Shown piece after piece: positions 1-64,000 of a DNA stretch of 64,000 bases (positions within the stretch are counted from its first letter, which is position 1; each line of letters starts with the position of its first letter). A program made the position numbers and the translations under genes. Under the pieces are notes generated by a model. It did no database searches. It was not told the origin of the DNA and saw only the letters and a list, made by a program, of their open reading frames with translations. Origin of the DNA: Nocardioides marmorisolisilvae (lineage in GTDB: Bacteria; Actinomycetota; Actinomycetes; Propionibacteriales; Nocardioidaceae); the NCBI RefSeq assembly GCF_003725775.1, contig NZ_RJSG01000003.1:299307-363306 (forward strand), given 5' to 3'.

Positions 1-1688
1 GCGACCTTGCCCAGCGACGTCCCCGCCTTCACCGAGACCTCGATCCTGAGGTACTTCCGAACCCCCGGGCTGATGCTCAGCTCCTGCTTGCCGTGGACGA
101 CCGCCGTGGTGATCGAGGTGCGCCCGCCCCGACCCAGGAGGTAGTTGACGGTGAAGCCGGCAGGGGCCGAGCCGCCCTTGATCACGAAGGTGTCGGGCTG
201 GGTGCCGTCGTTCTGGATCGCGACCAGGAACGTCGCTGTGCTCGAGCGGTGCACACCCAAGGTCACCGACTGGCCGGCTGCCGTGGTGTTGTAGACGTTG
301 TTGCCCTTGAGCGACCCCGAGCCCAGCTTCTCGATCTGCGCGTCAGCACGGTACGGGTTGATCCGGACCCGCTGCGCGGCCGCCTTGGACACCATGTCGG
401 CCTCGTTGTTGGCGATCACGAAGCTCTGCCGCGTCGTGCGCGAGCCGTCCGCCGAGACCCCGAAGCTGTTCGCCTGCAGGACCAGGTTGTTGTAGCCGGC
501 CCGGTCCACCTTGCCGGGGAAGTCGAACGTGAGCGCCCCGCGCGGCAGCAGGGAGTTCGGGTCGCTCGCGGTGTCGCTGTCCCGCACGAGGATCGAGTTC
601 GCGAGCTTGGTCGGCCCGGCGTACACGGCTTGCCCGGCGTACGTCGTGAAGCCGCCGAAGGTCCAACGGCGGTTGACCGCGACGTCGGTCTCGGCGTTCG
701 CGACGTAGTCGAACCCGTGCACCTGGTTCATGTAGTACGGCGAGATCAGGTGCGACTTCCCGTCGACACTTCTCCAGATGTCGATCACGTGCACCTGACG
801 ACCGCCGTCGACGATGACGTAGGTGCGGTCGAGGTCGACACCGACTCCGGTCATCTTCGGGCAGGTCGCGAGCACCGGCGGGTACGGCGCACCCTTGGGG
901 CAGGCAACGAGGGGGTCGTGCTCCTTGATCCGGGTGATGCCGGTGCTGCCATCGCGCCACACGGTCCAGGTCAGGCTCGGGTTCCCCGGGATGTTCGAGG
1001 CGAGATTGTGCGCCGAGTTCGGGCCGAACGCGTTGCGGCCGTCGACCCGGATCTGGCTCCGCGGCAGATCGGCGAAGGCACCCAGCGCGGCGCCGTAGGT
1101 GTCCCAGAAGTAGTCGCTCGACGAGCCTTCGGGATAGTTGAGCCGCGACTCCCAGTAACCGCCGTGAGTCGCCGACGACAGGTCGAACAGCGCGTGGGCG
1201 CCCTGGTAGGCGACCGAGTAGTCGTAGGTCCTGCCCACGTTCGGGCCGCTGGTCGTCTTGAAGTCCCGGCGGTACTCGGTCGTCACCCGCGGACCGATGT
1301 ACCCGGACAGACCCGAGCCCTTGGGCCAGCCGTACGGCACGGCCAGGAGCTGACAGGTCCCGTACGGAGTTCCGATGGACATCTGCGCCGAGAAGGTCCC
1401 GTCAGCCTGGACCGCGACGTGCGACGGTCCGCCCTGGTACCAGCTTGAGCCGACCTCGTAGCAGCGGATGTCGATGAAGTCACCGGTCGTCAGGTTGCTG
1501 GTCCCGGTCACGGTGACGTCCGGGACCGACCCGTTCTGCTGTGTCACGGTGTAGTGGGCACCGTCGAGCGGCGAGGTGATGTTCGTGGTCGGCACCACGG
1601 AGCTCGCCGGTGCCTGCAGGAGCACGACTCCTGTTCCGGCGAGGGCGAGCAGCAGGACAGGAACGATGCGGGCTCGGCTGAACGTCAT
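1..1688 (-). CDS. Secreted protein of unknown function (3' end beyond window)
   Basis: An open frame runs from an ATG at 1688 to the left edge with no stop, giving at least 562 codons. The start has a GGGAG ribosome site about 6 bases upstream. The N-terminus is a signal peptide: a basic start (MTFSRARI) followed by a Leu/Val/Ala-rich core and an alanine-rich cleavage region near residue 30. The mature part is rich in Thr, Ser, Gly, Tyr and Asp, with an early segment like a bacterial Ig or surface-binding domain (ITSPLDGAHYTV). No catalytic motif was recognised. The C-terminal part has an NxGTQPDTFVIKG segment typical of beta-sandwich surface proteins. The gene follows the MFS gene in the same direction with an 82-base gap. 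Function unknown; probably an extracellular or wall-associated protein. Confidence 0.8.
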   Translation of the reverse strand, partial: MTFSRARIVPVLLLALAGTGVVLLQAPASSVVPTTNITSPLDGAHYTVTQQNGSVPDVTVTGTSNLTTGDFIDIRCYEVGSSWYQGGPSHVAVQADGTFSAQMSIGTPYGTCQLLAVPYGWPKGSGLSGYIGPRVTTEYRRDFKTTSGPNVGRTYDYSVAYQGAHALFDLSSATHGGYWESRLNYPEGSSSDYFWDTYGAALGAFADLPRSQIRVDGRNAFGPNSAHNLASNIPGNPSLTWTVWRDGSTGITRIKEHDPLVACPKGAPYPPVLATCPKMTGVGVDLDRTYVIVDGGRQVHVIDIWRSVDGKSHLISPYYMNQVHGFDYVANAETDVAVNRRWTFGGFTTYAGQAVYAGPTKLANSILVRDSDTASDPNSLLPRGALTFDFPGKVDRAGYNNLVLQANSFGVSADGSRTTRQSFVIANNEADMVSKAAAQRVRINPYRADAQIEKLGSGSLKGNNVYNTTAAGQSVTLGVHRSSTATFLVAIQNDGTQPDTFVIKGGSAPAGFTVNYLLGRGGRTSITTAVVHGKQELSISPGVRKYLRIEVSVKAGTSLGKV

Positions 1689-1770
1689 GACGGACTCCCT
1701 CGAGAAGTGACCCAGATGGGCACACCATCGCCCCCGCCGAGCCCGTCCGGCAAGGGTTTCCGAGATCTGC

Positions 1771-3189
1771 CTAGGCGGATCTCCGCGCCGGGATGGCCAG
1801 GGCCAGGCCGAGAGCGGCCACGGACGCCGCCAGCGAGATCAGGATCGCGATCGTGAAGCCGTGGTTCGACGGAAGCACGTGCCCACCGAGGGTGATCGTC
1901 TGGTGCGCCAGCACCGTGCCGACGACTGCCGCGGAGAGTGACGTGCCGACCGAGCGCATCAGCGCGTTCAGGCCGTTGGCCGCAGCGGTCTCGGTGATCG
2001 GGACCGCGCCCATGATCAGCGCCGGCATGGCGGCGTACGCGATGCCGACCCCGACGCCCAGGAGCACCGAGACCACGCCGATCTGCCACCAGGCGTCACG
2101 CAGGAACAGCATGAACACGTAGGAGATCGCCAGCACCACGATGCCGGTGGCCAGCGAGGTGCGCGGGCCGCGGCGGGCCGAGATCTTCGCGCCGACGTCG
2201 GAGAACAGGTACATCATGAAACCGCTCGGAGCGAGCACGAGGCCGGCCTTGATCAGCGTCATGCCCTCGCCGTAGCCGGTCGCCTCGGGAGCCAGCAGCA
2301 GCTGGATCGGCATCAGCGACATCCCGTACATCGCGAAGCCGACCGCGACGGACGCGACGTTGGTGAACAGCACCTGCGGGCGGGCCGAGGTCTTGAGGTC
2401 GACCAGCGGCGCGGAGACCCTCGACTCCCAGAAGCCCCAGAGTGCGAAGACCACCAGCGAACCGACGAGCATGCCGATCGTGAGGTGGTGGCCCCAGCCC
2501 CAGTCGCCGCCCTTGCTGATCGCGAGCAGCAGCATCACCAGCGCCGAGCCGAGCCCGATGGCACCCAGGACGTCGAACCGGGCCGGCGTCCGGACCGGGG
2601 ACTCGGGAATGAGGGTGAGCACCGCGGCGAAGCAGGCCGCGCCCAGTGCTGCGGTGATCCAGAACAGTGCGTGCCAGTTGGCCTTCTCGACGATCAGCGC
2701 CGCAACCGGGAGCCCGATCGCACCACCGACGCCGAGGGTGGCACTCATCCGGGCGACGGCCGGACCGACCTTCTCGGCCGGCAGCTCGTCGCGCATGATG
2801 CTGATCCCGAGCGCGATCGCTCCCATCGAGACTCCCTGCAGGGCCCGTCCGACGATCATCGGGACCAGGCTGTCGGCCAGCGCGCAGAGGACCGAGCCGG
2901 CGACCAGGGACGACAGGCTGGCCAGCAGCATCAGCCGCTTGCCGAACATGTCACCCAGCCGGCCGGAGATCGGCATCATCACCGCGGCGGTGAGCAGAGT
3001 GGCGGTCACGGCCCACGAGGTGTTCGAGGCCTTCGCGTGCAGCAGCGAGGGAAGCAGCGGGATCAGCGGCACGATCATTGTCTGGGTCAGTGCGACCACG
3101 ATCCCGCAGAAGCAGCCGATGGCCACCACAACGCCGGGGTGCGCGACCTTGCGGGTCGTGTCGGCGTGGGGCACAGCGGTCTGCGTCAT
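1771..3189 (-). CDS. MFS multidrug efflux transporter, DHA2-like (14 TM)
   Basis: A 472-residue membrane protein with about 14 hydrophobic segments. It carries the MFS loop motif GRLGDMFGKRLM after TM2 and the antiporter-type motif near LGVGGAIGLPVAA, typical of drug:H+ antiporters of the DHA2 group. The substrate cannot be inferred. It is divergent from a MarR-type gene, and a double palindrome lies directly against its start codon, so substrate-induced efflux repressed by that MarR protein is the natural reading. The ATG at 3189 was chosen. In-frame ATGs at 3207 and 3225 also exist because the operator itself encodes them. None has a Shine-Dalgarno sequence, so the mRNA may be leaderless. 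Confidence 0.85.
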   Translation of the reverse strand: MTQTAVPHADTTRKVAHPGVVVAIGCFCGIVVALTQTMIVPLIPLLPSLLHAKASNTSWAVTATLLTAAVMMPISGRLGDMFGKRLMLLASLSSLVAGSVLCALADSLVPMIVGRALQGVSMGAIALGISIMRDELPAEKVGPAVARMSATLGVGGAIGLPVAALIVEKANWHALFWITAALGAACFAAVLTLIPESPVRTPARFDVLGAIGLGSALVMLLLAISKGGDWGWGHHLTIGMLVGSLVVFALWGFWESRVSAPLVDLKTSARPQVLFTNVASVAVGFAMYGMSLMPIQLLLAPEATGYGEGMTLIKAGLVLAPSGFMMYLFSDVGAKISARRGPRTSLATGIVVLAISYVFMLFLRDAWWQIGVVSVLLGVGVGIAYAAMPALIMGAVPITETAAANGLNALMRSVGTSLSAAVVGTVLAHQTITLGGHVLPSNHGFTIAILISLAASVAALGLALAIPARRSA

Positions 3190-3190
3190 G

Positions 3191-3225
3191 ATGTGTATCG
3201 TACACATGATGTGTACTATGCACAT
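3191..3225. promoter_or_regulatory. Tandem MarR-type operator between divergent MFS and marR genes
   Basis: Two 17-bp palindromes lie 18 bp apart. The first, 3191-3207, is ATGTGTA-TCG-TACACAT with perfect 7-bp arms. The second, 3209-3225, is ATGTGTA-CTA-TGCACAT with one arm mismatch. They fill the space between the MFS start (3189) and the marR ribosome site. The size and symmetry fit a dimeric winged-helix MarR regulator acting on both promoters. Confidence 0.8.
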
Positions 3226-3257
3226 ACCCGAGCCGAGCAATGAGAGGAGCACCACAC

Positions 3258-3716
3258 ATGCCGACCAGCACCACCGGCGTCGTCGAGCTCCTCGAGCAGG
3301 AGCTGACCCTGCTCTCGCGCCACCAGCTCAGCTCGGCGCACCACAACCCCGACCTGGTCCTGGACCGGTCGGCGTACCAGCTGCTCGGTCGTCTCGAGCT
3401 CGAGCCGCTCTCGCTGAAGCAGCTCGCCGAGCTGTTCCGGCTCGACGTCTCCACGGTCAACCGGCAGATCGCCTCGCTGCGCCGCAAGGGACTGGTCGAG
3501 CGGATCGCCGACCCAGCGGGGGGCGTCGCCCAGCTGCTGCGCCCGACGCGCAAGGGCCTGTCCCAGCTCCGGGCCGATCGCAGCACCCGGAACCGTCAGA
3601 TCGGTCAGGTCCTGGAGGACTGGCACCCCGACGAGATCGATCACCTGCACCAGGTGCTCGAGAAGTTCAACCTCTCCATCGAGTCCCTTGAAGGGCAGGC
3701 CTGGCCCCGTCCGTAG
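3258..3716 (+). CDS. MarR-family transcriptional regulator
   Basis: A 152-residue protein with the winged helix-turn-helix of MarR regulators: LSLKQLAELFRLDVSTVNRQIASLRRKGLVERIADPAGG covers the recognition helix and wing. The ATG at 3258 is preferred over an in-frame ATG at 3240 because GAGAGGAG sits 8 bases upstream of it. It is divergent from the MFS transporter and probably represses both genes through the 3191-3225 palindromes. The inducing ligand is unknown. The ordinary C-terminal dimerisation helices are present. Confidence 0.88.
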   Translation: MPTSTTGVVELLEQELTLLSRHQLSSAHHNPDLVLDRSAYQLLGRLELEPLSLKQLAELFRLDVSTVNRQIASLRRKGLVERIADPAGGVAQLLRPTRKGLSQLRADRSTRNRQIGQVLEDWHPDEIDHLHQVLEKFNLSIESLEGQAWPRP

Positions 3717-3811
3717 TCCGTACGTGCCATGTTCATCAGCCAAAAGAATGGTTTTGCTGGAACCAGCCATCTCGGGCGCGCAGGGCGCTCGGGCCTGTCC
3801 TGGGAGAGAGC

Positions 3812-4510
3812 ATGCGCTATCTGAAGACAACCCTCGCCGTTCTCGGCGCGGTGACCGTGCTGGTTCTAGCCGGCAACACTGTCGCCTTGGCGACTACCGG
3901 CCACTCGCTGCTGCTCGGCAAGAGCAACAGCGCGGACACCTACACCTCCATCACCCGGACGACGTCCGGGACGGTTCTCAGCCTGAAGTCGAAGTCATCG
4001 ACCAACGCGCCGTTGTCCGTCAACGGCACGGGCAAGGTCACGAACCTCAACGCGGACACGGTCGACGGCTACGACAGCAGCAGGATGCTCAACCGCACGC
4101 TGATGTTCACGAAGTCGATCGCCCTGGGGTCCGCGGGCACGTCGTTCGGGCTGACCACCACCACGATCCCGGAGGGCACGTACCTCGTGACCGGCAGCGG
4201 GTGGCTCTATGGCCCGACCAACTCGGGAGGCTTCGAGTGCCAGATTGTCGGCAACGGAAGCTCAACGGCGCGGTGGTCCTGGATTCCGGGCAACCCGGAC
4301 GGGTTCTACACACCCAACATGACCGGCGCCATCACCCTGACGGGCGACCAGACCGTGATGTTCGAGTGCCACGACGGGCCGTCGTTCGCCTGGAACTCCT
4401 ACTTCGGTGCTCCCATGCAGCTCACGCTGACCAAGGTCGCACAGCCGGTCACGGGAACGGCATCCCGGGTGGCGCCTGGATCCGCTCGACTCAGCCCGGC
4501 TCACCACTGA
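3812..4510 (+). CDS. Secreted protein with LNADTVDG-type motif
   Basis: 232 residues with a clear signal peptide (MRYLKTTLAVLGAVTVLVLAG, cleavage probably after ALA). The segment around residues 60-93 contains VNGTGKVTNLNADTVDGYDSSRM. This motif recurs in actinobacterial secreted proteins and resembles the linker and collar regions of phage-tail or trimeric surface proteins. The rest looks like a beta-rich domain with paired cysteines. No enzyme motif is visible. It stands alone between marR and the convergent DUF4393 gene. Function unknown. Confidence 0.75.
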   Translation: MRYLKTTLAVLGAVTVLVLAGNTVALATTGHSLLLGKSNSADTYTSITRTTSGTVLSLKSKSSTNAPLSVNGTGKVTNLNADTVDGYDSSRMLNRTLMFTKSIALGSAGTSFGLTTTTIPEGTYLVTGSGWLYGPTNSGGFECQIVGNGSSTARWSWIPGNPDGFYTPNMTGAITLTGDQTVMFECHDGPSFAWNSYFGAPMQLTLTKVAQPVTGTASRVAPGSARLSPAHH

Positions 4511-4552
4511 GCGCAACCGGCGGCCGTCGCTCGCGGAGCGGCGGCCGTCCGG

Positions 4553-5422
4553 TTACTGCTCGGCGTCGGGCAGCTCGTGCGTCGGTAGCTCGCCGAGGTG
4601 CTCCTCGTCGACCAGGCAGGTCTTGCAGAAGTCCACGCCGAACGGGGTGAGGTGGATCGAGCGACGGACCACCTTGGAAAAGCGCACCGAGTGCATGGCC
4701 GCGAGAACGTCGGGCTGGGCCTCGACGACCTGGTACTCCAGCGGGTCCTCGAGCTGCTCACGGGAGAACCAGATCAGCCCGAGCCGGAAGAGGTTGTTCA
4801 GGTAGGCGGGGACCTCGTCGAGGTAGCGGACGCCGGCGCGCGGGCCGATCATCGTCAGGCCCGCGGAGAGAAGGTTCGAGCTGACCATGCCGACCGGTCC
4901 GCCGGTGCGCACGTCGACCGACGGCTGCGGTCCCCCGCGCAGGAGCAGCAGCAGGATCCGCGCCTCGTCGGGGGCAACCTCGTCCAGGATGCGCCCGTAC
5001 GCCGGGTGCGCCTCGTCCTCGCTCCACACGTCGCGGGACTTCCGGAGCAGCTCCTCGCCGCGTTCGCGCAGGGACAGCTCGCGCTGCTTGCGCTCGGGCT
5101 CGTCCGAGCCGATGACCGAGGTCAGGCTGACGCTGGCCTCGAACAGCGCCACCGGGATCGGTACGCCGCTGGAGACCTTGGTGGCGACGTTCGAGATCGC
5201 CCGGGTTGCGTCGGCCAGGTCGTGCGCGACGCCGCGCACCAGCTCGCCGGCGGCGCTCGGGTCGGTCATCGCACGCGCCAGGTTGCGGGCCGAACGGGCG
5301 CTGGACCCGGCCACCCAGCTGGCCGAGCGCAGCCAGGCGGTGCCGGCGATCCGGGCCACCCCGGGAAGCGCTTCAGCCGCGCCCTCCCAGACTGCCGGCG
5401 TCCTGTCCTGCCGCTCACTCAT
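4553..5422 (-). CDS. DUF4393-like (Abi-alpha type) protein
   Basis: 289 residues. The C-terminal two thirds (about 130-280) resemble the DUF4393/Abi-alpha family: ...VSSNLLSAGLTMIGPRAGVRYLDEVPAYLNNLFRLGLI... followed by LTPFGVDFCKTCL. The N-terminal part is an alpha-helical segment resembling membrane-associated regions. The ATG at 5422 overlaps the stop of the upstream DUF445 gene by four bases (ATGA), so the two are translationally coupled. Some DUF4393 members are linked to abortive phage infection, but this copy sits with a membrane protein and a defence role is only a possibility. Confidence 0.7.
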   Translation of the reverse strand: MSERQDRTPAVWEGAAEALPGVARIAGTAWLRSASWVAGSSARSARNLARAMTDPSAAGELVRGVAHDLADATRAISNVATKVSSGVPIPVALFEASVSLTSVIGSDEPERKQRELSLRERGEELLRKSRDVWSEDEAHPAYGRILDEVAPDEARILLLLLRGGPQPSVDVRTGGPVGMVSSNLLSAGLTMIGPRAGVRYLDEVPAYLNNLFRLGLIWFSREQLEDPLEYQVVEAQPDVLAAMHSVRFSKVVRRSIHLTPFGVDFCKTCLVDEEHLGELPTHELPDAEQ

Positions 5423-6735
5423 TTGCCACCCACCCCGAAGAGAAGCAGGTGGATGACCCCACCCGCGAAGCCCATGATCGCGCCGTGGGCGTAGAGCATC
5501 CACTCGTCTTCCTTGATCGCCGAGCGCATCATGTCCACGAAGTCGCGCGGAGGCAGCTCCTTGGTGCGCGCCGATACGAGCGTGCGGATCTTGTCGGCCT
5601 GGCGCTTGCTGAACTCCGGGTCGCGGAACGGCGTGATGGTCCGGTCGACAGCCTCGTTCGCGACGGCGTCGCGGATGCTGTCGAACTTCTTGGTGCCGAT
5701 CGCGATCCGCACGGCGCCGCGCACGGGGCCGGCTGCCTGGTCGATCGCGGGTCGCATCGCGGTGGCCAGCATCTGCCGGGTGCGGTCGCCGCGGGGTCCG
5801 TCGAGCAGGAAGTCGCCGATGCGCTCGAGGGTGATCACATCGTCGGCGATGATCTGCGCGTAGACCTCGGCCGCCTCGTCCTGGCGCCGCAGGAACAACC
5901 CGTGGAAGCGGATCCCGAGGATCCGCTTGGGCTCCGGCGGCTCGAAGATCAGCCACATGCCGAGCGCGTTGGTGACCCAGCCGACGATGATGCCGAGGAT
6001 CGGCAGCAGCCACCACAGACCGAACCAGTGGTCGATCATCGCGACCGGGATGCCGAGGATGAACCCGAAGATGAACCCGAAGGCCACCATCAGGTTCAGC
6101 TCCTTCTGACCGAAGTCGCGGAAGATCCGGACCACCAGGGCCGGGTTCGCCTCGAAGTGGTCGATGACCATGATCTTCGGGTCGAGCAGCTGGTCGATGT
6201 GCACGCCGATCTCGCCGGTGATGCCGTGCACCACGGTCGGCATCTGCGCCTGCACGCGGGCGATGATCGCCTTGCGGGCGGGGACCGGGAGGTCGCGCCA
6301 CAGGTTCGGGTGCTCGCGCTCCATGATGTCCTCGATCATGCGCGGCATGTCGGGCTCGAAGACCTGGACGATGTGCTCGGCGATCTTGTCCGGCTCGAGC
6401 TGCTGGTAGAACTCACCGGGCGTGCCGAGCTTCGCGATGGCCTTGTCGACCGCGATGCTGCCCATCTTGGCCGCGCGGGCGGGGACGATGCCCTGCCAGC
6501 CGACGCCGCCCTGAAGGAAGCCGGGGACCTCCTGGAGCTTGCGCGGCAGGACCCGGGCGAGCTGCTTGAAGCCGGGGATCGTGACCCCGTGGAAGCGCAC
6601 CGGGGAGAACAGCATGATCAGGCCGGTCCAGTTGATCAGGAAGCCGATCACGCCGGTGAAGACCGGGATCGTCGCGATGTGGATCCACCCGTGCGCGCTC
6701 ACGTCCTGGAAGAACCAGTCGATCTCCAGCGGCAC
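5419..6735 (-). CDS. DUF445-family membrane protein
   Basis: About 438 residues. Hydrophobic segments occur at the N-terminus (FTGVIGFLINWTGLIMLF), in the middle (LMVAFGFIFGFILGIP and LWWLLPILGIIVGWVTNALGMWLIF) and at the C-terminus (AIMGFAGGVIHLLLFGVG). The paired GxxxNxxGxxMLF-like repeats at the two membrane hairpins are typical of DUF445 (YheB-like) proteins. The GTG at 6735 is chosen because GGGGAG lies 8 bases upstream; an in-frame ATG at 6753 has no ribosome site. It forms a two-gene unit with the downstream DUF4393 gene. Biochemical role unknown. Confidence 0.8.
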   Translation of the reverse strand: MPLEIDWFFQDVSAHGWIHIATIPVFTGVIGFLINWTGLIMLFSPVRFHGVTIPGFKQLARVLPRKLQEVPGFLQGGVGWQGIVPARAAKMGSIAVDKAIAKLGTPGEFYQQLEPDKIAEHIVQVFEPDMPRMIEDIMEREHPNLWRDLPVPARKAIIARVQAQMPTVVHGITGEIGVHIDQLLDPKIMVIDHFEANPALVVRIFRDFGQKELNLMVAFGFIFGFILGIPVAMIDHWFGLWWLLPILGIIVGWVTNALGMWLIFEPPEPKRILGIRFHGLFLRRQDEAAEVYAQIIADDVITLERIGDFLLDGPRGDRTRQMLATAMRPAIDQAAGPVRGAVRIAIGTKKFDSIRDAVANEAVDRTITPFRDPEFSKRQADKIRTLVSARTKELPPRDFVDMMRSAIKEDEWMLYAHGAIMGFAGGVIHLLLFGVGGK

Positions 6736-6865
6736 CGTCACGGCTCCCCACATTCGCTGTCCGGGCCCCCCGTTACGAGACCGACGCTGAGACTAACGGC
6801 TCACCAGCACCGGAGTCACTGAGAGAACAGCCACGGACACCCAGAACGGGACGAACCGGGATTGA

Positions 6866-7276
6866 TCACTCCCCGAACGGGTGCAAAGTGCCCCGCGGGC
6901 GCAGCGCCGGCAGGATCGGCCTGCGCTCGGCGAGCGCGGCCGCAGTCTGGTCGAGAGCCGCCTGCAGCGCGCGGGCCCGCTCGAGCAGCTCGGCGTTCCG
7001 GGCGCGCAGCGCGGCCACCTGGTTCTCCAGCTCGATGATCCGACGTACGCCTTCCAGGCCGATGCCGGCAGCGGTGAGCTCGGCGACCACGCGCAGCGCC
7101 TCGATGTCGTTCAGCGAGTAGCGCCGACCGCCACCGCCGGTGCGACCGGGCGAGACCAGGCCGGCCCGGTCGTACTGTCGGAGGGTCTGCGGGTGCAGGC
7201 CGGTGAGCTCAGCGGCGACGCTGATCACGTAGACCGGCGTGCTCGGGCCCGGAGTTCGCGGTTGGGATCGCGGCAT
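6866..7276 (-). CDS. hspR: HspR, MerR-family heat-shock repressor
   Basis: 136 residues. The MerR-type helix-turn-helix and wing are at about residues 16-70: SVAAELTGLHPQTLRQYDRAGLVSPGRTGGGGRRYSL. A coiled-coil dimerisation helix rich in Leu, Ala and Arg follows. HspR represses the dnaK operon by binding HAIR elements, with DnaK as co-repressor. It is the last gene of dnaK-grpE-dnaJ-hspR. Its ATG at 7276 overlaps the dnaJ stop (TGATG) and has GAAAGGAG 6 bases upstream; a GTG three bases earlier is too close to that site. A HAIR match lies upstream of dnaK. Confidence 0.95.
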   Translation of the reverse strand: MPRSQPRTPGPSTPVYVISVAAELTGLHPQTLRQYDRAGLVSPGRTGGGGRRYSLNDIEALRVVAELTAAGIGLEGVRRIIELENQVAALRARNAELLERARALQAALDQTAAALAERRPILPALRPRGTLHPFGE

Positions 7277-8454
7277 CACGAGCTCCTTTCACTGTGCTGG
7301 CCCGTCGAGCTGCGCTCGAACAGACCGGCCCGCGGGTCGGTGCCCGCCGTGGCCTTGCGGTACTCCAGCAACAGCTCCTTCGCCGCGTCGTCCAGCGTGC
7401 TCGGGACCTGCACCTCGACGGTAACCAGCAGGTCGCCCTTGCCGCCGCCCTTCGTCGGCGCGCCGCGGCCACGAACCCGGAGCACCCGCCCGTTCGGCGT
7501 ACCGGGGGCGATCCGCAGGGTGACAGGACCGTCGTGCAACGTCGGCACCTTGATCTCGGCGCCGAGGGCGGCCTCGTCGAAGGTCACCGGAGCGGTCAGC
7601 GTGAGGTGGTCACCCCTGCGCCCGAAGACGGAGTGCCCGGAAACGCGCACCGTGACGAAGAGGTCACCTGCCGGACCACCCGACTCGCCGGGAGCGCCCT
7701 TGCCCTTGAGCCGGATCTTCTGGCCGTCCTTCACCCCGGCCGGGATGCGGGCCTGGATGTTCCGGCTCGAGCGTCCACGACCGGAGCCGTGGCAGGTCGG
7801 GCAGGGCTCGTCGTAGACGACCTGGCTGCCGTGGCACTGCGGGCAGGTCTCGTTCATCGCGAACCCGCCGCCCATGTTGTTCACGACCATGCCGGCACCG
7901 CCGCAGGTCGGGCAGACGTGCGGCTTGGTGCCCGGCTTGCCGCCGGTGCCGCGGCAGGTCTCGCACGCCGACTCCGAGGAGAGCCGCAGCGAGATCGTGG
8001 TCCCGTCGACGGCGTCGGTGAAGCCGATCGTCGCCTCGGTCTCCAGGTCGGAACCGCGCACCGGACGTCGCCGCCCCGCCTGCGGGCCGGGAGCACCGCC
8101 CCCGAACAGACCGCCGAACAGGTCGGAGATGTCGAAGCCGGCACCTCCGGCGTTGCCGAAGTTGATGTTCTGGCCACCGAAGCCGCCACCGCCGGAGAAG
8201 CCACCGGGGAACCCGCCGGCGTAGAGCGAGCGCATCTCGTCGTACTCGCGGCGCTTGTCGCTGTCACCGACGACGTCGTAGGCCTCGGCGACCTGCTTGA
8301 AGCGGTCCTCGGCGGCGGAGTCACCCGGCTTGGAGTCGGGGTGGTTCTCCCGGGCGAGCTTGCGGTACGCCTTCTTGATCGCGCCGGCGTCAGCGTCCTT
8401 GTCGACGCCGAGGACCTTGTAGAAGTCCTTGTTGGCCCAGTCGGCCTGACTCAT
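7276..8454 (-). CDS. dnaJ: Molecular chaperone DnaJ
   Basis: 392 residues in full type I layout. A J domain (about 1-75) carries the HPD motif in ENHPDSKPG and is followed by a Gly/Phe-rich region (GGFPGGFSGGGGFGGQ). The zinc-binding domain has four CxxCxGxG-type repeats (CETCRGTG, CPTCGGAG, CPQCHGSQ, CPTCHGSG), the third slightly degenerate. Two substrate-binding beta domains complete it. DnaJ delivers unfolded proteins to DnaK and stimulates its ATPase. This is the copy normally co-transcribed with dnaK, grpE and hspR in actinobacteria. Confidence 0.97.
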   Translation of the reverse strand: MSQADWANKDFYKVLGVDKDADAGAIKKAYRKLARENHPDSKPGDSAAEDRFKQVAEAYDVVGDSDKRREYDEMRSLYAGGFPGGFSGGGGFGGQNINFGNAGGAGFDISDLFGGLFGGGAPGPQAGRRRPVRGSDLETEATIGFTDAVDGTTISLRLSSESACETCRGTGGKPGTKPHVCPTCGGAGMVVNNMGGGFAMNETCPQCHGSQVVYDEPCPTCHGSGRGRSSRNIQARIPAGVKDGQKIRLKGKGAPGESGGPAGDLFVTVRVSGHSVFGRRGDHLTLTAPVTFDEAALGAEIKVPTLHDGPVTLRIAPGTPNGRVLRVRGRGAPTKGGGKGDLLVTVEVQVPSTLDDAAKELLLEYRKATAGTDPRAGLFERSSTGQHSERSS

Positions 8455-8487
8455 CGGGATCCACCCCCTCTCCTGTTCGTGGTCGGC

Positions 8488-9077
8488 TCACTCGCCGTTC
8501 GTGGTGTCGGCTGCGCCGCCCTCGGCCGGGTCGACGACCAGGACCTGGGCCGCCCGTACGACGCGGTCGCCGATCTTGTAGCCGGCCTTGGCGATGTGCT
8601 TCGCGGTCGGCACCTGCACCTCGGCGTCGGTGCCGACGTGCGAGAGCGCCTCGTGCAGCGTCGGGTCGAACGCATCGCCCGGCTCACCGAAGCGGGTCAG
8701 ACCCAGGCCCTCGACGATCCGGCCGAGCTGCTCGGCGACTCCCTTGAACCCCCCCTCGAGCTCGCCCGCCTCGCGGGCACGGTCGATGTTGTCGAGCACG
8801 TCGAGCATCGGCGCCAGCACCGCGAAGATCGCGTTCTCGCGCACCAGGTCGCGGTCGCGCTCGACGCGACGCTTGTAGTTGAGGAACTCGGCCTGCAGCC
8901 GCTGCAGGTCGGCGGTCCGCTCGGCCGCCTCCTGCCGCGCCGCGGTCAGGGGGTCCGCCGCTGCGGACCCCCCTTCCACGTCGACCACGTCCTGCGGCTC
9001 CAGCGGGCCACCCTCCTCGAGGAGGTTGTCGATCCCACTGATGTCGTCAGGGATCTCCGGGAAGTTCTCCTCGGAGG

Positions 9078-9081
<4 letters not shown>
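8488..9081 (-). CDS. grpE: Nucleotide exchange factor GrpE
   Basis: 197 residues. It has an acidic N-terminus ([13 protein letters not shown]), a long coiled coil ([30 protein letters not shown] split over about residues 45-75) and the C-terminal beta wing ending in [19 protein letters not shown]. GrpE releases ADP from DnaK. The GTG start overlaps the dnaK stop as GTGA, so translation is coupled. A 33-base gap separates it from dnaJ. Confidence 0.96.
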
Positions 9082-10928
<1,847 letters not shown>

Positions 10929-11041
10929 GTTGTTCTACCTCCGTGGTGGGCCCGGGTTCTCCGGGCGGTTGTTTCCAAGTTCTGGTGCCGCTCTCGGCTG
11001 CAGCCGCCCATCGTGCTGCTGCTCGCCGAGTTTGACAAATA

Positions 11042-11064
11042 AGTTGAGTCGATTCAACTCAACT
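11042..11064 (-). promoter_or_regulatory. HAIR element (HspR operator) upstream of dnaK
   Basis: The palindrome AGTTGAGT-N7-ACTCAACT contains TTGAGT-N7-ACTCAA, agreeing in all 12 of those arm positions with the HAIR consensus CTTGAGT-N7-ACTCAAG. It lies 114 bases upstream of the dnaK ATG in an otherwise AT-rich patch. The TTGAGT half can also serve as a -35 box for the minus-strand promoter, so bound HspR would block RNA polymerase. Confidence 0.9.
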
Positions 11065-11130
11065 CTTGTCAGTGGAGGTAACGCACGGCTGAGCGGGAAA
11101 TGTTCCGGGTCGGCGGAAATTCTTTCCGGA

Positions 11131-11631
11131 TCACCCGTCGAGGGAGAGCAGCAGCTTGCGCAGGCTCGCCACCAGGGCCGCCCGCTCCGCGCCGGACAGG
11201 GGCGCTAGGAGCCTCTCCTCGTTCGCCCAGTGCTTCTCCACGACCCGGTCGACGACCGCGACACCAGCCGGGGTGAGCTCGATCAGCCGGCTGCGGGCGT
11301 CGTGCTCGGCGACGCTCCGGTTGACCAGGCCCATCGCCTGGAGCCGGTCGATCCGCTTGGTCACCGCGCCCGAGGTGACCATCATCGTGGCGGTGAGCTC
11401 GGTCGGGGTGAGCCGGTACGGCGCGCCGGCCCGGCGCAGCGAGGCGAGCACGTCGAAGTCGCCGTTGCCGAGGCCCTCCTCGGCGAACGGCGGACGCAGC
11501 GCGGCGTCGAGCAGGTCGGCGACCCGGTGGATACGGCCGACGACCGCCATCGGGCTGCTGTCGAGCTCCGGGCGCTCGGTGGCCCACTGGGCGACGATCC
11601 GGTCCACGGCGTCCTCTTCCCTGGTGCTCAT
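11131..11631 (-). CDS. MarR-family transcriptional regulator
   Basis: 166 residues. The winged helix-turn-helix is at about residues 70-120: LTPTELTATMMVTSGAVTKRIDRLQAMGLVNR followed by the wing SVAEHDARSRLIELT. Dimerisation helices flank it. The ATG at 11631 is the first good start after the divergent operator. It is divergent from an EamA transporter, and the two start codons are separated only by the TTCCATGGAA palindromes, so it likely controls itself and the transporter plus aldo/keto reductase operon. Confidence 0.88.
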   Translation of the reverse strand: MSTREEDAVDRIVAQWATERPELDSSPMAVVGRIHRVADLLDAALRPPFAEEGLGNGDFDVLASLRRAGAPYRLTPTELTATMMVTSGAVTKRIDRLQAMGLVNRSVAEHDARSRLIELTPAGVAVVDRVVEKHWANEERLLAPLSGAERAALVASLRKLLLSLDG

Positions 11632-11645
11632 GGCTTGACTATATC

Positions 11646-11676
11646 TTCCATGGAAACTAATATACCTTCCATGGAA
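11646..11676. promoter_or_regulatory. Double palindromic operator overlapping EamA start codons
   Basis: Two perfect copies of the 10-bp palindrome TTCCATGGAA lie at 11646-11655 and 11667-11676, exactly 21 bp apart (two helical turns). Each is preceded by an AT-rich stretch and followed by ACTA. They lie between a MarR gene and the EamA gene. The ATG inside each copy is in frame with the EamA transporter. Confidence 0.8.
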
Positions 11677-12597
11677 ACTAAATCCCAGGACCAGGGATAC
11701 GGCATCGGCACGGTGCTGCTCACCGCGGTCGCGCCGGCCGCCTGGGGGTCGACGTACATCGTCACCGAGAACTACCTGCCGCCGGACCGGCCGCTGTTCG
11801 CCGCGCTGGTGCGGGCACTCCCCGTCGGCCTGGTGCTGCTGGCACTGCGGCGCCAGCTGCCGCCGAAGGGCTGGCGCCTGAAGGCCGTCGTCCTCGGGCT
11901 GTGCAACATCGGCCTCTTCTTCCCGCTGATCTTCCTGGCCGCGTACCACCTGCCCGGTGGCCTGGCGGCCACGCTCCAGGCCACCTCTCCGCTGGCGGTC
12001 ATGGCCATCGCCTGGCCGGTGCTCGGCGAGCGCGCTCCGCTGGTCCGCGTCGCGGCCGGCCTGGTCGGCATCCTCGGCGTCGCACTGCTGGTGCTGCGCA
12101 ACCCCGGCCACATCGACACCCTCGGCCTGGTCGGCGCGTTCGGCTCGGTGCTCGTCTCGGCGGTCGGCTTCGTGCTCATCAAGCGCTGGCCGGCCCCGAC
12201 CGACCTGTTGACGCTGGTCTCCTGGCAGCTCGTCGTCGGCGGCATTGCGCTGCTGCCGGTCGCGCTGATCGTCGAAGGCGCCCCGCCGGCCCTGGACGCC
12301 CAGGCCGTGGCCGGCTTCAGCTGGATCGCGATCGCCGGCACCGGCCTCGCCTACTTCTGCTGGTTCCGCGGCCTGTCCCGGATGCCCGCAGGTGCGGCTG
12401 CTCTGGTCGGGCTCGTGAACCCGGTCGTGGGCACCGTCCTGGGGATCGTCTTCGCCGGCGAGGTCTTCGGCTGGGCCCAGGCGCTGGGCATGACCCTGGT
12501 CCTCGGTGGCGTCCTGGCCGGACAGCGGCTCGGCGGCCGCGCCCAGAAGAAGCCGGCGGGAATAGTCGAGGCCCCCGCGGTGTCGACCTCTGTATGA
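11671..12597 (+). CDS. EamA/DMT-family transporter
   Basis: 308 residues with about ten hydrophobic segments in two homologous halves, as in the drug/metabolite transporter superfamily (EamA, RhaT/YdcZ-like). The first EamA repeat includes PAAWGSTYIVTENYLPPDRPLF and the second GTGLAYFCWFRGLSRMPAGAAALV. The substrate is unknown. The start is the ATG inside the second operator palindrome; the ATG at 11650 in the first is an alternative. There is no ribosome site, so a leaderless message is likely. Its stop overlaps the aldo/keto reductase start (ATGA). Confidence 0.85.
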   Translation: METKSQDQGYGIGTVLLTAVAPAAWGSTYIVTENYLPPDRPLFAALVRALPVGLVLLALRRQLPPKGWRLKAVVLGLCNIGLFFPLIFLAAYHLPGGLAATLQATSPLAVMAIAWPVLGERAPLVRVAAGLVGILGVALLVLRNPGHIDTLGLVGAFGSVLVSAVGFVLIKRWPAPTDLLTLVSWQLVVGGIALLPVALIVEGAPPALDAQAVAGFSWIAIAGTGLAYFCWFRGLSRMPAGAAALVGLVNPVVGTVLGIVFAGEVFGWAQALGMTLVLGGVLAGQRLGGRAQKKPAGIVEAPAVSTSV

Positions 12598-13439
12598 CGA
12601 TCCCGAACCTGACCCTCAACGACGGCAACGCCATCCCGCAGCTCGGCTTCGGCGTCTTCCAGGTGCCCCCGGCCGACACCGCGAAGGTCACCCTCGACGC
12701 GTTCGAGGCCGGCTACCGGCACATCGACACCGCCGAGATGTACCGCAACGAGAAGGGCGTCGGCGAGGCGCTGCGCTCCTCCGGCCTGGCCCGCGACGAG
12801 GTCTACCTGACCACCAAGCTCAACAACGGCTTCCACCGCCCCGACGACGCCCGCCGGGCGTTCGAGCAGTCCCTCGCCGACCTCGGCACCGACCACGTCG
12901 ACCTGTTCCTCATCCACTGGCCGCTGCCGACCCGGTACGACGGCGACTTCGTCTCGACGTGGAACACGCTGATCGAGTTCAAGAACGACGGACGCGCCCG
13001 GTCGATCGGCGTCTCGAACTTCCAGGTCGCCCACCTCCAGCGCCTCGCCGCCGAGACCGATGTGGTGCCGGCGGTCAACCAGATCGAGGTGCACCCCTAC
13101 TTCGGCAACGAGGACGTGCGCGCCGCTGACGAGAAGGCCGGCATCCTCACCGAGGCGTGGTCCCCGATCGCCCAGGGCGCGGTCCTCGACGACCCGGTGA
13201 TCACCGCGATCGCGGACCGGCTCGGCCGCACGCCGTCCCAGGTGACGCTGCGGTGGCACGTCCAGCGCGGCGACATCGTGTTCCCCAAGACGCTCTCGCC
13301 GGAGCGGATGCGCGAGAACGCGGCGATCTTCGACTTCGAGCTCTCCGCCGAGGACCACGCCGCGATCACGGCGCTGGGCCGTGGGGAGGCCGGACGGCGC
13401 GGGCCGAACCCGGACGCCTTCGACTGGATCCCCGACTGA
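12594..13439 (+). CDS. Aldo/keto reductase (AKR5-like)
   Basis: 281 residues, a normal single-domain AKR TIM barrel. The family signatures are visible: GYRHIDTAEMYRNEKGVGEAL with catalytic Asp and Tyr, TTKLNNG with the catalytic Lys, LIHWPLP with the catalytic His, and the NADPH-binding FPKTLSPERMRENAAIFDFEL. It resembles 2,5-diketo-gluconate reductase and other methylglyoxal or aldehyde reductases. It is coupled to the EamA gene by an ATGA overlap, so reduction of a substrate and its export under one MarR regulator is plausible. Confidence 0.9.
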   Translation: MTIPNLTLNDGNAIPQLGFGVFQVPPADTAKVTLDAFEAGYRHIDTAEMYRNEKGVGEALRSSGLARDEVYLTTKLNNGFHRPDDARRAFEQSLADLGTDHVDLFLIHWPLPTRYDGDFVSTWNTLIEFKNDGRARSIGVSNFQVAHLQRLAAETDVVPAVNQIEVHPYFGNEDVRAADEKAGILTEAWSPIAQGAVLDDPVITAIADRLGRTPSQVTLRWHVQRGDIVFPKTLSPERMRENAAIFDFELSAEDHAAITALGRGEAGRRGPNPDAFDWIPD

Positions 13440-13444
13440 GGGGA

Positions 13445-14017
13445 TCAGCCCTCGATGGTGACCTTGACCTCGTTGGACGACGTGCCGGTCTCCGGGTCGT
13501 AGACCCGGAACTTGTTGTCGCCCTCGCGCCCGGTCATCACGTAGGTCTCGAAGGTGCCGACCTGGACGGTGACCTGGACGCCGAAGTCCACCCACTCGCC
13601 GTTCTCGAAGCGCTGCACCAGCAGGGACACGTTGTCCTTGCCCGGCCACTGACCGGTCAGGTTGATCCGCTCCATCGACTTCACGAAGACCGGTGAGGCG
13701 CTCAGGAAGAGGTCGCCGCTGCCAGCACTCGGGGTGACGATCTCGGTCGGGATGTCGGTGGGCTCGTCCGTGGGCTCGTCGGTCGGCGAGCCTCCGTCGG
13801 GGGTCTGCGTGATGGCCGTGGTCGGCAGCGGCTTGATCGGGGTGACCGGCGCGGGACCGACGGTCGAGGTGTCGGCGTTGTCCAGGCCGAGGGACTTGAC
13901 CATCACCCAGGTGCCGATGCCGATCGCGATACCGATCGCGACAGCGACGCCGAGCACCTTGAGGACGGCGTTGAGGATCCGCTCCCGGCGCTCGCGGTCC
14001 GACTCCCGATCAGTCAC
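13445..14017 (-). CDS. Single-pass membrane protein with Pro/Thr linker
   Basis: 190 residues. A charged cytoplasmic start (MTDRESDRERRERILNAV) is followed by one transmembrane helix at about residues 20-42. An extracellular linker follows, rich in Pro, Thr, Asp and Glu with repeated TDEP units. A C-terminal beta-rich domain of about 80 residues (FLSASPVFVKSMERINLTG ... VRVYDPETGT) resembles an Ig or CBM-like fold. No enzyme motif is visible. It ends 5 bases from the convergent aldo/keto reductase. Function unknown. Confidence 0.75.
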   Translation of the reverse strand: MTDRESDRERRERILNAVLKVLGVAVAIGIAIGIGTWVMVKSLGLDNADTSTVGPAPVTPIKPLPTTAITQTPDGGSPTDEPTDEPTDIPTEIVTPSAGSGDLFLSASPVFVKSMERINLTGQWPGKDNVSLLVQRFENGEWVDFGVQVTVQVGTFETYVMTGREGDNKFRVYDPETGTSSNEVKVTIEG

Positions 14018-14069
14018 GCGCCAAGAATAGGCAACCCACGGGTAACTGCGCGCCCCGTCTCGCCCAGGC

Positions 14070-14543
14070 TCAGCGCGGCTCCAGCACCACCACGGGGATC
14101 TCGCGCTCGGTCCAGGACTGGTAGCTGGCGTAGTCGGCGTACAGGTCGACCAGGCGCGGCCACAGCACAGCCCGCTCCGCCGTGTCGGCGACCTTGGCGC
14201 GCATCGCGCGCCGCGAGCGTCCGACCTGGACCGTCACGTCCGGGTTCGCGACGACGTTGAGGAACCACATCGGGTTCTCGGGCCGTCCTGCCTGGGAGGC
14301 GACCACCACCACGTTCGGCCCGTCCTCGAGGTAGACCAGCGGTGTGGTCCGGGCCAGCCCGGTCTTCCGTCCGGTGTGCTCGAGCAGGCAGATCGGGACC
14401 GGGTTGCGGAAGCCGGCTCCGATCCGCCAGTGCGACCCGAGGCGCCCGCCGGTACGCCGGAAGAGCCAGACGTTCACGGCCGCCATGACCTTCATGAACT
14501 TCACGGTGCCCGGGTCGTCGAGGCCCTTGGGTTTGTTCTGCAT
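14070..14543 (-). CDS. Deazaflavin (F420)-dependent nitroreductase, DDN family
   Basis: 157 residues matching the DDN/nitroreductase split-barrel family of mycobacteria and relatives. The signature is LLEHTGRKTGLARTTPLVY ... VVVASQAGRPENPMWFLNVVANPDVTV. These enzymes use F420H2 to reduce quinones, nitroimidazoles or other activated substrates. It lies 24 bases after the SnoaL-like gene in the same direction and beside an LLM-type F420 enzyme, so the neighbourhood is F420-oriented. The physiological substrate is not known. Confidence 0.88.
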   Translation of the reverse strand: MQNKPKGLDDPGTVKFMKVMAAVNVWLFRRTGGRLGSHWRIGAGFRNPVPICLLEHTGRKTGLARTTPLVYLEDGPNVVVVASQAGRPENPMWFLNVVANPDVTVQVGRSRRAMRAKVADTAERAVLWPRLVDLYADYASYQSWTEREIPVVVLEPR

Positions 14544-14567
14544 CGCGACAGGCTCGATGGCCGCAGG

Positions 14568-15008
14568 TCACATACCGAGCGCTTCGAAGCCGCGCTTCCA
14601 GAGCACGGTCTCGTGCAGCTTGCGCGAGCGCCAGCCGGCCTCGGTCCGGGTGAAGGTGTGCCGGTAGATGCCGGTGACCTCGACGGGGAACTTCGAGTCG
14701 GGCCCGAAGTCGAACGTCATCGGGTTGTGGAAGTAGGCGTTGGCCTGGATGTCGCCCCCATCGAGGTGCTCGTAGTCGATCTGGCCGATCATGTGCACCC
14801 GGTTCGGCGCGACCGCGAGGTTCTCCTGGAGCCAGGGCTTGATCTCGACGAAGGTCGCCTCGATCCCGCCGGATTCGACGTAGTTGATCGCGGCGTCCGG
14901 GGTGAAGACCTTGTCGAGCCGGTCCCACTCACCGAGGTCGATCCCGAAGGTGTAGTTGGTGATGGCGTCGCGGATCTCGGTCCGGTCGACCAGTTCCTGC
15001 AGGTCCAT
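14568..15008 (-). CDS. SnoaL-like / NTF2-fold protein
   Basis: 146 residues with the NTF2-like fold of SnoaL_4 proteins: LQELVDRTEIRDAITNYTFGIDLGEWDRLDKVFTPDAAINY at the start and a late ... VTGIYRHTFTRTEAGWRSRKLHETVLW strand set. Members include steroid delta-isomerases, dehydratases and ring-hydroxylating-dioxygenase-like small subunits. It is the first gene of the minus-strand half of a divergent unit whose shared promoter has a KstR-type site. A role in steroid or related ring catabolism is inferred from context only. Confidence 0.82.
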   Translation of the reverse strand: MDLQELVDRTEIRDAITNYTFGIDLGEWDRLDKVFTPDAAINYVESGGIEATFVEIKPWLQENLAVAPNRVHMIGQIDYEHLDGGDIQANAYFHNPMTFDFGPDSKFPVEVTGIYRHTFTRTEAGWRSRKLHETVLWKRGFEALGM

Positions 15009-15089
15009 GGAGCACTCCTGAGCGTGAGCGGTAGAGGCGCCTTCAGAAAAAAGGCGACTTCGGCTACCGGATCACTCTAGCCACGAAAC

Positions 15090-15103
15090 TGGAACACGTT
15101 CTA
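15090..15103. promoter_or_regulatory. KstR-like operator in a divergent promoter
   Basis: TGGAACACGTTCTA fits the 14-base KstR consensus TnnAACnnGTTnnA at every fixed position and sits in a wider imperfect dyad (ACTGGAAC...GTTCTAGT, 15088-15105). It lies between the divergent SnoaL-like gene (start 15008) and LLM gene (start 15115). The overlapping TAGTCT at 15102-15107 is placed like a -10 box for a leaderless LLM transcript. Confidence 0.7.
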
Positions 15104-15114
15104 GTCTTGGGCCC

Positions 15115-15993
15115 ATGCGTTTTTCTTTCGCCGAAGGCATGACCAAGACTGAGTACTGGGCGCCGATGGCCCAGGCGTGCGAGGCCGCCGGGTACACCTC
15201 GATGACCATCCCGGACTCGTTGATCTTCCCGGAAGAGTCTGACTCGAAGTACCCCTACACCGACACCGGGGACCGGCACTTCCTCGAGGGCAAGGAGTTC
15301 ATCGAGACGATGATCCTCTGCGCCCACATCTTCGCGGTGACCGAGACGCTGCGCCTCACGCCCTTCGTCCTCAAGATGCCGATCCGGCCGCCGGTGCTGA
15401 CCGCCAAGCAGGCCAGCAGCCTGGCCTACCTGTCGAACAACCGCCTCGGCCTCGGCGTCGGCATCTCGCCGTGGCCCGAGGACTTCGACGCCCTGGGCGT
15501 TCCGTGGGAGAAGCGCGGCAAGCGGCTCGACGAGTGCATCGACATCTTGCGCGGACTGACCAGCGGCGAGTTCTACGAGCACCACAGCGAGTTCTACGAC
15601 ATCCAGTCGCTCAAGCAGTGCCCGGCCCCGACCGAGAAGATCCCGGTCCTGGTCGGCGGCCACGCCGACGCGGCTCTGCGCCGTGCGGTCCTCAAGGGCG
15701 ACGGCTGGATGCACGCCGGCGGCGACCCCGAGGAGCTCGACCGGCTGCTCACCCGCCTGGCCGAGATCCGCAAGGAGGAGGGAGATGACCGCGACGACTT
15801 CGAGATCCACGTGATCTCCTACGACGCCTACACCCTCGACGGCATCAAGCGCCTGGAGGACAAGGGCGTCACCGACGCGATCGTCGGCTTCCGGGTGCCG
15901 TACATCATGGGCCCCGACCTCGAGCCCCTGCAGACCAAGATCGACAACATCAACCGGTACGCCGAGGACATCATCAGCAAGGTCAGCCTGTGA
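15115..15993 (+). CDS. LLM-class F420-dependent oxidoreductase
   Basis: 292 residues of the luciferase-like (bacterial luciferase/F420 TIM-barrel) family. Typical segments are RFSFAEGMTKTEYWAPMAQACEAAGYTSMTIPDS at the start, KQASSLAYLSNNRLGLGVGISPW in the middle, and VPVLVGGHADAALRRAVLKGDGWM towards the C-terminus. Such enzymes use F420 or FMN as hydride carrier. It heads the plus-strand operon LLM, DUF1214-like, SDR, sulfotransferase, and its stop overlaps the next start (GTGA). No ribosome site precedes the ATG; a leaderless transcript from the KstR-like promoter fits. Confidence 0.9.
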   Translation: MRFSFAEGMTKTEYWAPMAQACEAAGYTSMTIPDSLIFPEESDSKYPYTDTGDRHFLEGKEFIETMILCAHIFAVTETLRLTPFVLKMPIRPPVLTAKQASSLAYLSNNRLGLGVGISPWPEDFDALGVPWEKRGKRLDECIDILRGLTSGEFYEHHSEFYDIQSLKQCPAPTEKIPVLVGGHADAALRRAVLKGDGWMHAGGDPEELDRLLTRLAEIRKEEGDDRDDFEIHVISYDAYTLDGIKRLEDKGVTDAIVGFRVPYIMGPDLEPLQTKIDNINRYAEDIISKVSL

Positions 15994-17165
15994 CGGAGGT
16001 TTCGACAGGCTCAACCAGCGAGGTGACGAAGGTCTTCAGCGACGCGGTCGCCGAGGCCGAGGGGCTGATCGCGAACCCGCCGTTCGAGATCAGCGAGCAG
16101 GAGCGCGCCGAGGGGTACGACTACCTCGCCGGCTCGATCCGCTCGTCGCTGCAGATGGCGTTCGACTACGACCTGGTCCACCCGGTGCTGATCAATCCGA
16201 CGCACCAGTACGCCCGCCAGGGTCTCGACAACCCGGACGCGATCTACTTCAACGCCTACCTGGACGAGGGCGCGACGTACGAGGTCTCGGGGGTGCGCGG
16301 CACCACGACCGACCTGTCCTTCCAGGTGATGGACGGCAACTACTCCGCCGACGGCTCGCCGACCTCGCTGGCCGCGTTCGACGACCGTGAGCTCGACGTC
16401 GCCGCCGACGGCTCGTTCAGCTGGAAGTTCGGGCCGGAGATGGGTCTGAAGAAGGGCGCCACCCTGATCGTCCGCGAGGTCTACAACGACTGGACGACCG
16501 AGGAGCGCGGCACCCTGCGGATCCAGCGCCTCGACACCGCCGGCACCCCGCGCGAGCCGTTCGCGATGGACAAGGTCGCCAAGCGCTACGGCGTCGCGGC
16601 CAAGATGTTGATCGGCAAGATCAAGACCTGGTTCTCGTTCCCGGAGTGGTTCACCTACAAGGAGCCGGTCAACACCCTGACCGTGCCCAAGTCGACCCCC
16701 GGTGGCCTGGCGTCGCAGTTCTCCTCGCTCGGCCACTACGACCTGACCGAGGACGAGGCGCTGGTCGTGACCGTCCCGGTCAGCGACGTCGCGCCGTACC
16801 AGGCCATCCAGATCGGCTCGAAGTGGTACGTCTCCACCGACTACGAGCACTACCAGTCGTCGTTGACCGGCGCGCAGAGCCAGGCCGACCCCGACGGGTT
16901 CTTCCGCTACGTGATCTCCACCCGCAACCCGGAGATCGCGAACTGGCTGGACACCACCGGCCACGACAAGGGCGTCATCATGCTGCGCTGGCAGCGCGTC
17001 GCCCGCGACCTGACCGAGCAGGACGGGCCCAGCGTCGAGCTGGTCGCGTTCGACGAGGTCGCCAAGCACCTCCCCTACTACGAGGACAACCGGGTCACCC
17101 CGGAGCAGTACGCCGCCCGAATCGCCGACCGCCAGGTCGGCATCGCACGAAGGATGATCTCTTGA
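15990..17165 (+). CDS. DUF1214-like protein
   Basis: 391 residues from a GTG start overlapping the LLM stop. The fold signature looks like DUF1214 or related proteins: DNPDAIYFNAYLDEGATYEVSG, then LSFQVMDGNYSADGS and a later DGSFSWKFGPE. These are often found in actinobacterial catabolic clusters without a defined activity. The first dozen residues (VSTGSTSE) are encoded by a copy of a dispersed DNA repeat. A downstream start would remove it, but none has a better ribosome site. Assignment to DUF1214 is by resemblance and should be read as tentative. Confidence 0.72.
   Translation: MTEVSTGSTSEVTKVFSDAVAEAEGLIANPPFEISEQERAEGYDYLAGSIRSSLQMAFDYDLVHPVLINPTHQYARQGLDNPDAIYFNAYLDEGATYEVSGVRGTTTDLSFQVMDGNYSADGSPTSLAAFDDRELDVAADGSFSWKFGPEMGLKKGATLIVREVYNDWTTEERGTLRIQRLDTAGTPREPFAMDKVAKRYGVAAKMLIGKIKTWFSFPEWFTYKEPVNTLTVPKSTPGGLASQFSSLGHYDLTEDEALVVTVPVSDVAPYQAIQIGSKWYVSTDYEHYQSSLTGAQSQADPDGFFRYVISTRNPEIANWLDTTGHDKGVIMLRWQRVARDLTEQDGPSVELVAFDEVAKHLPYYEDNRVTPEQYAARIADRQVGIARRMIS
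15998..16020 (+). repeat. Dispersed repeat copy, inside the DUF1214-like gene
   Basis: GGTTTCGACAGGCTCAACC followed by AGCG. It is the complement of the copies at 18013, 39223 and 56281. Here it encodes residues near the N-terminus of the protein. Confidence 0.8.
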
Positions 17166-18004
17166 GCAACGAACTTGGTTACGCCGAAGCCCACGACACC
17201 TCGATCGAGGAGCGCTACACCGCGGCGCCGCTGCTGAAGGGCAAGGTCATCGTCGTTTCCGGCATCGGCCCGGGCCTGGGCCGGTCGCTGGCGATCGAAG
17301 CCGCCCGGATGGGTGCCGACCTGGTGCTCGCCAGCCGGACCGAGGCGCGCCTCGACGAGCTCGCCAAGGAGGTCGCCGAGTTCGGAGTCCGCGCCGTCAC
17401 CGTGGTCACCGACGTGACCGACGAGGACTCGCGGGTGAACCTGCGCGACAAGACGCTGGAGGCCTTCGGCCGCGTCGACTGCGTCATCAACAACGCCTTC
17501 GCGATCCCGCCGATGGACCCGATCACCACCATCGACCCGCGCAAGCTGGCGAAGGTGAACGAGACCAACGTGTTCGCGCCGCTGCGCCTCTCCGCGCTGT
17601 TCGCCGACGCGCTGTCGGAGTCCAAGGGCTCGATCATCATGCTCAACTCCTGCGTCTCGTTCTCGAGCCAGCCGGAGTACGCCGGCTACAAGCTGAGCAA
17701 GGGCACCCTCGCCCACCTCGCCTCGTCGCTGGCCACCGAGCTCGGCCCGCGCGGGATCCGCGTGAACAGCGTCGCGCCGTCCTACATCTACGAGGACGTC
17801 AACCGCGGCTACTTCGACTTCCTCGGCGCGGTCGAGAGCAAGACGCACGAGGAGGTGTACGCCGAGAAGGCGGCGCCGACCGACCTCAAGCGCCTCGCGT
17901 CCTCCGAGGAGGTCGCGCGCGGCACCCTGTTCCTGGCGAGCGACCTGGCCTCAGCCGTGACCGGCCAGATGCTGACGATCGACTGCGGCGAGTTCCACGA
18001 CTGA
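17162..18004 (+). CDS. SDR-family oxidoreductase
   Basis: 280 residues of the classical short-chain dehydrogenase family. The nucleotide-binding motif is SGIGPGLGRSLA (GxxxGxG), NNAF is in the NNAG position, the catalytic Ser is in LNSCVSFSS, and YxxxK is in YAGYKLSKG. The TTG start at 17162 overlaps the upstream stop (TTGA) and has AAGGA 7 bases upstream. It likely oxidises or reduces a hydroxyl or keto group on the pathway substrate. Order and coupling put it in the LLM to sulfotransferase operon. Confidence 0.9.
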   Translation: MSNELGYAEAHDTSIEERYTAAPLLKGKVIVVSGIGPGLGRSLAIEAARMGADLVLASRTEARLDELAKEVAEFGVRAVTVVTDVTDEDSRVNLRDKTLEAFGRVDCVINNAFAIPPMDPITTIDPRKLAKVNETNVFAPLRLSALFADALSESKGSIIMLNSCVSFSSQPEYAGYKLSKGTLAHLASSLATELGPRGIRVNSVAPSYIYEDVNRGYFDFLGAVESKTHEEVYAEKAAPTDLKRLASSEEVARGTLFLASDLASAVTGQMLTIDCGEFHD

Positions 18005-18012
18005 CCCTGGTC

Positions 18013-18032
18013 GGTTGAGCCTGTCGAAACCC
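18013..18032 (-). repeat. Dispersed repeat copy, intergenic
   Basis: GGTTGAGCCTGTCGAAACCC in the 48-base gap between the SDR stop and the sulfotransferase start, so here it forms part of the operon's intercistronic region. Confidence 0.8.
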
Positions 18033-18052
18033 GGTGAGCCGAAAGCAGACTG

Positions 18053-19210
18053 ATGAACGACAACGTGATGACCCGGGAGCGCCCGGACGTCGGCAGCTAC
18101 GAGGACATCGCCGCCGCCGCGTCCCGGACCACCGGGATGACCGACTTCGGTGACGGCGTCCACGAGGAGGGCCTGCGGGTCCTCGTCGAGGACCTCGCCT
18201 CCCCCGAGGCCGGCCTGACCCCGCGCGGCAACTACTTCCACCGCTCGGAGGTGAAGAGCGCGCTGGTCGGCGTCCTGCTGACGCAGGCGCAGTTCGCCGC
18301 GCACCCCGAGCACCGGGACGTGAAGATCGAGCGACCGATCTTCCTGATGGGCCTCCCCCGCACCGGCACCACGATCCTGCACCGGCTCCTGCACGCCGAC
18401 CCGAGCTCGCAGGGCCTGGAGATGTGGCTGACCCAGTACCCGCAGCCGCGACCGCCCCGGGAGACCTGGGAGTCCGACCCGATCTTCAACGCGATGCAGC
18501 AGGCGTTCACGGCTCACCACGTCGAGCAGCCCGAGTTCATGGGCATCCACTACATGGATGCGACCACGGTCGAGGAGTGCTGGCGGCTGCTGCGCCAGAC
18601 CGGCAAGTCGAACTCCTACGAGTCGCTGGCGAACCTGCCGCGGTACTCGCAGTGGCTCGACGGCCAGGACTGGACCGACGCCTATGCCCGGCACAAGCAG
18701 AACCTGCAGCTGCTCGGTCTCAACGACCAGGACAAGCGCTGGGTGCTGAAGAACCCGTCGCACATGAGCGGCCTGGACGCGTTGATGACCGTCTACCCCG
18801 ACGCGCTGATCGTCTACACCCACCGCGAGCCGGTCACCTGCATCGCCTCGTCGTGCTCGCTGTCGGCGGAGACCACCGTCGGCCAGTCCGACACCTACGT
18901 CGGCGGTGTCATCGGGCACACCCAGCTGGACCTGTGGTCGCGGGCGTTCCACAACTTCCACGACAACCGCGGCAAGTACAACCAGGACCAGTTCATCGAC
19001 ATCTCCTTCGGCGACCTGGTCAAGGACCAGATCGGCGTGACGCGGCGGGTCTACGACCAGTTCGGTCTGGACTGGACGCCGGAGGTCGAGGCCGCGGTCA
19101 CCGAGATCGACCGGGAGGCCAAGGAGGGCAAGGCGGCGCCGAAGCACTCCTACGAGCTCAAGGACTACGGGCTCACCGAGAAGCAGGTCCTGGACGCCTT
19201 CGACCGCTAG
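18053..19210 (+). CDS. Sulfotransferase family protein
   Basis: 385 residues. The PAPS 5'-phosphosulfate loop is IFLMGLPRTGTTILHRLL, and the 3'-phosphate-binding region is YPDALIVYTHREPVTCIASSCSL. The family includes actinobacterial sulfotransferases often sitting in steroid or lipid gene clusters. It is the last gene of the plus-strand operon, 48 bases after the SDR. The natural acceptor is unknown; an alcohol or phenol made by the neighbouring oxidoreductases is a reasonable guess. A long-armed inverted repeat follows as a likely terminator. Confidence 0.9.
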   Translation: MNDNVMTRERPDVGSYEDIAAAASRTTGMTDFGDGVHEEGLRVLVEDLASPEAGLTPRGNYFHRSEVKSALVGVLLTQAQFAAHPEHRDVKIERPIFLMGLPRTGTTILHRLLHADPSSQGLEMWLTQYPQPRPPRETWESDPIFNAMQQAFTAHHVEQPEFMGIHYMDATTVEECWRLLRQTGKSNSYESLANLPRYSQWLDGQDWTDAYARHKQNLQLLGLNDQDKRWVLKNPSHMSGLDALMTVYPDALIVYTHREPVTCIASSCSLSAETTVGQSDTYVGGVIGHTQLDLWSRAFHNFHDNRGKYNQDQFIDISFGDLVKDQIGVTRRVYDQFGLDWTPEVEAAVTEIDREAKEGKAAPKHSYELKDYGLTEKQVLDAFDR

Positions 19211-19223
19211 GCGCTCCTCGCCA

Positions 19224-19276
19224 TTTGCTACACCTGCGCTGTCAGACGGCCCTCGCGAGAGCCGTGCGGTAGCAAA
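19224..19276. terminator. Nested inverted repeat between convergent genes
   Basis: Outer arms TTTGCTAC (19224-19231) and GTAGCAAA (19269-19276) pair perfectly across 37 bases. Inside them is a second hairpin, ACGGC-CCTCGCGAGA-GCCGT (19246-19265). It lies between the sulfotransferase (+) and the MFS gene (-), so it can end transcription from both sides. Confidence 0.65.
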
Positions 19277-19302
19277 CGAACTCGAGAGCGGCGGCCAGCA
19301 GC

Positions 19303-20766
19303 TCAGGCTTCAGCCGGCTCCTCGACCGAGTGCGAGTCCGTCAGGGTCCGGGCGCCGAGCACCGCCAGCACTCCGACGACTCCGGCGAGCACCGCGAAGG
19401 TGATGCGCTCGCCGTGGAAGAACGACTGCACCAGCGCGTGGCTCCAGGTGCCCGCCGGGAGGGTCGAGGTCACCAGAGCGGCGATCATGGTGCCGACCAA
19501 GGCGGTGCCGACGCTGGTGCCGACCTCCTGGGCGGTGTCGTTGAGGGCCGCCCCGATCGAGGTGCGGTTCGCCGGCATCGCATCGACGAGGGCGACGGCG
19601 CAGATCGTCATCACGGCACGGATCCCGATCGTCATCACCACCATCGCGACCACGATCGCGAGGTAGCCGTGCTCGACGGCCCAGGCCATCCCGCCGACGC
19701 CGCCGGTCAGGAACAGGGCGCCGATGATGCAGGCGACGCGGTGGCCGTACGCCTTCACGAGCCCCTCGACCAACGGGGTCGCGAACAGCATGGTGGCGAT
19801 CATGGGCAGGTTGGCCAGTCCCGCGTGCATCGGTGACCACCCGTAGGCGTACTGGAAGTGCAGCACCAGGCCGAACATGACGCTGGCCATCGCGATCGCC
19901 GTACCGGCCTGCGCGATCGTCGCGCCGCGGACGGTGCCCTCGGAGAACAGGCTCAGGTCGAGCATCGGCTCGGCCGTGCGGCGCTCGTGCATGACGAACG
20001 CGACACCGCCGAGGATCGCGCCGAGGATGGATCCGAGCGTCGCCAGCGAGGACCAGCCGTGCTGCACGCCGGAGGTGGCCGCGTAGCAGGCCAGGCCGAT
20101 GGTCAGCACACTCAGCGCCGCACCCGGCAGGTCGAGCTTGTCGTCGGTGAGGTCGTCGCGGTGGTCGGGGGCGACGCCGAGCCGCACGCCGATGCAGGCG
20201 ATGACGGCGATGGGCGCGTTCACGACCAGCAGCCACTCCCACCGGACGTGGGCGAGCGCCGACCCGCCGAGCACCGGCCCGAGGATGAATCCCGACATGC
20301 CGACGACCATCATCACGGTGATGGCCCGCATCCGCAGGGCCTTGTCGTCGAAGAGCCGGAAGACCAGCGAGTTGGTGATCGGCGCCATCGCGGCGGCGGC
20401 GACGCCGAGGGCCGCCCGCAGGGCGATCAGCTCACCTGAGCTGTTCACGAAGACGACACCCAGGCTGATCAGACCGAATGCAGCCAGCCCGATCTGCAGG
20501 ACCCGTCGGCGTCCGAACCGGTCCGCGAGCGAGCCGGCCGTGAGAAGCAGACCGCCGAAGGTCAGCGCATAGGCGCCGGTGACCCACTGGAGCGCGGTGG
20601 TGCCGCTGCCCAGGTCGCGCCCGATCGTGGGCAGCGCGATCGAGAGCAGCGTGTTGTCGACCATCTCGACGAAGAAGGCCAGGCACAGGGCGGCCAACGG
20701 GATCCAGGCAGCCCGCAGCGACGGGTAGGTCCGCGACGCGGCGGTGGCTTCGGGGGTGGTGGTCAT
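19303..20766 (-). CDS. MFS transporter, EmrB/QacA (DHA2) type, 14 TM
   Basis: 487 residues with about 14 transmembrane segments. Motif A is GSLADRFGRRRVL and motif C-like glycines occur in GFILGPVLGGSALAHVRWEWL, typical of drug:H+ antiporters of the QacA/EmrB group. The ATG at 20766 follows AAAGGAGG at a normal distance. It is divergent from a pentapeptide-repeat gene, with a triple 11-bp direct repeat between them. Probable multidrug or antibiotic exporter; substrate unknown. Confidence 0.9.
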   Translation of the reverse strand: MTTTPEATAASRTYPSLRAAWIPLAALCLAFFVEMVDNTLLSIALPTIGRDLGSGTTALQWVTGAYALTFGGLLLTAGSLADRFGRRRVLQIGLAAFGLISLGVVFVNSSGELIALRAALGVAAAAMAPITNSLVFRLFDDKALRMRAITVMMVVGMSGFILGPVLGGSALAHVRWEWLLVVNAPIAVIACIGVRLGVAPDHRDDLTDDKLDLPGAALSVLTIGLACYAATSGVQHGWSSLATLGSILGAILGGVAFVMHERRTAEPMLDLSLFSEGTVRGATIAQAGTAIAMASVMFGLVLHFQYAYGWSPMHAGLANLPMIATMLFATPLVEGLVKAYGHRVACIIGALFLTGGVGGMAWAVEHGYLAIVVAMVVMTIGIRAVMTICAVALVDAMPANRTSIGAALNDTAQEVGTSVGTALVGTMIAALVTSTLPAGTWSHALVQSFFHGERITFAVLAGVVGVLAVLGARTLTDSHSVEEPAEA

Positions 20767-20824
20767 GTCGGCCTCCTTTCGTCGGGCACCGACGGCCGGT
20801 GCCACGCCACGAACGTAGGAGATC

Positions 20825-20857
20825 GCGGTTTCACGGCGGTTTCACGGCGCCTTCACC
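20825..20857. promoter_or_regulatory. Triple 11-bp direct repeat (response-regulator type site)
   Basis: Two identical units GCGGTTTCACG at 20825-20835 and 20836-20846 are followed by a degenerate GCGCCTTCACC at 20847-20857. An 11-bp period with a TTCAC core is typical of OmpR/PhoB-class response regulators, including actinobacterial PHO boxes. It lies upstream of both the MFS and pentapeptide genes. Confidence 0.5.
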
Positions 20858-20880
20858 GGCCGTCGGTGAGGCCTGGCAGC

Positions 20881-21483
20881 ATGCGACAGGTGACCGAGAC
20901 CTTCGAGGGCGAGCGCTTCCGCGACGAGGACTGGTACGGCGAGGAGTGGGGCGCCCGGACGTACACCGAGTGCCGCTTCTCCGATGTCGACCTGACCGAG
21001 GCACGACTCGAGGGGACGACCTTCCTGTCCTGCGTCTTCGACGGCGGCCGATTCAACGCGAGCGTGTTGAACGGAGTCGCGCTCGTCGGGTGCACCTTCA
21101 ACCGGACCTCGTTCTTCGGCGCGACCCTGAACGGTTGCAAGCTCGACGGCAGCGCCTTCGTCGACTGCACCCTGCGCCCGCTGACCGTCTCCGGTGGCCG
21201 TTGGCTCGGCGTCAGCCTGCAAGGGGCGAAGCTGCGCGAGCTGGTCCTCGACGGTGTCGTCCTCGCTGAGGCCGACCTCACCGACGCCGACCTGACGAAG
21301 TCCTCGCTGCGCGGCTGCGACCTCTCCCGCGCTCTTCTCCGCGGGGCCAGGCTGGAGGAGGCCGACCTGCGCGAGACCCGGCTCGACGGGGTCGACCTCG
21401 AGCTGGCCCGGCTGCGCGGGACCCGGCTGGACGTCGCCGGCGCGATGCTCCTCGCCGAACGACACGGTGCGATCGTCGGCTAG
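20881..21483 (+). CDS. Pentapeptide-repeat protein
   Basis: About 200 residues built largely of A(D/N)LxX five-residue repeats, for example DVDLTEARLEGTTFLSCVF, LTDADLTDADLTKSSLRGCDL and ADLRETRLDGVDLELARL. They fold as a right-handed quadrilateral beta helix. The family includes Qnr and MfpA gyrase-protecting proteins, but many members have other roles and no gyrase specificity can be read here. The ATG at 20881 is used; a GTG at 20890 is possible. Its stop overlaps that of the convergent ASCH-like gene in a shared CTAG. Confidence 0.88.
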   Translation: MRQVTETFEGERFRDEDWYGEEWGARTYTECRFSDVDLTEARLEGTTFLSCVFDGGRFNASVLNGVALVGCTFNRTSFFGATLNGCKLDGSAFVDCTLRPLTVSGGRWLGVSLQGAKLRELVLDGVVLAEADLTDADLTKSSLRGCDLSRALLRGARLEEADLRETRLDGVDLELARLRGTRLDVAGAMLLAERHGAIVG

Positions 21484-22064
21484 CGCCGCTTCGTGCGCTG
21501 CAGGTACGTCAGCCCACGAGCCGAGATCTCGTAACCGACCGGGAAGCTGACCGTCAGACCCATGCCCTTGAGCTTGCGGACGTCGATCTTGAAAGGCGCG
21601 GTCTCCCGGCCCTCGATCGCGGCCAGGTCCGGCGCCCGCCGCTGCGGGTTCTGCCGGATCAGCTCGAGGGTCCGCATCGTCCACGCGCCGTGGCTGCTGG
21701 CCTTGTCGAGGCGCTCGAGCCGGGTGTCGATCGCGGCCACGTCGGCATCGGTGAGCTCGGCCGACTCCCGCAGCGCGATCCGCGGGTCCGGACCCGCGTA
21801 GCCGAGCGTGACCTTGTAGGTCTTCCAGGACTCATCGGGAGCGAGTCGCTTGCGCACGTCGGCGGCGTCCTTGAGTCCGGCCCGTCGCGCATCCGCGTCG
21901 GTGATCTTCGCGGGGTCGACGACCGAGACCTTGTCGACGCGGATCACGTGACCACCCGACTTGAAGGTGGCGCCCGGCTTCACGTCCTGGGCGCGCCAGC
22001 GTCGGAAGGCGAGCGTGATCGAGCCGTCGGCGACACCCGCGGAGACCTTGGGCGGAAGCAGCAT
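21480..22064 (-). CDS. ASCH/PUA-like domain protein
   Basis: 194 residues. The first 90 residues (SITLAFRRWRAQDVKPGATFKSGGHVIRVDKVSVV) resemble an ASCH domain, a PUA-related beta barrel that binds RNA or nucleotides. The later half (residues ~100-190) is a winged-helix-like segment including SFPVGYEISARGLTYLQ. The ATG at 22064 overlaps the PlsC stop (TGATG). A role in RNA processing or translation is inferred from the fold and remains uncertain. Confidence 0.7.
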   Translation of the reverse strand: MLLPPKVSAGVADGSITLAFRRWRAQDVKPGATFKSGGHVIRVDKVSVVDPAKITDADARRAGLKDAADVRKRLAPDESWKTYKVTLGYAGPDPRIALRESAELTDADVAAIDTRLERLDKASSHGAWTMRTLELIRQNPQRRAPDLAAIEGRETAPFKIDVRKLKGMGLTVSFPVGYEISARGLTYLQRTKRR

Positions 22065-22792
22065 CAGTTCTTCTTGCTGCGCCGGTACAGCGCGTAGCCG
22101 ATACCGGCAGCGGCGAGACCACCGGCGATCAGACCCGGGGTGTTGCGCAGCTTGGCGTACTCCTCGGAGATCGTCGGCCAGACCGTCTGGTCGAGCAGCA
22201 TCCCGGCGTGCTCGGGGGTCGCCTGGAGGTCGGTGACCGGGACCGGCTCACCGAAGACGATCCGCACCTTGCGCGGCAACGGCCACTTGCGCTTCTCGGT
22301 GCCGCTCATCGCCGTCGGGATGATCACCGCGCCGGTCTCGATGGCCAGGCGGGTCGCTCCTCGCTTCGGGTCGCCGAGCTTGTCCGGGTCGGAGACCCGG
22401 GTGCCCTCGGGGAACAGCGCGAGCACGTCGCCACGCTCGAGGACCGCGCGGGCCGTGCCGATCGCGAGGTCGTCGGACTCCCCGCGCAGCACCGGGAACG
22501 CGCCGAGGGAGACGAAGAGTCGTCCGCGCCAGCCCTGGAAGAGCTCGGCCTTGCCCATGAAGTGCATCCGGCGCTTGACGACCGCGGCCAGGAAGAACGC
22601 GTCCCAGAAGCTCTTGTGGTTCGGGGCGATCACCACCGGACCCGTCTTCGGGATGTTCTCGACGCCCTTGGCCTGGAGGCCGAAGAAGACCTTCATCACC
22701 GGGACCAGGATCACCCGGAGGATGAAGTACAGCACCGGGTTGCTGCCCTTCTCGCGAGCGAGCTCGTGCGCTTCCTCGTGGGTGAAGTCCAT
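22064..22792 (-). CDS. 1-acylglycerol-3-phosphate O-acyltransferase (PlsC-like)
   Basis: 242 residues of the PlsC acyltransferase family. Motif I is NHKSFWD (HX4D catalytic dyad), motif II-III is FPEGTRVSD, and the substrate-binding proline region is VIIPTAMSGT. A membrane-anchoring N-terminus (NPVLYFILRVILVPVMKVFF) and a C-terminal hydrophobic stretch (GLIAGGLAAAGIGYALY) frame it. It transfers acyl chains to lysophosphatidate or a related acceptor at the membrane. The ATG at 22792 is the first with family-like length; its ribosome site is weak. The SCO4848-type gene follows upstream with a small gap. Confidence 0.9.
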   Translation of the reverse strand: MDFTHEEAHELAREKGSNPVLYFILRVILVPVMKVFFGLQAKGVENIPKTGPVVIAPNHKSFWDAFFLAAVVKRRMHFMGKAELFQGWRGRLFVSLGAFPVLRGESDDLAIGTARAVLERGDVLALFPEGTRVSDPDKLGDPKRGATRLAIETGAVIIPTAMSGTEKRKWPLPRKVRIVFGEPVPVTDLQATPEHAGMLLDQTVWPTISEEYAKLRNTPGLIAGGLAAAGIGYALYRRSKKN

Positions 22793-22806
22793 GGAGGGAT
22801 CCTGCC

Positions 22807-23031
22807 CTAGTCCGCGGTCGCTCGCCCAGCCTTGAGCGCCTGCCAGCCCCAGCGGCCGAGCACGCCGGCGATGGCGATGTTGACCACGATCAGGATCGAG
22901 TGCGCGACGTAGTAGCCGGTCGGGCGATCCTCGGTGGTGTCGATCAGCGCCTTGGTGAACCGTGCGTAGGTGAGCACGTTCCAGACGGCGACGACGAGCA
23001 GGAAGACGGAGTGCTTGCGTTCGAACTTCAC
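22807..23031 (-). CDS. SCO4848-family small membrane protein
   Basis: 74 residues with two transmembrane helices (HSVFLLVVAVWNVLTYARF and AHSILIVVNIAIAGVLGRWGWQAL) separated by a short acidic loop. This matches the SCO4848 family seen throughout actinobacteria. It is 14 bases upstream of plsC in the same direction. Function unknown. Confidence 0.85.
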   Translation of the reverse strand: MKFERKHSVFLLVVAVWNVLTYARFTKALIDTTEDRPTGYYVAHSILIVVNIAIAGVLGRWGWQALKAGRATAD

Positions 23032-23061
23032 GGCCGAAGCGTACGGGCCGGGTCGCGACCG

Positions 23062-23538
23062 CTAGCGGTTGGTGTTCTCCACGATCGGCTTCCAGGCCGA
23101 GGTGGCACCGGCGTGACCGATCAGCGCGACGTCGACCATGACCGACACGGCGGAGGCCACCGCCAGGGCTCCGACCAGGCCGAGGACCGCCTTGCTGGCG
23201 TCCTCCCGCCGGTGCAGGAAGTAGCTCGCAACCGCGATCACAGCGAGCGGGATGACCAGCCAGATCAGCAGGTGGGCCAGGCTCTTGTGGTGCTCGAGGT
23301 CCTTGCTCACTCCGTGCACCCGCTCGAACCGGGCGTAGAGCTTGTTGCCGGACATCACGGTGAGCTGCGTCAGGACGACGCAGGCGACCGCTGCGGCTGG
23401 AGCAATCCATCCGATCCAGGCACGGAAGCGGGCGTGGACCGCGGCGAGGGCGACGGCAATCGCGGCCAGCGGGAGCAGTACGACGGTCGCGTGCACGATG
23501 AGCGCGTGGACCGGCAGACCTTGGAAGGTGTCCAGCAT
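23062..23538 (-). CDS. DUF2231 membrane protein
   Basis: 158 residues with four transmembrane segments. The family signature LPVHALIVHATVVLLPLAAIAVALAAV is at the N-terminus, with conserved His residues in both the first helix and the loop HGVSKDLEHHKSLAHLL. DUF2231 proteins are proposed haem- or redox-linked membrane proteins, but their activity is not settled. Same strand as the surrounding small membrane gene, with a 30-base gap. Confidence 0.85.
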   Translation of the reverse strand: MLDTFQGLPVHALIVHATVVLLPLAAIAVALAAVHARFRAWIGWIAPAAAVACVVLTQLTVMSGNKLYARFERVHGVSKDLEHHKSLAHLLIWLVIPLAVIAVASYFLHRREDASKAVLGLVGALAVASAVSVMVDVALIGHAGATSAWKPIVENTNR

Positions 23539-23593
23539 GGTTCGACGCTACTCCGGCCGAGCGGTCCGGACGATGACCCTTTGGTTCTAGTAC

Positions 23594-24544
23594 CTAGCCG
23601 AGCCGGCCGACCGCGGGGGCGATCGGCCCGGCGGCGACGACGTGAACGGGAACGCCGGCGATGTCGGACAGCTCGGTCTCCAGCGCGGCCTTCCGCGTCC
23701 CGATCGAGTCCGGCTCGATCCCGACGACGACGCCGGAGCCGTCCTGGCAGCGGTCCGTCATCGTCCATTTCGCGTCCACCCGGTGATGCTCGAACGCGTC
23801 GGACACGCGCTGCTGGGCAGCCCGGGTCTCCTTCTCGGAGTACCGGACGGACTGGATCATCACGGTGACCCCGTCATCCCGGACGCCGGCGAGCGCCTCG
23901 ATCTCAGTGGGGATCGGCGCCTTCCAGTCGACCACCACGGCGCCGGCGTCCTGCCACAGGGCCAACGACGCGTACCCGGGGACGCCCTTGGTGGCGCGGG
24001 TGATGTCGTTCACGGCAGGCTCGAGGAGCTCCTGGATGGCGTTGACCGCCTGGCCGTTCAGGTCGCCCAGCTCGTCGGCCGCGACCGAAACCATACGGAC
24101 CCCCTCGGGCTCGAGGGCCTTCTTGGCCGCGTCGTAGTTGTCGACCGCAGCGAACACCCCGAGATGGGTCGGTACGGCTCCGATGATCCGGAACCCGGAC
24201 CAGTCCTTCGCCTTGATCCGGTCGATCACCGCTCGTTGCTCGGCCAGCGACGCCGGATCGATCGGCGGCGGCTCGGTGGTGAACACGTTGATCAGTCCGT
24301 CGCCATGACCGCAGTCCTCGTTCGGCGCCTCGACGTCGGGCTTCGTGGTCAGGGTGGGCGTCGCGGTCGGGGTCGGGTCAGCAACGGGCGCCGTCCCGAT
24401 CGGCGCGGTGGTCTTCGGGTCGTCGTCCCGGTGACCCAGCGCGACCGCCCCACCGACGATCGCACCGACGAGCACCACAACGCCGAGCACCCCGAGCACG
24501 GCGCGACCTGATCGCCGCCGTACAGGTTCTTCGAGTCCGTCCAT
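23594..24544 (-). CDS. Membrane-anchored protein with proline/threonine linker
   Basis: 316 residues. One N-terminal transmembrane helix (RSGRAVLGVLGVVVLVGAIVGGAVAL) is followed by a Pro/Thr-rich linker and an extracytoplasmic domain of about 220 residues. That domain has alternating helix-strand repeats, for example RVSDAFEHHRVDAKWTMTDRC and RIIGAVPTHLGVFAAVDNYDAAKKAL. No catalytic motif is visible. The ATG at 24544 has GGAGG upstream; longer starts do not. Function unknown. Confidence 0.7.
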   Translation of the reverse strand: MDGLEEPVRRRSGRAVLGVLGVVVLVGAIVGGAVALGHRDDDPKTTAPIGTAPVADPTPTATPTLTTKPDVEAPNEDCGHGDGLINVFTTEPPPIDPASLAEQRAVIDRIKAKDWSGFRIIGAVPTHLGVFAAVDNYDAAKKALEPEGVRMVSVAADELGDLNGQAVNAIQELLEPAVNDITRATKGVPGYASLALWQDAGAVVVDWKAPIPTEIEALAGVRDDGVTVMIQSVRYSEKETRAAQQRVSDAFEHHRVDAKWTMTDRCQDGSGVVVGIEPDSIGTRKAALETELSDIAGVPVHVVAAGPIAPAVGRLG

Positions 24545-24597
24545 CTCCAGCCTCCTGTCGCCGTGGAGTAGACGCACGGCCCAGGTGGACGGTTTCG

Positions 24598-25986
24598 TCA
24601 GCGACGCGTGACGACGATCTTGGCACCGTTCTTCGGCACCGAGGTGATGTTGCGGACCTTGGCTTCCTCGCGGGTGCCGGGCGGCAGCGCGACGTCGTAG
24701 ACCGAGAGCACCTCACGGAGCACCGCGACGCCCTCCATCAGCGAGAAACCGGCACCGATGCAGCGGCGCACCCCTCCCCCGAACGGGATCCAGGTGTTGG
24801 TCTCGACGTGACCCTCGGTGAACCGCTCGGGCCGGAAGGCCAGGTGGTCCGGGTGGGCGTCCTCGGACTCGTGGGCCAGGATGATCGAGGCGGCGACGTT
24901 CGCCCCGGCGGGCAGGTCGATGCCGCCGATCGTGGCCGGCTCCATCAGGTGTCGCACCACCATCGGGATCACCGGGTGCAGCCGCATCGACTCCTTGAGG
25001 ACGGCCTCGAGGTAGTCGTTGTCGCCGCGGGTGGCCGCGTCGCGAGCCTTCGCCTCCTGCGCCGGGTCCTTGCCGAGCTCGTGCAGGGTCCAGGCCAGGG
25101 CAGTCGCCGTGGTCTCGTGCCCGGCGAGCAGCAGGGTGACCAGCTGGTCGCGCAGCTCCTCGTCGGTGAGGCCGGTGTCAGCCGGGTCCTCGTCGTCGCG
25201 GACCAGCAGCAACCGCGACAGCACGTCGCTGCGCTGGTCGAGGTCGGTCTCGCGGCGCCGCTCGGCGATCATCCGGTAGAGCACCTGGTCCAGAGCGGCC
25301 TGGTTCTCGAAGGCCCGCCGCCAGGGCCCGAACTGCTGGAGCTTCGGGAAGCCCCAGCCGAGGAACACCGCCGGGCTGACGTTCACCGTGCGGTTCACCA
25401 GCGGGCGCAGCTCGGAGAGCCGCTCCTCGTCGGTGACGCCGAAGACGACCTGGAGGATCACCTCGAGGGTGAGGGCGTTCATCCGCTCCAGGGACTCGAA
25501 GGCCACTCCCGGCTTCCAGGTGCCGACCTCGGTCTTGGTGATGCCCTCGATCATCGACTCGTAGCCGCGCAGTGCGTGGCCGTTGAAGGCGGGCATCAGC
25601 AGCTTGCGCGCCCGCTTGTGCTGGCTGGAGTCGACGAGCAGCAGCGAGTGCTCGCCCATCACCGGGCCGAGGATCGCGTTGCCCTTGCCGGCGTGGAAGA
25701 CCTCGGGGTCACCGGCGAAGATCTCGCGGACGTGCTCGGGCTTGTGGAAGAAGACCATCCACCGGCCCTCGGGGAGGATCTTGATCGAGAAGACGTCGCC
25801 GTACTTGCGCCGCAGGCGCGGGATCCACTGGTGGCGGAACCGCATCAGCATGATGCTCTGCAGCAGGCCGTTGAACCGCGGTCCGTCCGGAAGCATCGCC
25901 GGGTCCGGGCGCTGGGTGCTGCCCGAGCCGAACGGCTGCATCTTGGTGAACCGAGCCTCGGTGCGGGGGTCGATGTCGATCGTCAT
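24598..25986 (-). CDS. Cytochrome P450
   Basis: 462 residues. The I-helix oxygen-binding motif is LLLAGHETTATALAW, the K-helix ExxR is in LKESMRLHP, and the haem ligand loop is FGGGVRRCIGAGFSLMEG with the conserved Cys. These give a complete class I-type soluble P450. The ATG at 25986 is used because GAAGGGA lies at the right distance; the GTG at 25992 is too close to it. No ferredoxin or reductase gene is adjacent. Substrate unknown. A perfect 14-bp palindrome (26038-26051) lies upstream. Confidence 0.95.
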   Translation of the reverse strand: MTIDIDPRTEARFTKMQPFGSGSTQRPDPAMLPDGPRFNGLLQSIMLMRFRHQWIPRLRRKYGDVFSIKILPEGRWMVFFHKPEHVREIFAGDPEVFHAGKGNAILGPVMGEHSLLLVDSSQHKRARKLLMPAFNGHALRGYESMIEGITKTEVGTWKPGVAFESLERMNALTLEVILQVVFGVTDEERLSELRPLVNRTVNVSPAVFLGWGFPKLQQFGPWRRAFENQAALDQVLYRMIAERRRETDLDQRSDVLSRLLLVRDDEDPADTGLTDEELRDQLVTLLLAGHETTATALAWTLHELGKDPAQEAKARDAATRGDNDYLEAVLKESMRLHPVIPMVVRHLMEPATIGGIDLPAGANVAASIILAHESEDAHPDHLAFRPERFTEGHVETNTWIPFGGGVRRCIGAGFSLMEGVAVLREVLSVYDVALPPGTREEAKVRNITSVPKNGAKIVVTRR

Positions 25987-26037
25987 GGTCACGTCCCTTC
26001 GCCGTCCATGCTAGGCGCGGATCGCAGGGGTGCAGTA

Positions 26038-26051
26038 CCTACCGCGGTAGG
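26038..26051. promoter_or_regulatory. 14-bp perfect palindrome upstream of P450 and zinc-ribbon gene
   Basis: CCTACCGCGGTAGG is a perfect dyad, 52 bases upstream of the P450 start and 30 bases upstream of the small plus-strand gene, in the divergent promoter region. A dimeric repressor site is likely. The regulator is not identified. Confidence 0.55.
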
Positions 26052-26080
26052 AGATCCTGGGGAGAACCAGAGGAGACGAC

Positions 26081-26302
26081 ATGGAGCGTTGCGAGCAGTG
26101 CGGGGCGAAGCTGCGGGGAGGTATGACGACCGCCACCGGACGACGGCTGTGCCAGTCCTGCGGTGATGCCTTCACGGGCGCTGCGGTCGGCATGATGGCG
26201 GGAGGCGACGCGACCGCCACGGCGATCGCCCTCGGGCACTCGAAGGGATCCAGCGAGTCCAACGGGATCCTGGGCTGGATCCGCCGGGCTCTGCGCCGCT
26301 AG
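26081..26302 (+). CDS. Small zinc-ribbon-like protein
   Basis: 73 residues with a CxxC...CxxC metal-binding pair (CEQCGAKL and CQSCGDAF) in the first 28 residues, typical of a zinc ribbon. A Gly/Ala-rich segment and a basic C-terminus (GWIRRALRR) follow. AGAGGAG is at a normal distance from the ATG. The stop shares a CTAG with the convergent gene at 26299. Function unknown; zinc-ribbon peptides commonly bind nucleic acid or partner proteins. Confidence 0.75.
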   Translation: MERCEQCGAKLRGGMTTATGRRLCQSCGDAFTGAAVGMMAGGDATATAIALGHSKGSSESNGILGWIRRALRR

Positions 26303-26664
26303 GCACCGGCAGCGAAGAGCCTCCGCAGGAACGCATCCTCAGGCTCGTCGCTGCTCCCGTCCGGTCGGGTGCAGAAGTCTGCGAGCGATCCTTCGAAGCG
26401 GACCCCGGCCGCTTCGAGCATCACGACCCGGTCGGCGAGCCGACTGACCCCACGCATCCGGTGGGCGCAGATCATCACCAGTGGCGGCCCCTCGACCGCG
26501 TCGACCCGACTGGTCCGTTCGTCGAGCAGCAACCGGTCCCACCGGCCGTGCACCGACTGCACCAGCGCTCGGCGCAGACGCCGGCGGCCGCGCTCGTCGG
26601 AGGCGACGAGCGCCGTCACGCCGTCGTTGATCGTCAGGGTCAGACCGTCCAGGCACAGCTTCAT
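26299..26664 (-). CDS. Degenerate ABC-transporter ATPase-like protein
   Basis: About 121 residues. It reads like a shortened ABC ATPase: LCLDGLTLTINDGVTALV matches the strand before Walker A, and VMICAHRMRGVSRLADRVVMLEAAGVRFEGSLADF matches the H-loop and tail of an ABC domain. The Walker A position has SDERGRRRLRRAL instead of GxxGxGKS/T, and the signature region is missing. It is therefore very unlikely to hydrolyse ATP. It may be a remnant, or a regulator that pairs with a real ABC partner. The start at 26664 has a TGGAG ribosome site. Confidence 0.6.
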   Translation of the reverse strand: MKLCLDGLTLTINDGVTALVASDERGRRRLRRALVQSVHGRWDRLLLDERTSRVDAVEGPPLVMICAHRMRGVSRLADRVVMLEAAGVRFEGSLADFCTRPDGSSDEPEDAFLRRLFAAGA

Positions 26665-26763
26665 GGCACTCCAAGGCATCACAGGGAACAAAGCAGAAGA
26701 TCGTTCCACTGTGAGCACCGGCAGACGCGAGGTCAACCGGTTCGTGCAGCCTGTGGAGAACCG

Positions 26764-29700
26764 CTAGAGCAGGCCGCGGCGCTGGGCGATCGCCGCCGCC
26801 TCCGTGCGCGTGCTGGCGCCCAGCTTCGCGAGGATGTTCGAGACGTGCACGCTGACCGTCTTGGTGGCGATGAACAGCTGCTTGCCGATCTCGCCGTTGG
26901 AACGACCCTGGGCGACGAGGCCGAGGATCTCGTGCTCGCGCGCCGTCAGCGCCTCGCTGCTCCCGGCCGTGGCGCGGGTGCGCGATCCCGCACCGAGGGT
27001 GCGCAGCTCCTCGAGCAGGGGCTCGGCGCCGATGCGCTTGGCCTCAGCCCTGGCCTGGTCGGCATACACGCGTGCCTGGGCCTGGTCGCCGGCGGCCTGA
27101 AGCACCGCGGCGAGCCGGGTCTGGGTGCGGGCGATCTCGTAGCGGTGGCCGTAGGCCTCGAACGCCTCGAGGGCGCGGGTCCAGGCGTCGATGAGCTCCT
27201 GCTCGCCCGGCGGGTCGATGCCGAGCAACCAGCGCAGCCGCAGGTACTCGGCCGAGAGCCGGGCCGCCCAGGCGACACCTTCGGGTCCCCAGTGGGTGGC
27301 CTCCTCGGCCTGAAGCGTCAGGGTCCGACGACTGCCCTCGACGATGCGGGCGGCTTCGACGGCGATCCGCTCGCGGTCGGCCGCCGGCAGTACCGCCGCG
27401 CAGCAACCCAGCGCCCCGAGCGCGACGGCACCGAGCCGGACCCGGGCGTGGAAGAACTCGCGCCACAGCGCAGTCACCGCCTCGACGACCGCGTCGTGCT
27501 CCTCGATGATTCCCTCGACGTTCCCGTCCTGCGCGTACAGCTCGATCGCGGCGGGTCCGACGGTGATCGGGATCAGACCGTCCTTGCGCCAGTGACCACG
27601 CAGCTGCGGCAGCACGTCGAGCGCGGACTTGTCGCCCCTGACCGCCTTCACCGTGACGACGAGCGCGGCGAGCAGCGTCTCGGGGACCGCCGGCGGCGCC
27701 TGACCGCTGACGTCGGCCAACCGCATCGCGTCGTCGTAGTCGGCGGTGATCGTGGCGATCTGCGCGTGCAAGAGGCGGCTGTCGAAGGCGAACGGTGCCC
27801 ACGGCTGACCGACCCGGAGCGCCAGCTCGTAGGCACGCTCGAACATCTCCACGGCCGGGGCGAACGCCGCCCGGTCCTGGTGCCAGCGGCCGAGCAGGTA
27901 GAGCGAACGCATCTCGGCGTTGGCGGCCCCGGTCTCCTGGGCGCGGCGTACCGCCTCCTCCAGGCCGGAACGGACGTCCTCCGACCCCTTCGCGCCGAGC
28001 CCGGCCAGGGTGGTGATCACGTCCGTCGCCAGACGGGGCAGGTCCTGGCTCTCGGCCAAGGTCAGCGCCTCGGCGCCGTACTCCCGGGCCTGGTCGATGT
28101 TGTCGTTGAACGCGTGGGCGCGGGCGTGGGCCGCGAGCACGGTGGCGCGCAGCCGCGACGGCTCGTCCGGCACCAGCCGGAGCGCCTCCTCGGTGAACTC
28201 CAACGGGTCCAGCTTGGTCTCATCGACCATCACCGCGGTCGCCATCGCGACCAGCAGCCGACCGCGCTGCTCGGGCGGCCAGTCCACCGCCAGGCCTTCG
28301 AGCACCTCGCGCACGACCTGGATCGCCCGGCCGGGACGGCCCGAGGCGATGAGCGCGTCGGAGACCCGGTGCCCCAGGTAACCGAGGTCGACGACGACCT
28401 CGGTCCGGGCGGCCGGGTCGGCCAGCAGCTCGAGTGCGGTCTGGAAGTGGTCGGCCGCCTCGTCCGGACCTCCGACCGACATGGCCTCGTCTCCCGCGCG
28501 GATCGAGGCGTCCACCGCCGTGGCCAGGTCGTAGGCGGCGCGGGCGTGCCGGGCCAGCTCGGCCGCGGTGCCGTTCGCCCGGCCCGAGGCCAGCGCCTCG
28601 ACGTACGCGGCGTGCATCCGTACCCGTTCTCCCGGCAGCAGGTCGCCGTAGACGGCCTCAGCGAGGAGCGCGTGCCGGAAGCGGTAGAAGTCGCTGCTGT
28701 TCGGGACCAGGATGTTCAGCTCGACGGCCTCGCGCAGCGAGGCCTCCAGCTCCGCGGCGTTGACGCCGGCCACCTCGGCCAGCAGGCCGTGGGAGACCCG
28801 GCGTCCGGAGACCGACGCCGCCCGGACCGTCTGCTGGGCGGTCGGTCCGAGCCGGTCCAGGCGCACCAGCAGCAGCTCGGCGAGGTCGTCCGGCACCTGG
28901 TGCCCGTCCATCGACGCGGCGCCGACGAGCTCCTCGACGAAGAACGCGTTGCCCTCGGCCCGGGCGACGATGCCGGCCATCGCACTCTCCCGCAGCGGCG
29001 CGGGGTGGAGCTGCTTGACCAGCGAACGCACCGCGCCGGGTCCCAGTGGCTCGAGCTGCATCCGCGCCACGCCGGGCATCCGGCTCCACTCGGCCGCCGC
29101 TGTGCGCAGCGGGTGCCGGCGGTGCAGGTCGTCGGAGCGGTAGGACGCCACGATCGCGACCTGGTTCTCGAACGGGCGCGAGAACAGGAACCGGATCAGG
29201 TCGCGCGTCGAGGTGTCGGCCCAGTGCACGTCCTCGATCACGAGCAGCAGGGGCGTCGAGCTCGCCACTGCGTCGAAAAGAGCGTGCACGGCGTCGAAGA
29301 GGTCACCCCGACCGACCGCGGCCGAGGTGTCCTGCTCCGAGCCCTGCATGGTGCGGCGCCCGGGCTGGAGGGCACGCAGCACCGGCCGCTTGGCGGCCAG
29401 GTCGTCGAGGAGGGCCGGGTCTGAAGTCGCCAGCCGCCCCATCACCTCCGAGAACGGGAGGTACGGGAGCGCGCTGTCACCGAAGTCGAGGCAGTGTCCG
29501 GCGACGACCTGCCAGCCGGAGTCGAAGGCGACGTCGCGCAGCTCGGTGAGGATCCGGGTCTTGCCGACGCCGGCGTCACCGGACAGCAGGACCGCGCGCT
29601 GCGCAGCACTGCCACGCACGCCGATGGCGGTGGCGAGCTCGTCGAGCTCGTCCTCCCGGCCGATCAGCTCGCGGACCTCACCGGACAACTCAGGAAGCGG

Positions 29701-29829
29701 CACGCCCCCCATCATGACCGGTACGACGGACAGCGGCACGGTTCCGGTAGCCGAAGCCGCAGAACCGACGCCGCCCGGGGTGGGTTCGCCGACCAGGCGC
29801 AGCGGAGTGCCGCGCTCGGAACGGGCCAC
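26764..29829 (-). CDS. Large LuxR-family AAA regulator (LAL/MalT-like)
   Basis: 1021 residues. An N-terminal AAA/STAND ATPase has Walker A GDAGVGKT (residues ~84-91) and Walker B LLLVIEDVHWAD. A long TPR-like helical middle (about 350-930) follows. The C-terminal LuxR helix-turn-helix is LTAREHEILGLVAQGRSNGEIGKQL ... TVSVHVSNILAKLGASTRTEAA. Such LAL-type regulators sense a ligand through the ATPase/TPR part and activate target promoters. The GTG start at 29829 is only three bases after the stop of a 47-residue peptide gene, so their translation is probably coupled. Targets are not known. Confidence 0.92.
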   Translation of the reverse strand: MARSERGTPLRLVGEPTPGGVGSAASATGTVPLSVVPVMMGGVPLPELSGEVRELIGREDELDELATAIGVRGSAAQRAVLLSGDAGVGKTRILTELRDVAFDSGWQVVAGHCLDFGDSALPYLPFSEVMGRLATSDPALLDDLAAKRPVLRALQPGRRTMQGSEQDTSAAVGRGDLFDAVHALFDAVASSTPLLLVIEDVHWADTSTRDLIRFLFSRPFENQVAIVASYRSDDLHRRHPLRTAAAEWSRMPGVARMQLEPLGPGAVRSLVKQLHPAPLRESAMAGIVARAEGNAFFVEELVGAASMDGHQVPDDLAELLLVRLDRLGPTAQQTVRAASVSGRRVSHGLLAEVAGVNAAELEASLREAVELNILVPNSSDFYRFRHALLAEAVYGDLLPGERVRMHAAYVEALASGRANGTAAELARHARAAYDLATAVDASIRAGDEAMSVGGPDEAADHFQTALELLADPAARTEVVVDLGYLGHRVSDALIASGRPGRAIQVVREVLEGLAVDWPPEQRGRLLVAMATAVMVDETKLDPLEFTEEALRLVPDEPSRLRATVLAAHARAHAFNDNIDQAREYGAEALTLAESQDLPRLATDVITTLAGLGAKGSEDVRSGLEEAVRRAQETGAANAEMRSLYLLGRWHQDRAAFAPAVEMFERAYELALRVGQPWAPFAFDSRLLHAQIATITADYDDAMRLADVSGQAPPAVPETLLAALVVTVKAVRGDKSALDVLPQLRGHWRKDGLIPITVGPAAIELYAQDGNVEGIIEEHDAVVEAVTALWREFFHARVRLGAVALGALGCCAAVLPAADRERIAVEAARIVEGSRRTLTLQAEEATHWGPEGVAWAARLSAEYLRLRWLLGIDPPGEQELIDAWTRALEAFEAYGHRYEIARTQTRLAAVLQAAGDQAQARVYADQARAEAKRIGAEPLLEELRTLGAGSRTRATAGSSEALTAREHEILGLVAQGRSNGEIGKQLFIATKTVSVHVSNILAKLGASTRTEAAAIAQRRGLL

Positions 29830-29831
29830 CC

Positions 29832-29975
29832 TCAGGCGGCGTCGGTGCGGGTACCGACCGGGTTGCGGTCGGCCTTCCGGACGGCGCGACGGGAACGCGT
29901 CGGCCGGAACTCACGGGCCACCTGCTCGTGGCGGTAGTCGACCTCTGCCCGGTAGAAGACGGTGACGTTCTGCAT
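29832..29975 (-). CDS. 47-residue peptide upstream of the LuxR regulator
   Basis: ATG at 29975 with a GAGGAG ribosome site, 47 codons, stop at 29832, three bases before the GTG of the LuxR gene. The peptide starts MQNVTVFYRAEVDY, then turns strongly basic (RPTRSRRAVRKADRNP). No hydrophobic stretch or known domain. Its position and good start make it a real gene or a coupling leader for the regulator. Confidence 0.6.
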   Translation of the reverse strand: MQNVTVFYRAEVDYRHEQVAREFRPTRSRRAVRKADRNPVGTRTDAA

Positions 29976-30020
29976 GATCTTGCTCCTCGTTCGTTGCTCG
30001 ATGACAGCAAGATTCGTCGT

Positions 30021-30086
30021 CTGAGGTAGGCGGTCACATCGGGCGGGTGCCCTATTCCTCGCGGGAGGGTGCCTTACCTACCTCAG
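30021..30086. repeat. Long-loop inverted repeat between hutI and the LuxR operon
   Basis: Arms CTGAGGTAGG (30021-30030) and CCTACCTCAG (30077-30086) are perfect 10-bp complements around 46 bases. The loop carries two direct GGGTGCC copies. It lies between the end of hutI and the start of the 47-residue gene, so it can act as an operator for the LuxR operon or as an end signal for the hut operon. Confidence 0.5.
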
Positions 30087-30095
30087 GAGGCCGGT

Positions 30096-31262
30096 CTAAG
30101 CGCGGAAGCCGCCCACGGTCTCCGCGACCAGCGGAACCCCGGGCCGGTACGCCAGGTGCACGTACGACGGAGCGTCCAGAACGGCGTAGTCGGCACGTGC
30201 GCCCACCGCCAGCCGCCCCACGTCGTCCCGCCCGAGCGCCTGGGCACCGCCGAGCGTGGCGGCCCCCAGCGCCTCGGCCGGCGTCATGCCCATCTCCCGC
30301 ACCGCGAGCGCGATGCAGAGTGGCATCGAGGAGGTGTAGCAGGAGCCCGGATTGCAGTCACTGGCCAGCGCGACCCGCACCCCGGCGTCGATCAGCCGGC
30401 GCCCCGACGGGTACGGCGAGCGCGTGCTGAACTCGACGCCCGGGAGCAGGGTGGCGACGGTTCCGGACCCGGCCAGCGCTGCGACATCGGCGTCGTCGAG
30501 GTAGGTGCAGTGGTCGACCGCGACCAGGCCGAGCTCGCAGGCCAGCTGAACCCCCGGGCCCGGCCCGAGCTGGTTGGCGTGCAACCGGCCCTGGAGACCG
30601 CGAGCGCGCCCCTCGAGCAGGATCGCGCGCGCCTGGTCGGCGTCGAACGCGCCGGTCTCGCAGAACACGTCGATCCAGCGGGCGTGCTCGACGACGGCCT
30701 CGAGCATCGGGCCGGTCACCAGGTCGACGTAGCCGGCCGGGTCGTCCGCGAACTCCGCCGGGACGACGTGCGCGCCGAGGAACGTGGTCTCGTCGGTGAA
30801 CGCGCCGGCGATCGCCAGGGCTCGCGCCTCGTCGTGGACGGTGAGCCCGTAGCCGCTCTTGATCTCGACGGTCGTGGTTCCCTGGCGACGCATCTCGGCG
30901 ACGAGCCGGGCCACGTTCGCGGTGAGCAGCTCGTCGGGAGCTGACCGGGTGGCGGCGACCGTCGAGCGGATCCCACCGGCCGCGTAGCTCTCCCCCGCCA
31001 TCCGGGCGACGAACTCCGGACCGCGATCGCCGGCGAAGACCAGGTGGGAGTGCGAGTCGACGAAGCCGGGGACGACCGCCCGGCCCGCGAGATCCTGCGC
31101 AGCGTCCGCCGCCGGTGCATCGGCTGCACGGCCGACCCACGTCACCCGGCCACTTTCGGTGACCAGGGCGGCATCGTGGATCAGGCCGAGCGCCGATCCG
31201 TCGCCCAGAGTCGGGTCGTTGGTGACCAGCTCACCGATGCCGGTCAGCAGCAGGGCGCCCAT
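30096..31262 (-). CDS. hutI: Imidazolonepropionase HutI
   Basis: 388 residues. An amidohydrolase-fold enzyme that opens 4-imidazolone-5-propionate to N-formimidoyl-L-glutamate, the third step of histidine degradation. Metal-binding HxH is in [16 protein letters not shown], and the later conserved segments are [25 protein letters not shown]-like [10 protein letters not shown] and [14 protein letters not shown]. The ATG at 31262 shares its A with the hutF stop (TGATG). It is the last gene of the unit amidohydrolase-hutF-hutI. Confidence 0.95.
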
Positions 31263-32482
31263 CACCGACCTCCGGGGAACGGCCGTACGTCGGCCCCGGT
31301 GGCAGCGAAGGCCACCGACTCGACGCTGGCACCGGTGCCGGCGAGCCGCCACGAGTCGAGGTCCAGGACCCGCAGGTCGGCACGCTGCCCGACCGCGATC
31401 CGGCCGGCGTCGGCGAACCCGAGCGAGGCGTGGCCGTCGGCCGCGGCCGCGCTGACGAGCTCGGCCGCGCTCCAGCGGCCGCGCTGCTGGGTGCGCAGTC
31501 GCTCGTGCATCTCGACGCCCTTCATCTCCTCGAACAGGTCGATCACCGCATGGCTGTCCGACCCGAGCGTGAGGCGCGCACCGGCATCGTGCAAGGCCCG
31601 CGACGGACCGATCCCGTCGGCGAGGTCGCGTTCGGTCGTCGGGCAGAAGCAGGCGAAGACCCGGGCGTCGCCGAGGAGCACGACGTCGCCGGCGGTCAGG
31701 TGGGTCGCGTGCACGACGCTGGTCAGCGGGCCGAGCGCTCCGGCCTCGGCAAGTACCTGTGTCGGCGTCATCCCGTACGCCGCGATGCAGGCCTCGTTCT
31801 CGGCGACCTGCTCGGACAGGTGCACGTGCAGCGGACGTCCGGCGGCGGCCTCGACCACCACCGCCAGCTGGTCGCGCGGGACCGCGCGCACCGAGTGGAT
31901 CGCCATCCCGACCCGGTCGTCGTCGAACGCAGCCACGCGCTCGGCCCACCGCGCCGCATCCCCGTCGCTGAACCGCGCCTGCACACCCTCGGGCGGGGAA
32001 CCGATGCCAGCGGCGAGGTAGCAGGTGTCGAGCAGGCGGATCCGGATGCCGGCCTCGTCGGCGGCAGCCAGCAGCGCCCGCCCCATCGCGTTCGGGTCGT
32101 CGTACGGGGTGCCGTCGGGCTGGTGGTGGAGGTAGTGGAACTCGCCGACCGCGCCGATGCCGGTCGCGACCATCTCGGCGTAGACGTCCCGCGCGAGCGC
32201 GAAGTAGCTGTCCGGGGTGAGCTCCGCGGCCACGGCGTACATCTGGTCGCGCCAGGTCCAGAACGTGCCGCGCTCGGCCTGGGTCCGTCCGCGCAGTGCG
32301 CGGTGGAACGCGTGCGAGTGGCAGTTGGCGAGCGCCGGGATCGTGAGTCCGCGCACCACCTCGTTCAGCGTGTCCGGGCACGGCGCGGTGTCGACCGAGG
32401 TGATCGTCCCGGCCTCGATCTCGATGCCGACGTCGTGCAGCACCACTCCGTCGACCAGTGCGTGCTCGAGGAGGTACTTCAC
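31262..32482 (-). CDS. hutF: Formimidoylglutamate deiminase HutF
   Basis: 406 residues of the HutF branch of the amidohydrolase superfamily. It hydrolyses N-formimidoylglutamate to N-formylglutamate and ammonia. The metal site is in [17 protein letters not shown] (HxH), with HVHLSEQ for the third His and [18 protein letters not shown] for the Asp. Its start overlaps the upstream amidohydrolase stop by four bases. The presence of HutF implies the five-step route through formylglutamate. Confidence 0.94.
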
Positions 32483-33669
32483 CGGGCCAGCTCCGCCAGA
32501 GCATCGGCGAGGGCTTCGACGCCGACCAGGCAGTCCGCCGTCTCCGCCGTCTCGGCCGGTGAGTGCGAGACACCGCTGGGGTTGCGCACGAACAGCATCG
32601 CGCTGGGGATGCCCGCCGTCGCCAGCACTCCGGCGTCATGGCCCGCGGCGGTCGGGATCACCGGGCGACCGGCAACCAGCCTGGCGATCAGGTCCTCGTC
32701 GAAACGCACCTCGGGCGTCACCGACTCCGCGGCGACCGCGACCGTGGTGCCGTCGCGATCGGCGCGTTCACCCGCCTGCTTCTCGATCACCGCCAGCAGC
32801 TCGGTGAGGACCTCGTCGCTCTCGCAGCGGGCATCGAGCCAGGCCGTCACCCGCGACGGCACCGCGTTCGTCGCGTTGGGACCGACGTCGAGCCTCCCGA
32901 AGGTGGCACGACCCCCGGCGAGGCGGGCCTGTTTGGCCGCAGCCAGCGCCATCATCGCGTAGGTGAGCATCGGGTCGTGCCGGTCCGCCATCGCGGTGGT
33001 CCCGGCGTGATTGGCCTCGCCGGCGAAGTCGAACCGGTACCGACCGTGGGGCCAGATCGCGGAGGCGAGACCGACCGGTGCGTCGCGGTGCACGAGGTCG
33101 CGGCCCTGCTCGACGTGAAGCTCGAGGTAGCACCCGACGTCGTCGAGCCAGTCGGCCTTGCCCAGCTGGGGTTCCAGACCGCGCTCGACCATCGCATCCT
33201 CGATCCGCACGCCCTCACGGTCGGTCAGCGCGCGCGCTTGGTCAGGGGTCGTCGTACCGGTGGCGAGGCGTGAGCCGAGGCAGGCGAGCCCGAACCGCGA
33301 ACCCTCCTCCTCGGCGAAGACGGCGACACCGATCGGTCGCGCCGGAGTGATGCCCCGTTCGCGCATCAGGTCGATCGCGCCCAGTGCCGAGACCACGCCC
33401 AGCGGTCCGTCGTACGCGCCGCCGTCGAGGACGGAGTCCAGGTGCGAGCCGGTCAGCACCGCCGGCCCGTCGCCGGCGTCCCACCAGCCGACGGTGTTGC
33501 CGTTCCCGTCGTGCTCGAGCCGGAGCCCGCGGGCGGCGCACTGCTCGACGAACCACGCGTGGCACTCGCGCTCGGAGCCCGAGAACGGCTGCCGGAAGTA
33601 GCCGCCGCTCGACGGCGACCGCCCGAGAGGCGCGAGGTCGCTCCACATCCGCTCGAAGTCGTCAGGCAT
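32479..33669 (-). CDS. M20-family amidohydrolase (allantoate amidohydrolase-like)
   Basis: 396 residues of the M20/AllC family. Metal-binding motifs are [19 protein letters not shown] (His and bridging Asp) and EEEGSRFG, and HVEQG follows; the dimer-interface motif is [17 protein letters not shown]. Allantoate amidohydrolase and N-carbamoyl amino acid hydrolases share this layout. Because it is fused by overlap to hutF-hutI and no hutG is seen in the window, it is the best candidate for cleaving N-formylglutamate. That is inference, not shown. The start at 33669 is 10 bases from the divergent nitroreductase ATG; a start at 33651 is possible. Confidence 0.88.
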
Positions 33670-33679
33670 GCTCACCCAC

Positions 33680-34291
33680 ATGGAGTTCCAGGACGTGGTC
33701 GACCGCCGTCGGATGATCCGCAACTACGCCGAGCGGCCGGTCGACCCGGCTGTCGTCGACCGTGCCCTGCGCAACGCCACCCATGCACCCAGCGCCGGTT
33801 TCAGCCAGGGCTGGGGCTTCCTGGTGCTCGACACCCCGGAGGACGTGCGCCGCTGGTGGACGGTGACGACCGACCCCGCGTCGCTGGCCGCACCCGACGA
33901 CTGGCTGACCGGCATGATGCGCGCGCCCGTGGTGATCGTGCCGTGCTCGAGCAAGGCCGCCTACCTCAAGCGCTACGCCGAGGCGGACAAGGGCTGGACC
34001 GACGAGGACGAGGCCCGCTGGACGGTTCCGTTCTGGCACATGGACGCGGCGATGGCCTCCCTGCTGATCCTGCAGACCGCGGTCGACGAGGGCCTGGGCG
34101 CCTGCTTCTTCGGGATCCCGCCGGAGCGGGTGCCGGCGGTCCGCGCAGAGTTCGCGATCGGTGACGCCTTCGACCCGGTCGGGGTGATCACGCTCGGGCA
34201 CCGGGTCGATGACACCGGCAACGCCGGCTCCCCGGCGCGCCGGGCACGCAAGCCGCTCGACGACGTGGTGCACCGCGGCAGCTGGGGCTGA
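33680..34291 (+). CDS. Nitroreductase-family protein (FMN-binding)
   Basis: 203 residues of the nitroreductase fold. The N-terminal FMN-binding signature is FQDVVDRRRMIRNYAERPVDPAVVDRALRNATHAPSAG. The late segment GLGACFFGIPPERVPAVRAEFAIGD is also typical. These are NAD(P)H-dependent, FMN-containing dimers reducing nitro groups, quinones or flavins. It is divergent from the M20 amidohydrolase with almost no intergenic space. The ATG at 33680 is preferred over one at 33668. Confidence 0.85.
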   Translation: MEFQDVVDRRRMIRNYAERPVDPAVVDRALRNATHAPSAGFSQGWGFLVLDTPEDVRRWWTVTTDPASLAAPDDWLTGMMRAPVVIVPCSSKAAYLKRYAEADKGWTDEDEARWTVPFWHMDAAMASLLILQTAVDEGLGACFFGIPPERVPAVRAEFAIGDAFDPVGVITLGHRVDDTGNAGSPARRARKPLDDVVHRGSWG

Positions 34292-34361
34292 AGCGCGACC
34301 GGGCACTTCCCAAGTCCACCGTCAGGACCGGCGACGGTCAACGCGCCGTGCCGGGGGCCGG

Positions 34362-34375
34362 TCTCACATACGAGA
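34362..34375. promoter_or_regulatory. Candidate IclR (HutR)-type site, TCTC-N6-SAGA
   Basis: TCTCACATACGAGA lies in the gap between the nitroreductase and sortase genes. It is the same motif as upstream of hutH (40672) and of the iclR gene (42336). It is 58 bases before the sortase start. Confidence 0.4.
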
Positions 34376-34433
34376 TCGTCTCGATCGGCCCGGTTCGTCC
34401 GCGGGACCTTCGGCGACCTCTTACGCTTGTTCC

Positions 34434-35105
34434 ATGAGCCGACGAGACGATGCCGCCAGGCGCACAGCGCTGGTGGCGCTGATCGTCGCCACGGTGATCG
34501 CACTCGCCTGGACGCTCTGGCCGGACGCCAAGAAGGCCGACCCGGTCGCCAAGCCGACTCCCGTCCCCGCCGCGCAGGACATCGTCGCCGGCACCACGCT
34601 GCGCCCGAACGTGTGCGGCAACCCGGCCCAGAAGCCGTTCGTCCCCAAGCAGATCTCGATCGCGGGGGTGGCCGACCACGCCAACGTGCTGGCCCTGCCG
34701 AGGGACGGCAACAACGTCCCCCAGGCCCCGCCCCTGTCGAACGTCGGCAAGACCGAGTTCGCCTGGGACGCCCCGACGATCAAGCCGGGCGAGCGCAAGG
34801 GCAACGCGCTCTTCAACGCGCACACCTGGCCCGACGGCAGCGCGATGGGCAACCACCTGCTCGCGAACCTGCACGTCGGCGACCGGATCGTCGTCTTCGG
34901 TAAGTGGGAGACGCTCTGCTACAAGGTCACCAAGCGCACGGTGATCGTCGCGTCCCAGGGCTCCTACGAGTACTACGTGCAGGACGGCCCGCCGCAGCTC
35001 GCGCTGATCGTCTGCTCGCCGCCCCGGCTCGGTCCGGGCAACTGGTACCACCGCACCATCTGGTACGCCTCGCCGATGTACGGCGACTCCGAGCCGGCGA
35101 CCTGA
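34434..35105 (+). CDS. Sortase (class E/F type)
   Basis: 223 residues. An N-terminal membrane helix (RRTALVALIVATVIALAWTLW) acts as anchor. The sortase core has the catalytic His in NALFNAHTWPDGS, the Cys in ALIVCSPPR and the Arg in WYHRTIWYA. The layout fits a class E/F transpeptidase of high-GC actinobacteria that links secreted proteins to the cell wall. No substrate with a clear sorting signal is adjacent. ATG at 34434. Confidence 0.85.
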   Translation: MSRRDDAARRTALVALIVATVIALAWTLWPDAKKADPVAKPTPVPAAQDIVAGTTLRPNVCGNPAQKPFVPKQISIAGVADHANVLALPRDGNNVPQAPPLSNVGKTEFAWDAPTIKPGERKGNALFNAHTWPDGSAMGNHLLANLHVGDRIVVFGKWETLCYKVTKRTVIVASQGSYEYYVQDGPPQLALIVCSPPRLGPGNWYHRTIWYASPMYGDSEPAT

Positions 35106-35108
35106 CCC

Positions 35109-35780
35109 TCAGGCGCTGACCGGGCGAGGCGTCGCGGACAGCAACGACGACCCGATCCAGTCGGGAACCTGCCGTCGCAGCGACGCAGAGCCTTCGAGCG
35201 TGACCGCCCCGCTGCGCAGCGCCGCCGGCCACGCCAGGTCGCCACGCCAGATCGCGGTGAAGGCGCGCAGGCTGGTCGCGATCCGGACGTCGACCTCGTA
35301 GCCCGGATCCGCGTCGCAGGAGTCGACCTCGTCGCCGTTGACGACCAGCCACCAGTGCCGGTTCTTCACCGGCACGTCGTCGAAGTCGATGGCGAGCGTG
35401 GTGCGGGCGCGCGGCCAGTTCTGGACCGGAACCGTCCGGCGCACGTCCCACATCAGTAGGTGCGGGTCGAGGTCGGCCTCACCGATCTGCGGGATCCAGC
35501 GCACGCCCCAGGCACCGAGAGCGTCGACGATCGGCTTGAGCTCCAAGCCGCTCTCGGTGAGCGCGTAGCCCTTGTCCTCGGTGCGCTCGAGGACCCCGGC
35601 GCGTTCGAGCGCCCGCAGCCTCTTGGAGAGCAGCGCTGGCGACATCTTCGGCACTCCGCGACGCAGCTCGTTGAACCGCGTGCTGCCCAGCAGCAGCTCG
35701 CGGATGATGAGCAGCGTCCAGCGCTCGTCGAGCACTTCCATCGCCTTGGCGACCGGGCAGAACTGTCCGTACGACGGCAT
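35109..35780 (-). CDS. HxlR-family regulator with C-terminal SCP2-like domain
   Basis: 223 residues. The N-terminal winged helix-turn-helix of the HxlR family (about 1-110) includes FCPVAKAMEVLDERWTLLIIRELLLGSTRFNELRRGVPKMSPALLSKRLRALERAGVL. The C-terminal part (about 120-215), with NWPRARTTLAIDFDDVPVKNRHWWL, looks like the SCP2/sterol carrier-like domain found in this subgroup. It may sense a lipid-like ligand. AAGGAGG precedes the ATG. It is divergent from a methyltransferase and likely controls it through the dyad at 35827. Confidence 0.9.
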   Translation of the reverse strand: MPSYGQFCPVAKAMEVLDERWTLLIIRELLLGSTRFNELRRGVPKMSPALLSKRLRALERAGVLERTEDKGYALTESGLELKPIVDALGAWGVRWIPQIGEADLDPHLLMWDVRRTVPVQNWPRARTTLAIDFDDVPVKNRHWWLVVNGDEVDSCDADPGYEVDVRIATSLRAFTAIWRGDLAWPAALRSGAVTLEGSASLRRQVPDWIGSSLLSATPRPVSA

Positions 35781-35826
35781 GGTCGACCTCCTTCGACAAC
35801 CAGTACACCGCCGTCTCGAGGCCCGC

Positions 35827-35849
35827 ACTAGTACAGATCGTGAACTAGT
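35827..35849. promoter_or_regulatory. Operator dyad between HxlR and methyltransferase genes
   Basis: The arms ACTAGTACA and TGAACTAGT (23 bp in all, one mismatch, 5-bp centre) form an inverted repeat about 50 bases upstream of both starts. It is the only strong dyad in the divergent region and is the likely HxlR site. Confidence 0.6.
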
Positions 35850-35880
35850 TGCGGACCGCCGCGGACAGCAGATTGGAGGC

Positions 35881-36729
35881 ATGACAACCACGGACATCGG
35901 TTCAACGACGAACCAGGCAGAGCTCGCGGACAGCGAGCGGAAGAAGAAGCACGCGACGATGTGGGCGTGGGGCGACTACCCCCGGCTCACCGTCGACGTG
36001 ATCAGCGACCTCGGCCCCCGCCTGGTCGAGTTCGCCGGCATCAGCACGGGCCAACGCGTACTCGACGTGGCCGCCGGCTCCGGTAACGCCTCGATCCCGG
36101 CCGCTGCCCTCGGCGCCGACGTGGTCGCCAGCGACCTGACGCCCGAGCTGCTGGTCGCCGGTGAGAAGAAGGCTGCCGACGCCGGCGTCTCGCTGACCTG
36201 GGAGGTCGCGGACGCCGAGCACCTGCAGTACACCGACGCGTCCTTCGACGCGGTGATCTCCAGCGTGGGCGTCATGTTCGCGCCGCACCACCAGGAGTCG
36301 GCCGACGAGCTGGTCCGGGTGCTCCGCCCGGGAGGCACCCTCGGTCTGCTCAGCTGGACGCCGTCGGGGTTCATCGGCCAGATGTTCGCCGCGATGAAGC
36401 CGTACGCCGCCCCGCCGCCGGCCGGTGCCCAGCCGCCTCCGCTGTGGGGCGACCTGGACCACGTGACGGCGCTGCTCGGCGACCGGGTCGAGGACGTGAA
36501 GGCCGTCGTCGAGCGTCTGCGGGTCACCGCGTTCGCCTCGCCGGAGGAGTTCCGCGACTACTTCAAGGCCTGCTACGGACCGACGATCGGCGTGTACAAG
36601 AACATCGCTGACGACCCGGCGAAGGTCGCGGCGCTCGACGCCGAGCTGGCGGAGCTCGCCGGCACGCACTTCGAGGCCGACGGCACCATGGCCTGGGAGT
36701 ACCTGCTGTTCTCGGCTCGTAAGAGCTGA
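35881..36729 (+). CDS. SAM-dependent methyltransferase (class I)
   Basis: 282 residues. Motif I is RVLDVAAGSGNASIPAAALGADVVASDLT. The post-I acidic residue and motif III-like LVRVLRPGGTLGLLSW complete a Rossmann class I methyltransferase of the UbiE/COQ5-like group. The ATG at 35881 follows the HxlR operator with ATTGGAGGC upstream. The substrate is not known. Downstream is a DUF1992 gene in the same direction with a 42-base gap. Confidence 0.88.
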   Translation: MTTTDIGSTTNQAELADSERKKKHATMWAWGDYPRLTVDVISDLGPRLVEFAGISTGQRVLDVAAGSGNASIPAAALGADVVASDLTPELLVAGEKKAADAGVSLTWEVADAEHLQYTDASFDAVISSVGVMFAPHHQESADELVRVLRPGGTLGLLSWTPSGFIGQMFAAMKPYAAPPPAGAQPPPLWGDLDHVTALLGDRVEDVKAVVERLRVTAFASPEEFRDYFKACYGPTIGVYKNIADDPAKVAALDAELAELAGTHFEADGTMAWEYLLFSARKS

Positions 36730-36771
36730 CCCTTCGGAGGTCTCGGGTCGGCCGGTACCGTCGTTGCCATC

Positions 36772-37233
36772 GTGAACGACGACGACCGACCCGAGACACA
36801 GGACCGCACCCGCGACCGCGACGACCGCACCGGCGACGCGGCAGCCGTGGCGCGGATCCGCGAGCAGGCGCGCTGGGTCGACCTGCAGATCGAACGGGCG
36901 ATGGCCCGCGGCGAGTTCGACAACCTGCCGGGCGCCGGCAAGCCGCTGCCGCCGATGGACTCGGACCCGAACTGGTGGCTGAAGAAGTTCATCGAGCGCG
37001 AGAACATCACCGGTGTCCTGCCCGAGGCGCTGCAGCTGCGCAAGGACGACGGGGAGCTGGACGCACGGCTCGACAAGCTCGCGACCGAGACACGCGTGCG
37101 CGAGGAGCTCGAAGCGTTCAACAGGAGAGTGGTGAATGCCCGGCGCCAGCTCCAGGGCGGGCCACCGGTGATCACACCGCTGCGCGACATCGAGGCCGAG
37201 GTCGCCGCCTGGCGCGGCCGCCGTACCGGCTGA
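36772..37233 (+). CDS. DUF1992 protein (DnaJ subfamily C member 28-like)
   Basis: 153 residues from a GTG. The DUF1992 signature is RWVDLQIERAMARGEFDNLPGAGKPLP, followed by the conserved ENITGVLPEALQLRKDDGELDARLD helix. It is a small, charged, helical protein related to the conserved segment of DNAJC28. Role unknown. It is convergent with hutU, with a perfect inverted repeat between them. Confidence 0.85.
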   Translation: MNDDDRPETQDRTRDRDDRTGDAAAVARIREQARWVDLQIERAMARGEFDNLPGAGKPLPPMDSDPNWWLKKFIERENITGVLPEALQLRKDDGELDARLDKLATETRVREELEAFNRRVVNARRQLQGGPPVITPLRDIEAEVAAWRGRRTG

Positions 37234-37286
37234 TTCTGATCAAGATGGCTGCCCAGGGCCTCGCCGTACGACCGAGTTGATCAGAA
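37234..37286. terminator. Inverted repeat between convergent DUF1992 and hutU genes
   Basis: Perfect 10-bp arms TTCTGATCAA (37234-37243) and TTGATCAGAA (37277-37286) enclose 33 bases. It fills the whole gap between the two stop codons. A bidirectional end signal is likely, although the loop is long for a simple hairpin. Confidence 0.6.
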
Positions 37287-37292
37287 CCGACG

Positions 37293-39050
37293 TCAGTGGT
37301 GGTCCGGACCGGCCCAGTTCGACTGCGGGTCGCTGCCCGGGAAGGACTCGTCCTCCATCTCGTCGACCAGGGCGTCCGCGTGGTCGAAAGCCGCACTCTC
37401 CCGCATCGGGATCCGCACGCCTCGTGACCCCGCCACCTCGGTGGCGCGGTCGTAGCCCGCGTCGACGTGCCGGATGACGCCCATCCCCGGGTCGTTGGTC
37501 AGCACGCGCTCGATCTTCTGCGCGGCGAGCGCAGTCCCGTCCGCAACGCAGACCTGACCGGCGTGCAGCGACCGACCCATGCCGACGCCGCCGCCGTGGT
37601 GGAACGACACCCAGGTCGCACCGGACGCGGTGTTCACCAGGGCGTTCAGGATCGCCCAGTCGGCGATCGCGTCGGACCCGTCGAGCATCGACTCGGTCTC
37701 CCGGTACGGGGAAGCCACCGATCCGCAGTCGAGGTGGTCGCGCCCGATCACGATCGGAGCCTTCAGCTCGCCGCTGGCCACCATCTCGTTGAACTTGAGC
37801 CCGGCCAGGTGGCGCTCGCCGTAACCCAGCCAGCAGATGCGTGCCGGCAGGCCCTGGAACGAGACCCGCTCACCGGCCATGTTGATCCATCTGCGCAGCC
37901 GCTCGTTGTCCGGGAAGAGCTCGAGGATCGCGCGGTCGGTCGCGGCGATGTCAGCGGGGTCGCCCGAGAGCGCGGCCCACCGGAACGGGCCCTTGCCCTC
38001 GCAGAACAACGGCCGGATGTACGCCGGCACGAAGCCGGGGAACTCGAACGCCCGGTCGTAACCACCCTTGCGGGCCTCGTCGCGGATCGAGTTGCCGTAG
38101 TCGAAGACCTCGGCACCGGCGTCCTGGAACTCGACCATCGCCCGCACGTGCGCGGCCATCGAGGCCTGCGCCTCCTTGGTGAAGCCCTCCGGGTCCCGCT
38201 CGGCGGCGTCGTGCCAGTCCTCGAACGCGATGCCTGCCGGGAGGTAGGACAGCGGGTCGTGCGCGGAGGTCTGGTCGGTGACGATGTCGATCGGCGCACC
38301 GCTGGCGAGCAGCGCCGGGAAGTCGACGGCCGCGTTGCCGAGAACGCCGATGGATAGCGGTTTGCGGGCATCGCGAGCCTCGACCGCGAGCTCGACCGCG
38401 TGCTCCAGGGAGTCGGCCTGGACGTCGAGGTACCGGTGCTCGATGCGCCGGCTGATCCGGGACTGGTCGACGTCGATGCAGATCGCGACGCCGTCGTTCA
38501 TCGTCACCGCGAGCGGCTGCGCGCCGCCCATGCCGCCGAGCCCGGCGGTCAGCGTGATCGTGCCGGCCAGGGTGCCGCCGAACTTCTTGTCCGCGATCGC
38601 GGCGAAGGTCTCGAAGGTGCCCTGCAGGATCCCCTGGGTGCCGATGTAGATCCACGAGCCCGCGGTCATCTGCCCGTACATGGTCAGGCCGAGGTCCTCG
38701 AGACGCCGGAACTCCTCCCAGTTGGCCCAGTCGCCGACCAGGTTGGAGTTGGCGATCAGCACACGGGGTGCCCACTCGTTCGTCCGCATCACGCCAACCG
38801 GCTTGCCGCTCTGCACGAGCATCGTCTCGTCGTCGGCGAGGGTGGTCAGCGTTCGCACCAGGGCGTCGTACGCCTCCCAGCTACGGGCCGCCTTGCCGGT
38901 GCCGCCGTAGACGACGAGGTCCTCGGGGCGTTCGGCGTTCTGCGGGTCGAGGTTGTTCATGAGCATCCGCAGCGGCGCCTCGGTCTGCCACGAACGCGCG
39001 GTGAGCTCGGTGCCGTGGGCGGCGTGGATGGGCAGGCGGTGGTTGGTCAT
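37293..39050 (-). CDS. hutU: Urocanate hydratase HutU
   Basis: 585 residues, slightly longer than the usual ~555. Converts urocanate to 4-imidazolone-5-propionate using bound NAD+. Diagnostic segments are [77 protein letters not shown] and [24 protein letters not shown]. It is coupled to hutH by an ATGA overlap at 39047-39050. Second step of histidine breakdown. Confidence 0.96.
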
Positions 39051-40615
39051 CGCAGGTCTCCGATCACAGACTCGACGGCTGCCAGGACGGCGCCGCTCCG
39101 GACGAGCTCGACGCAGGTCTCGATCTCCGGCGACAGGTGCCGGTCAGGTCCAGGGCCGGCCACGCCTCGGTCACGCAGCAGGGCGATCACGGCAGCCGTC
39201 GCCGGCGCGGGCAACATCTCGTTGGTTGAGCTTGTCGAAACCCGGAGGTCGAGGGCGCGGGCCGCGGTCAGCACCTCGATCGCGAGCACCCGGGTGAGTC
39301 CGTCGACGGACCGGCGCAGCTTGCGGGCCGCGGACCAGCCCATCGAGACGTGGTCCTCCTGCATCGCGCTCGACGGGATCGAGTCGACGCTGGCGGGTGC
39401 GGCCAGCCGCTTGAGCTCGGAGACGATCGCGGCCTGCGTGTACTGGGCGATCATGTGCCCGCTGTCGACGCCGGGGTCGTCAGCGAGGAACGGCGGCAGC
39501 CCGTGGTTGCGCGCCTTGTCCAGGAACCGGTCCGTACGCCGCTCGCTGATCGAGGCGACGTCGGCGGCGACGATCGCGGCGAAGTCTAGGACGTACGCCA
39601 CCGGTGCTCCGTGGAAGTTTCCGTTGGACTCGACGCGATCCTCGATCACGACCGGGTTGTCGACGGCCGAGGCCAGCTCGCGAGTCGCCACGGTCGAGCA
39701 GTGCGCCAACGTGTCGCGGGCGGCGCCGTGCACCTGCGGGGAGCAGCGCAGCGAGTACGCGTCCTGGACCCGGTTGCAGTCCGGACCGCGGTGCGAGGCG
39801 ACCACACCGCTGTCGCGCAGGATCGCGACCAGGTTCGCGGCCGAGTCGGCCTGGCCGGGGTGCGGCCGGATCGCCTGGAGCTCGGGCGCGAAGACCCGGT
39901 CAGTACCGAGCTGGCCCTCGACCGACATCGCGGCCGCGATGTCCGCGGTCCGCATCAGGACCTCGAGGTCGGTCAGCGCCATCACCAGCATGCCGAGCAT
40001 GCCGTCAGTGCCGTTGATCAGAGCCAGACCTTCCTTGGCGCCGAGCTCGACCGGCGCCAGTCCGGCCGCTGCCAGGGCCTCGGCAGCCGGCACCAGCGTG
40101 CCTGAGGCGTCGCGGACCTGGCCCTCGCCCAGCAGCGCCAGCGCGCAGTGCGACAGGGGCGCCAGATCGCCGGAGCACCCGAGAGACCCGTACTCGTGCA
40201 CGACCGGGGTGATCCCGTGCGACAGCAACGAGGCGATCAGCTGCGCCGTCTCCGAGCGGATGCCGGTGTGACCGGTCGCCAGCGTCGAGAGCCGCAGCAG
40301 CATCAGGGCGCGCACCACCTCGCGCTCGACCTCGGGACCCGACCCGGCAGCGTGCGAGCGGACCAGCGACTTCTGCAGCTGGACCCGCATCTCGGTGGGG
40401 ATGTGCCGGGTGGCCAAGGCACCGAACCCGGTCGAGATCCCGTACGCCGGCGTCGGCTCCTCGGCCAGCTTGTCGACGACGGCGCGCGCCTGCTCGATGG
40501 CGGCCAGTGCCTCGGCGGTGAGCGACACGGGAGCGCCGTCCCGAGCCACGGCGATCACGTCCGCGAAGGAAACCGGACCGGTGCCGACCTGAACCGGAGA
40601 AGGCGTGGGTGTCAT
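39047..40615 (-). CDS. hutH: Histidine ammonia-lyase HutH
   Basis: 522 residues. It makes urocanate from histidine. The autocatalytic MIO cofactor triad is in [17 protein letters not shown], Cys147-Ser148-Gly149 rather than Ala-Ser-Gly, a variant I recall from other actinobacterial enzymes. Other motifs: [23 protein letters not shown], and [13 protein letters not shown]. Residues 459-466 (VSTSSTNE) are encoded by a copy of a dispersed DNA repeat, in a stretch where I would expect DLR to run on to PAPATAA after only a few residues. No ribosome site is seen before the ATG at 40615. A candidate IclR-type site lies 57 bases upstream. Confidence 0.95.
39223..39243 (+). repeat. Dispersed repeat copy inside hutH
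   Basis: TGGTTGAGCTTGTCGAAACCC, differing by one base from the copy at 18013. It is in frame within hutH and encodes the VSTSSTN peptide near residue 460. Confidence 0.8.
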
Positions 40616-40671
40616 GGTTCAAGCCAACTGCGACGGCACCGGTCCGGGCCAGTGCGGCGTCCCCTCCTACG

Positions 40672-40685
40672 TCTCAAACCCGAGA
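40672..40685. promoter_or_regulatory. Candidate IclR (HutR)-type operator upstream of hutH
   Basis: TCTCAAACCCGAGA, a dyad of TCTC and GAGA around 6 bases, in the 160-base divergent region between hutH and an MFS gene. Similar motifs occur before iclR and at 34362. Confidence 0.5.
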
Positions 40686-40775
40686 TCGGTTCGATCCCCG
40701 TCACGAGAGACATGTCACCGGCCACTCTGCAAGATCCGGACCGAGCAGGCCCGGAACGAGCCCTAACGTGAAAAC

Positions 40776-42005
40776 GTGACCACGGTCCTCGACCCCGCCA
40801 GCGTCGGCACCCGACGCCGGTGGGCCATGCTCGCGGTGAGCACGACGGCCCAAGGGGCAGCCGCGGTCACCATCCACGGACCGGCCTTCCTGATCCCCGC
40901 ACTGCACGAGCAGCGCGGACTGTCGTTGCCGACGGCGGCCCTGGTCGCCGGTGCGTCGATGTTCGGTGTGATGTCGACGCTGGTCGCGTGGGGCTGGATC
41001 GTCGACCGCTTCGGGGAGCGATTCGCGCTGCTCGCGGGCCTGGGCGCGACCTTCGTCGCCGGACTGATCAGCACCCAGGTGCACAGCACCTGGGTGCTCG
41101 GCGTCGTGCTGTTCTTCGGCGGAGCGGCCGCTGCCAGCACCGGGTCGGCCAGCGGTCGCGTCGTGGTCGGTTGGTTCCCCCCGCGTCAACGCGGCCTGGC
41201 GATGGGGATCCGTCAGACCGCCCAGCCGATCGGCGTCGGCGTCGCCGCGATCACCATCGCCGTGATCGCCGACCGACACGGCATCGACACGGCGCTGTGG
41301 GTCCCCACCCTCGCTGCGGCGATCGCCGCGGTCCTCGTCTTCATCGTCATCCTCGACCCGCCGCGCCCCGAGCGCTCCGCGGGCACCGCACCCAACCCCT
41401 ACCGCGAGGACAGCTTCCTGACCCGGATCCACGGGGTCTCGGTGCTGCTGGTGGTGCCGCAGTTCATGGTGTGGACCTTCGCGCTGGTCTGGCTCATCGA
41501 CGACCGCGGCTGGTCGCCGGGAGCGGCCGGAACGATGGTCGCGCTCGCCCAGGTCTTCGGCGCCGGCTCGCGGATCCTCGTCGGCGCGATCTCCGATCGC
41601 GTCGGCAGCCGGACGCGCGTGCTGCGCTGGGTCACCGTGGCGGCTGCACTGACCATGGCCGCGCTCGGACTCACCGCCGGCCGCCACTGGTCGATCGCCG
41701 TGGCCCTGATGCTGCTGGCCACCGCGGTCACCGTCGCCGACAACGGGCTGTCGTTCACCGCGGTCGCCGAACGGGCCGGGCCGTTCTGGTCGGGCCGGGC
41801 GCTCGGCGTGCAGAACACCGCCCAATACCTCACGGCCGCGATCACCGGTCCGGTCGCCGGAGTGGTCATCGACCAGTGGGGACACCCGACCGCGTTCGCG
41901 CTGTGTGCGGTCTTCCCGCTGCTGGCGCTCGGGTTCGTGCCGAAGGACGAGCGACCCTTCGAGACGGTCGCTGCGCGACCTCCTCAGGGCAAGGACCTCA
42001 GCTAG
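40776..42005 (+). CDS. MFS transporter (12 TM)
   Basis: 409 residues with 12 hydrophobic segments. MFS motif A is GWIVDRFGERFALL, with a second copy AISDRVGSRTRVL at the start of the C-terminal half. It resembles the oxalate/formate antiporter and nitrate/monocarboxylate groups more than drug exporters. Divergent from hutH and sharing its regulatory region, so import of histidine, urocanate or a related compound is plausible. GTG start. Its stop shares CTAG with the convergent DUF1905 gene. Confidence 0.85.
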   Translation: MTTVLDPASVGTRRRWAMLAVSTTAQGAAAVTIHGPAFLIPALHEQRGLSLPTAALVAGASMFGVMSTLVAWGWIVDRFGERFALLAGLGATFVAGLISTQVHSTWVLGVVLFFGGAAAASTGSASGRVVVGWFPPRQRGLAMGIRQTAQPIGVGVAAITIAVIADRHGIDTALWVPTLAAAIAAVLVFIVILDPPRPERSAGTAPNPYREDSFLTRIHGVSVLLVVPQFMVWTFALVWLIDDRGWSPGAAGTMVALAQVFGAGSRILVGAISDRVGSRTRVLRWVTVAAALTMAALGLTAGRHWSIAVALMLLATAVTVADNGLSFTAVAERAGPFWSGRALGVQNTAQYLTAAITGPVAGVVIDQWGHPTAFALCAVFPLLALGFVPKDERPFETVAARPPQGKDLS

Positions 42006-42298
42006 TCGTCGATCGGGCGAACACTCACCTCGACGGTGTCGCCCGGATCGATCCCTTCCTTCACCCGTACCGGCTTCTTCACCGGCAGCACGAAGGTCCC
42101 GTCCGAGGGGAACACCGACGTCTTCCAGACCGACGAGCCAATCACGACCTCGACCCGGATGCTGCCGAAACCGCGTGGTGGACCGGCCTCCATCCGCAGG
42201 TCGTCGGCGAGGTCGGCCGGGAGGGACACGAAGAACCAGGACGACGTCGTCTGGGCTTCCCACTGCCAGAGCTCGGCGGTGAAGCTGAAGTCCTCCAT
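42002..42298 (-). CDS. DUF1905 protein
   Basis: 98 residues forming a single DUF1905 beta barrel: FTAELWQWEAQTTSSWFFVSLP at the start, FGSIRVEVVIGSSVWKTSVFPS in the middle, and GIDPGDTVEVSVRPID at the end. This small domain is widespread in actinobacteria and of unknown activity. It overlaps the end of the MFS gene by four bases (CTAG). Confidence 0.88.
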   Translation of the reverse strand: MEDFSFTAELWQWEAQTTSSWFFVSLPADLADDLRMEAGPPRGFGSIRVEVVIGSSVWKTSVFPSDGTFVLPVKKPVRVKEGIDPGDTVEVSVRPIDD

Positions 42299-42335
42299 GA
42301 CCGCACTCTGGCAGGTCCCGCCGACAAGACTCTGG

Positions 42336-42349
42336 TCTCGGATCCCAGA
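42336..42349. promoter_or_regulatory. HutR-like operator before the iclR gene
   Basis: TCTCGGATCCCAGA sits inside the wider palindrome GGTCT-N8-AGACC (42334-42351), 20 bases before the iclR start. It matches 11 of 14 positions of the corynebacterial HutR motif TCTGGWATWCCAGA as I recall it. Autoregulation is likely. Confidence 0.5.
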
Positions 42350-42369
42350 CCGGCCCTAGGCTCCGAACC

Positions 42370-43122
42370 ATGAGTCAGGTCCCCGCCGCCACCAAGGCGA
42401 TGCGCGTGCTGAAGTTCCTGGCCAGCCAGCCCGACCCGGTGCCGCTGGACCGGATCATGCGGGCCTGCTCGCTGCCGCGCTCGACGGCGTACCACCTGAT
42501 GACCGCGATGGCCGAGGAAGGTTTCGTCACTCACTTGGTCGACGAACGCCGTTACGGGCTCGGGGTCGCCGCGTTCGAGGTCGGCAGCGGCTACTCCCGC
42601 CAGGCACCGCTTCAGCGCCTGGCCCGCCGGCCGCTCGCCGCGCTCGCCGACAAGGTCGGTGAGTCCGCGCACCTGGCGGTTCTGCACGGGCGCGACGTCC
42701 TCTACGTGATCGAGGAGCGGGCGCACGGCAAGCCGTCGCTGGTGACCGACGTCGGCGTACGACTGCCGGCCCACCTGACCGCCAGCGGCCGCGCGATCCT
42801 CGCCTCGCTGCCCCAGGCCCAGGTCCGGGCGCTCTACCCGGACAAGGACTCCTTCGTCGAGCGGACCGGCATCGGCCCGCAGTCGCTGAGTGCCCTGCGC
42901 ACGATCCTCGCCGAGGCCCGGCAGCGCGGCTACGCGGTCGAGAACGGCGAGGTCACCACCGGCTTCGCCTCGGTCGCTGCGCCCGTGCTCGACCACAACG
43001 ACCTGCCGCTCGCCGGGGTGGCGGTCACCTTCGCCGAGGACGGGCCGGTGGACCGGGCTGCTGTCGCCGAAGCCGTCCGCGCCACCGCCGCGACGCTGAC
43101 CCGTCGCGTCGGCGGGCACTGA
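42370..43122 (+). CDS. IclR-family regulator (HutR candidate)
   Basis: 250 residues. The N-terminal winged helix-turn-helix is ATKAMRVLKFLASQPDPVPLDRIMRACSLPRSTAYHLMTAMAEEGFV. The C-terminal IclR effector domain includes GVRLPAHLTASGRAILASLP and RGYAVENGEVTTGFASVAAPVLDH. An IclR-type HutR is known in Corynebacterium resistens, and this gene lies close to hutHU with matching sites. The ligand would be histidine or urocanate by analogy. Confidence 0.88.
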   Translation: MSQVPAATKAMRVLKFLASQPDPVPLDRIMRACSLPRSTAYHLMTAMAEEGFVTHLVDERRYGLGVAAFEVGSGYSRQAPLQRLARRPLAALADKVGESAHLAVLHGRDVLYVIEERAHGKPSLVTDVGVRLPAHLTASGRAILASLPQAQVRALYPDKDSFVERTGIGPQSLSALRTILAEARQRGYAVENGEVTTGFASVAAPVLDHNDLPLAGVAVTFAEDGPVDRAAVAEAVRATAATLTRRVGGH

Positions 43123-43139
43123 TCGGGCAGACTCCGCGC

Positions 43140-43451
43140 ATGGAGACGCCCGACAACGACCCCATCGAGGCCGGTCGGCGCACCCTGCGCACCCGGGCCA
43201 AGACCCTGCTCACCGTCGACGAGACGGTGGCCGACATCGGGCAGACCACGGTCGCCCTGAGCGCTGCCCTCGCGGACTTCAACGCAGCTCTCAACCGGTT
43301 CAACGACTCCCTCGACCGTTTCTCGGACGCCGCGGACCAGCTCAATTCGGTCGCGATCCGGCTCAACGAGATCGTCGACAAGGTCGAGCCGCTGGTGAAT
43401 CTCGCGACCGCACCGGTCAGCGTCGCTCGCAAGCTGCTTCCCGGAAAGTGA
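43140..43451 (+). CDS. Small amphipathic coiled-coil protein
   Basis: 103 residues. The middle (about 25-90) is one long helix of heptads: VADIGQTTVALSAALADFNAALNRFNDSLDRFSDAADQLNS, rich in Ala, Leu, Asn and Asp. The end is hydrophobic and Pro-containing (VNLATAPVSVARKLLPGK). It resembles small actinobacterial helical proteins sometimes likened to apolipoproteins or phasins. Role unknown. It is 17 bases after iclR in the same direction. Confidence 0.7.
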   Translation: METPDNDPIEAGRRTLRTRAKTLLTVDETVADIGQTTVALSAALADFNAALNRFNDSLDRFSDAADQLNSVAIRLNEIVDKVEPLVNLATAPVSVARKLLPGK

Positions 43452-43540
43452 GACCAGTTCACATTCCCGCGTGACCCTGATTGGCTACACGTCGTTGAGT
43501 TGAGGAACTCACCGGTGCGGAAACAAGGGAACAGGTCGTC

Positions 43541-46093
43541 ATGCGCGGAAACCTCCGACTCGCCCTCGTGGTCTGGGTCTCGATCGTGGTCGTGGCCGCG
43601 ACCATCGCGATCAACAAGAGCGGAGGCGGCGGCTCCGCCGACGAGCTGAAGAAGTCGTACGCCGCCACGGCGGCCAACACCACCAAGAAGACCGGTGACA
43701 ACACGGTCTACAACGCCGACGGCACCCACGCCCACGACCCGGGCACGCCGCCGCACAACGACAACGACCCGGCCACCAAGAACTCGGTGTCGCGGTCCGC
43801 GCCGACCACCGACAAGGACTCGGCCGACCCGACGACCCCGGCGCAGGCCAGCCGCAACATGCGCGCCGCGGCCGCCCAGCGCGCCGAGACCCCGGCGCCG
43901 CTCAAGCACGTCGCCGTCGACCCGTCCCAGCCGAGCATCCCGACGAACCGCTACAACCTGTTCAACGCTTGCTACGGCCTCCAGTCGACCGCGACCGGCA
44001 AGTGGCTGACCACCTCGGGCTTCAAGGGCGCCAGCCGCGACTCGGCCGCGCCGCTCTACTTCAAGCCGAGCTCGCTGGGCCACTACCTGGTGATGACCAA
44101 GTCGAGCACCTTCCTCGGCGGCAAGGGCCTCGCCACCTTCAGCACCGCGCAGCCCGGTCCGAGCGTGAACTGGACCGTGACCCAGGTCGGCGCCCGCTCC
44201 TTCCGTCTGCAGCTGCCGGGCTCCGGCTACCTGGCGAACTCGCACGGGATCGCGGCGTTCGCCGCCTCGCCGGGCACGACCACGCAGGTCACCCCGGTCC
44301 GTCGTACCGGGTGCACGGCGTTCCCGGAGATCAGCACCAACGTGGTCGGTGACCCGACCGCCGGCGTGACCAGCTTCCAGGAGACCCGCGGCTACATCGA
44401 CGCCCACACCCACGGGATGGCGTTCGAGTTCCTCGGCGGCGACCTGCACTGCGGTCGGCCGTGGTCGCCGTGGGGCGTGACCGTCGCGCTCAAGGGCTGC
44501 ACCGGTGTCGACGCGGTCGGCAGCGGCGCGGTCGGCGGCTTCCTCTCCGGCAAGCCGGGTGCGGACCCGAAGGGCTGGCCGACCTTCAAGGACTGGCCGG
44601 CTCCGGACGCCCTCACGCAGGAGGGCACCTACTACAAGTGGATGGAGCGCAACTGGCGGGCGGGCCAGCGGGTGCTGGTGAACCTGCTGGTCGAGAACAA
44701 CCAGCTCTGCATGATCTACCCGCGCAAGCGCAACTCCTGCGACGACATGACCTCGATCCGGCTCCAGGCGCACGACATGCACCTGATGGAGCAGTACATC
44801 GACGCCCAGCACGGCGGTCCGGGCAAGGGCTGGTACCGGATCGTCACCAACCCCGAGCAGGCCCGCACCGTCATCAACTCCGGGAAGATGGCCGTGGTCA
44901 TGGGCATCGAGACCTCGGTGCTCTTCGGCTGCCACACCCACTTCGGCCGCCCGACCTGCACCGCCGCCTCGATCGAGAAGCAGCTCACCGCGGTGCGCAA
45001 GATGGGCGTCACCCAGATGGAGCTGGTCAACAAGTTCGACAACGCGCTCGCCGGGGTCGCCGGTGACGAGGGCACGACCGGCTACCTGGTCAACGCAGCC
45101 AACACCCTCGAGACCGGGTCGCCGTGGCACATGACCACCTGCGACCCGAACGACCCCGAGGTGCACGACAAGGACCAGAGCAACTCCGCTCCGATCCCCT
45201 CGCAGGACGCGCTGTTCGGCGCGATCCTCAAGGCGGCCCCGGGCGTGAAGAACATCCTCGACCTGATTCCGGCGATCCCGCTCTACCCGGCCAAGCACCA
45301 CTGCAACACCCTCGGCCTGACCCCGCTCGGTGCGGACACCATCAAGGGCATGGTGAAGCGGCACATGCTGTTCGACCCGGACCACATGAGCGTCAAGGCC
45401 CGCAAGCAGTCGCTGGACCTGATCGACAAGCTCGGCTACCCGGGCGTGGTCTCGAGCCACTCGTGGTCCACCCCGGACGCCTACCCGCGGATCTACCAGG
45501 AGAAGGGCTTCATCACCCCGTACGCCGGCGACAGCAACGGCTTCGTGGAGAAGTGGAAGCGACACCTGACCTGGGCCAACCCGGCGATCTACTGGGGCAT
45601 CGGCTTCGGTGCCGACATCAACGGCCTCGGCGCGCAGGGCAACCCGCGCCCGGACGCTGCCAAGAACCCGGTCACCTACCCGTTCACCGGTCTGGGCGGC
45701 GTGAAGATCTACAAGCAGACCAGCGGCCAGAAGACCTACGACATCAACAAGGACGGCGTCGCCCACTACGGCCTGTACCCGGACTGGATCCAGGACCTGA
45801 AGATGCAGGCGGGCCCGGACATCGTCACCGACATGACCCGTGGCCCGGAGGCGTACCTGCAGATGTGGGAGCGCGCCTACGGCATCCAGTCGGACGCGTG
45901 CTCGACCCCGTCGTACAAGCGCTCCGCGTCCTGGTTCCGATCGACCCTCCGCAACGGCGACAGCTGGTGGTCCGTCCTCAACAAGGTCGGCCAGCCGCAC
46001 CGGCGTCTCGACCAGCGCTTCACCTACTGCACCACCAGCGGCTCGCTCGCCGTGAACTTCGACAAGGCAGGCCACCTCACCTCGATCAGCTAG
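43541..46093 (+). CDS. Secreted metal-dependent hydrolase (amidohydrolase/M19-like)
   Basis: 850 residues. An N-terminal membrane anchor or signal (LRLALVVWVSIVVVAATIAI) is followed by a Thr/Asp/Pro-rich linker and a beta-trefoil-like domain near 140-270. The catalytic half starts at about 285 with YIDAHTHGMAFEF (HxH metal site) and includes LFDPDHMSVKARKQSL and GVVSSHSWSTPDA. This suggests a TIM-barrel hydrolase related to dipeptidase or amidohydrolase families. It acts outside the cell. RBS is GGGAACAGG. A GH1 gene follows 9 bases later. The substrate is unknown. Confidence 0.8.
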   Translation: MRGNLRLALVVWVSIVVVAATIAINKSGGGGSADELKKSYAATAANTTKKTGDNTVYNADGTHAHDPGTPPHNDNDPATKNSVSRSAPTTDKDSADPTTPAQASRNMRAAAAQRAETPAPLKHVAVDPSQPSIPTNRYNLFNACYGLQSTATGKWLTTSGFKGASRDSAAPLYFKPSSLGHYLVMTKSSTFLGGKGLATFSTAQPGPSVNWTVTQVGARSFRLQLPGSGYLANSHGIAAFAASPGTTTQVTPVRRTGCTAFPEISTNVVGDPTAGVTSFQETRGYIDAHTHGMAFEFLGGDLHCGRPWSPWGVTVALKGCTGVDAVGSGAVGGFLSGKPGADPKGWPTFKDWPAPDALTQEGTYYKWMERNWRAGQRVLVNLLVENNQLCMIYPRKRNSCDDMTSIRLQAHDMHLMEQYIDAQHGGPGKGWYRIVTNPEQARTVINSGKMAVVMGIETSVLFGCHTHFGRPTCTAASIEKQLTAVRKMGVTQMELVNKFDNALAGVAGDEGTTGYLVNAANTLETGSPWHMTTCDPNDPEVHDKDQSNSAPIPSQDALFGAILKAAPGVKNILDLIPAIPLYPAKHHCNTLGLTPLGADTIKGMVKRHMLFDPDHMSVKARKQSLDLIDKLGYPGVVSSHSWSTPDAYPRIYQEKGFITPYAGDSNGFVEKWKRHLTWANPAIYWGIGFGADINGLGAQGNPRPDAAKNPVTYPFTGLGGVKIYKQTSGQKTYDINKDGVAHYGLYPDWIQDLKMQAGPDIVTDMTRGPEAYLQMWERAYGIQSDACSTPSYKRSASWFRSTLRNGDSWWSVLNKVGQPHRRLDQRFTYCTTSGSLAVNFDKAGHLTSIS

Positions 46094-46102
46094 GGGACAC
46101 CG

Positions 46103-47413
46103 ATGCGCAGGACGGCACTCACCTCGGCAGCACTGGCACTGCTAGCGGCGGTCACCTTCACCGGGGCCGGGACCGCGGGCGCGTCGGCCTCGAACGACCC
46201 GCCGCCGCTGCCGTCGAGCTTCCTGTGGGGTACCGCGAGCGCGGGCTTCCAGTCCGAGGGCTACTCGCCCGACAGCAACTGGTCGCGGTACGCCGCCGGC
46301 AACGCGAAGTACGACCCGGTGGGGACCTCGGTGGACTTCCTGCACCGCTACACCGAGGACATCGCCCTGGCCAAGGGCCTCGGCGTGAAGGTGTTCCGCT
46401 TCAGCGTCGAGTGGGCCAGGGTCGAGCCGAGCCTCGGGCACCAGGACCCGGCCGCCTGGGCCTTCTACGACAACGTCGTTGCGGCGATCAAGGCCGCGGG
46501 CATGCGGCCGATGATCACCCTCGACCACTGGGTCTACCCCGGCTGGGAGGCCGACAAGGGCGGCTGGGCCCGTGCCGGGATGGTCGACGACTGGTTGGCC
46601 GAGGCCAAGCGCGTCGTCGACCGGTACGCGTCGGCGGACCCGCTGTGGGTGACGATCAACGAGCCGTTCGCCTACTGGCTCAAGGAGTCGCAGAACGGCG
46701 GCTTGAACCCGCTGCTGCTCACCGTCTTCATGAACCGCCTGGTCCAGGCGCACAACGGGATCTACGACTACATCCACGCCCACCAGCCCGGCGCGATGGT
46801 CACCTCGAACGTGGCCTACATCCCGACCGCCGAGACGTTGATCGACACGCTGTTCCTCAACCGGGTGAAGTCGCGGATGGACTTCGTCGGCGTCGACTAC
46901 TACTACCCCGTTGCGCTGACCGACCCCTCCGGCCTGAACGCCTTCAACGGCCAGTTCTGGAAGGCGAGCCTGGCACCCGAGGGCATCTACTACGTGCTGC
47001 AGCACTACGCGCGGCAGTTCCCGACCAAGCCGCTGTACGTCGTCGAGAACGGGATGCCGACCGACAACGGACTGCCGCGCGCCGACGGCTGGGATCGCGC
47101 CGACCAGCTGCGCGACACCGTCTACTGGCTGGAGCGGGCGAAGGCCGACGGCATGAACGTGATCGGCTACAACTACTGGAGCCTGACCGACAACTACGAG
47201 TGGGGCAGCTACGAGCCGCGCTTCGGCCTCTACACCGTCGACGTGCTGCACGACCCGACGCTGACCCGGGTGCCCACCGACGCGGTGGCGGCGTACCAGG
47301 CGATCACGGCGGCGAACGGCGTCCCGGCCGGCTACACACCGGCCCGGGCACCGCAGTTCTGCTCGCTCGTGGACTTCCTGTCCAGCTGCCTGGATCCGGT
47401 AAGGGTGCCCTGA
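46103..47413 (+). CDS. Secreted GH1 family beta-glycosidase
   Basis: 436 residues with a signal peptide (LTSAALALLAAVTFTGAGTAGASA). GH1 hallmarks: FLWGTASAGFQSEG at the start of the barrel, the acid/base Glu in VTINEPFAYW (~186), and the nucleophile Glu in LYVVENGMPT (~315). NYWSLTDNYEWGSYEPRFGLY closes the active site. It likely removes beta-linked glucose or another sugar from an extracellular glycoside. Its ATG is only 9 bases after the hydrolase stop, indicating one operon. Confidence 0.92.
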   Translation: MRRTALTSAALALLAAVTFTGAGTAGASASNDPPPLPSSFLWGTASAGFQSEGYSPDSNWSRYAAGNAKYDPVGTSVDFLHRYTEDIALAKGLGVKVFRFSVEWARVEPSLGHQDPAAWAFYDNVVAAIKAAGMRPMITLDHWVYPGWEADKGGWARAGMVDDWLAEAKRVVDRYASADPLWVTINEPFAYWLKESQNGGLNPLLLTVFMNRLVQAHNGIYDYIHAHQPGAMVTSNVAYIPTAETLIDTLFLNRVKSRMDFVGVDYYYPVALTDPSGLNAFNGQFWKASLAPEGIYYVLQHYARQFPTKPLYVVENGMPTDNGLPRADGWDRADQLRDTVYWLERAKADGMNVIGYNYWSLTDNYEWGSYEPRFGLYTVDVLHDPTLTRVPTDAVAAYQAITAANGVPAGYTPARAPQFCSLVDFLSSCLDPVRVP

Positions 47414-47542
47414 CCTGCGTAAACGAAGTTACCTGTGGGTAGCGTTCATCACATCGTCTCGGCATGACCGCCGAGTGCGCCGACCCGTAGTCTTCTCCCC
47501 GAAAACCACGGGTACGCCGGCCCTCTGGGCCTACAGGTTGGA

Positions 47543-50458
47543 GTGACCGCTTTGAGTATGACGACGACCCTGATCCTCGGTCTGATCCTGAACATCGTGA
47601 TCCTGCCGCTGGCCTTCAAGCGCGTCCTCTTCCTGTTCCGGCTGATCACCAGCGGCAAGCCGGCCCCGGACCGCATCGCCGGCGTCACCGGTCGCCTCAG
47701 CCAGGCCCTCAAGAGCCAGCTGGTCGAGGTCCTCGGGCAGAAGAAGCTGCTCAAGTGGTCGATCCCCGGCATCGCGCACTCGTTCGTGATGTACGCGTTC
47801 CTGATCCTGGCCTCCGTCTACGTCGAGGCTTACGGCGCGCTGATCTCGCGCAACCCCGACTGGCACTTCCTGTTCATCGGCAAGTGGGGCCCGCTCGGCC
47901 TCCTGCAGGACCTGATCGCGGTCCTCTGCCTGGTCGGCCTGGTCACCTTCTACTTCATCCGGATGCGCAACCAGCCCGCGAAGCTGGGTCGCAAGTCCCG
48001 GTTCTCCGGCTCGCACCTCGGCGGCGCCTACATCGTCCTCATCATGATCTTCAACGTCATCTGGACGATGTTCCTGTTCCGCGGCGCGGCTCAGGCCCAC
48101 GTGATGGCCGAGAACTCGCACGAGGGCTACGGCAAGTGGGCGTTCGTGTCCTACGGGCTCGGCAAGATCCTCCCGGACAGCCAGACCCTGATCGGGATCG
48201 GCCTGCTGCTGCACATCGGCATCATGCTGGTCTTCCTCATCGACGTGCTGCACAGCAAGCACCTGCACATCTTCATCGCGCCGATCAACGTCATGTTCAA
48301 GCGCCCCGACGGCCCGGTCGCCCTGGGTGCCGTCAAGCCGATGATCTCGGACGGCAAGGCGATCACCCTCGAGGACGTCGAGGAGCTCGACGAGGAGACG
48401 GTGCTCGGCATCGGGTCCATCGAGGACTTCTCGTGGAAGGGCCTGCTCGACATGGCCAGCTGCACCGAGTGCGGCCGCTGCCAGTCCCAGTGCCCGGCCT
48501 GGAACACCGAGAAGCCGCTGTCTCCCAAGATGCTGATCATGAACATGCGCGACCACGCGTTCGCGAAGGCGCCGTACATCATGGCCGGCAGCGAGGAGAA
48601 GCGCGCGGAGCTCGACGCGAAGACCCTGGCCGAGGCCGAGCGCCCGCTGGTCGGCGTCTCCGAGGGTGAGTACGCCTGGCACCCCGAGGGCGGCGCGATC
48701 ATCGACAACGACGTGCTCTGGTCCTGCACCAACTGCGGTGCCTGCGTGAACCAGTGCCCGGTCGACATCGAGCACGTCGACCACATCGTCGACATGCGCC
48801 GGTACCAGGTGCTCGTCGAGGCGAACTTCCCGGCCGAGCTCAACGGTCTGTTCAAGGGCCTGGAGAACAAGGGCAACCCCTGGAACATGAACCCCAACGC
48901 CCGGATGGAGTGGGCGCAGGGTCTGGAGTTCCCGGTCAAGGTCGTCGGCGAGGACGTCCAGGACCTGACCGAGGTCGACTGGCTGTTCTGGGTCGGTTGC
49001 GCCGGCGCCTACGAGGACCGGGCCAAGAAGGTCACCCGCGCGGTCGCCGAGCTGCTCGACATGGCCGGCGTCTCGTTCGCCGTCCTCGGCAACGGCGAGA
49101 CCTGCACCGGTGACTCCGCTCGCCGTGCCGGTAACGAGTTCGTCTTCCAGGCGCTCGCCCAGCAGAACATCGAGACCTTCAACGAGCACAAGGTCAAGAA
49201 GGTCGTCTCCACCTGTGCGCACTGCTTCAACACGTTGAAGAACGAGTACAAGGAGTTCGGCATCGAGCTCGAGGTCGTGCACCACACCCAGCTGCTGAAC
49301 CGGCTGGTGCGCGAGAAGAAGCTGACCCCGGTCGCCGCTCCTGGCCCGACCCGCAAGATCACCTACCACGACCCGTGCTTCCTCGGTCGCCACAACCAGG
49401 TCTACTCGCCGCCGCGCGAGCTCCTGGAGATCATCCCGGGTTCGGAGTTCAAGGAGATGCCGCGCAGCGCGGAGCGCTCCTTCTGCTGCGGTGCCGGTGG
49501 TGCCCGGATGTGGATGGAGGAGACGATCGGCGAGCGGATCAACGTGAACCGCACCGTCGAGGCCGTCGAGACCGGCGCCGACCAGATCGCCGTCGGCTGC
49601 CCGTTCTGCCGCACGATGCTCGAGGACGGCCTGACCAGCGAGCAGGACGCCGGCCGCGCCGGCGAGGAGGTCGAGGTCCTCGACGTCGCCCAGCTGCTGC
49701 TGGCCTCGGTCAAGGGCGAGGGCAAGAAGGAGAAGTCGTCCGAGCCCAAGGCGAAGGCTGCCGCGGGTGGCTCGCTCTTCGACGCCGCGCTGGAGGCTGC
49801 TGCTCCTGCCAAGCCGGCCGAGTCCGGTGGGTCGTTGTTCGACACCCCGGCCCCGGAGGCCGCCAAGCCGGCCGCGTCCGGTGGTTCGCTCTTCGACACC
49901 CCGGCCCCGGAGGCCGCCAAGCCTGCCGAGTCGAGCGGGTCGCTGTTCGACACCCCGGCGCCCGAGCCGGCGAAGCCCGCCGAGCCGAAGGCCGAGGCCG
50001 CTCCGGCCGAAGCCCCGAAGGCGGACGCGCCGAAGGCCGACCTGGGCAGTGGGGGATCGCTGTTCGACGTCGCCCCGACCGAGGCCGCGCCGGCGGCGCC
50101 TGCCGAGCCGAAGGCCGAGGAGCCCAAGGCCGAGGAGCCCAAGGCCGCTCCGGCGGAGGCTCCGAAGGCAGAGGCTCCTAAGGCCGATCTCGGGAGCGGC
50201 GGCTCGCTCTTCGACATCGTCGCCGCCGCCAAGGAGGAGGCTCCGAAGGAGGAGCCGAAGGCCGAGGCTGCCCCGGAAGCCGAGCCCGAGGCTGAAGCAG
50301 CCCCCGCAGAAGCCGAGGCCGAGCCCGAGGCCGCAGCTGAGGAGGCCCCGGCCGAGACCGCTCCCGAGGAGAAGCCGGCGGCGCCGAGCTCGGGCGAGGC
50401 GCACACGCCGAAGACCGACACCAAGATCCCCGAGGGTGGGTCACTCTTCGACATCTGA
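47543..50458 (+). CDS. Membrane-bound [4Fe-4S] oxidoreductase with GGSLFD tail (HdrD/Rv0338c-like)
   Basis: 971 residues. About five N-terminal transmembrane helices (NarI-like, residues ~5-240) are followed by two [4Fe-4S] sites: CTECGRCQSQCPAW and CTNCGACVNQCPVD. Then come two CCG domains with STCAHCFNTLK and ERSFCCGAGG, and VGCPFCRTMLED. This resembles heterodisulfide reductase HdrD/GlcF and the mycobacterial Rv0338c-type reductase, which is reported as essential. The tail from ~740 is Ala/Pro/Glu-rich with seven GGSLFD or SGSLFD motifs, the last one ending the protein. Electron partner unknown. GTG at 47543 is used; TTG at 47552 is also possible. Confidence 0.9.
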   Translation: MTALSMTTTLILGLILNIVILPLAFKRVLFLFRLITSGKPAPDRIAGVTGRLSQALKSQLVEVLGQKKLLKWSIPGIAHSFVMYAFLILASVYVEAYGALISRNPDWHFLFIGKWGPLGLLQDLIAVLCLVGLVTFYFIRMRNQPAKLGRKSRFSGSHLGGAYIVLIMIFNVIWTMFLFRGAAQAHVMAENSHEGYGKWAFVSYGLGKILPDSQTLIGIGLLLHIGIMLVFLIDVLHSKHLHIFIAPINVMFKRPDGPVALGAVKPMISDGKAITLEDVEELDEETVLGIGSIEDFSWKGLLDMASCTECGRCQSQCPAWNTEKPLSPKMLIMNMRDHAFAKAPYIMAGSEEKRAELDAKTLAEAERPLVGVSEGEYAWHPEGGAIIDNDVLWSCTNCGACVNQCPVDIEHVDHIVDMRRYQVLVEANFPAELNGLFKGLENKGNPWNMNPNARMEWAQGLEFPVKVVGEDVQDLTEVDWLFWVGCAGAYEDRAKKVTRAVAELLDMAGVSFAVLGNGETCTGDSARRAGNEFVFQALAQQNIETFNEHKVKKVVSTCAHCFNTLKNEYKEFGIELEVVHHTQLLNRLVREKKLTPVAAPGPTRKITYHDPCFLGRHNQVYSPPRELLEIIPGSEFKEMPRSAERSFCCGAGGARMWMEETIGERINVNRTVEAVETGADQIAVGCPFCRTMLEDGLTSEQDAGRAGEEVEVLDVAQLLLASVKGEGKKEKSSEPKAKAAAGGSLFDAALEAAAPAKPAESGGSLFDTPAPEAAKPAASGGSLFDTPAPEAAKPAESSGSLFDTPAPEPAKPAEPKAEAAPAEAPKADAPKADLGSGGSLFDVAPTEAAPAAPAEPKAEEPKAEEPKAAPAEAPKAEAPKADLGSGGSLFDIVAAAKEEAPKEEPKAEAAPEAEPEAEAAPAEAEAEPEAAAEEAPAETAPEEKPAAPSSGEAHTPKTDTKIPEGGSLFDI
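49826..49987 (+). repeat. 54-bp tandem repeat encoding GGSLFDTPAPEAAKPA units
   Basis: Units begin at 49826, 49880 and 49934, so the period is exactly 54 bp. Each encodes (G/S)GSLFDTPAPE(A/P)AKPA and a two-residue spacer. Further, more diverged GGSLFD motifs sit at 49766, 50051, 50198 and 50435 in the same frame. Confidence 0.85.
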
Positions 50459-50482
50459 CCTGTCCACGTCAGGCCGAGCACC

Positions 50483-50515
50483 AGGGCCGTGTCCGTCACC
50501 GACGGGCACGGCCCT
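50483..50515 (+). terminator. Strong hairpin terminator after the Fe-S oxidoreductase gene
   Basis: A 14-bp stem (AGGGCCGTG-T-CCGT with ACGG-G-CACGGCCCT) and a 5-base loop lie 25 bases after the stop codon. There is only a short T-run, as is usual in high-GC actinobacteria. Confidence 0.85.
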
Positions 50516-50639
50516 TGCCGTTCCCCCTGGATCGCGGACTGGACGCTCTCCCGCCGGGCGCCGGGCCATTGCTACGGTTCCGTAACTTTGCGTCGCGAGG
50601 TCTCGTTGATCTCCCGACACACCGGGAGGAATCACTCGT

Positions 50640-52634
50640 ATGCGCAAGCTCACCCGGCTGACCGCCGCCTCGGTCGCCACCCTGACCCTGACCGCCGGCA
50701 GCTTTGCCGCCTTCGCAGCCGCGCACCACGCGAGCACCGGCTCGGGCAGCGCGGCGAACAGCTACCGGCACGAGGCCTCGGGCACCGAGAAGTCCGCCGC
50801 CCAGCAGCAGGCCCGCCACGAGGCGTCCGGGAGCGAGAAGAAGGTCGCCGCCGGCGCCAGGACCGCGAGCGCCGCCCAGGCCGCCAAGTGGACCGCGCGC
50901 GACGTGCAGTACCCCAAGACCGTCACGCTGCACGACCTGAAGATCCCGATGGACGACGGCGTCGTGCTGCGCGGTGACCTCACCCTCCCGGCCGACGCCG
51001 ACGGCAAGGCGATCGACAAGAAGTTCCCGGTGATCGCCACCATCACGGCCTACAACAAGGGCGTCCAGCAGTACGCCGGCGGCCTGGCCGGCGGCGACCC
51101 GAAGTACCTGGTGCAGCGCGGCTACGCCCAGCTGACCGTCGACGCCCGCGGAACCGGTACGTCGGCCGGCCAGTGGTGCGCGTTCTGCAGCCGCGAGGAC
51201 AAGGACTTCGGCGAGGTCATGCAGTGGGCCCACGAACAGTCCTGGAGCAACGGGCTGACCGCGATGGACGGCCCGTCCTACATGGGCATCGCGCAGATGT
51301 TCGCCGCCGCGGCCCAGCCCGACGGCCTGAAGGCGATCTTCCCGCAGGTGCCGGCCGCGGACGTCTACCGCGACGTGGTGGCCTCCGGCGGGCAGATCGA
51401 CATCGGCTTCATCCCGCTGTGGCTCGGCCTGGTCACGGTGACCGGCCTGATCCCGCCGACGGCCCCGCCGTCGGACGCGAGCCCGCTGATGGCGCTCGCC
51501 CAGCACCTCGCCGGCGCCGGGACCTTCACGCTGCCGCTGATCCTCAAGGCGTTCGCGGGCCAGGAGCCGGCGTACGACGGGCCGTTCTACGCCCAGCGCT
51601 CGCCGATCAACGTGGTGAACAAGGTCAACGTGCCGACGTTCTTCGTCAGCGGTGAGTACGACCTGTTCCAGCGCGGGACCCCGCTGCTCTTCGAGAACCT
51701 GCAGAAGCGCGGCATCCCGACCAAGCTGATCATCGGCCCGTGGAACCACCTCCAGGCCTCGGGTGGCGGTGAGGTCGCGAAGGCCGGCCTGGGCTCGCTC
51801 GACGAGCTCAAGCTGCGCTGGTTCGACCACTACGTGAAGGGCATCGCGGACCCGACCCTGGACTCCGACATCCCGCCGATGACCTACTACGAGCAGGGCA
51901 CCGGCGCCTGGAAGTCGGGCGCGGGCTGGATGAAGGACCGCAGCGCCGCGACGTACAAGCTCTCCGGCACCTCGAAGACCGCCGGCGCGGCCGGGTCCCT
52001 GACCACCGGAGCGGTGACGGCCGGGTCCTCCTCGGTCTACCCGATCCCGGTCTCGGGTCTGTGCACCCGCTCGACCGACCAGTGGACGGCCGGCCTGATG
52101 AGCGAGTTCCCGTTCCCGAACCCCTGCAACACCGACAACAAGTGGAACGACAAGACCGGGGTCGTCTTCTCCACCGCGCCGGTGACCAAGGCAGTGACCC
52201 TTCAGGGGCCGATCAACGCCCGGCTGTACGTCTCCAGCAACTCCGGCGACGGCATGCTCTCGGTCGCGGTCGAGGACGAGGCACCGGACGGCACCGTCTC
52301 CCGCCTGTCCGGCGGCTGGCAGGTCATCTCGCAGCGGGCGCTGAACACCGCGAAGTCGCGCTACCTCGACGGCCAGCTGATCCAGCCGTACCACCCGTTC
52401 ACCAAGGCATCGAAGAAGCTGCTGCCCAAGGGCTCGGTGGCCCCGGTCGACGTCGAGATCTTCCCGACGGGCGCGAAGATCCTGCCGGGTCACCGGCTGC
52501 GGATCGCCGTCCAGGCCTTCGACATCCCGCACCTGTCGCCGATCCTGCCGGACCTCCTGTCCACGCTGACGGTCATCAAGATCTTCAACTCGGCGCAGTA
52601 CCCGTCGCGGATCACCCTGCCGCTGGTTGACTGA
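50640..52634 (+). CDS. Secreted CocE/X-Pro dipeptidyl-peptidase family hydrolase
   Basis: 664 residues with a signal peptide (LTRLTAASVATLTLTAGSFAAFAAA). The alpha/beta-hydrolase core carries the nucleophile in MDGPSYMGIAQ (Ser ~213), the Asp in FVSGEYDLFQRGTP and the His in IGPWNHLQ. The C-terminal jelly-roll domain (residues ~460-660) ends with RLRIAVQAFDIPHLSP. These are the features of X-Pro dipeptidyl-peptidases and cocaine esterase-like enzymes. The enzyme cleaves an ester or X-Pro bond outside the cell; the substrate is unknown. AGGAATC precedes the ATG. Confidence 0.9.
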   Translation: MRKLTRLTAASVATLTLTAGSFAAFAAAHHASTGSGSAANSYRHEASGTEKSAAQQQARHEASGSEKKVAAGARTASAAQAAKWTARDVQYPKTVTLHDLKIPMDDGVVLRGDLTLPADADGKAIDKKFPVIATITAYNKGVQQYAGGLAGGDPKYLVQRGYAQLTVDARGTGTSAGQWCAFCSREDKDFGEVMQWAHEQSWSNGLTAMDGPSYMGIAQMFAAAAQPDGLKAIFPQVPAADVYRDVVASGGQIDIGFIPLWLGLVTVTGLIPPTAPPSDASPLMALAQHLAGAGTFTLPLILKAFAGQEPAYDGPFYAQRSPINVVNKVNVPTFFVSGEYDLFQRGTPLLFENLQKRGIPTKLIIGPWNHLQASGGGEVAKAGLGSLDELKLRWFDHYVKGIADPTLDSDIPPMTYYEQGTGAWKSGAGWMKDRSAATYKLSGTSKTAGAAGSLTTGAVTAGSSSVYPIPVSGLCTRSTDQWTAGLMSEFPFPNPCNTDNKWNDKTGVVFSTAPVTKAVTLQGPINARLYVSSNSGDGMLSVAVEDEAPDGTVSRLSGGWQVISQRALNTAKSRYLDGQLIQPYHPFTKASKKLLPKGSVAPVDVEIFPTGAKILPGHRLRIAVQAFDIPHLSPILPDLLSTLTVIKIFNSAQYPSRITLPLVD

Positions 52635-53192
52635 TCAGCAGGTCGTGCGGCTGAAGCGGATGCCCATCGTCACCCGAACGGTGCCGGTGGCTCCGCTCTC
52701 CGTGCGGTATCCGAGGTCGACCGCGTCGAGCTGACCACCACCGACGGCGTGGACGTGCAACATCGGGAGCATCGCGCGCTGGACCGGGAGCACGGTGCGG
52801 AAGATCGGCGTTCGCGCCCGCCAGTCGACGTCCTCGAGCAGACCGCGGTCGACCACGGGCGGCCATTCCGTCACCCCGAGGGAGTTCACGCTCCCGCCGA
52901 CGACCGGCAGCAGCAGTCCGCCGAGCACCCGGACGCCGTGACCGACGGCCGTCGCCGTGGTGATGCGTAGCGGCGTCGATGCCGTGAGGGTGTCGCTCCA
53001 GAACCCCAGGTCCTCCTTGCGGACCTTCTCCAGGCAATCCACCCCGGTGCCACGCCCGGTCACGGTGAGGGCCGGGCCGTCGTCCGCCGGCGTCGTGGAC
53101 GCCTTCCCCGGGGTCGGGCGAGCCGACGGCGAGGTCCCTCCGCAGCCGGAGATGAGCAGGGTCGTCAGCAGCAGGATCCCGAGAGCGCGCAC
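52635..53192 (-). CDS. Lipoprotein of unknown function
   Basis: 185 residues. A lipobox LLISGC follows a short hydrophobic signal, so Cys17 is the lipidated residue. The mature part starts with a Ser/Pro/Thr-rich linker and continues as a beta-rich domain without known motifs. Its stop is directly against the CocE stop. Function unknown. Confidence 0.72.
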   Translation of the reverse strand: MRALGILLLTTLLISGCGGTSPSARPTPGKASTTPADDGPALTVTGRGTGVDCLEKVRKEDLGFWSDTLTASTPLRITTATAVGHGVRVLGGLLLPVVGGSVNSLGVTEWPPVVDRGLLEDVDWRARTPIFRTVLPVQRAMLPMLHVHAVGGGQLDAVDLGYRTESGATGTVRVTMGIRFSRTTC

Positions 53193-53207
53193 GGCGGCAG
53201 CGTAGCG

Positions 53208-53271
53208 ATGACACCGCCTGACGCCGCCCTGATGTCAGATTGGTGTTGACATGACACCATGATGATGTCAT
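53208..53271. promoter_or_regulatory. Operator array before the ribbon-helix-helix gene
   Basis: Half-sites ATGACACC (53208-53215 and 53251-53258) alternate with GATGTCA (53231-53237) and GATGTCAT (53264-53271). The pair at 53251-53271 forms ATGACA-N9-TGTCAT. A TTGACA box (53246-53251) overlaps it. The layout suits cooperative binding by a ribbon-helix-helix protein at its own promoter. Confidence 0.6.
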
Positions 53272-53281
53272 CGTGGTGCAC

Positions 53282-53809
53282 ATGGACATCACCCCGTACG
53301 TCGAGCGCCTCCGCCAGGACCTGGCCCAGAGCGCCGCCGCCGGCAACGAGCAGATCCGCGACGCCGCGGAGCGCCTCGCGCTGGCCCTGGACCCGAGCAT
53401 GCGGCTGGCGCTGATGGAGGCCCTCTCCCAGGCCGCCGCCGAGATCACCACCGAGATGCGCAGCGGCTCCGTCGACGTCCGCCTCGCCGGACGCGAGCTG
53501 GAGTTCGTGGTCGCGCACCCGATGCCGGCCGAGGAGGCCGTCGCCGCCCCGGGCCCGTCGGTCGAGGACGAGGACGACGCCGCCACGGCCCGGATCACGC
53601 TGCGGCTGCCGGAGAGCGTCAAGGCCAAGGCCGAGGAGCTCGCCACCAAGCACGGCAGCTCCCTGAACACCTGGATCGTCAACGTCCTGCGCGGGGCCAC
53701 CCGCGAGGGCGCCATCAACATCGACATCGACCTCTCCAGCCTGCCGCTCGACGGTTTCGGCCCCGGCGGCAAGAGCCGGGGCGCCAAGCGGATGACCGGC
53801 TGGGTCTGA
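53282..53809 (+). CDS. Ribbon-helix-helix (Arc/HicB-type) regulator
   Basis: 175 residues from the ATG at 53282. The N-terminal half is helical (ITPYVERLRQDLAQSAAAGNEQIRDAAERLALAL). The C-terminal part has a ribbon-helix-helix: ARITLRLPESVKAKAEELATKHGSSLNTWIVNVLRGATR. It probably binds the half-site array directly upstream. Its partner DUF4097 gene starts 22 bases later. A toxin-antitoxin reading is possible from the HicB-like domain, but no HicA-type toxin is present. Confidence 0.8.
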   Translation: MDITPYVERLRQDLAQSAAAGNEQIRDAAERLALALDPSMRLALMEALSQAAAEITTEMRSGSVDVRLAGRELEFVVAHPMPAEEAVAAPGPSVEDEDDAATARITLRLPESVKAKAEELATKHGSSLNTWIVNVLRGATREGAINIDIDLSSLPLDGFGPGGKSRGAKRMTGWV

Positions 53810-53831
53810 ATCTCTCGGAAGGAGCACTGCC

Positions 53832-54647
53832 ATGAAGCAGACGTACAACACCCCTGGACCGATCTCGGTCTTCGTCGAGCTCGGCTCCGGCCAGCTCACC
53901 ACCGTCGCTGCCGACACCACCGAGGCCTCCGTCGAGGTCCGCGGTCCGCGCGCCGAGGAGTTCCACGTCGAGTTCAACGGCAAGCGGATCGACGTGATCG
54001 CCCCGCACGGCCGGTTCTTCGGACGCGGCGACTCCCACGACGTGCGGGTGCACGTGCCCACCGGGAGCGAGCTGGTCACGAAGATGGGCTCCGCAGACAC
54101 CACCACGACCGGCACCCTCGGGCTGCTGGCGCTGAAGACGGGCTCGGGCGACATCGAGGTCGACCGCGCTGAAGGCCCGGTGGTGATCGAGAGCGGCTCG
54201 GGCGACATCAAGGGCCAGCAGTTCGGCGCCGAGGTCCGGATCAAGAGCGGGTCCGGGGACATCGACGTGCGCGAGGTGTTCGGCAAGACCGGCATCTCCA
54301 CCGGATCCGGCGACGTCGTGCTCGGCACCGTGCACGCCGCGACCGTCATCAAGACCGGGTCGGGCGACCTCCAGGTCAACCGCTCCGAGGGCGACGTCTC
54401 CCTGACCACCGCGTCGGGCGACCTGACCATCGGCGCCGCCCCGCGCGGCAAGGTCACCGCCAAGAACGTCTCCGGGGACGTGCGCGTCGGCATCCCGACC
54501 GGTACGCCGGTGTGGACCGACATCAACACCGTGACCGGCAACGTGAAGAACAACCTGACCAGCGTGGGCAAGCCCGCGAAGGACCAGGACTACGTCGAGC
54601 TGCGGGCCAGCACCGTCAGCGGAGACGTCCTGCTGAAGCAGGTGTGA
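53832..54647 (+). CDS. DUF4097 beta-helix protein
   Basis: 271 residues of repeating short strands with the DUF4097 SGSGD signature: TGSGDIEVDRAEGPVVIESGSGDIKGQQ, IKSGSGDIDVREV, STGSGDVVLG and KTGSGDLQVN. It likely folds as a right-handed beta helix. There is no signal peptide, so it is cytoplasmic or exported by an unusual route. AAGGAGCA precedes the ATG. Same operon as the RHH regulator and the following 31-residue peptide. Function unknown. Confidence 0.85.
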   Translation: MKQTYNTPGPISVFVELGSGQLTTVAADTTEASVEVRGPRAEEFHVEFNGKRIDVIAPHGRFFGRGDSHDVRVHVPTGSELVTKMGSADTTTTGTLGLLALKTGSGDIEVDRAEGPVVIESGSGDIKGQQFGAEVRIKSGSGDIDVREVFGKTGISTGSGDVVLGTVHAATVIKTGSGDLQVNRSEGDVSLTTASGDLTIGAAPRGKVTAKNVSGDVRVGIPTGTPVWTDINTVTGNVKNNLTSVGKPAKDQDYVELRASTVSGDVLLKQV

Positions 54648-54682
54648 ACCGATGCACGGCGAGAGCGAGAGGAGGAGCACCC

Positions 54683-54778
54683 ATGTGGCACAGCAACGAG
54701 CGGGACGAGCCGGCGAACCTGACCATCACCCCGCGGGTACGACGTACCTCCGGACGGGTACCCGAGAACCGGCGCTGA
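54683..54778 (+). CDS. 31-residue peptide after the DUF4097 gene
   Basis: ATG at 54683 with AGGAGG 7 bases upstream, the strongest ribosome site in the area. The peptide MWHSNERDEPANLTITPRVR continues for 11 more residues, basic and disordered-looking. Codons are mostly G/C in third position, like its neighbours. It starts 35 bases after the DUF4097 stop in the same direction. Confidence 0.65.
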   Translation: MWHSNERDEPANLTITPRVRRTSGRVPENRR

Positions 54779-54818
54779 TCTACGCAGACCTCACCCGTCT
54801 GGGGCCGTTCGCCCGGCT

Positions 54819-55394
54819 CTAGATCTGGGTGCGGTGGAAGTTCGCGAACGAGCGCGACGGCGTCGGGCCGCGCTGGCCCTGGTACCGCGAGCCGTACTTC
54901 TCCGACCCGTACGGGTGCTCGGCCGCCGAGGTCAGCCGGAAGAAGCACAGCTGCCCGATCTTCATCCCCGGGTAGAGCTTGATCGGCAGGGTCGCGACGT
55001 TCGCCAGCTCGAGGGTGACGTGGCCGCTGAAGCCCGGGTCGACGAACCCGGCGGTCGCGTGGGTCAGCAGGCCGAGACGCCCCAGGGAGGACTTCCCCTC
55101 CACCCGCGCGGCGATGTCGTCCGGCAACGTGCAGACCTCGTACGTCGACCCCAGCACGAACTCCCCGGGGTGCAGGATGAACGGCTCGTCGCCCTCCGGC
55201 TCGACCTCGCGGGTCAGGTCCGACTGGTCGGCGGCCGGGTCGATGTGCGGGTACTTGTGGTTCTCGAAGACGCGGAAGAACCGGTCCAGCCGGAAGTCGA
55301 TGCTGGAGGGTTGGATCATCGCCGGGTCGTACGGATCGATCTTGATCCGCTCGGCGTCGATCTCGGCTCGGATGTCGCGGTCTGAGAGCAGCAC
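54819..55394 (-). CDS. dcd: dCTP deaminase (probably bifunctional dCTP deaminase/dUTPase)
   Basis: 191 residues. Key segments are [17 protein letters not shown], the nucleotide-binding [25 protein letters not shown] (with the catalytic Glu at the end of the strand, [10 protein letters not shown]), and the closing [12 protein letters not shown]. The actinobacterial enzymes, including the mycobacterial one, also hydrolyse dUTP. It makes dUMP for thymidylate synthesis. The GTG at 55394 gives the usual length. Divergent from the SGNH hydrolase gene. Confidence 0.95.
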
Positions 55395-55449
55395 GGCGAC
55401 AACCTATCCCGCGCTGCGGCCCAGCAGGAGGCCGTCCTAGTCTCGGACC

Positions 55450-56208
55450 ATGCCGTTCCACCGCTACGTCGCCCTGGGCGATTCCTTCACCGAGGGCCTC
55501 GGCGATCCCGACCCCGCCCGCCCCAACGGCCTGCGCGGCTGGGCCGACCGGGTCGCCGAGGTGCTCGCCACCCAGAGCGACGACTTCGGCTACGCCAATC
55601 TGGCCATCCGCGGGCGCAAGCTGAAGCCGATCGTGGCCGAGCAGATCGAGCCCGCCCTCGCCCTCTCCCCCGACCTGATCACCATCCACGCCGGCGCCAA
55701 CGACGTGCTCCGCCCCAAGGTCGACCTGGACGACCTCGCCTCGGCCTACGACGCCGCGGTGGAGCGGTTGAGCTCGAGCGGCGCGCAGGTCGTGCTGTTC
55801 ACGATCTTCGACCCGGGCAACACCGGCATCTACGCCGCCCTGCGCGGCCGGATGGCGATCTTCAACGAGTGGGTCCGCGAGATCAGCGAGAAGCACGGCA
55901 CCACGCTCGTCGACATGTGGCGGATGCGCGACGGCGACCACGCGACGGTCTTCGACACCGACCGGATGCACCTGAACAGCTTCGGCCACCAGAAGATCTC
56001 GTTCGCGGTGCTCGACGCGCTCGGGGTCGAGCACGACGTCGCGCCGCTGGACCGCCCGGTGCTGCCGACGTTGACACGCAGCGAGCAGCTGCGGGCGAAC
56101 GCGATCTGGACGCGCGACTTCCTCGGGCCCTGGGTGCACCGCCGGCTGACCGGCCGGTCCTCGGGTGACAGCGTCGAGGTCAAGCGCCCGACGCTCGGAC
56201 CGATCTAG
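55450..56208 (+). CDS. SGNH/GDSL hydrolase
   Basis: 252 residues. Block I is ALGDSFTEGLGDP (Ser nucleophile), block III is HAGANDVLRPK (Asn), and block V is DRMHLNSFGHQ with the catalytic Asp and His. It is an esterase or lipase of the SGNH fold. There is no signal peptide, so it is cytoplasmic. The substrate is unknown. A hairpin built from the dispersed repeat follows. Confidence 0.93.
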   Translation: MPFHRYVALGDSFTEGLGDPDPARPNGLRGWADRVAEVLATQSDDFGYANLAIRGRKLKPIVAEQIEPALALSPDLITIHAGANDVLRPKVDLDDLASAYDAAVERLSSSGAQVVLFTIFDPGNTGIYAALRGRMAIFNEWVREISEKHGTTLVDMWRMRDGDHATVFDTDRMHLNSFGHQKISFAVLDALGVEHDVAPLDRPVLPTLTRSEQLRANAIWTRDFLGPWVHRRLTGRSSGDSVEVKRPTLGPI

Positions 56209-56219
56209 GCAGAAACGCC

Positions 56220-56301
56220 GACAGGCCCAACCATTTTCTGGTTGAGCCTGTCGTTCCGCGCTGGAGCCTGTCGTTCCGCGCTGGTTGAGCCTGTCGAAAC
56301 C
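56220..56301 (+). repeat. Cluster of dispersed repeats forming a hairpin
   Basis: Three tandem units begin at 56239, 56261 and 56281 (TGGTTGAGCCTGTCGTTCC, CTGGAGCCTGTCGTTCC, CTGGTTGAGCCTGTCGAAACC). Just upstream, GACAGGCCCAACCA (56220-56233) is a partial inverted copy that pairs with the first unit (13 of 14 positions, 5-base loop). It fills the gap between the convergent SGNH and FKBP genes and can act as terminator. Confidence 0.8.
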
Positions 56302-57294
56302 TCAGTTGGCCGACGGCGTCGCGCTCGGCGCCGCGGTGTTCTGGATCTCGATCACGAAGACCAGGGTCTGGCCGGTCAGGTTCGCGCTGGAGATCTTGCC
56401 CTCGCCGTACCCGTACTTCGGCGGGATGGTGACGATCAGGCGGGTGCCGACCTTCTGGCCGACCAGCGCGGCACCGAAGCCCTGCACCACGCCATCGGTG
56501 GTGAAGGTGGCCGGGGCCTTGCCGTAGCTCTGGTCGAAGATCTTCTTCGTGTTCCAGCTGGTGCCCTGGTAGTTCACGGTCACCGAGTCACCGCTCGCGA
56601 CGACCGCGCCGGTGCCCTGCTTGAGGACCTTGAGCCGCAGCTCCGGGTCGGGCTTGCCGGACAGGGTGACCTTCGGCGTGCCGTTCTTGCCGAACGAGAC
56701 GGCCGGGGCGTTGGTCCAGGACGCCGGCTTGAGCGGCTTCACCTTGCTGATCACGTCGGCGACGATGATCAGGGTGTCGGTCCCCTTGATGCCGAGCTGC
56801 GGGTTGCCAGCCTCGCCGTAGATGTCCGAGGCAGGAACGGTGACCGCCACGCGCGAGCCGATCGGGACGCAGGAGATCGAGGCGTCGAACGCGGCCGGCA
56901 GGCCGGTGTCGCCGACCTTGAACTTGGCCGGCTCGGTGGTCAGCGCCTTCCCGGACGAGCCGAGGAACGCGGAGACCTCGACGTTCAGGTTGTCACCGGA
57001 GGCGGTCGTCGCGCCGTCGCCCTTGGTGATGATGGTGCGCTGCAGGCTGGTCGCCTTGAGCGGGGTCTTGAAGTCACCCTTCAGCGTCTTGCCGAAGTCG
57101 CCGGTGACCTTGACCGCGTCGCTGGAGTCGCCCGACTTGTAGTCGCAGCTACCGGCGGCGGGAGTCGAGCTCGCCGTCGGGGAGTCGTCCTTCTTCTTGT
57201 CCTTGGACTTGCCACCGCAGCCGGAGACCAGCAGGGCGGCGGAGACCAGGACGACGACAGGCGCCATCCGGCGCGAGGAGAGCGATCGCAACAT
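56302..57294 (-). CDS. FKBP-type peptidyl-prolyl isomerase lipoprotein
   Basis: 330 residues. The lipobox is LLVSGCGGK, so it is anchored outside the membrane. The C-terminal FKBP domain is complete: GDSVTVNYQGTSWNTKKIFDQSYGKAP ... VVQGFGAALVGQKVGTRLIVTIPPKYGYGEGK. A first, degenerate FKBP-like domain precedes it (about 60-190, with SCVPIGSRVAVTVPASDIYG). It speeds folding of exported proteins at proline bonds. A start at 57294 is chosen for the signal sequence. Confidence 0.93.
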   Translation of the reverse strand: MLRSLSSRRMAPVVVLVSAALLVSGCGGKSKDKKKDDSPTASSTPAAGSCDYKSGDSSDAVKVTGDFGKTLKGDFKTPLKATSLQRTIITKGDGATTASGDNLNVEVSAFLGSSGKALTTEPAKFKVGDTGLPAAFDASISCVPIGSRVAVTVPASDIYGEAGNPQLGIKGTDTLIIVADVISKVKPLKPASWTNAPAVSFGKNGTPKVTLSGKPDPELRLKVLKQGTGAVVASGDSVTVNYQGTSWNTKKIFDQSYGKAPATFTTDGVVQGFGAALVGQKVGTRLIVTIPPKYGYGEGKISSANLTGQTLVFVIEIQNTAAPSATPSAN

Positions 57295-57463
57295 GCTGTG
57301 GACTCGTTTCGGAGGGGATAGCTGCGGGGGACTCGCGTGCGGAGTCCGGGACAGTCTGCCAAGTCCGGTCAACCCGGCCCACAGGAACCCCGCATCCTGG
57401 ACGGTTCGGCCCCGCGAGCGCGTTCGGCTACGATCACTGCTCGTCATCGTTTCGGCGTGGCGC

Positions 57464-57536
57464 GCGGATGTAGCTCAGTTGGTAGAGCGCGACCTTCCCA
57501 AGGTCGATGTCGCGAGTTCGAATCTCGTCATCCGCT
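57464..57536 (+). tRNA. tRNA-Gly(CCC)
   Basis: A 73-base cloverleaf with acceptor GCGGATG paired to CATCCGC, D arm AGCTCAGTTGGTAGAGC, and anticodon arm CGACC-TTCCCAA-GGTCG with anticodon CCC at 57497-57499. T arm CGCGAGTTCGAATCTCG. CCA is not encoded. It lies between the FKBP and a secreted protein gene. Confidence 0.97.
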
Positions 57537-57624
57537 CCAGGAAACTCTTCACGCACCCCGCTCAGGCGTTCTAGCCTGGGGCCGCGTGGCTGTGCGGGTC
57601 ACGCTCATACCCTGGGGAGTTCCC

Positions 57625-58833
57625 GTGCGTACTCGGATCCTGGCGCTCGTCGCCGCCGTCGCGGCCTGTGCCGGCACCGCCCTTGTGGTGGTGCCCATCG
57701 CTCACGCCGACAGCCCGCCGTTCGACACCGACTGGGCGATCTGCTCGGACGCCAGCGACACGAACTGCATCGTGTCCGCGACGGCGAACGGGGTCGACAC
57801 CGTGCCGACCCAGAACAACACCGTGCGCGACTACCCCTGGGTCAAGCAGATCGACGCCAACCTGATCGACTTCGGTGTCTGGCACGACCTGGGCAACGGC
57901 TCCACGACCAACGTCGTCGACCCGAGTGTCGAATACCAGCTGGTCGTCCGTACCGGCACGTTCGTCCCGCGAGAGATGAACGCGGTTGCCCGCGACGGCA
58001 GCTACTCGATCAGCCGGAGCGTCACCACCGGCTACACGTTCACGGTCACGTTCAAGCCGACCCCGACCCACCGCACCGACGCGATCTCGTGCAGCTACGA
58101 CGGCGGCTGCGGTGGATCGACGACCGCCGCCACCGACGACCTGACCGGCTTCGCCACCGGCGACGTGCAGACCTTGACGACGAGCGGGCTCTCGCCCGCC
58201 GAGATCTCGCAGCGCTACGGGATGGCCACCTTCACCAACGCCCAGAACAGCTACGTCTTCTACAACAACGACTTCGACCTCCTCGAGGTCCGGCTCGCCA
58301 ACCCGCACCTCGAAGCCGACGGAGTCACGCCGGTCACCGACGGCAGTTACGACGCCTTCCTGCCGGACGCCTTCTTGATCGGGACGATGAACGTCCCCGA
58401 CCCGGCGTCGGTGACCAAGTACTCCTTCACCGTCACCCGTACCGCGAGCGGGTCCACCACCGTGGCCCCGATGTCGGTCGTCCACGAACCCGGCGGCGTT
58501 CGGATCAAGCTTCGGAACATCTCGTTCTCGCGGCCGAAGTACAGCATCAAGCCGCACAAGATGGTTCCCGGCAAGCCGCGGATGGCCGGCGTGAAGAAGA
58601 TCGTCGGCGGCGCGAAGGCGAGCTTCTCCGCACCGGTCGCGAACGGCGGCGCCAAGATCGACTTCTACCGACTCGCCTGCAAGAAGTCGGGCGGTAGCTG
58701 GCACTTCAAGAACGGCACCAAGAGCCCGATCACGATGACCGGGCTGCCGTACGGAACCGTCTACTGCCAGATCCGCGCGCACAACAGCGTCGGCTACGGC
58801 CCGTACGGCGGGCTGTGGAAGAGCCACACCTGA
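57625..58833 (+). CDS. Secreted protein with fibronectin-like C-terminus
   Basis: 402 residues from a GTG with GGGGAG upstream. A signal peptide (ILALVAAVAACAGTALVVVPIAHADS) leads into a beta-rich body with cysteine pairs (CSDASDTNC, CSYDGGCGG). The C-terminal 80 residues (GGAKASFSAPVANGGAKIDFYRLACKKSGG ... VYCQIRAHNSVGYGPYG) look like an Fn3 domain. No catalytic motif. Probable extracellular binding or structural protein. Confidence 0.78.
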   Translation: MRTRILALVAAVAACAGTALVVVPIAHADSPPFDTDWAICSDASDTNCIVSATANGVDTVPTQNNTVRDYPWVKQIDANLIDFGVWHDLGNGSTTNVVDPSVEYQLVVRTGTFVPREMNAVARDGSYSISRSVTTGYTFTVTFKPTPTHRTDAISCSYDGGCGGSTTAATDDLTGFATGDVQTLTTSGLSPAEISQRYGMATFTNAQNSYVFYNNDFDLLEVRLANPHLEADGVTPVTDGSYDAFLPDAFLIGTMNVPDPASVTKYSFTVTRTASGSTTVAPMSVVHEPGGVRIKLRNISFSRPKYSIKPHKMVPGKPRMAGVKKIVGGAKASFSAPVANGGAKIDFYRLACKKSGGSWHFKNGTKSPITMTGLPYGTVYCQIRAHNSVGYGPYGGLWKSHT

Positions 58834-58851
58834 CGAGGGGGCGCTGAGCCC

Positions 58852-59340
58852 TCACGCGTCCAGGACGAGGACGAGCTCCTCGACCCCGTCCTCGGACACG
58901 GGCAGCGCGGCCTCCTGGCCGGGATCGCGACGGAAGCCGCACTTCTCGAGCACCCGGATCGAGCCGAGGTTGTGCACCGCGACGTGCGCGCACAACGGCC
59001 GGGTCGGCACCTCACCCGCGAGGAGCGCGAGTGCCTGGGTCGCGACCCCGAGCCCCCACCACTCGCGGCCGATCCAGTAGCCGAGGAACTGCTGTCCGTC
59101 CTCAGGCCAGCTGCCGATGTTCCCCGCCACCTGACCGTCGGCCAGGATCGTGCGCGTCACCAACGTCGGGTCAGCGCGCAGCCGCGCCCAGTGCGCGTCG
59201 AACTGCTCCCGGTCGCGGGCCGGGAAAGCCGCCATCGCGACGCCCTGCGGATCGGCCTGGTGCTCGAAGAACACCTCGAGGTCCGCATCCTCGACGGGTC
59301 GCAACGACACCGCCGGCGCCGCGTTCCGCTGGTCGCTCAT
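58852..59340 (-). CDS. GNAT-family N-acetyltransferase
   Basis: 162 residues of the RimJ/RimL-like GNAT group. Motif A with the acetyl-CoA pyrophosphate loop is GREWWGLGVATQALALLAGE, and motif B/C includes VHNLGSIRVLEKCGFRRD. It moves an acetyl group to an amine. Substrate unknown. Convergent with the preceding secreted protein. Confidence 0.9.
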   Translation of the reverse strand: MSDQRNAAPAVSLRPVEDADLEVFFEHQADPQGVAMAAFPARDREQFDAHWARLRADPTLVTRTILADGQVAGNIGSWPEDGQQFLGYWIGREWWGLGVATQALALLAGEVPTRPLCAHVAVHNLGSIRVLEKCGFRRDPGQEAALPVSEDGVEELVLVLDA

Positions 59341-59363
59341 CGGCCCTCCTCGCTCTCGCCAGG

Positions 59364-59606
59364 CTAGTTCGGATCGACGGACGGGTGCATTGGATGGGGC
59401 GGGCAGTCCTCACCGACGATGTGGGTCTGGGGCTCGAGGTCGCACGCACAGGTGAACTGACGGATGACGAACCGGGCTGCCACGTCGATGTCCGCGGCGG
59501 TCCTCGCGTCGACCAGGCTGCCCAGCCCGTGGCTGTTCAGACCGGCCAGCAGGCGGCTGGCCGCTGGTACTGGATGGGCGCGTCGTGGGGTGCCGGTGGT
59601 CGTCAT
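59364..59606 (-). CDS. Small Cys/His-rich C-terminal peptide of unknown function
   Basis: 80 residues (start ATG at 59606). The second half has FTCACDLEPQTHIVGEDCPPHPMHPS, with four Cys/His-rich positions that could bind a metal. The ribosome site (CAGG) is weak. Same direction as the GNAT gene, with a 23-base gap. Confidence 0.5.
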   Translation of the reverse strand: MTTTGTPRRAHPVPAASRLLAGLNSHGLGSLVDARTAADIDVAARFVIRQFTCACDLEPQTHIVGEDCPPHPMHPSVDPN

Positions 59607-59660
59607 GCGGGAAACCTGCCAGCCGGCGCCGACAGTTCTGCGCGGTTGTAGCCTGCGCGA

Positions 59661-60296
59661 GTGAGCACCTTCCAAGGCTTCCCCGAGGCCGCCCTCGACT
59701 TCTACGACGACCTGGAGATGGACAACACCAAGTCGTTCTGGGAAGCCCACAAGGCGATCTACACCGAGTCGGTGAAGGCGCCGATGACCGCACTCACCGA
59801 GGCGCTCGGGCCCGAGTTCGGCACCCCGAAGGTGTTCCGCCCGTTCCGCGACGTCCGCTTCGCGAAGGACAAGACCCCGTACAAAACCCACCAGGGCGCG
59901 TTCATCGCCGCCGGCCCGGCGTGCGGGTTCTACGTGGAGATCTCCGCCCGCGGCGTACGGACCGGCGGTGGTTTCTACGAGGCGAGCGGCAGCGACCTCG
60001 CCCGGATCCGGACGTCGATCGACGTCGAGGCGACGGGCAAGCAGCTCCAGCAGATCCTGACCAAGCTGGAGAAGGCCGGGTTCGAGATCGGTGGCGAGAA
60101 GCTGAAGACCTCACCGCGCGGCTACGACGCGGACCACCCGCGGATCGAGCTGCTGCGGCACAAGTCGATCACCGTCGGCCGGCCCTACGGGTTCGACAAG
60201 GTGATCCACTCCCCGAAGCTGGTCGACGCGGTGCGCAAGGACTGGCGGGCGTTGCGACCGTTGGTCGACTGGGTGTCCGAGCGCCTCGGCGACTAG
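59661..60296 (+). CDS. DUF2461 family protein
   Basis: 211 residues from a GTG. The family pattern is FPEAALDFYDDLEMDNTKSFWEAHKAIYTESV, then FRPFRDVRFAKDKTPYKTHQGAFI and the final helix KDWRALRPLVDWV. DUF2461 proteins are widely conserved and of unknown activity. Followed at 14 bases by an alpha/beta hydrolase gene. Confidence 0.92.
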   Translation: MSTFQGFPEAALDFYDDLEMDNTKSFWEAHKAIYTESVKAPMTALTEALGPEFGTPKVFRPFRDVRFAKDKTPYKTHQGAFIAAGPACGFYVEISARGVRTGGGFYEASGSDLARIRTSIDVEATGKQLQQILTKLEKAGFEIGGEKLKTSPRGYDADHPRIELLRHKSITVGRPYGFDKVIHSPKLVDAVRKDWRALRPLVDWVSERLGD

Positions 60297-60309
60297 TAGG
60301 TTCGCGAGC

Positions 60310-61125
60310 ATGACGCTCGTCGCCGTCAACGGCATCCAGCTCAACATCCTCGACACCGGCGCTCCTGCCGGGAAGCCGGACGCGCCCGTCGTGGTGATGG
60401 GGCACGGCCTGCTGTTCAGCACCGCGATGTGGCGTCACCAGATCGAGGCGCTGCGCGAGGACTACCGCTGCGTCGCGGTCGACTGGCGCGGCCAGGGCGC
60501 GACGCCGGCGACCGAGTCCGGCTACGACATGGACACCCTGTACGCCGACCTGGTGGCCCTCATCGAGCACCTCGGCGTCGGACCGGTGCACTACGCCGGC
60601 CTGTCGATGGGCGGGTTCGTCGGTCAGCGCCTGGCCGCGCGACGGCCCGACCTGGTCCGCTCGCTGGTCCTGATCGACACCAGTGCCGGCCCCGAGGACC
60701 CGGACAAGGTCAAGAAGTACGGCCTGATGTCGAAGGTCTACGGACTGTTCGGCTTCCGGCCGCTGCGCAGCCAGGTCGCTCCGATCATGTTCACCCCCGC
60801 CTGGTTGAGGACGCCGGCCGGCAAGGAGACCGAGAAGCTCTGGGTCACCGAGCTCCTCGGGATCGACCGCAAGGGCGTCAAGAAGGCGATCCTCGGCGTC
60901 GTTGACCGCCTCCCGATCGCCGACGAGCTCGGGGCGGTCACCGCGCCGACGCTGGTGATCGTCGGGTCCGAGGACGTGGCCACCCCGGTCGCGAAGGCGG
61001 AGGCGATCGCCGCCGGGATCAAGGACTCCCGGCTCGACGTGCTCACCGGCGTCGGCCACGTGAGCACGCTGGAGGACCCCGACCGGATCAGCGCCCTGAT
61101 GGGTCACTTCCTGGCCGCTCACTAG
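60310..61125 (+). CDS. Alpha/beta hydrolase
   Basis: 271 residues. The oxyanion segment is MGHGLLFSTAMW, the nucleophile elbow is AGLSMGGFVGQ (GxSxG), the Asp is in VIVGSEDVATP, and the His in LTGVGHVSTLEDPD. A typical esterase or epoxide/enol-lactone hydrolase. It probably shares a transcript with the DUF2461 gene. Substrate unknown. Confidence 0.92.
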   Translation: MTLVAVNGIQLNILDTGAPAGKPDAPVVVMGHGLLFSTAMWRHQIEALREDYRCVAVDWRGQGATPATESGYDMDTLYADLVALIEHLGVGPVHYAGLSMGGFVGQRLAARRPDLVRSLVLIDTSAGPEDPDKVKKYGLMSKVYGLFGFRPLRSQVAPIMFTPAWLRTPAGKETEKLWVTELLGIDRKGVKKAILGVVDRLPIADELGAVTAPTLVIVGSEDVATPVAKAEAIAAGIKDSRLDVLTGVGHVSTLEDPDRISALMGHFLAAH

Positions 61126-61206
61126 TGCGCCACCTCACGTCTGGCGATCACCGGACACCCCCCGTGAGTTAACCAACCGTCCACCTGACCGGCTCACGCT
61201 CGAGTC

Positions 61207-62091
61207 GTGGCACGACGCAAGGTCATCTGGCACATCGGTCCCGCCGACCCCGGGACGTCCTTCCTCGCCGAGGCGCTCGACGCCCGCGCGAGTGAGCTGG
61301 CCAGCCTCGGCATCGCCGTTCCGACCGGCGCCTGGCACGAGGTCGAGGACAAGATCTGGCGCCACAAGGGCGTCTCGATCCTCAGCACCCCGGACATCGC
61401 CCGCGCGGACGCCGACAAGATCGCGCTGCGCCTGGTGGGTCTGCGCGACCTCGAGGTGCACCTGGTGCTCCTCGCCCGCGACCTGCCCACCCAGGTCTAC
61501 GCCGCCTGGCAGGACGCTCTCCAGCACGGCAGCAGCACCCCGCTGAAGAAGTACGTCACCCGGGTGCTCGACCCCGCCCGTGACCACTGGCAGGCGGAGG
61601 ACTTCTGGGCGGGCCACGACCTCGCCACGATCCTGCCGGCCTTCACCCGCGCGTTCCACGCGGACCGCGTGCACGTGATCGCCACCGACGCGGACGCCGA
61701 CGGTGTCTGGAACGCCTTCCTCGACGTCGCCGGCATCACCGACATCGAGCGCCCCGAGGTCTACACGCCGCCGGCGCTGAAGGCCGAGCTCGACCCCGAG
61801 CGGGTCCTCGACATCACCACCGCCTGGGCGAAGCTGATCGCCGATCGCGGCTTCGACCTGCGCGGCTCGCTCATCTCGGCGAGCACCACCGCGGCCGCCG
61901 CGGAGAGCGCCGGCAAGAAGGAGCAGCTCGAGGCGCTGGCCGAGGTCCTGACCGAGGCGACCGCCGAGATCGAGCGCCTCCGCGCCGAGGTCGAGGAGCT
62001 CCGCGCCGAGAACGAGCGGCTCGACTCCAAGCGCCTCAAGCACAAGCGCCGGGTCGAGCGGCTGCGCGCGGAGCTCACCGCGATCGACTGA
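61207..62091 (+). CDS. Sulfotransferase-like protein with C-terminal coiled coil
   Basis: 294 residues. The start VIWHIGPADPGTSFLAEAL resembles the PAPS loop of actinobacterial sulfotransferases, but the usual lysine of KTGT is replaced by Asp and the next residue by Pro. The later part (about 255-294) is a coiled coil (EIERLRAEVEELRAENERLD). It may bind a partner without transfer activity, or use a different donor. GTG start. Function uncertain. Confidence 0.65.
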   Translation: MARRKVIWHIGPADPGTSFLAEALDARASELASLGIAVPTGAWHEVEDKIWRHKGVSILSTPDIARADADKIALRLVGLRDLEVHLVLLARDLPTQVYAAWQDALQHGSSTPLKKYVTRVLDPARDHWQAEDFWAGHDLATILPAFTRAFHADRVHVIATDADADGVWNAFLDVAGITDIERPEVYTPPALKAELDPERVLDITTAWAKLIADRGFDLRGSLISASTTAAAAESAGKKEQLEALAEVLTEATAEIERLRAEVEELRAENERLDSKRLKHKRRVERLRAELTAID

Positions 62092-62179
62092 CGGACAAAC
62101 CGTCACGAACCGGGCCGGACTTGGCCTTGGTCACACCTGCGCCCGATCCGCTTGCATCGCCGTCCCCTGCGAGTGATAC

Positions 62180-62217
62180 TTGTTGTTACTGGCCGGTAGC
62201 ACTTCCGGTTACAACAA
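62180..62217. promoter_or_regulatory. Dyads in the promoter of the FadE5-like gene
   Basis: Outer arms TTGTTGTTAC (62180-62189) and GTTACAACAA (62208-62217) match at 9 of 10 positions. Inside is a second dyad, TACTGGCCGGTA (62187-62198). A TetR-type regulator of fatty-acid genes is plausible; the regulator is not in this window. Confidence 0.5.
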
Positions 62218-62242
62218 TCCCCTGAGTTGAAAAGGGTGGGCT

Positions 62243-64000
62243 GTGAGCCACTACAAGAGCAACATGCGCGACATCGAGTTCAACCTCTTCGAGGTGCTGA
62301 ACCGGGACGAGATCCTGGGCACCGGCCCCTTCGAGGCGATCGACTCCGACACGGCGCGCACGATCCTGGGCGAGATGGACCGGATGGCGCGCGAGGACCT
62401 CGCCGCGTCGTACGAGGACTCCGACCGCAACCCGCCGGTCTTCGACCCGGCCACGAACCAGGCTCCGCTCCCCGAGTCCTTCAAGAAGAGCTACGAGGCC
62501 TACATGGGCTCGGAGTTCTGGCGCCTGCAGATCAACGAGGACCTCGGCGGCACCCCCGCCCCGTCCTCGATCAACTGGGCGATGGGTGAGCTCGTGCTGG
62601 GCTCCAACGCCCCGATCTGGATGTACGCCGCCGGCCCGTCCTTCGCGGGCGTCGTCTACAACAACGGCACCGACCGCGACAAGCAGATCGCGCGCATCAT
62701 GGTCGAGAAGCAGTGGGGCGCCACCATGGTCCTCACCGAGCCGGACGCCGGCTCCGACGTGGGCGCGGGTCGCTCCAAGGCCACCCTCAACGAGGACGGC
62801 TCCTGGAACATCACCGGCGTGAAGCGGTTCATCACCTCCGCGACCAACGACATGGCCGAGAACGTGATCCACCTCGTGCTGGCCCGTCCGGTCGGCATCG
62901 ACGGCGTGGGCGGCCCGGGCACCAAGGGTCTGAGCATGTTCATCGTGCCGGAGAAGCACTTCGACCACGAGACCGGCGAGCTGACCGGTGCCCGCAACGG
63001 CGCCTACGTCACCAACGTCGAGCACAAGATGGGCATCAAGGTCTCCAACACCTGCGAGGTCACCTTCGGCGACCCGCAGATCGGTGGCGGCGAGCCGGCC
63101 CAGGGTTGGCTCGTGGGCGAGGTCCACAACGGCATCGCGCAGATGTTCGACGTCATCGAGAACGCCCGCATGATGGTCGGCACCAAGGCCATCGCGACGC
63201 TGTCGACCGGCTACCTGAACGCGCTGGAGTACGCGAAGTCGCGTGTCCAGGGCGGCGATCTGACCAACCAGGCCAAGGACGCCCCGCGGGTCACCATCAC
63301 CCACCACCCGGACGTGCGTCGTTCGCTGATGACCCAGAAGGCCTTCGCCGAGGCGATGCGCGCGCTGGTGCTCTACACCGCGTCGTACCAGGACCGGATC
63401 CAGATCGCCGAGCACAACGGCGAGCACGACGAGCTGGCGATGAAGGTCAACGACCTGCTGCTGCCGATCGTCAAGGGCTACGGCTCCGAGCGCTCTTGGG
63501 TGCTCCTCGGTACCGAGTCGCTGCAGACCCTCGGTGGTTCCGGCTTCCTGCAGGAGTACCCGATCGAGCAGTACGTGCGCGACGCGAAGATCGACACCCT
63601 GTACGAGGGCACCACGGCCATCCAGGGCCAGGACTTCTTCTTCCGGAAGATCGTCAAGGACCAGGCCAAGGCGCTGACCCACATCAACAACGAGATCGAC
63701 GCCTTCATCAAGAGCGAGGCCGGCAACGGTCGCCTCAAGGTCGAGCGCGAGCTGCTCGCCAAGGCCCTCGAGGACGCCGGCGCACTGGTCGGCCAGATGA
63801 TCAACACCCTCATGAGCGCGGACGAGTCCGCCGAGGGCGGCGACATCAAGAACATCTACAAGGTCGGCCTGAACACCAGCCGCCTGCTGATGGTCCTCGG
63901 TGACGTGGTCTGCGCCTGGCTGCTGCTCCGCGGCGCCGAGGTGGCGCTGCAGAAGCTCGGTGGCGAGGTCTCCGCTGCGGACAAGGCCTTCTACGAGGGC
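62243..64000 (+). CDS. Acyl-CoA dehydrogenase, FadE5-like (3' end beyond window)
   Basis: At least 586 codons from a GTG with AAGGGTGG upstream, running off the right edge. It begins [19 protein letters not shown], the start typical of mycobacterial FadE5 (about 611 residues). Flavin and substrate motifs follow: [13 protein letters not shown] and [42 protein letters not shown], the last holding the catalytic Glu. FadE5 acts on a broad range of acyl-CoAs in beta-oxidation. A dyad-rich promoter lies upstream. Confidence 0.93.

Follow-up and report, generated by a model that had tools for sequence, protein, structure and literature searches.

Gene content of the locus

The window, i.e. the whole 64,000-nucleotide stretch of the genome of Nocardioides marmorisolisilvae that was analysed, contained an open reading frame on the plus strand (positions 47543-50458) coding for a protein of 971 amino acids, which, judged from its sequence, is an actinobacterial EtfD. 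The closest solved chain was that of PDB entry 9ojn (6.3e-252), recorded under the title 'iron-sulfur-binding reductase', with 9ojn_A matching residues 8-349 and 367-864 at 842 bits. This entry was taken as the Mycobacterium smegmatis EtfD of PMC13083937, because the length mentioned in the available text of that paper is equal (1042 residues). Pfam analysis retrieved the CCG domain (1.4e-36, in two stretches) and the 4Fe-4S dicluster (Fer4) families. Furthermore, the cysteine residues 503, 538, 581, and 584, which are the ligands of the linear [3Fe-4S] cluster D1 in M. smegmatis numbering (available part of PMC13083937), align to C486, C521, C558, and C561 of the window protein. The AlphaFold2 model displayed long helices at the N-terminal end (residues 2-36, 74-102, 116-142, 159-190, and 214-237), which are predicted to be membrane helices. 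According to the accessible text of PMC13083937 and PMC8593149, EtfD transfers the electrons from fatty-acid beta-oxidation, brought by ETF (EtfBA), to menaquinone. EtfBA was found in all 49 genomes searched of the family to which the window belongs, its own genome included.

The neighbourhood of the EtfD gene (43541-47413 and 50640-54647) encoded a weak match to an M19 peptidase (below the cut-off), a GH1 glycosidase, a CocE/NonD hydrolase, a HicB-domain protein, and a DUF4097 protein; no obvious EtfD-linked neighbour was present in these two regions. The features of the EtfD gene itself are listed in Table 1.

Table 1. Features of the EtfD-encoding gene in the window
Feature	Positions	Strand	Basis
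EtfD folded part, residues 1-731: predicted membrane helices, 4Fe-4S dicluster, two CCG domains	47543-49735	+	Pfam, PDB 9ojn, AlphaFold2
Disordered Ala/Pro/Glu-rich tail, residues 732-971	49736-50455	+	pLDDT <50 at nearly all residues
Motif copy 1, GGSLFD	49766-49783	+	
Motif copy 2, GGSLFD (copies 2-4 lie at 54 bp intervals)	49826-49843	+	
Motif copy 3, GGSLFD	49880-49897	+	
Motif copy 4, SGSLFD	49934-49951	+	
Motif copy 5, GGSLFD	50051-50068	+	
Motif copy 6, GGSLFD	50198-50215	+	
C-terminal module SSGEAHTPKTDTKIPEGGSLFDI, includes motif copy 7 (50435-50452)	50387-50455	+	

The SLFD tail of the window protein

From about residue 732 onwards, the pLDDT value of the AlphaFold2 model was below 50 nearly throughout, and this model gave no sign of the tail docking on its own EtfD core. 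The 247-residue stretch from residue 725 to 971 carries a net charge of -28, and all seven of its phenylalanine residues, as well as seven of its ten leucine residues, are located inside the repeated motif. An earlier sequence-only reading of the locus had reported seven copies of GGSLFD (once SGSLFD) and GGSLFDI as the last residues of the protein, and both observations were confirmed, with the copies starting at positions 49766 to 50435, and copy 7 being followed by a single I and the stop codon. The start-to-start spacings of the copies are 60, 54, 54, 117, 147, and 237 bp. The same reading had described copies 2-4 as exact 54-bp units, which had to be corrected, as these units are equal in length only, with pairwise identities of 48, 42, and 43 of 54 bases. 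When the tail residues were shuffled 100,000 times, one SLFD was obtained in 84 shuffles and two in none. A search of the own genome with a degenerate pattern yielded 13 matches, seven of them the EtfD copies and six elsewhere. Two of the latter encode GSLFD, one in an open reading frame of 154 amino acids of doubtful coding status and the other in an open reading frame that we take to be that of a fumarylacetoacetase. The bacterial sliding clamp is bound through the motif QL[SD]LF; this assignment was rejected for the tail, since the Gln residue before SLF is absent in all seven copies.

Conservation of the motif among relatives

Tails were read from genome loci and from the best 80 of 580 confirmed named loci, many of them from Nocardioides and Marmoricola. 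Removal of duplicates and of rows without the regex anchor left 125 distinct EtfD proteins, of which 111 had complete, unmasked tails and the remaining 14 were left out; six loci without the regex anchor (L072-L077, all from family f5) were read separately. Tails of at least 100 amino acids occurred in 72 of these 111 proteins, and 50 of the 72 contained three or more S[LM]FD motifs (hereafter SLFD tails), while SLFD was found in none of the 39 shorter tails. The motif SLFD[ILV] formed the C-terminal end in 49 of the 50 SLFD tails, the exception (L154) ending in QAQTLELG. In the 49 rows ending with SLFD[IL], a set selected for this very end, residues further upstream were conserved as well, namely P(-16) (41 rows), T(-14) (39 rows), D(-13) (37 rows), and I(-10) (43 rows). 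An additional motif, SL[RHK]D[IV]K, which is SLFDI-like with a basic residue replacing F, was present in eight of 48 SLFD tails (G028, G043, G047, G071, G004, G314, G316, and G318).

The SLFD tails are variable in length (201 to 615 amino acids) and in copy number (4 to 11), as expected if the tail were a flexible low-complexity spacer or a membrane clustering element, the link with EtfB described below being the result of hitch-hiking; the short tails of 10-23 amino acids of EtfD in other families are in line with this too. Such a role is nevertheless rather improbable, considering that 360 of the 390 phenylalanine residues of the 50 SLFD tails fall inside S[LM]F[DE] and that the C-terminal copy is kept in all but one of them.

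The strict end position might also point to a C-terminal degradation or localisation signal, with SLFDL as its terminal form. This is very improbable, as the motif occurs internally as well (three to ten copies per SLFD tail), and as no other protein end with SLFD[IL] was found when eight SLFD-tail genomes were searched with a degenerate pattern at the stop codon. Indeed, this search returned 11 matches, eight of which were the EtfD ends. The other three were discarded, being without SLFD at the stop, as two of them continue (CLFDIW and TLFDLW) and SFFDL ends a different protein. The uniqueness of this end in the eight genomes equally argues against functionless repeats originating from replication slippage, an origin that the tandem 54-bp units of copies 2-4 could evoke. 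Moreover, all seven copies differ in DNA sequence with the protein motif kept constant, and the motif is kept in different genera and at the C-terminal end, making slippage without function scarcely credible.

Other tail types

An EtfD match was obtained in 191 of the 217 genomes of a class survey, and in 286 genomes of the family of the window. Within the family of the window, other tails ended with LIGSL or SGSL, or with DRLF or DTLF; those of the g19 type (class J) contained AWANVGPVNTDL and DANPSG elements, and tail-less EtfD proteins were present too. Outside this family, the tails of 18 genomes and of 28 named loci (among the best 80 of 580) were read, and SLFD was found in none of them. 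These 28 loci, belonging to other genera (Actinomadura and Streptosporangium among them), had tails of 10-23 amino acids. One family possessed a tail matching that of 9ojn, with basic KGLGxAxGAKRPG-like repeats reaching the C-terminus. Genome G212 (locus L069), also from outside the family of the window, encoded about a dozen PSWE repeats, the last one being C-terminal, apparently an independent case of the repeat-plus-end layout. The sequence-only reading had held that absence of the motif from orthologues, or its presence at random positions in unrelated Ala-rich proteins, would point to slippage repeats without function. The outcome was mixed: among the tails read, the motif is lineage-restricted, and the searches of the own genome and of the eight SLFD-tail genomes gave no sign of a random feature.

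Several elements were shared between tail types. A module close to the start of the tail, approximately AGDxTQTEDTVTxTEDVGPxAKA, was searched for with a loose pattern; it occurred in 30/48 SLFD tails, in 3/3 tails of class R, 5/21 of class N, 3/11 of class J, and 0/5 of class I, and was absent from the window EtfD. Its presence in several classes suggests an older shared tail. Similarly, a PSGxxLSxxAT-like motif was common to seven of the 11 g19 tails and occurred internally in eight of the 48 SLFD tails. The tails of G023, G040, G050, G058, and G065 end with IGSL or SGSL and lack SLFD repeats; IGSL/SGSL tails carry charged stretches, such as ELKAELKDELLAE, which are probably helical.

Separate inheritance of tail and core

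A tree of the EtfD core of 49 genomes revealed two deep clades. Mapping the SLFD label onto this tree required seven changes, at least six of them forced by starred branches, versus two changes on an EtfBA tree made without the EtfB hairpin stretch treated below. Among the 41 genomes whose tails exceeded 90 amino acids, tail similarity correlated with EtfBA similarity (Spearman 0.71; 0.68 with the core held fixed) and hardly with core similarity (0.03 with EtfBA held fixed). The effect was weaker among the 24 SLFD genomes alone (0.24 for EtfBA versus 0.04 for the core). In 87 classed genomes, with the core type derived either from the 49-genome tree or, for 40 added genomes, from the identity to the window protein (70-90% versus 57-61%), the window-type core was combined with 23 SLFD and 10 other tails; for the second core, the respective numbers were 25 and 29. 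As predicted in advance, the g19 genomes G290 and G310 possessed a window-type core together with g19-type tails; in addition, all 24 added g1 and g6 genomes carried SLFD tails with either core. These comparisons indicate, at the level of sequence, that the tail type follows EtfBA and the genus and not the catalytic core to which it is attached.

Covariation of the tail with a patch in EtfB

The EtfB residues 142-178, a putative hairpin stretch of 37 columns, directly precede the sequence EARYPSFKGIM, which by our own reading would correspond to the recognition loop 189-198 of human ETF (available text of PMC4148887). This stretch reads LPQVT..SVIESQG in SLFD genomes and typically LPAVT..SEITVDG in the others. 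It contained eight of the top 20 EtfBA columns (out of 581) separating SLFD from near non-SLFD genomes, its bounds having been set by eye after viewing the alignment. Under stricter rules, five of nine SLFD-diagnostic columns fell within it, while tree simulation expects about 7.6 such columns across all 581. As variability is higher here than elsewhere in EtfBA, an entropy-matched control was applied, which gave an expectation of 0.53 columns versus the five found, with six of 20,000 draws reaching five. A second SLFD lineage (G024 and G051) shared three of the five diagnostic columns in the hairpin versus none of the four elsewhere, a pattern expected in 1.75% of the simulations. However, Q144 may be ancestral, because PQ is common in outgroups, so that Q154 and G172 remain. 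In genus g24, represented by four genomes in the sample, G024 and G051 combined SLFD tails with non-acidic patches, and G041, without SLFD, had E, D, T, and E at the four patch positions. The tail classes I, J, and R showed no hairpin enrichment of their diagnostic columns (1/8, 3/29, and 0/1, respectively).

The patch itself consists of residues 150, 154, 170, and 172, which are typically V, Q, V/I, and G in SLFD genomes and E, D/E, T, and E in the others. The alternation of residues suggests that these four side chains are outward-facing, and with this presumed geometry a non-acidic V/Q/V-I/G patch would suit an acidic-hydrophobic motif. Over all 87 genomes that were classed, Q154 was present in 45 of 48 SLFD genomes and in none of the 39 others. 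The Q154 rule had been fixed before the EtfB sequences of 40 further genomes were examined, and it was followed in 22 of the 24 added SLFD genomes, with the tails of at least 11 of these 24 being known beforehand and the EtfB sequences alone being new; Q154 was absent from all 16 added others. The two exceptions, G340 and G376, had R150 and K154, their SLFD motifs being ordinary, and no drifted motif was present among the 24 added SLFD tails. With a patch-charge criterion formed only after these two failures, the charge was -1 or above in all 48 SLFD genomes and -2 or below in 38 of the 39 others, the remaining one being at -1.

A few class assignments bear on these figures. Genome G053, with two SLFD motifs, copies drifted to DDLF and SLFDDDD, an end GDDLWDD, and the patch VRRA, was manually assigned to the SLFD class and excluded from the column scans. 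Without it, the charge figure becomes 47/47; by the count rule, it would be classed as non-SLFD in spite of its non-acidic patch and hence be an exception. The tail of G317 was incomplete after three SLFD motifs and counted as SLFD, and G080, also with an incomplete tail, was assigned to class J by hand. Genomes G035 and G059, with incomplete tails and patch charges of -1 and 0, stand outside the counts of SLFD and other genomes. Independent switch pairs numbered one on well-supported branches and three on the best tree, which is too few for significance, so that phylogeny alone could carry the association between SLFD and the patch. The association of the SLFD tail with the EtfB patch is hence a strong correlation, short of proof.

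A putative tether for ETF

As the motif changes in step with one EtfB patch, the tail probably is a multi-point docking site for ETF, and we favour, with some confidence, the explanation that the SLFD tail acts as a multivalent tether, to which ETF docks via its EtfB subunit. Each (G)GSLFD[ILV] would be a short hydrophobic-acidic docking motif, binding weakly to the patch 150, 154, 170, and 172, which would sit in a beta-hairpin-like EtfB segment just before the conserved loop contacting the acyl-CoA dehydrogenases. Many such weak sites on a flexible linker could hold ETF near the membrane during shuttling, possibly with a gain in electron transfer. The sequence-only reading had proposed a multivalent docking site for a partner or for clustering in the membrane; this proposal is partly supported, its docking part being backed by the conserved motif and C-terminal copy, the predicted disorder, and the covariation with the EtfB patch.

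Tail type and genus go together, and the same would hold for every partner that is inherited vertically. The tail may hence dock another lineage-specific partner, such as the acyl-CoA dehydrogenases, another respiratory complex, or the tail itself, with EtfB merely sharing its ancestry, and both the few independent switches and the additional conserved modules of the tails are compatible with such a partner. It seems unlikely, though still worth weighing, because the diagnostic columns cluster in one EtfB segment and are not spread across EtfA and EtfB, and because the second SLFD lineage shares diagnostic columns in that segment only.

In a more tentative picture, EtfD would consist of two modules, namely a catalytic core that is exchanged between lineages and a disordered tail that remains associated with the ETF of its own lineage. 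This tail may then be an interchangeable adaptor with lineage-specific codes (SLFD, KGLG...KRPG, PSWE, LIGSL, and others) read by the matching ETF surface, the reader of SLFD being the EtfB patch 150/154/170/172. The contact of ETF with the mitochondrial quinone oxidoreductase was described as unknown in 2014 (available text of PMC4148887); for the meeting of ETF with EtfD, the covariation points to one motif and to four EtfB residues as candidates. Furthermore, the combinations of cores and tails form a natural series for studying the way in which a redox pair remains matched after one member has been swapped between lineages.

Comparison with known systems

No paper on the SLFD motif (GGSLFD or SLFDL) was found in the open-licence literature searched, and the titles retrieved there for ETF with a disordered or linear motif comprised no relevant work beyond the EtfD papers. 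The remark of the sequence-only reading that it knew of no described role does not quite hold, as the disordered repeat tail of mycobacterial EtfD and its AlphaFold3 contact with ETF have been published. Indeed, in the accessible parts of the respective papers, the M. tuberculosis EtfD co-precipitates EtfB (PMC8593149), and AlphaFold3 places the mycobacterial ETF on the disordered EtfD tail, ETF being absent (unbound) in the EtfD structure (PMC13083937). EtfD, its mycobacterial disordered repeat tail, the AlphaFold3 contact, and the EtfB co-precipitation are thus already known. What appears to be new is the SLFD motif, together with the EtfB patch and the finding that tail and core are inherited separately. 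The portion of PMC13083937 that was available describes no motif-to-EtfB code, no SLFD, and no separate inheritance of tail and core for the mycobacterial EtfD.

The mycobacterial EtfD (Rv0338c/IspQ, MSMEG_0690; 9ojn), as far as described in the available text, resembles the window protein in family, domain layout, and disordered repeat tail. However, mycobacterial-type tails contain basic KGLGxAxGAKRPG-like repeats, whereas the window tail contains SLFD, and KGLG...GAKRPG repeats were absent from the latter by inspection. The homologues FadF (Bacillus) and DgcB (Pseudomonas) are thought to accept electrons from ETF as well, but differ from EtfD in that their tail is short or absent and the D1 cysteines are missing, according to the accessible part of PMC13083937. 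A likeness of working, without any claim of homology, exists with Tic62 and TROL of plants, membrane-attached proteins that recruit a soluble flavoprotein, ferredoxin-NADP+ reductase, via a short motif. This motif is repeated in many Tic62 proteins and is C-terminal in TROL, after a proline-rich stretch that was proposed to act as a swivel (available text of PMC7108012). Both the proteins and the partner are different from those considered here and, unlike in Tic62 and TROL, the tail of EtfD sits on the electron-accepting enzyme itself.
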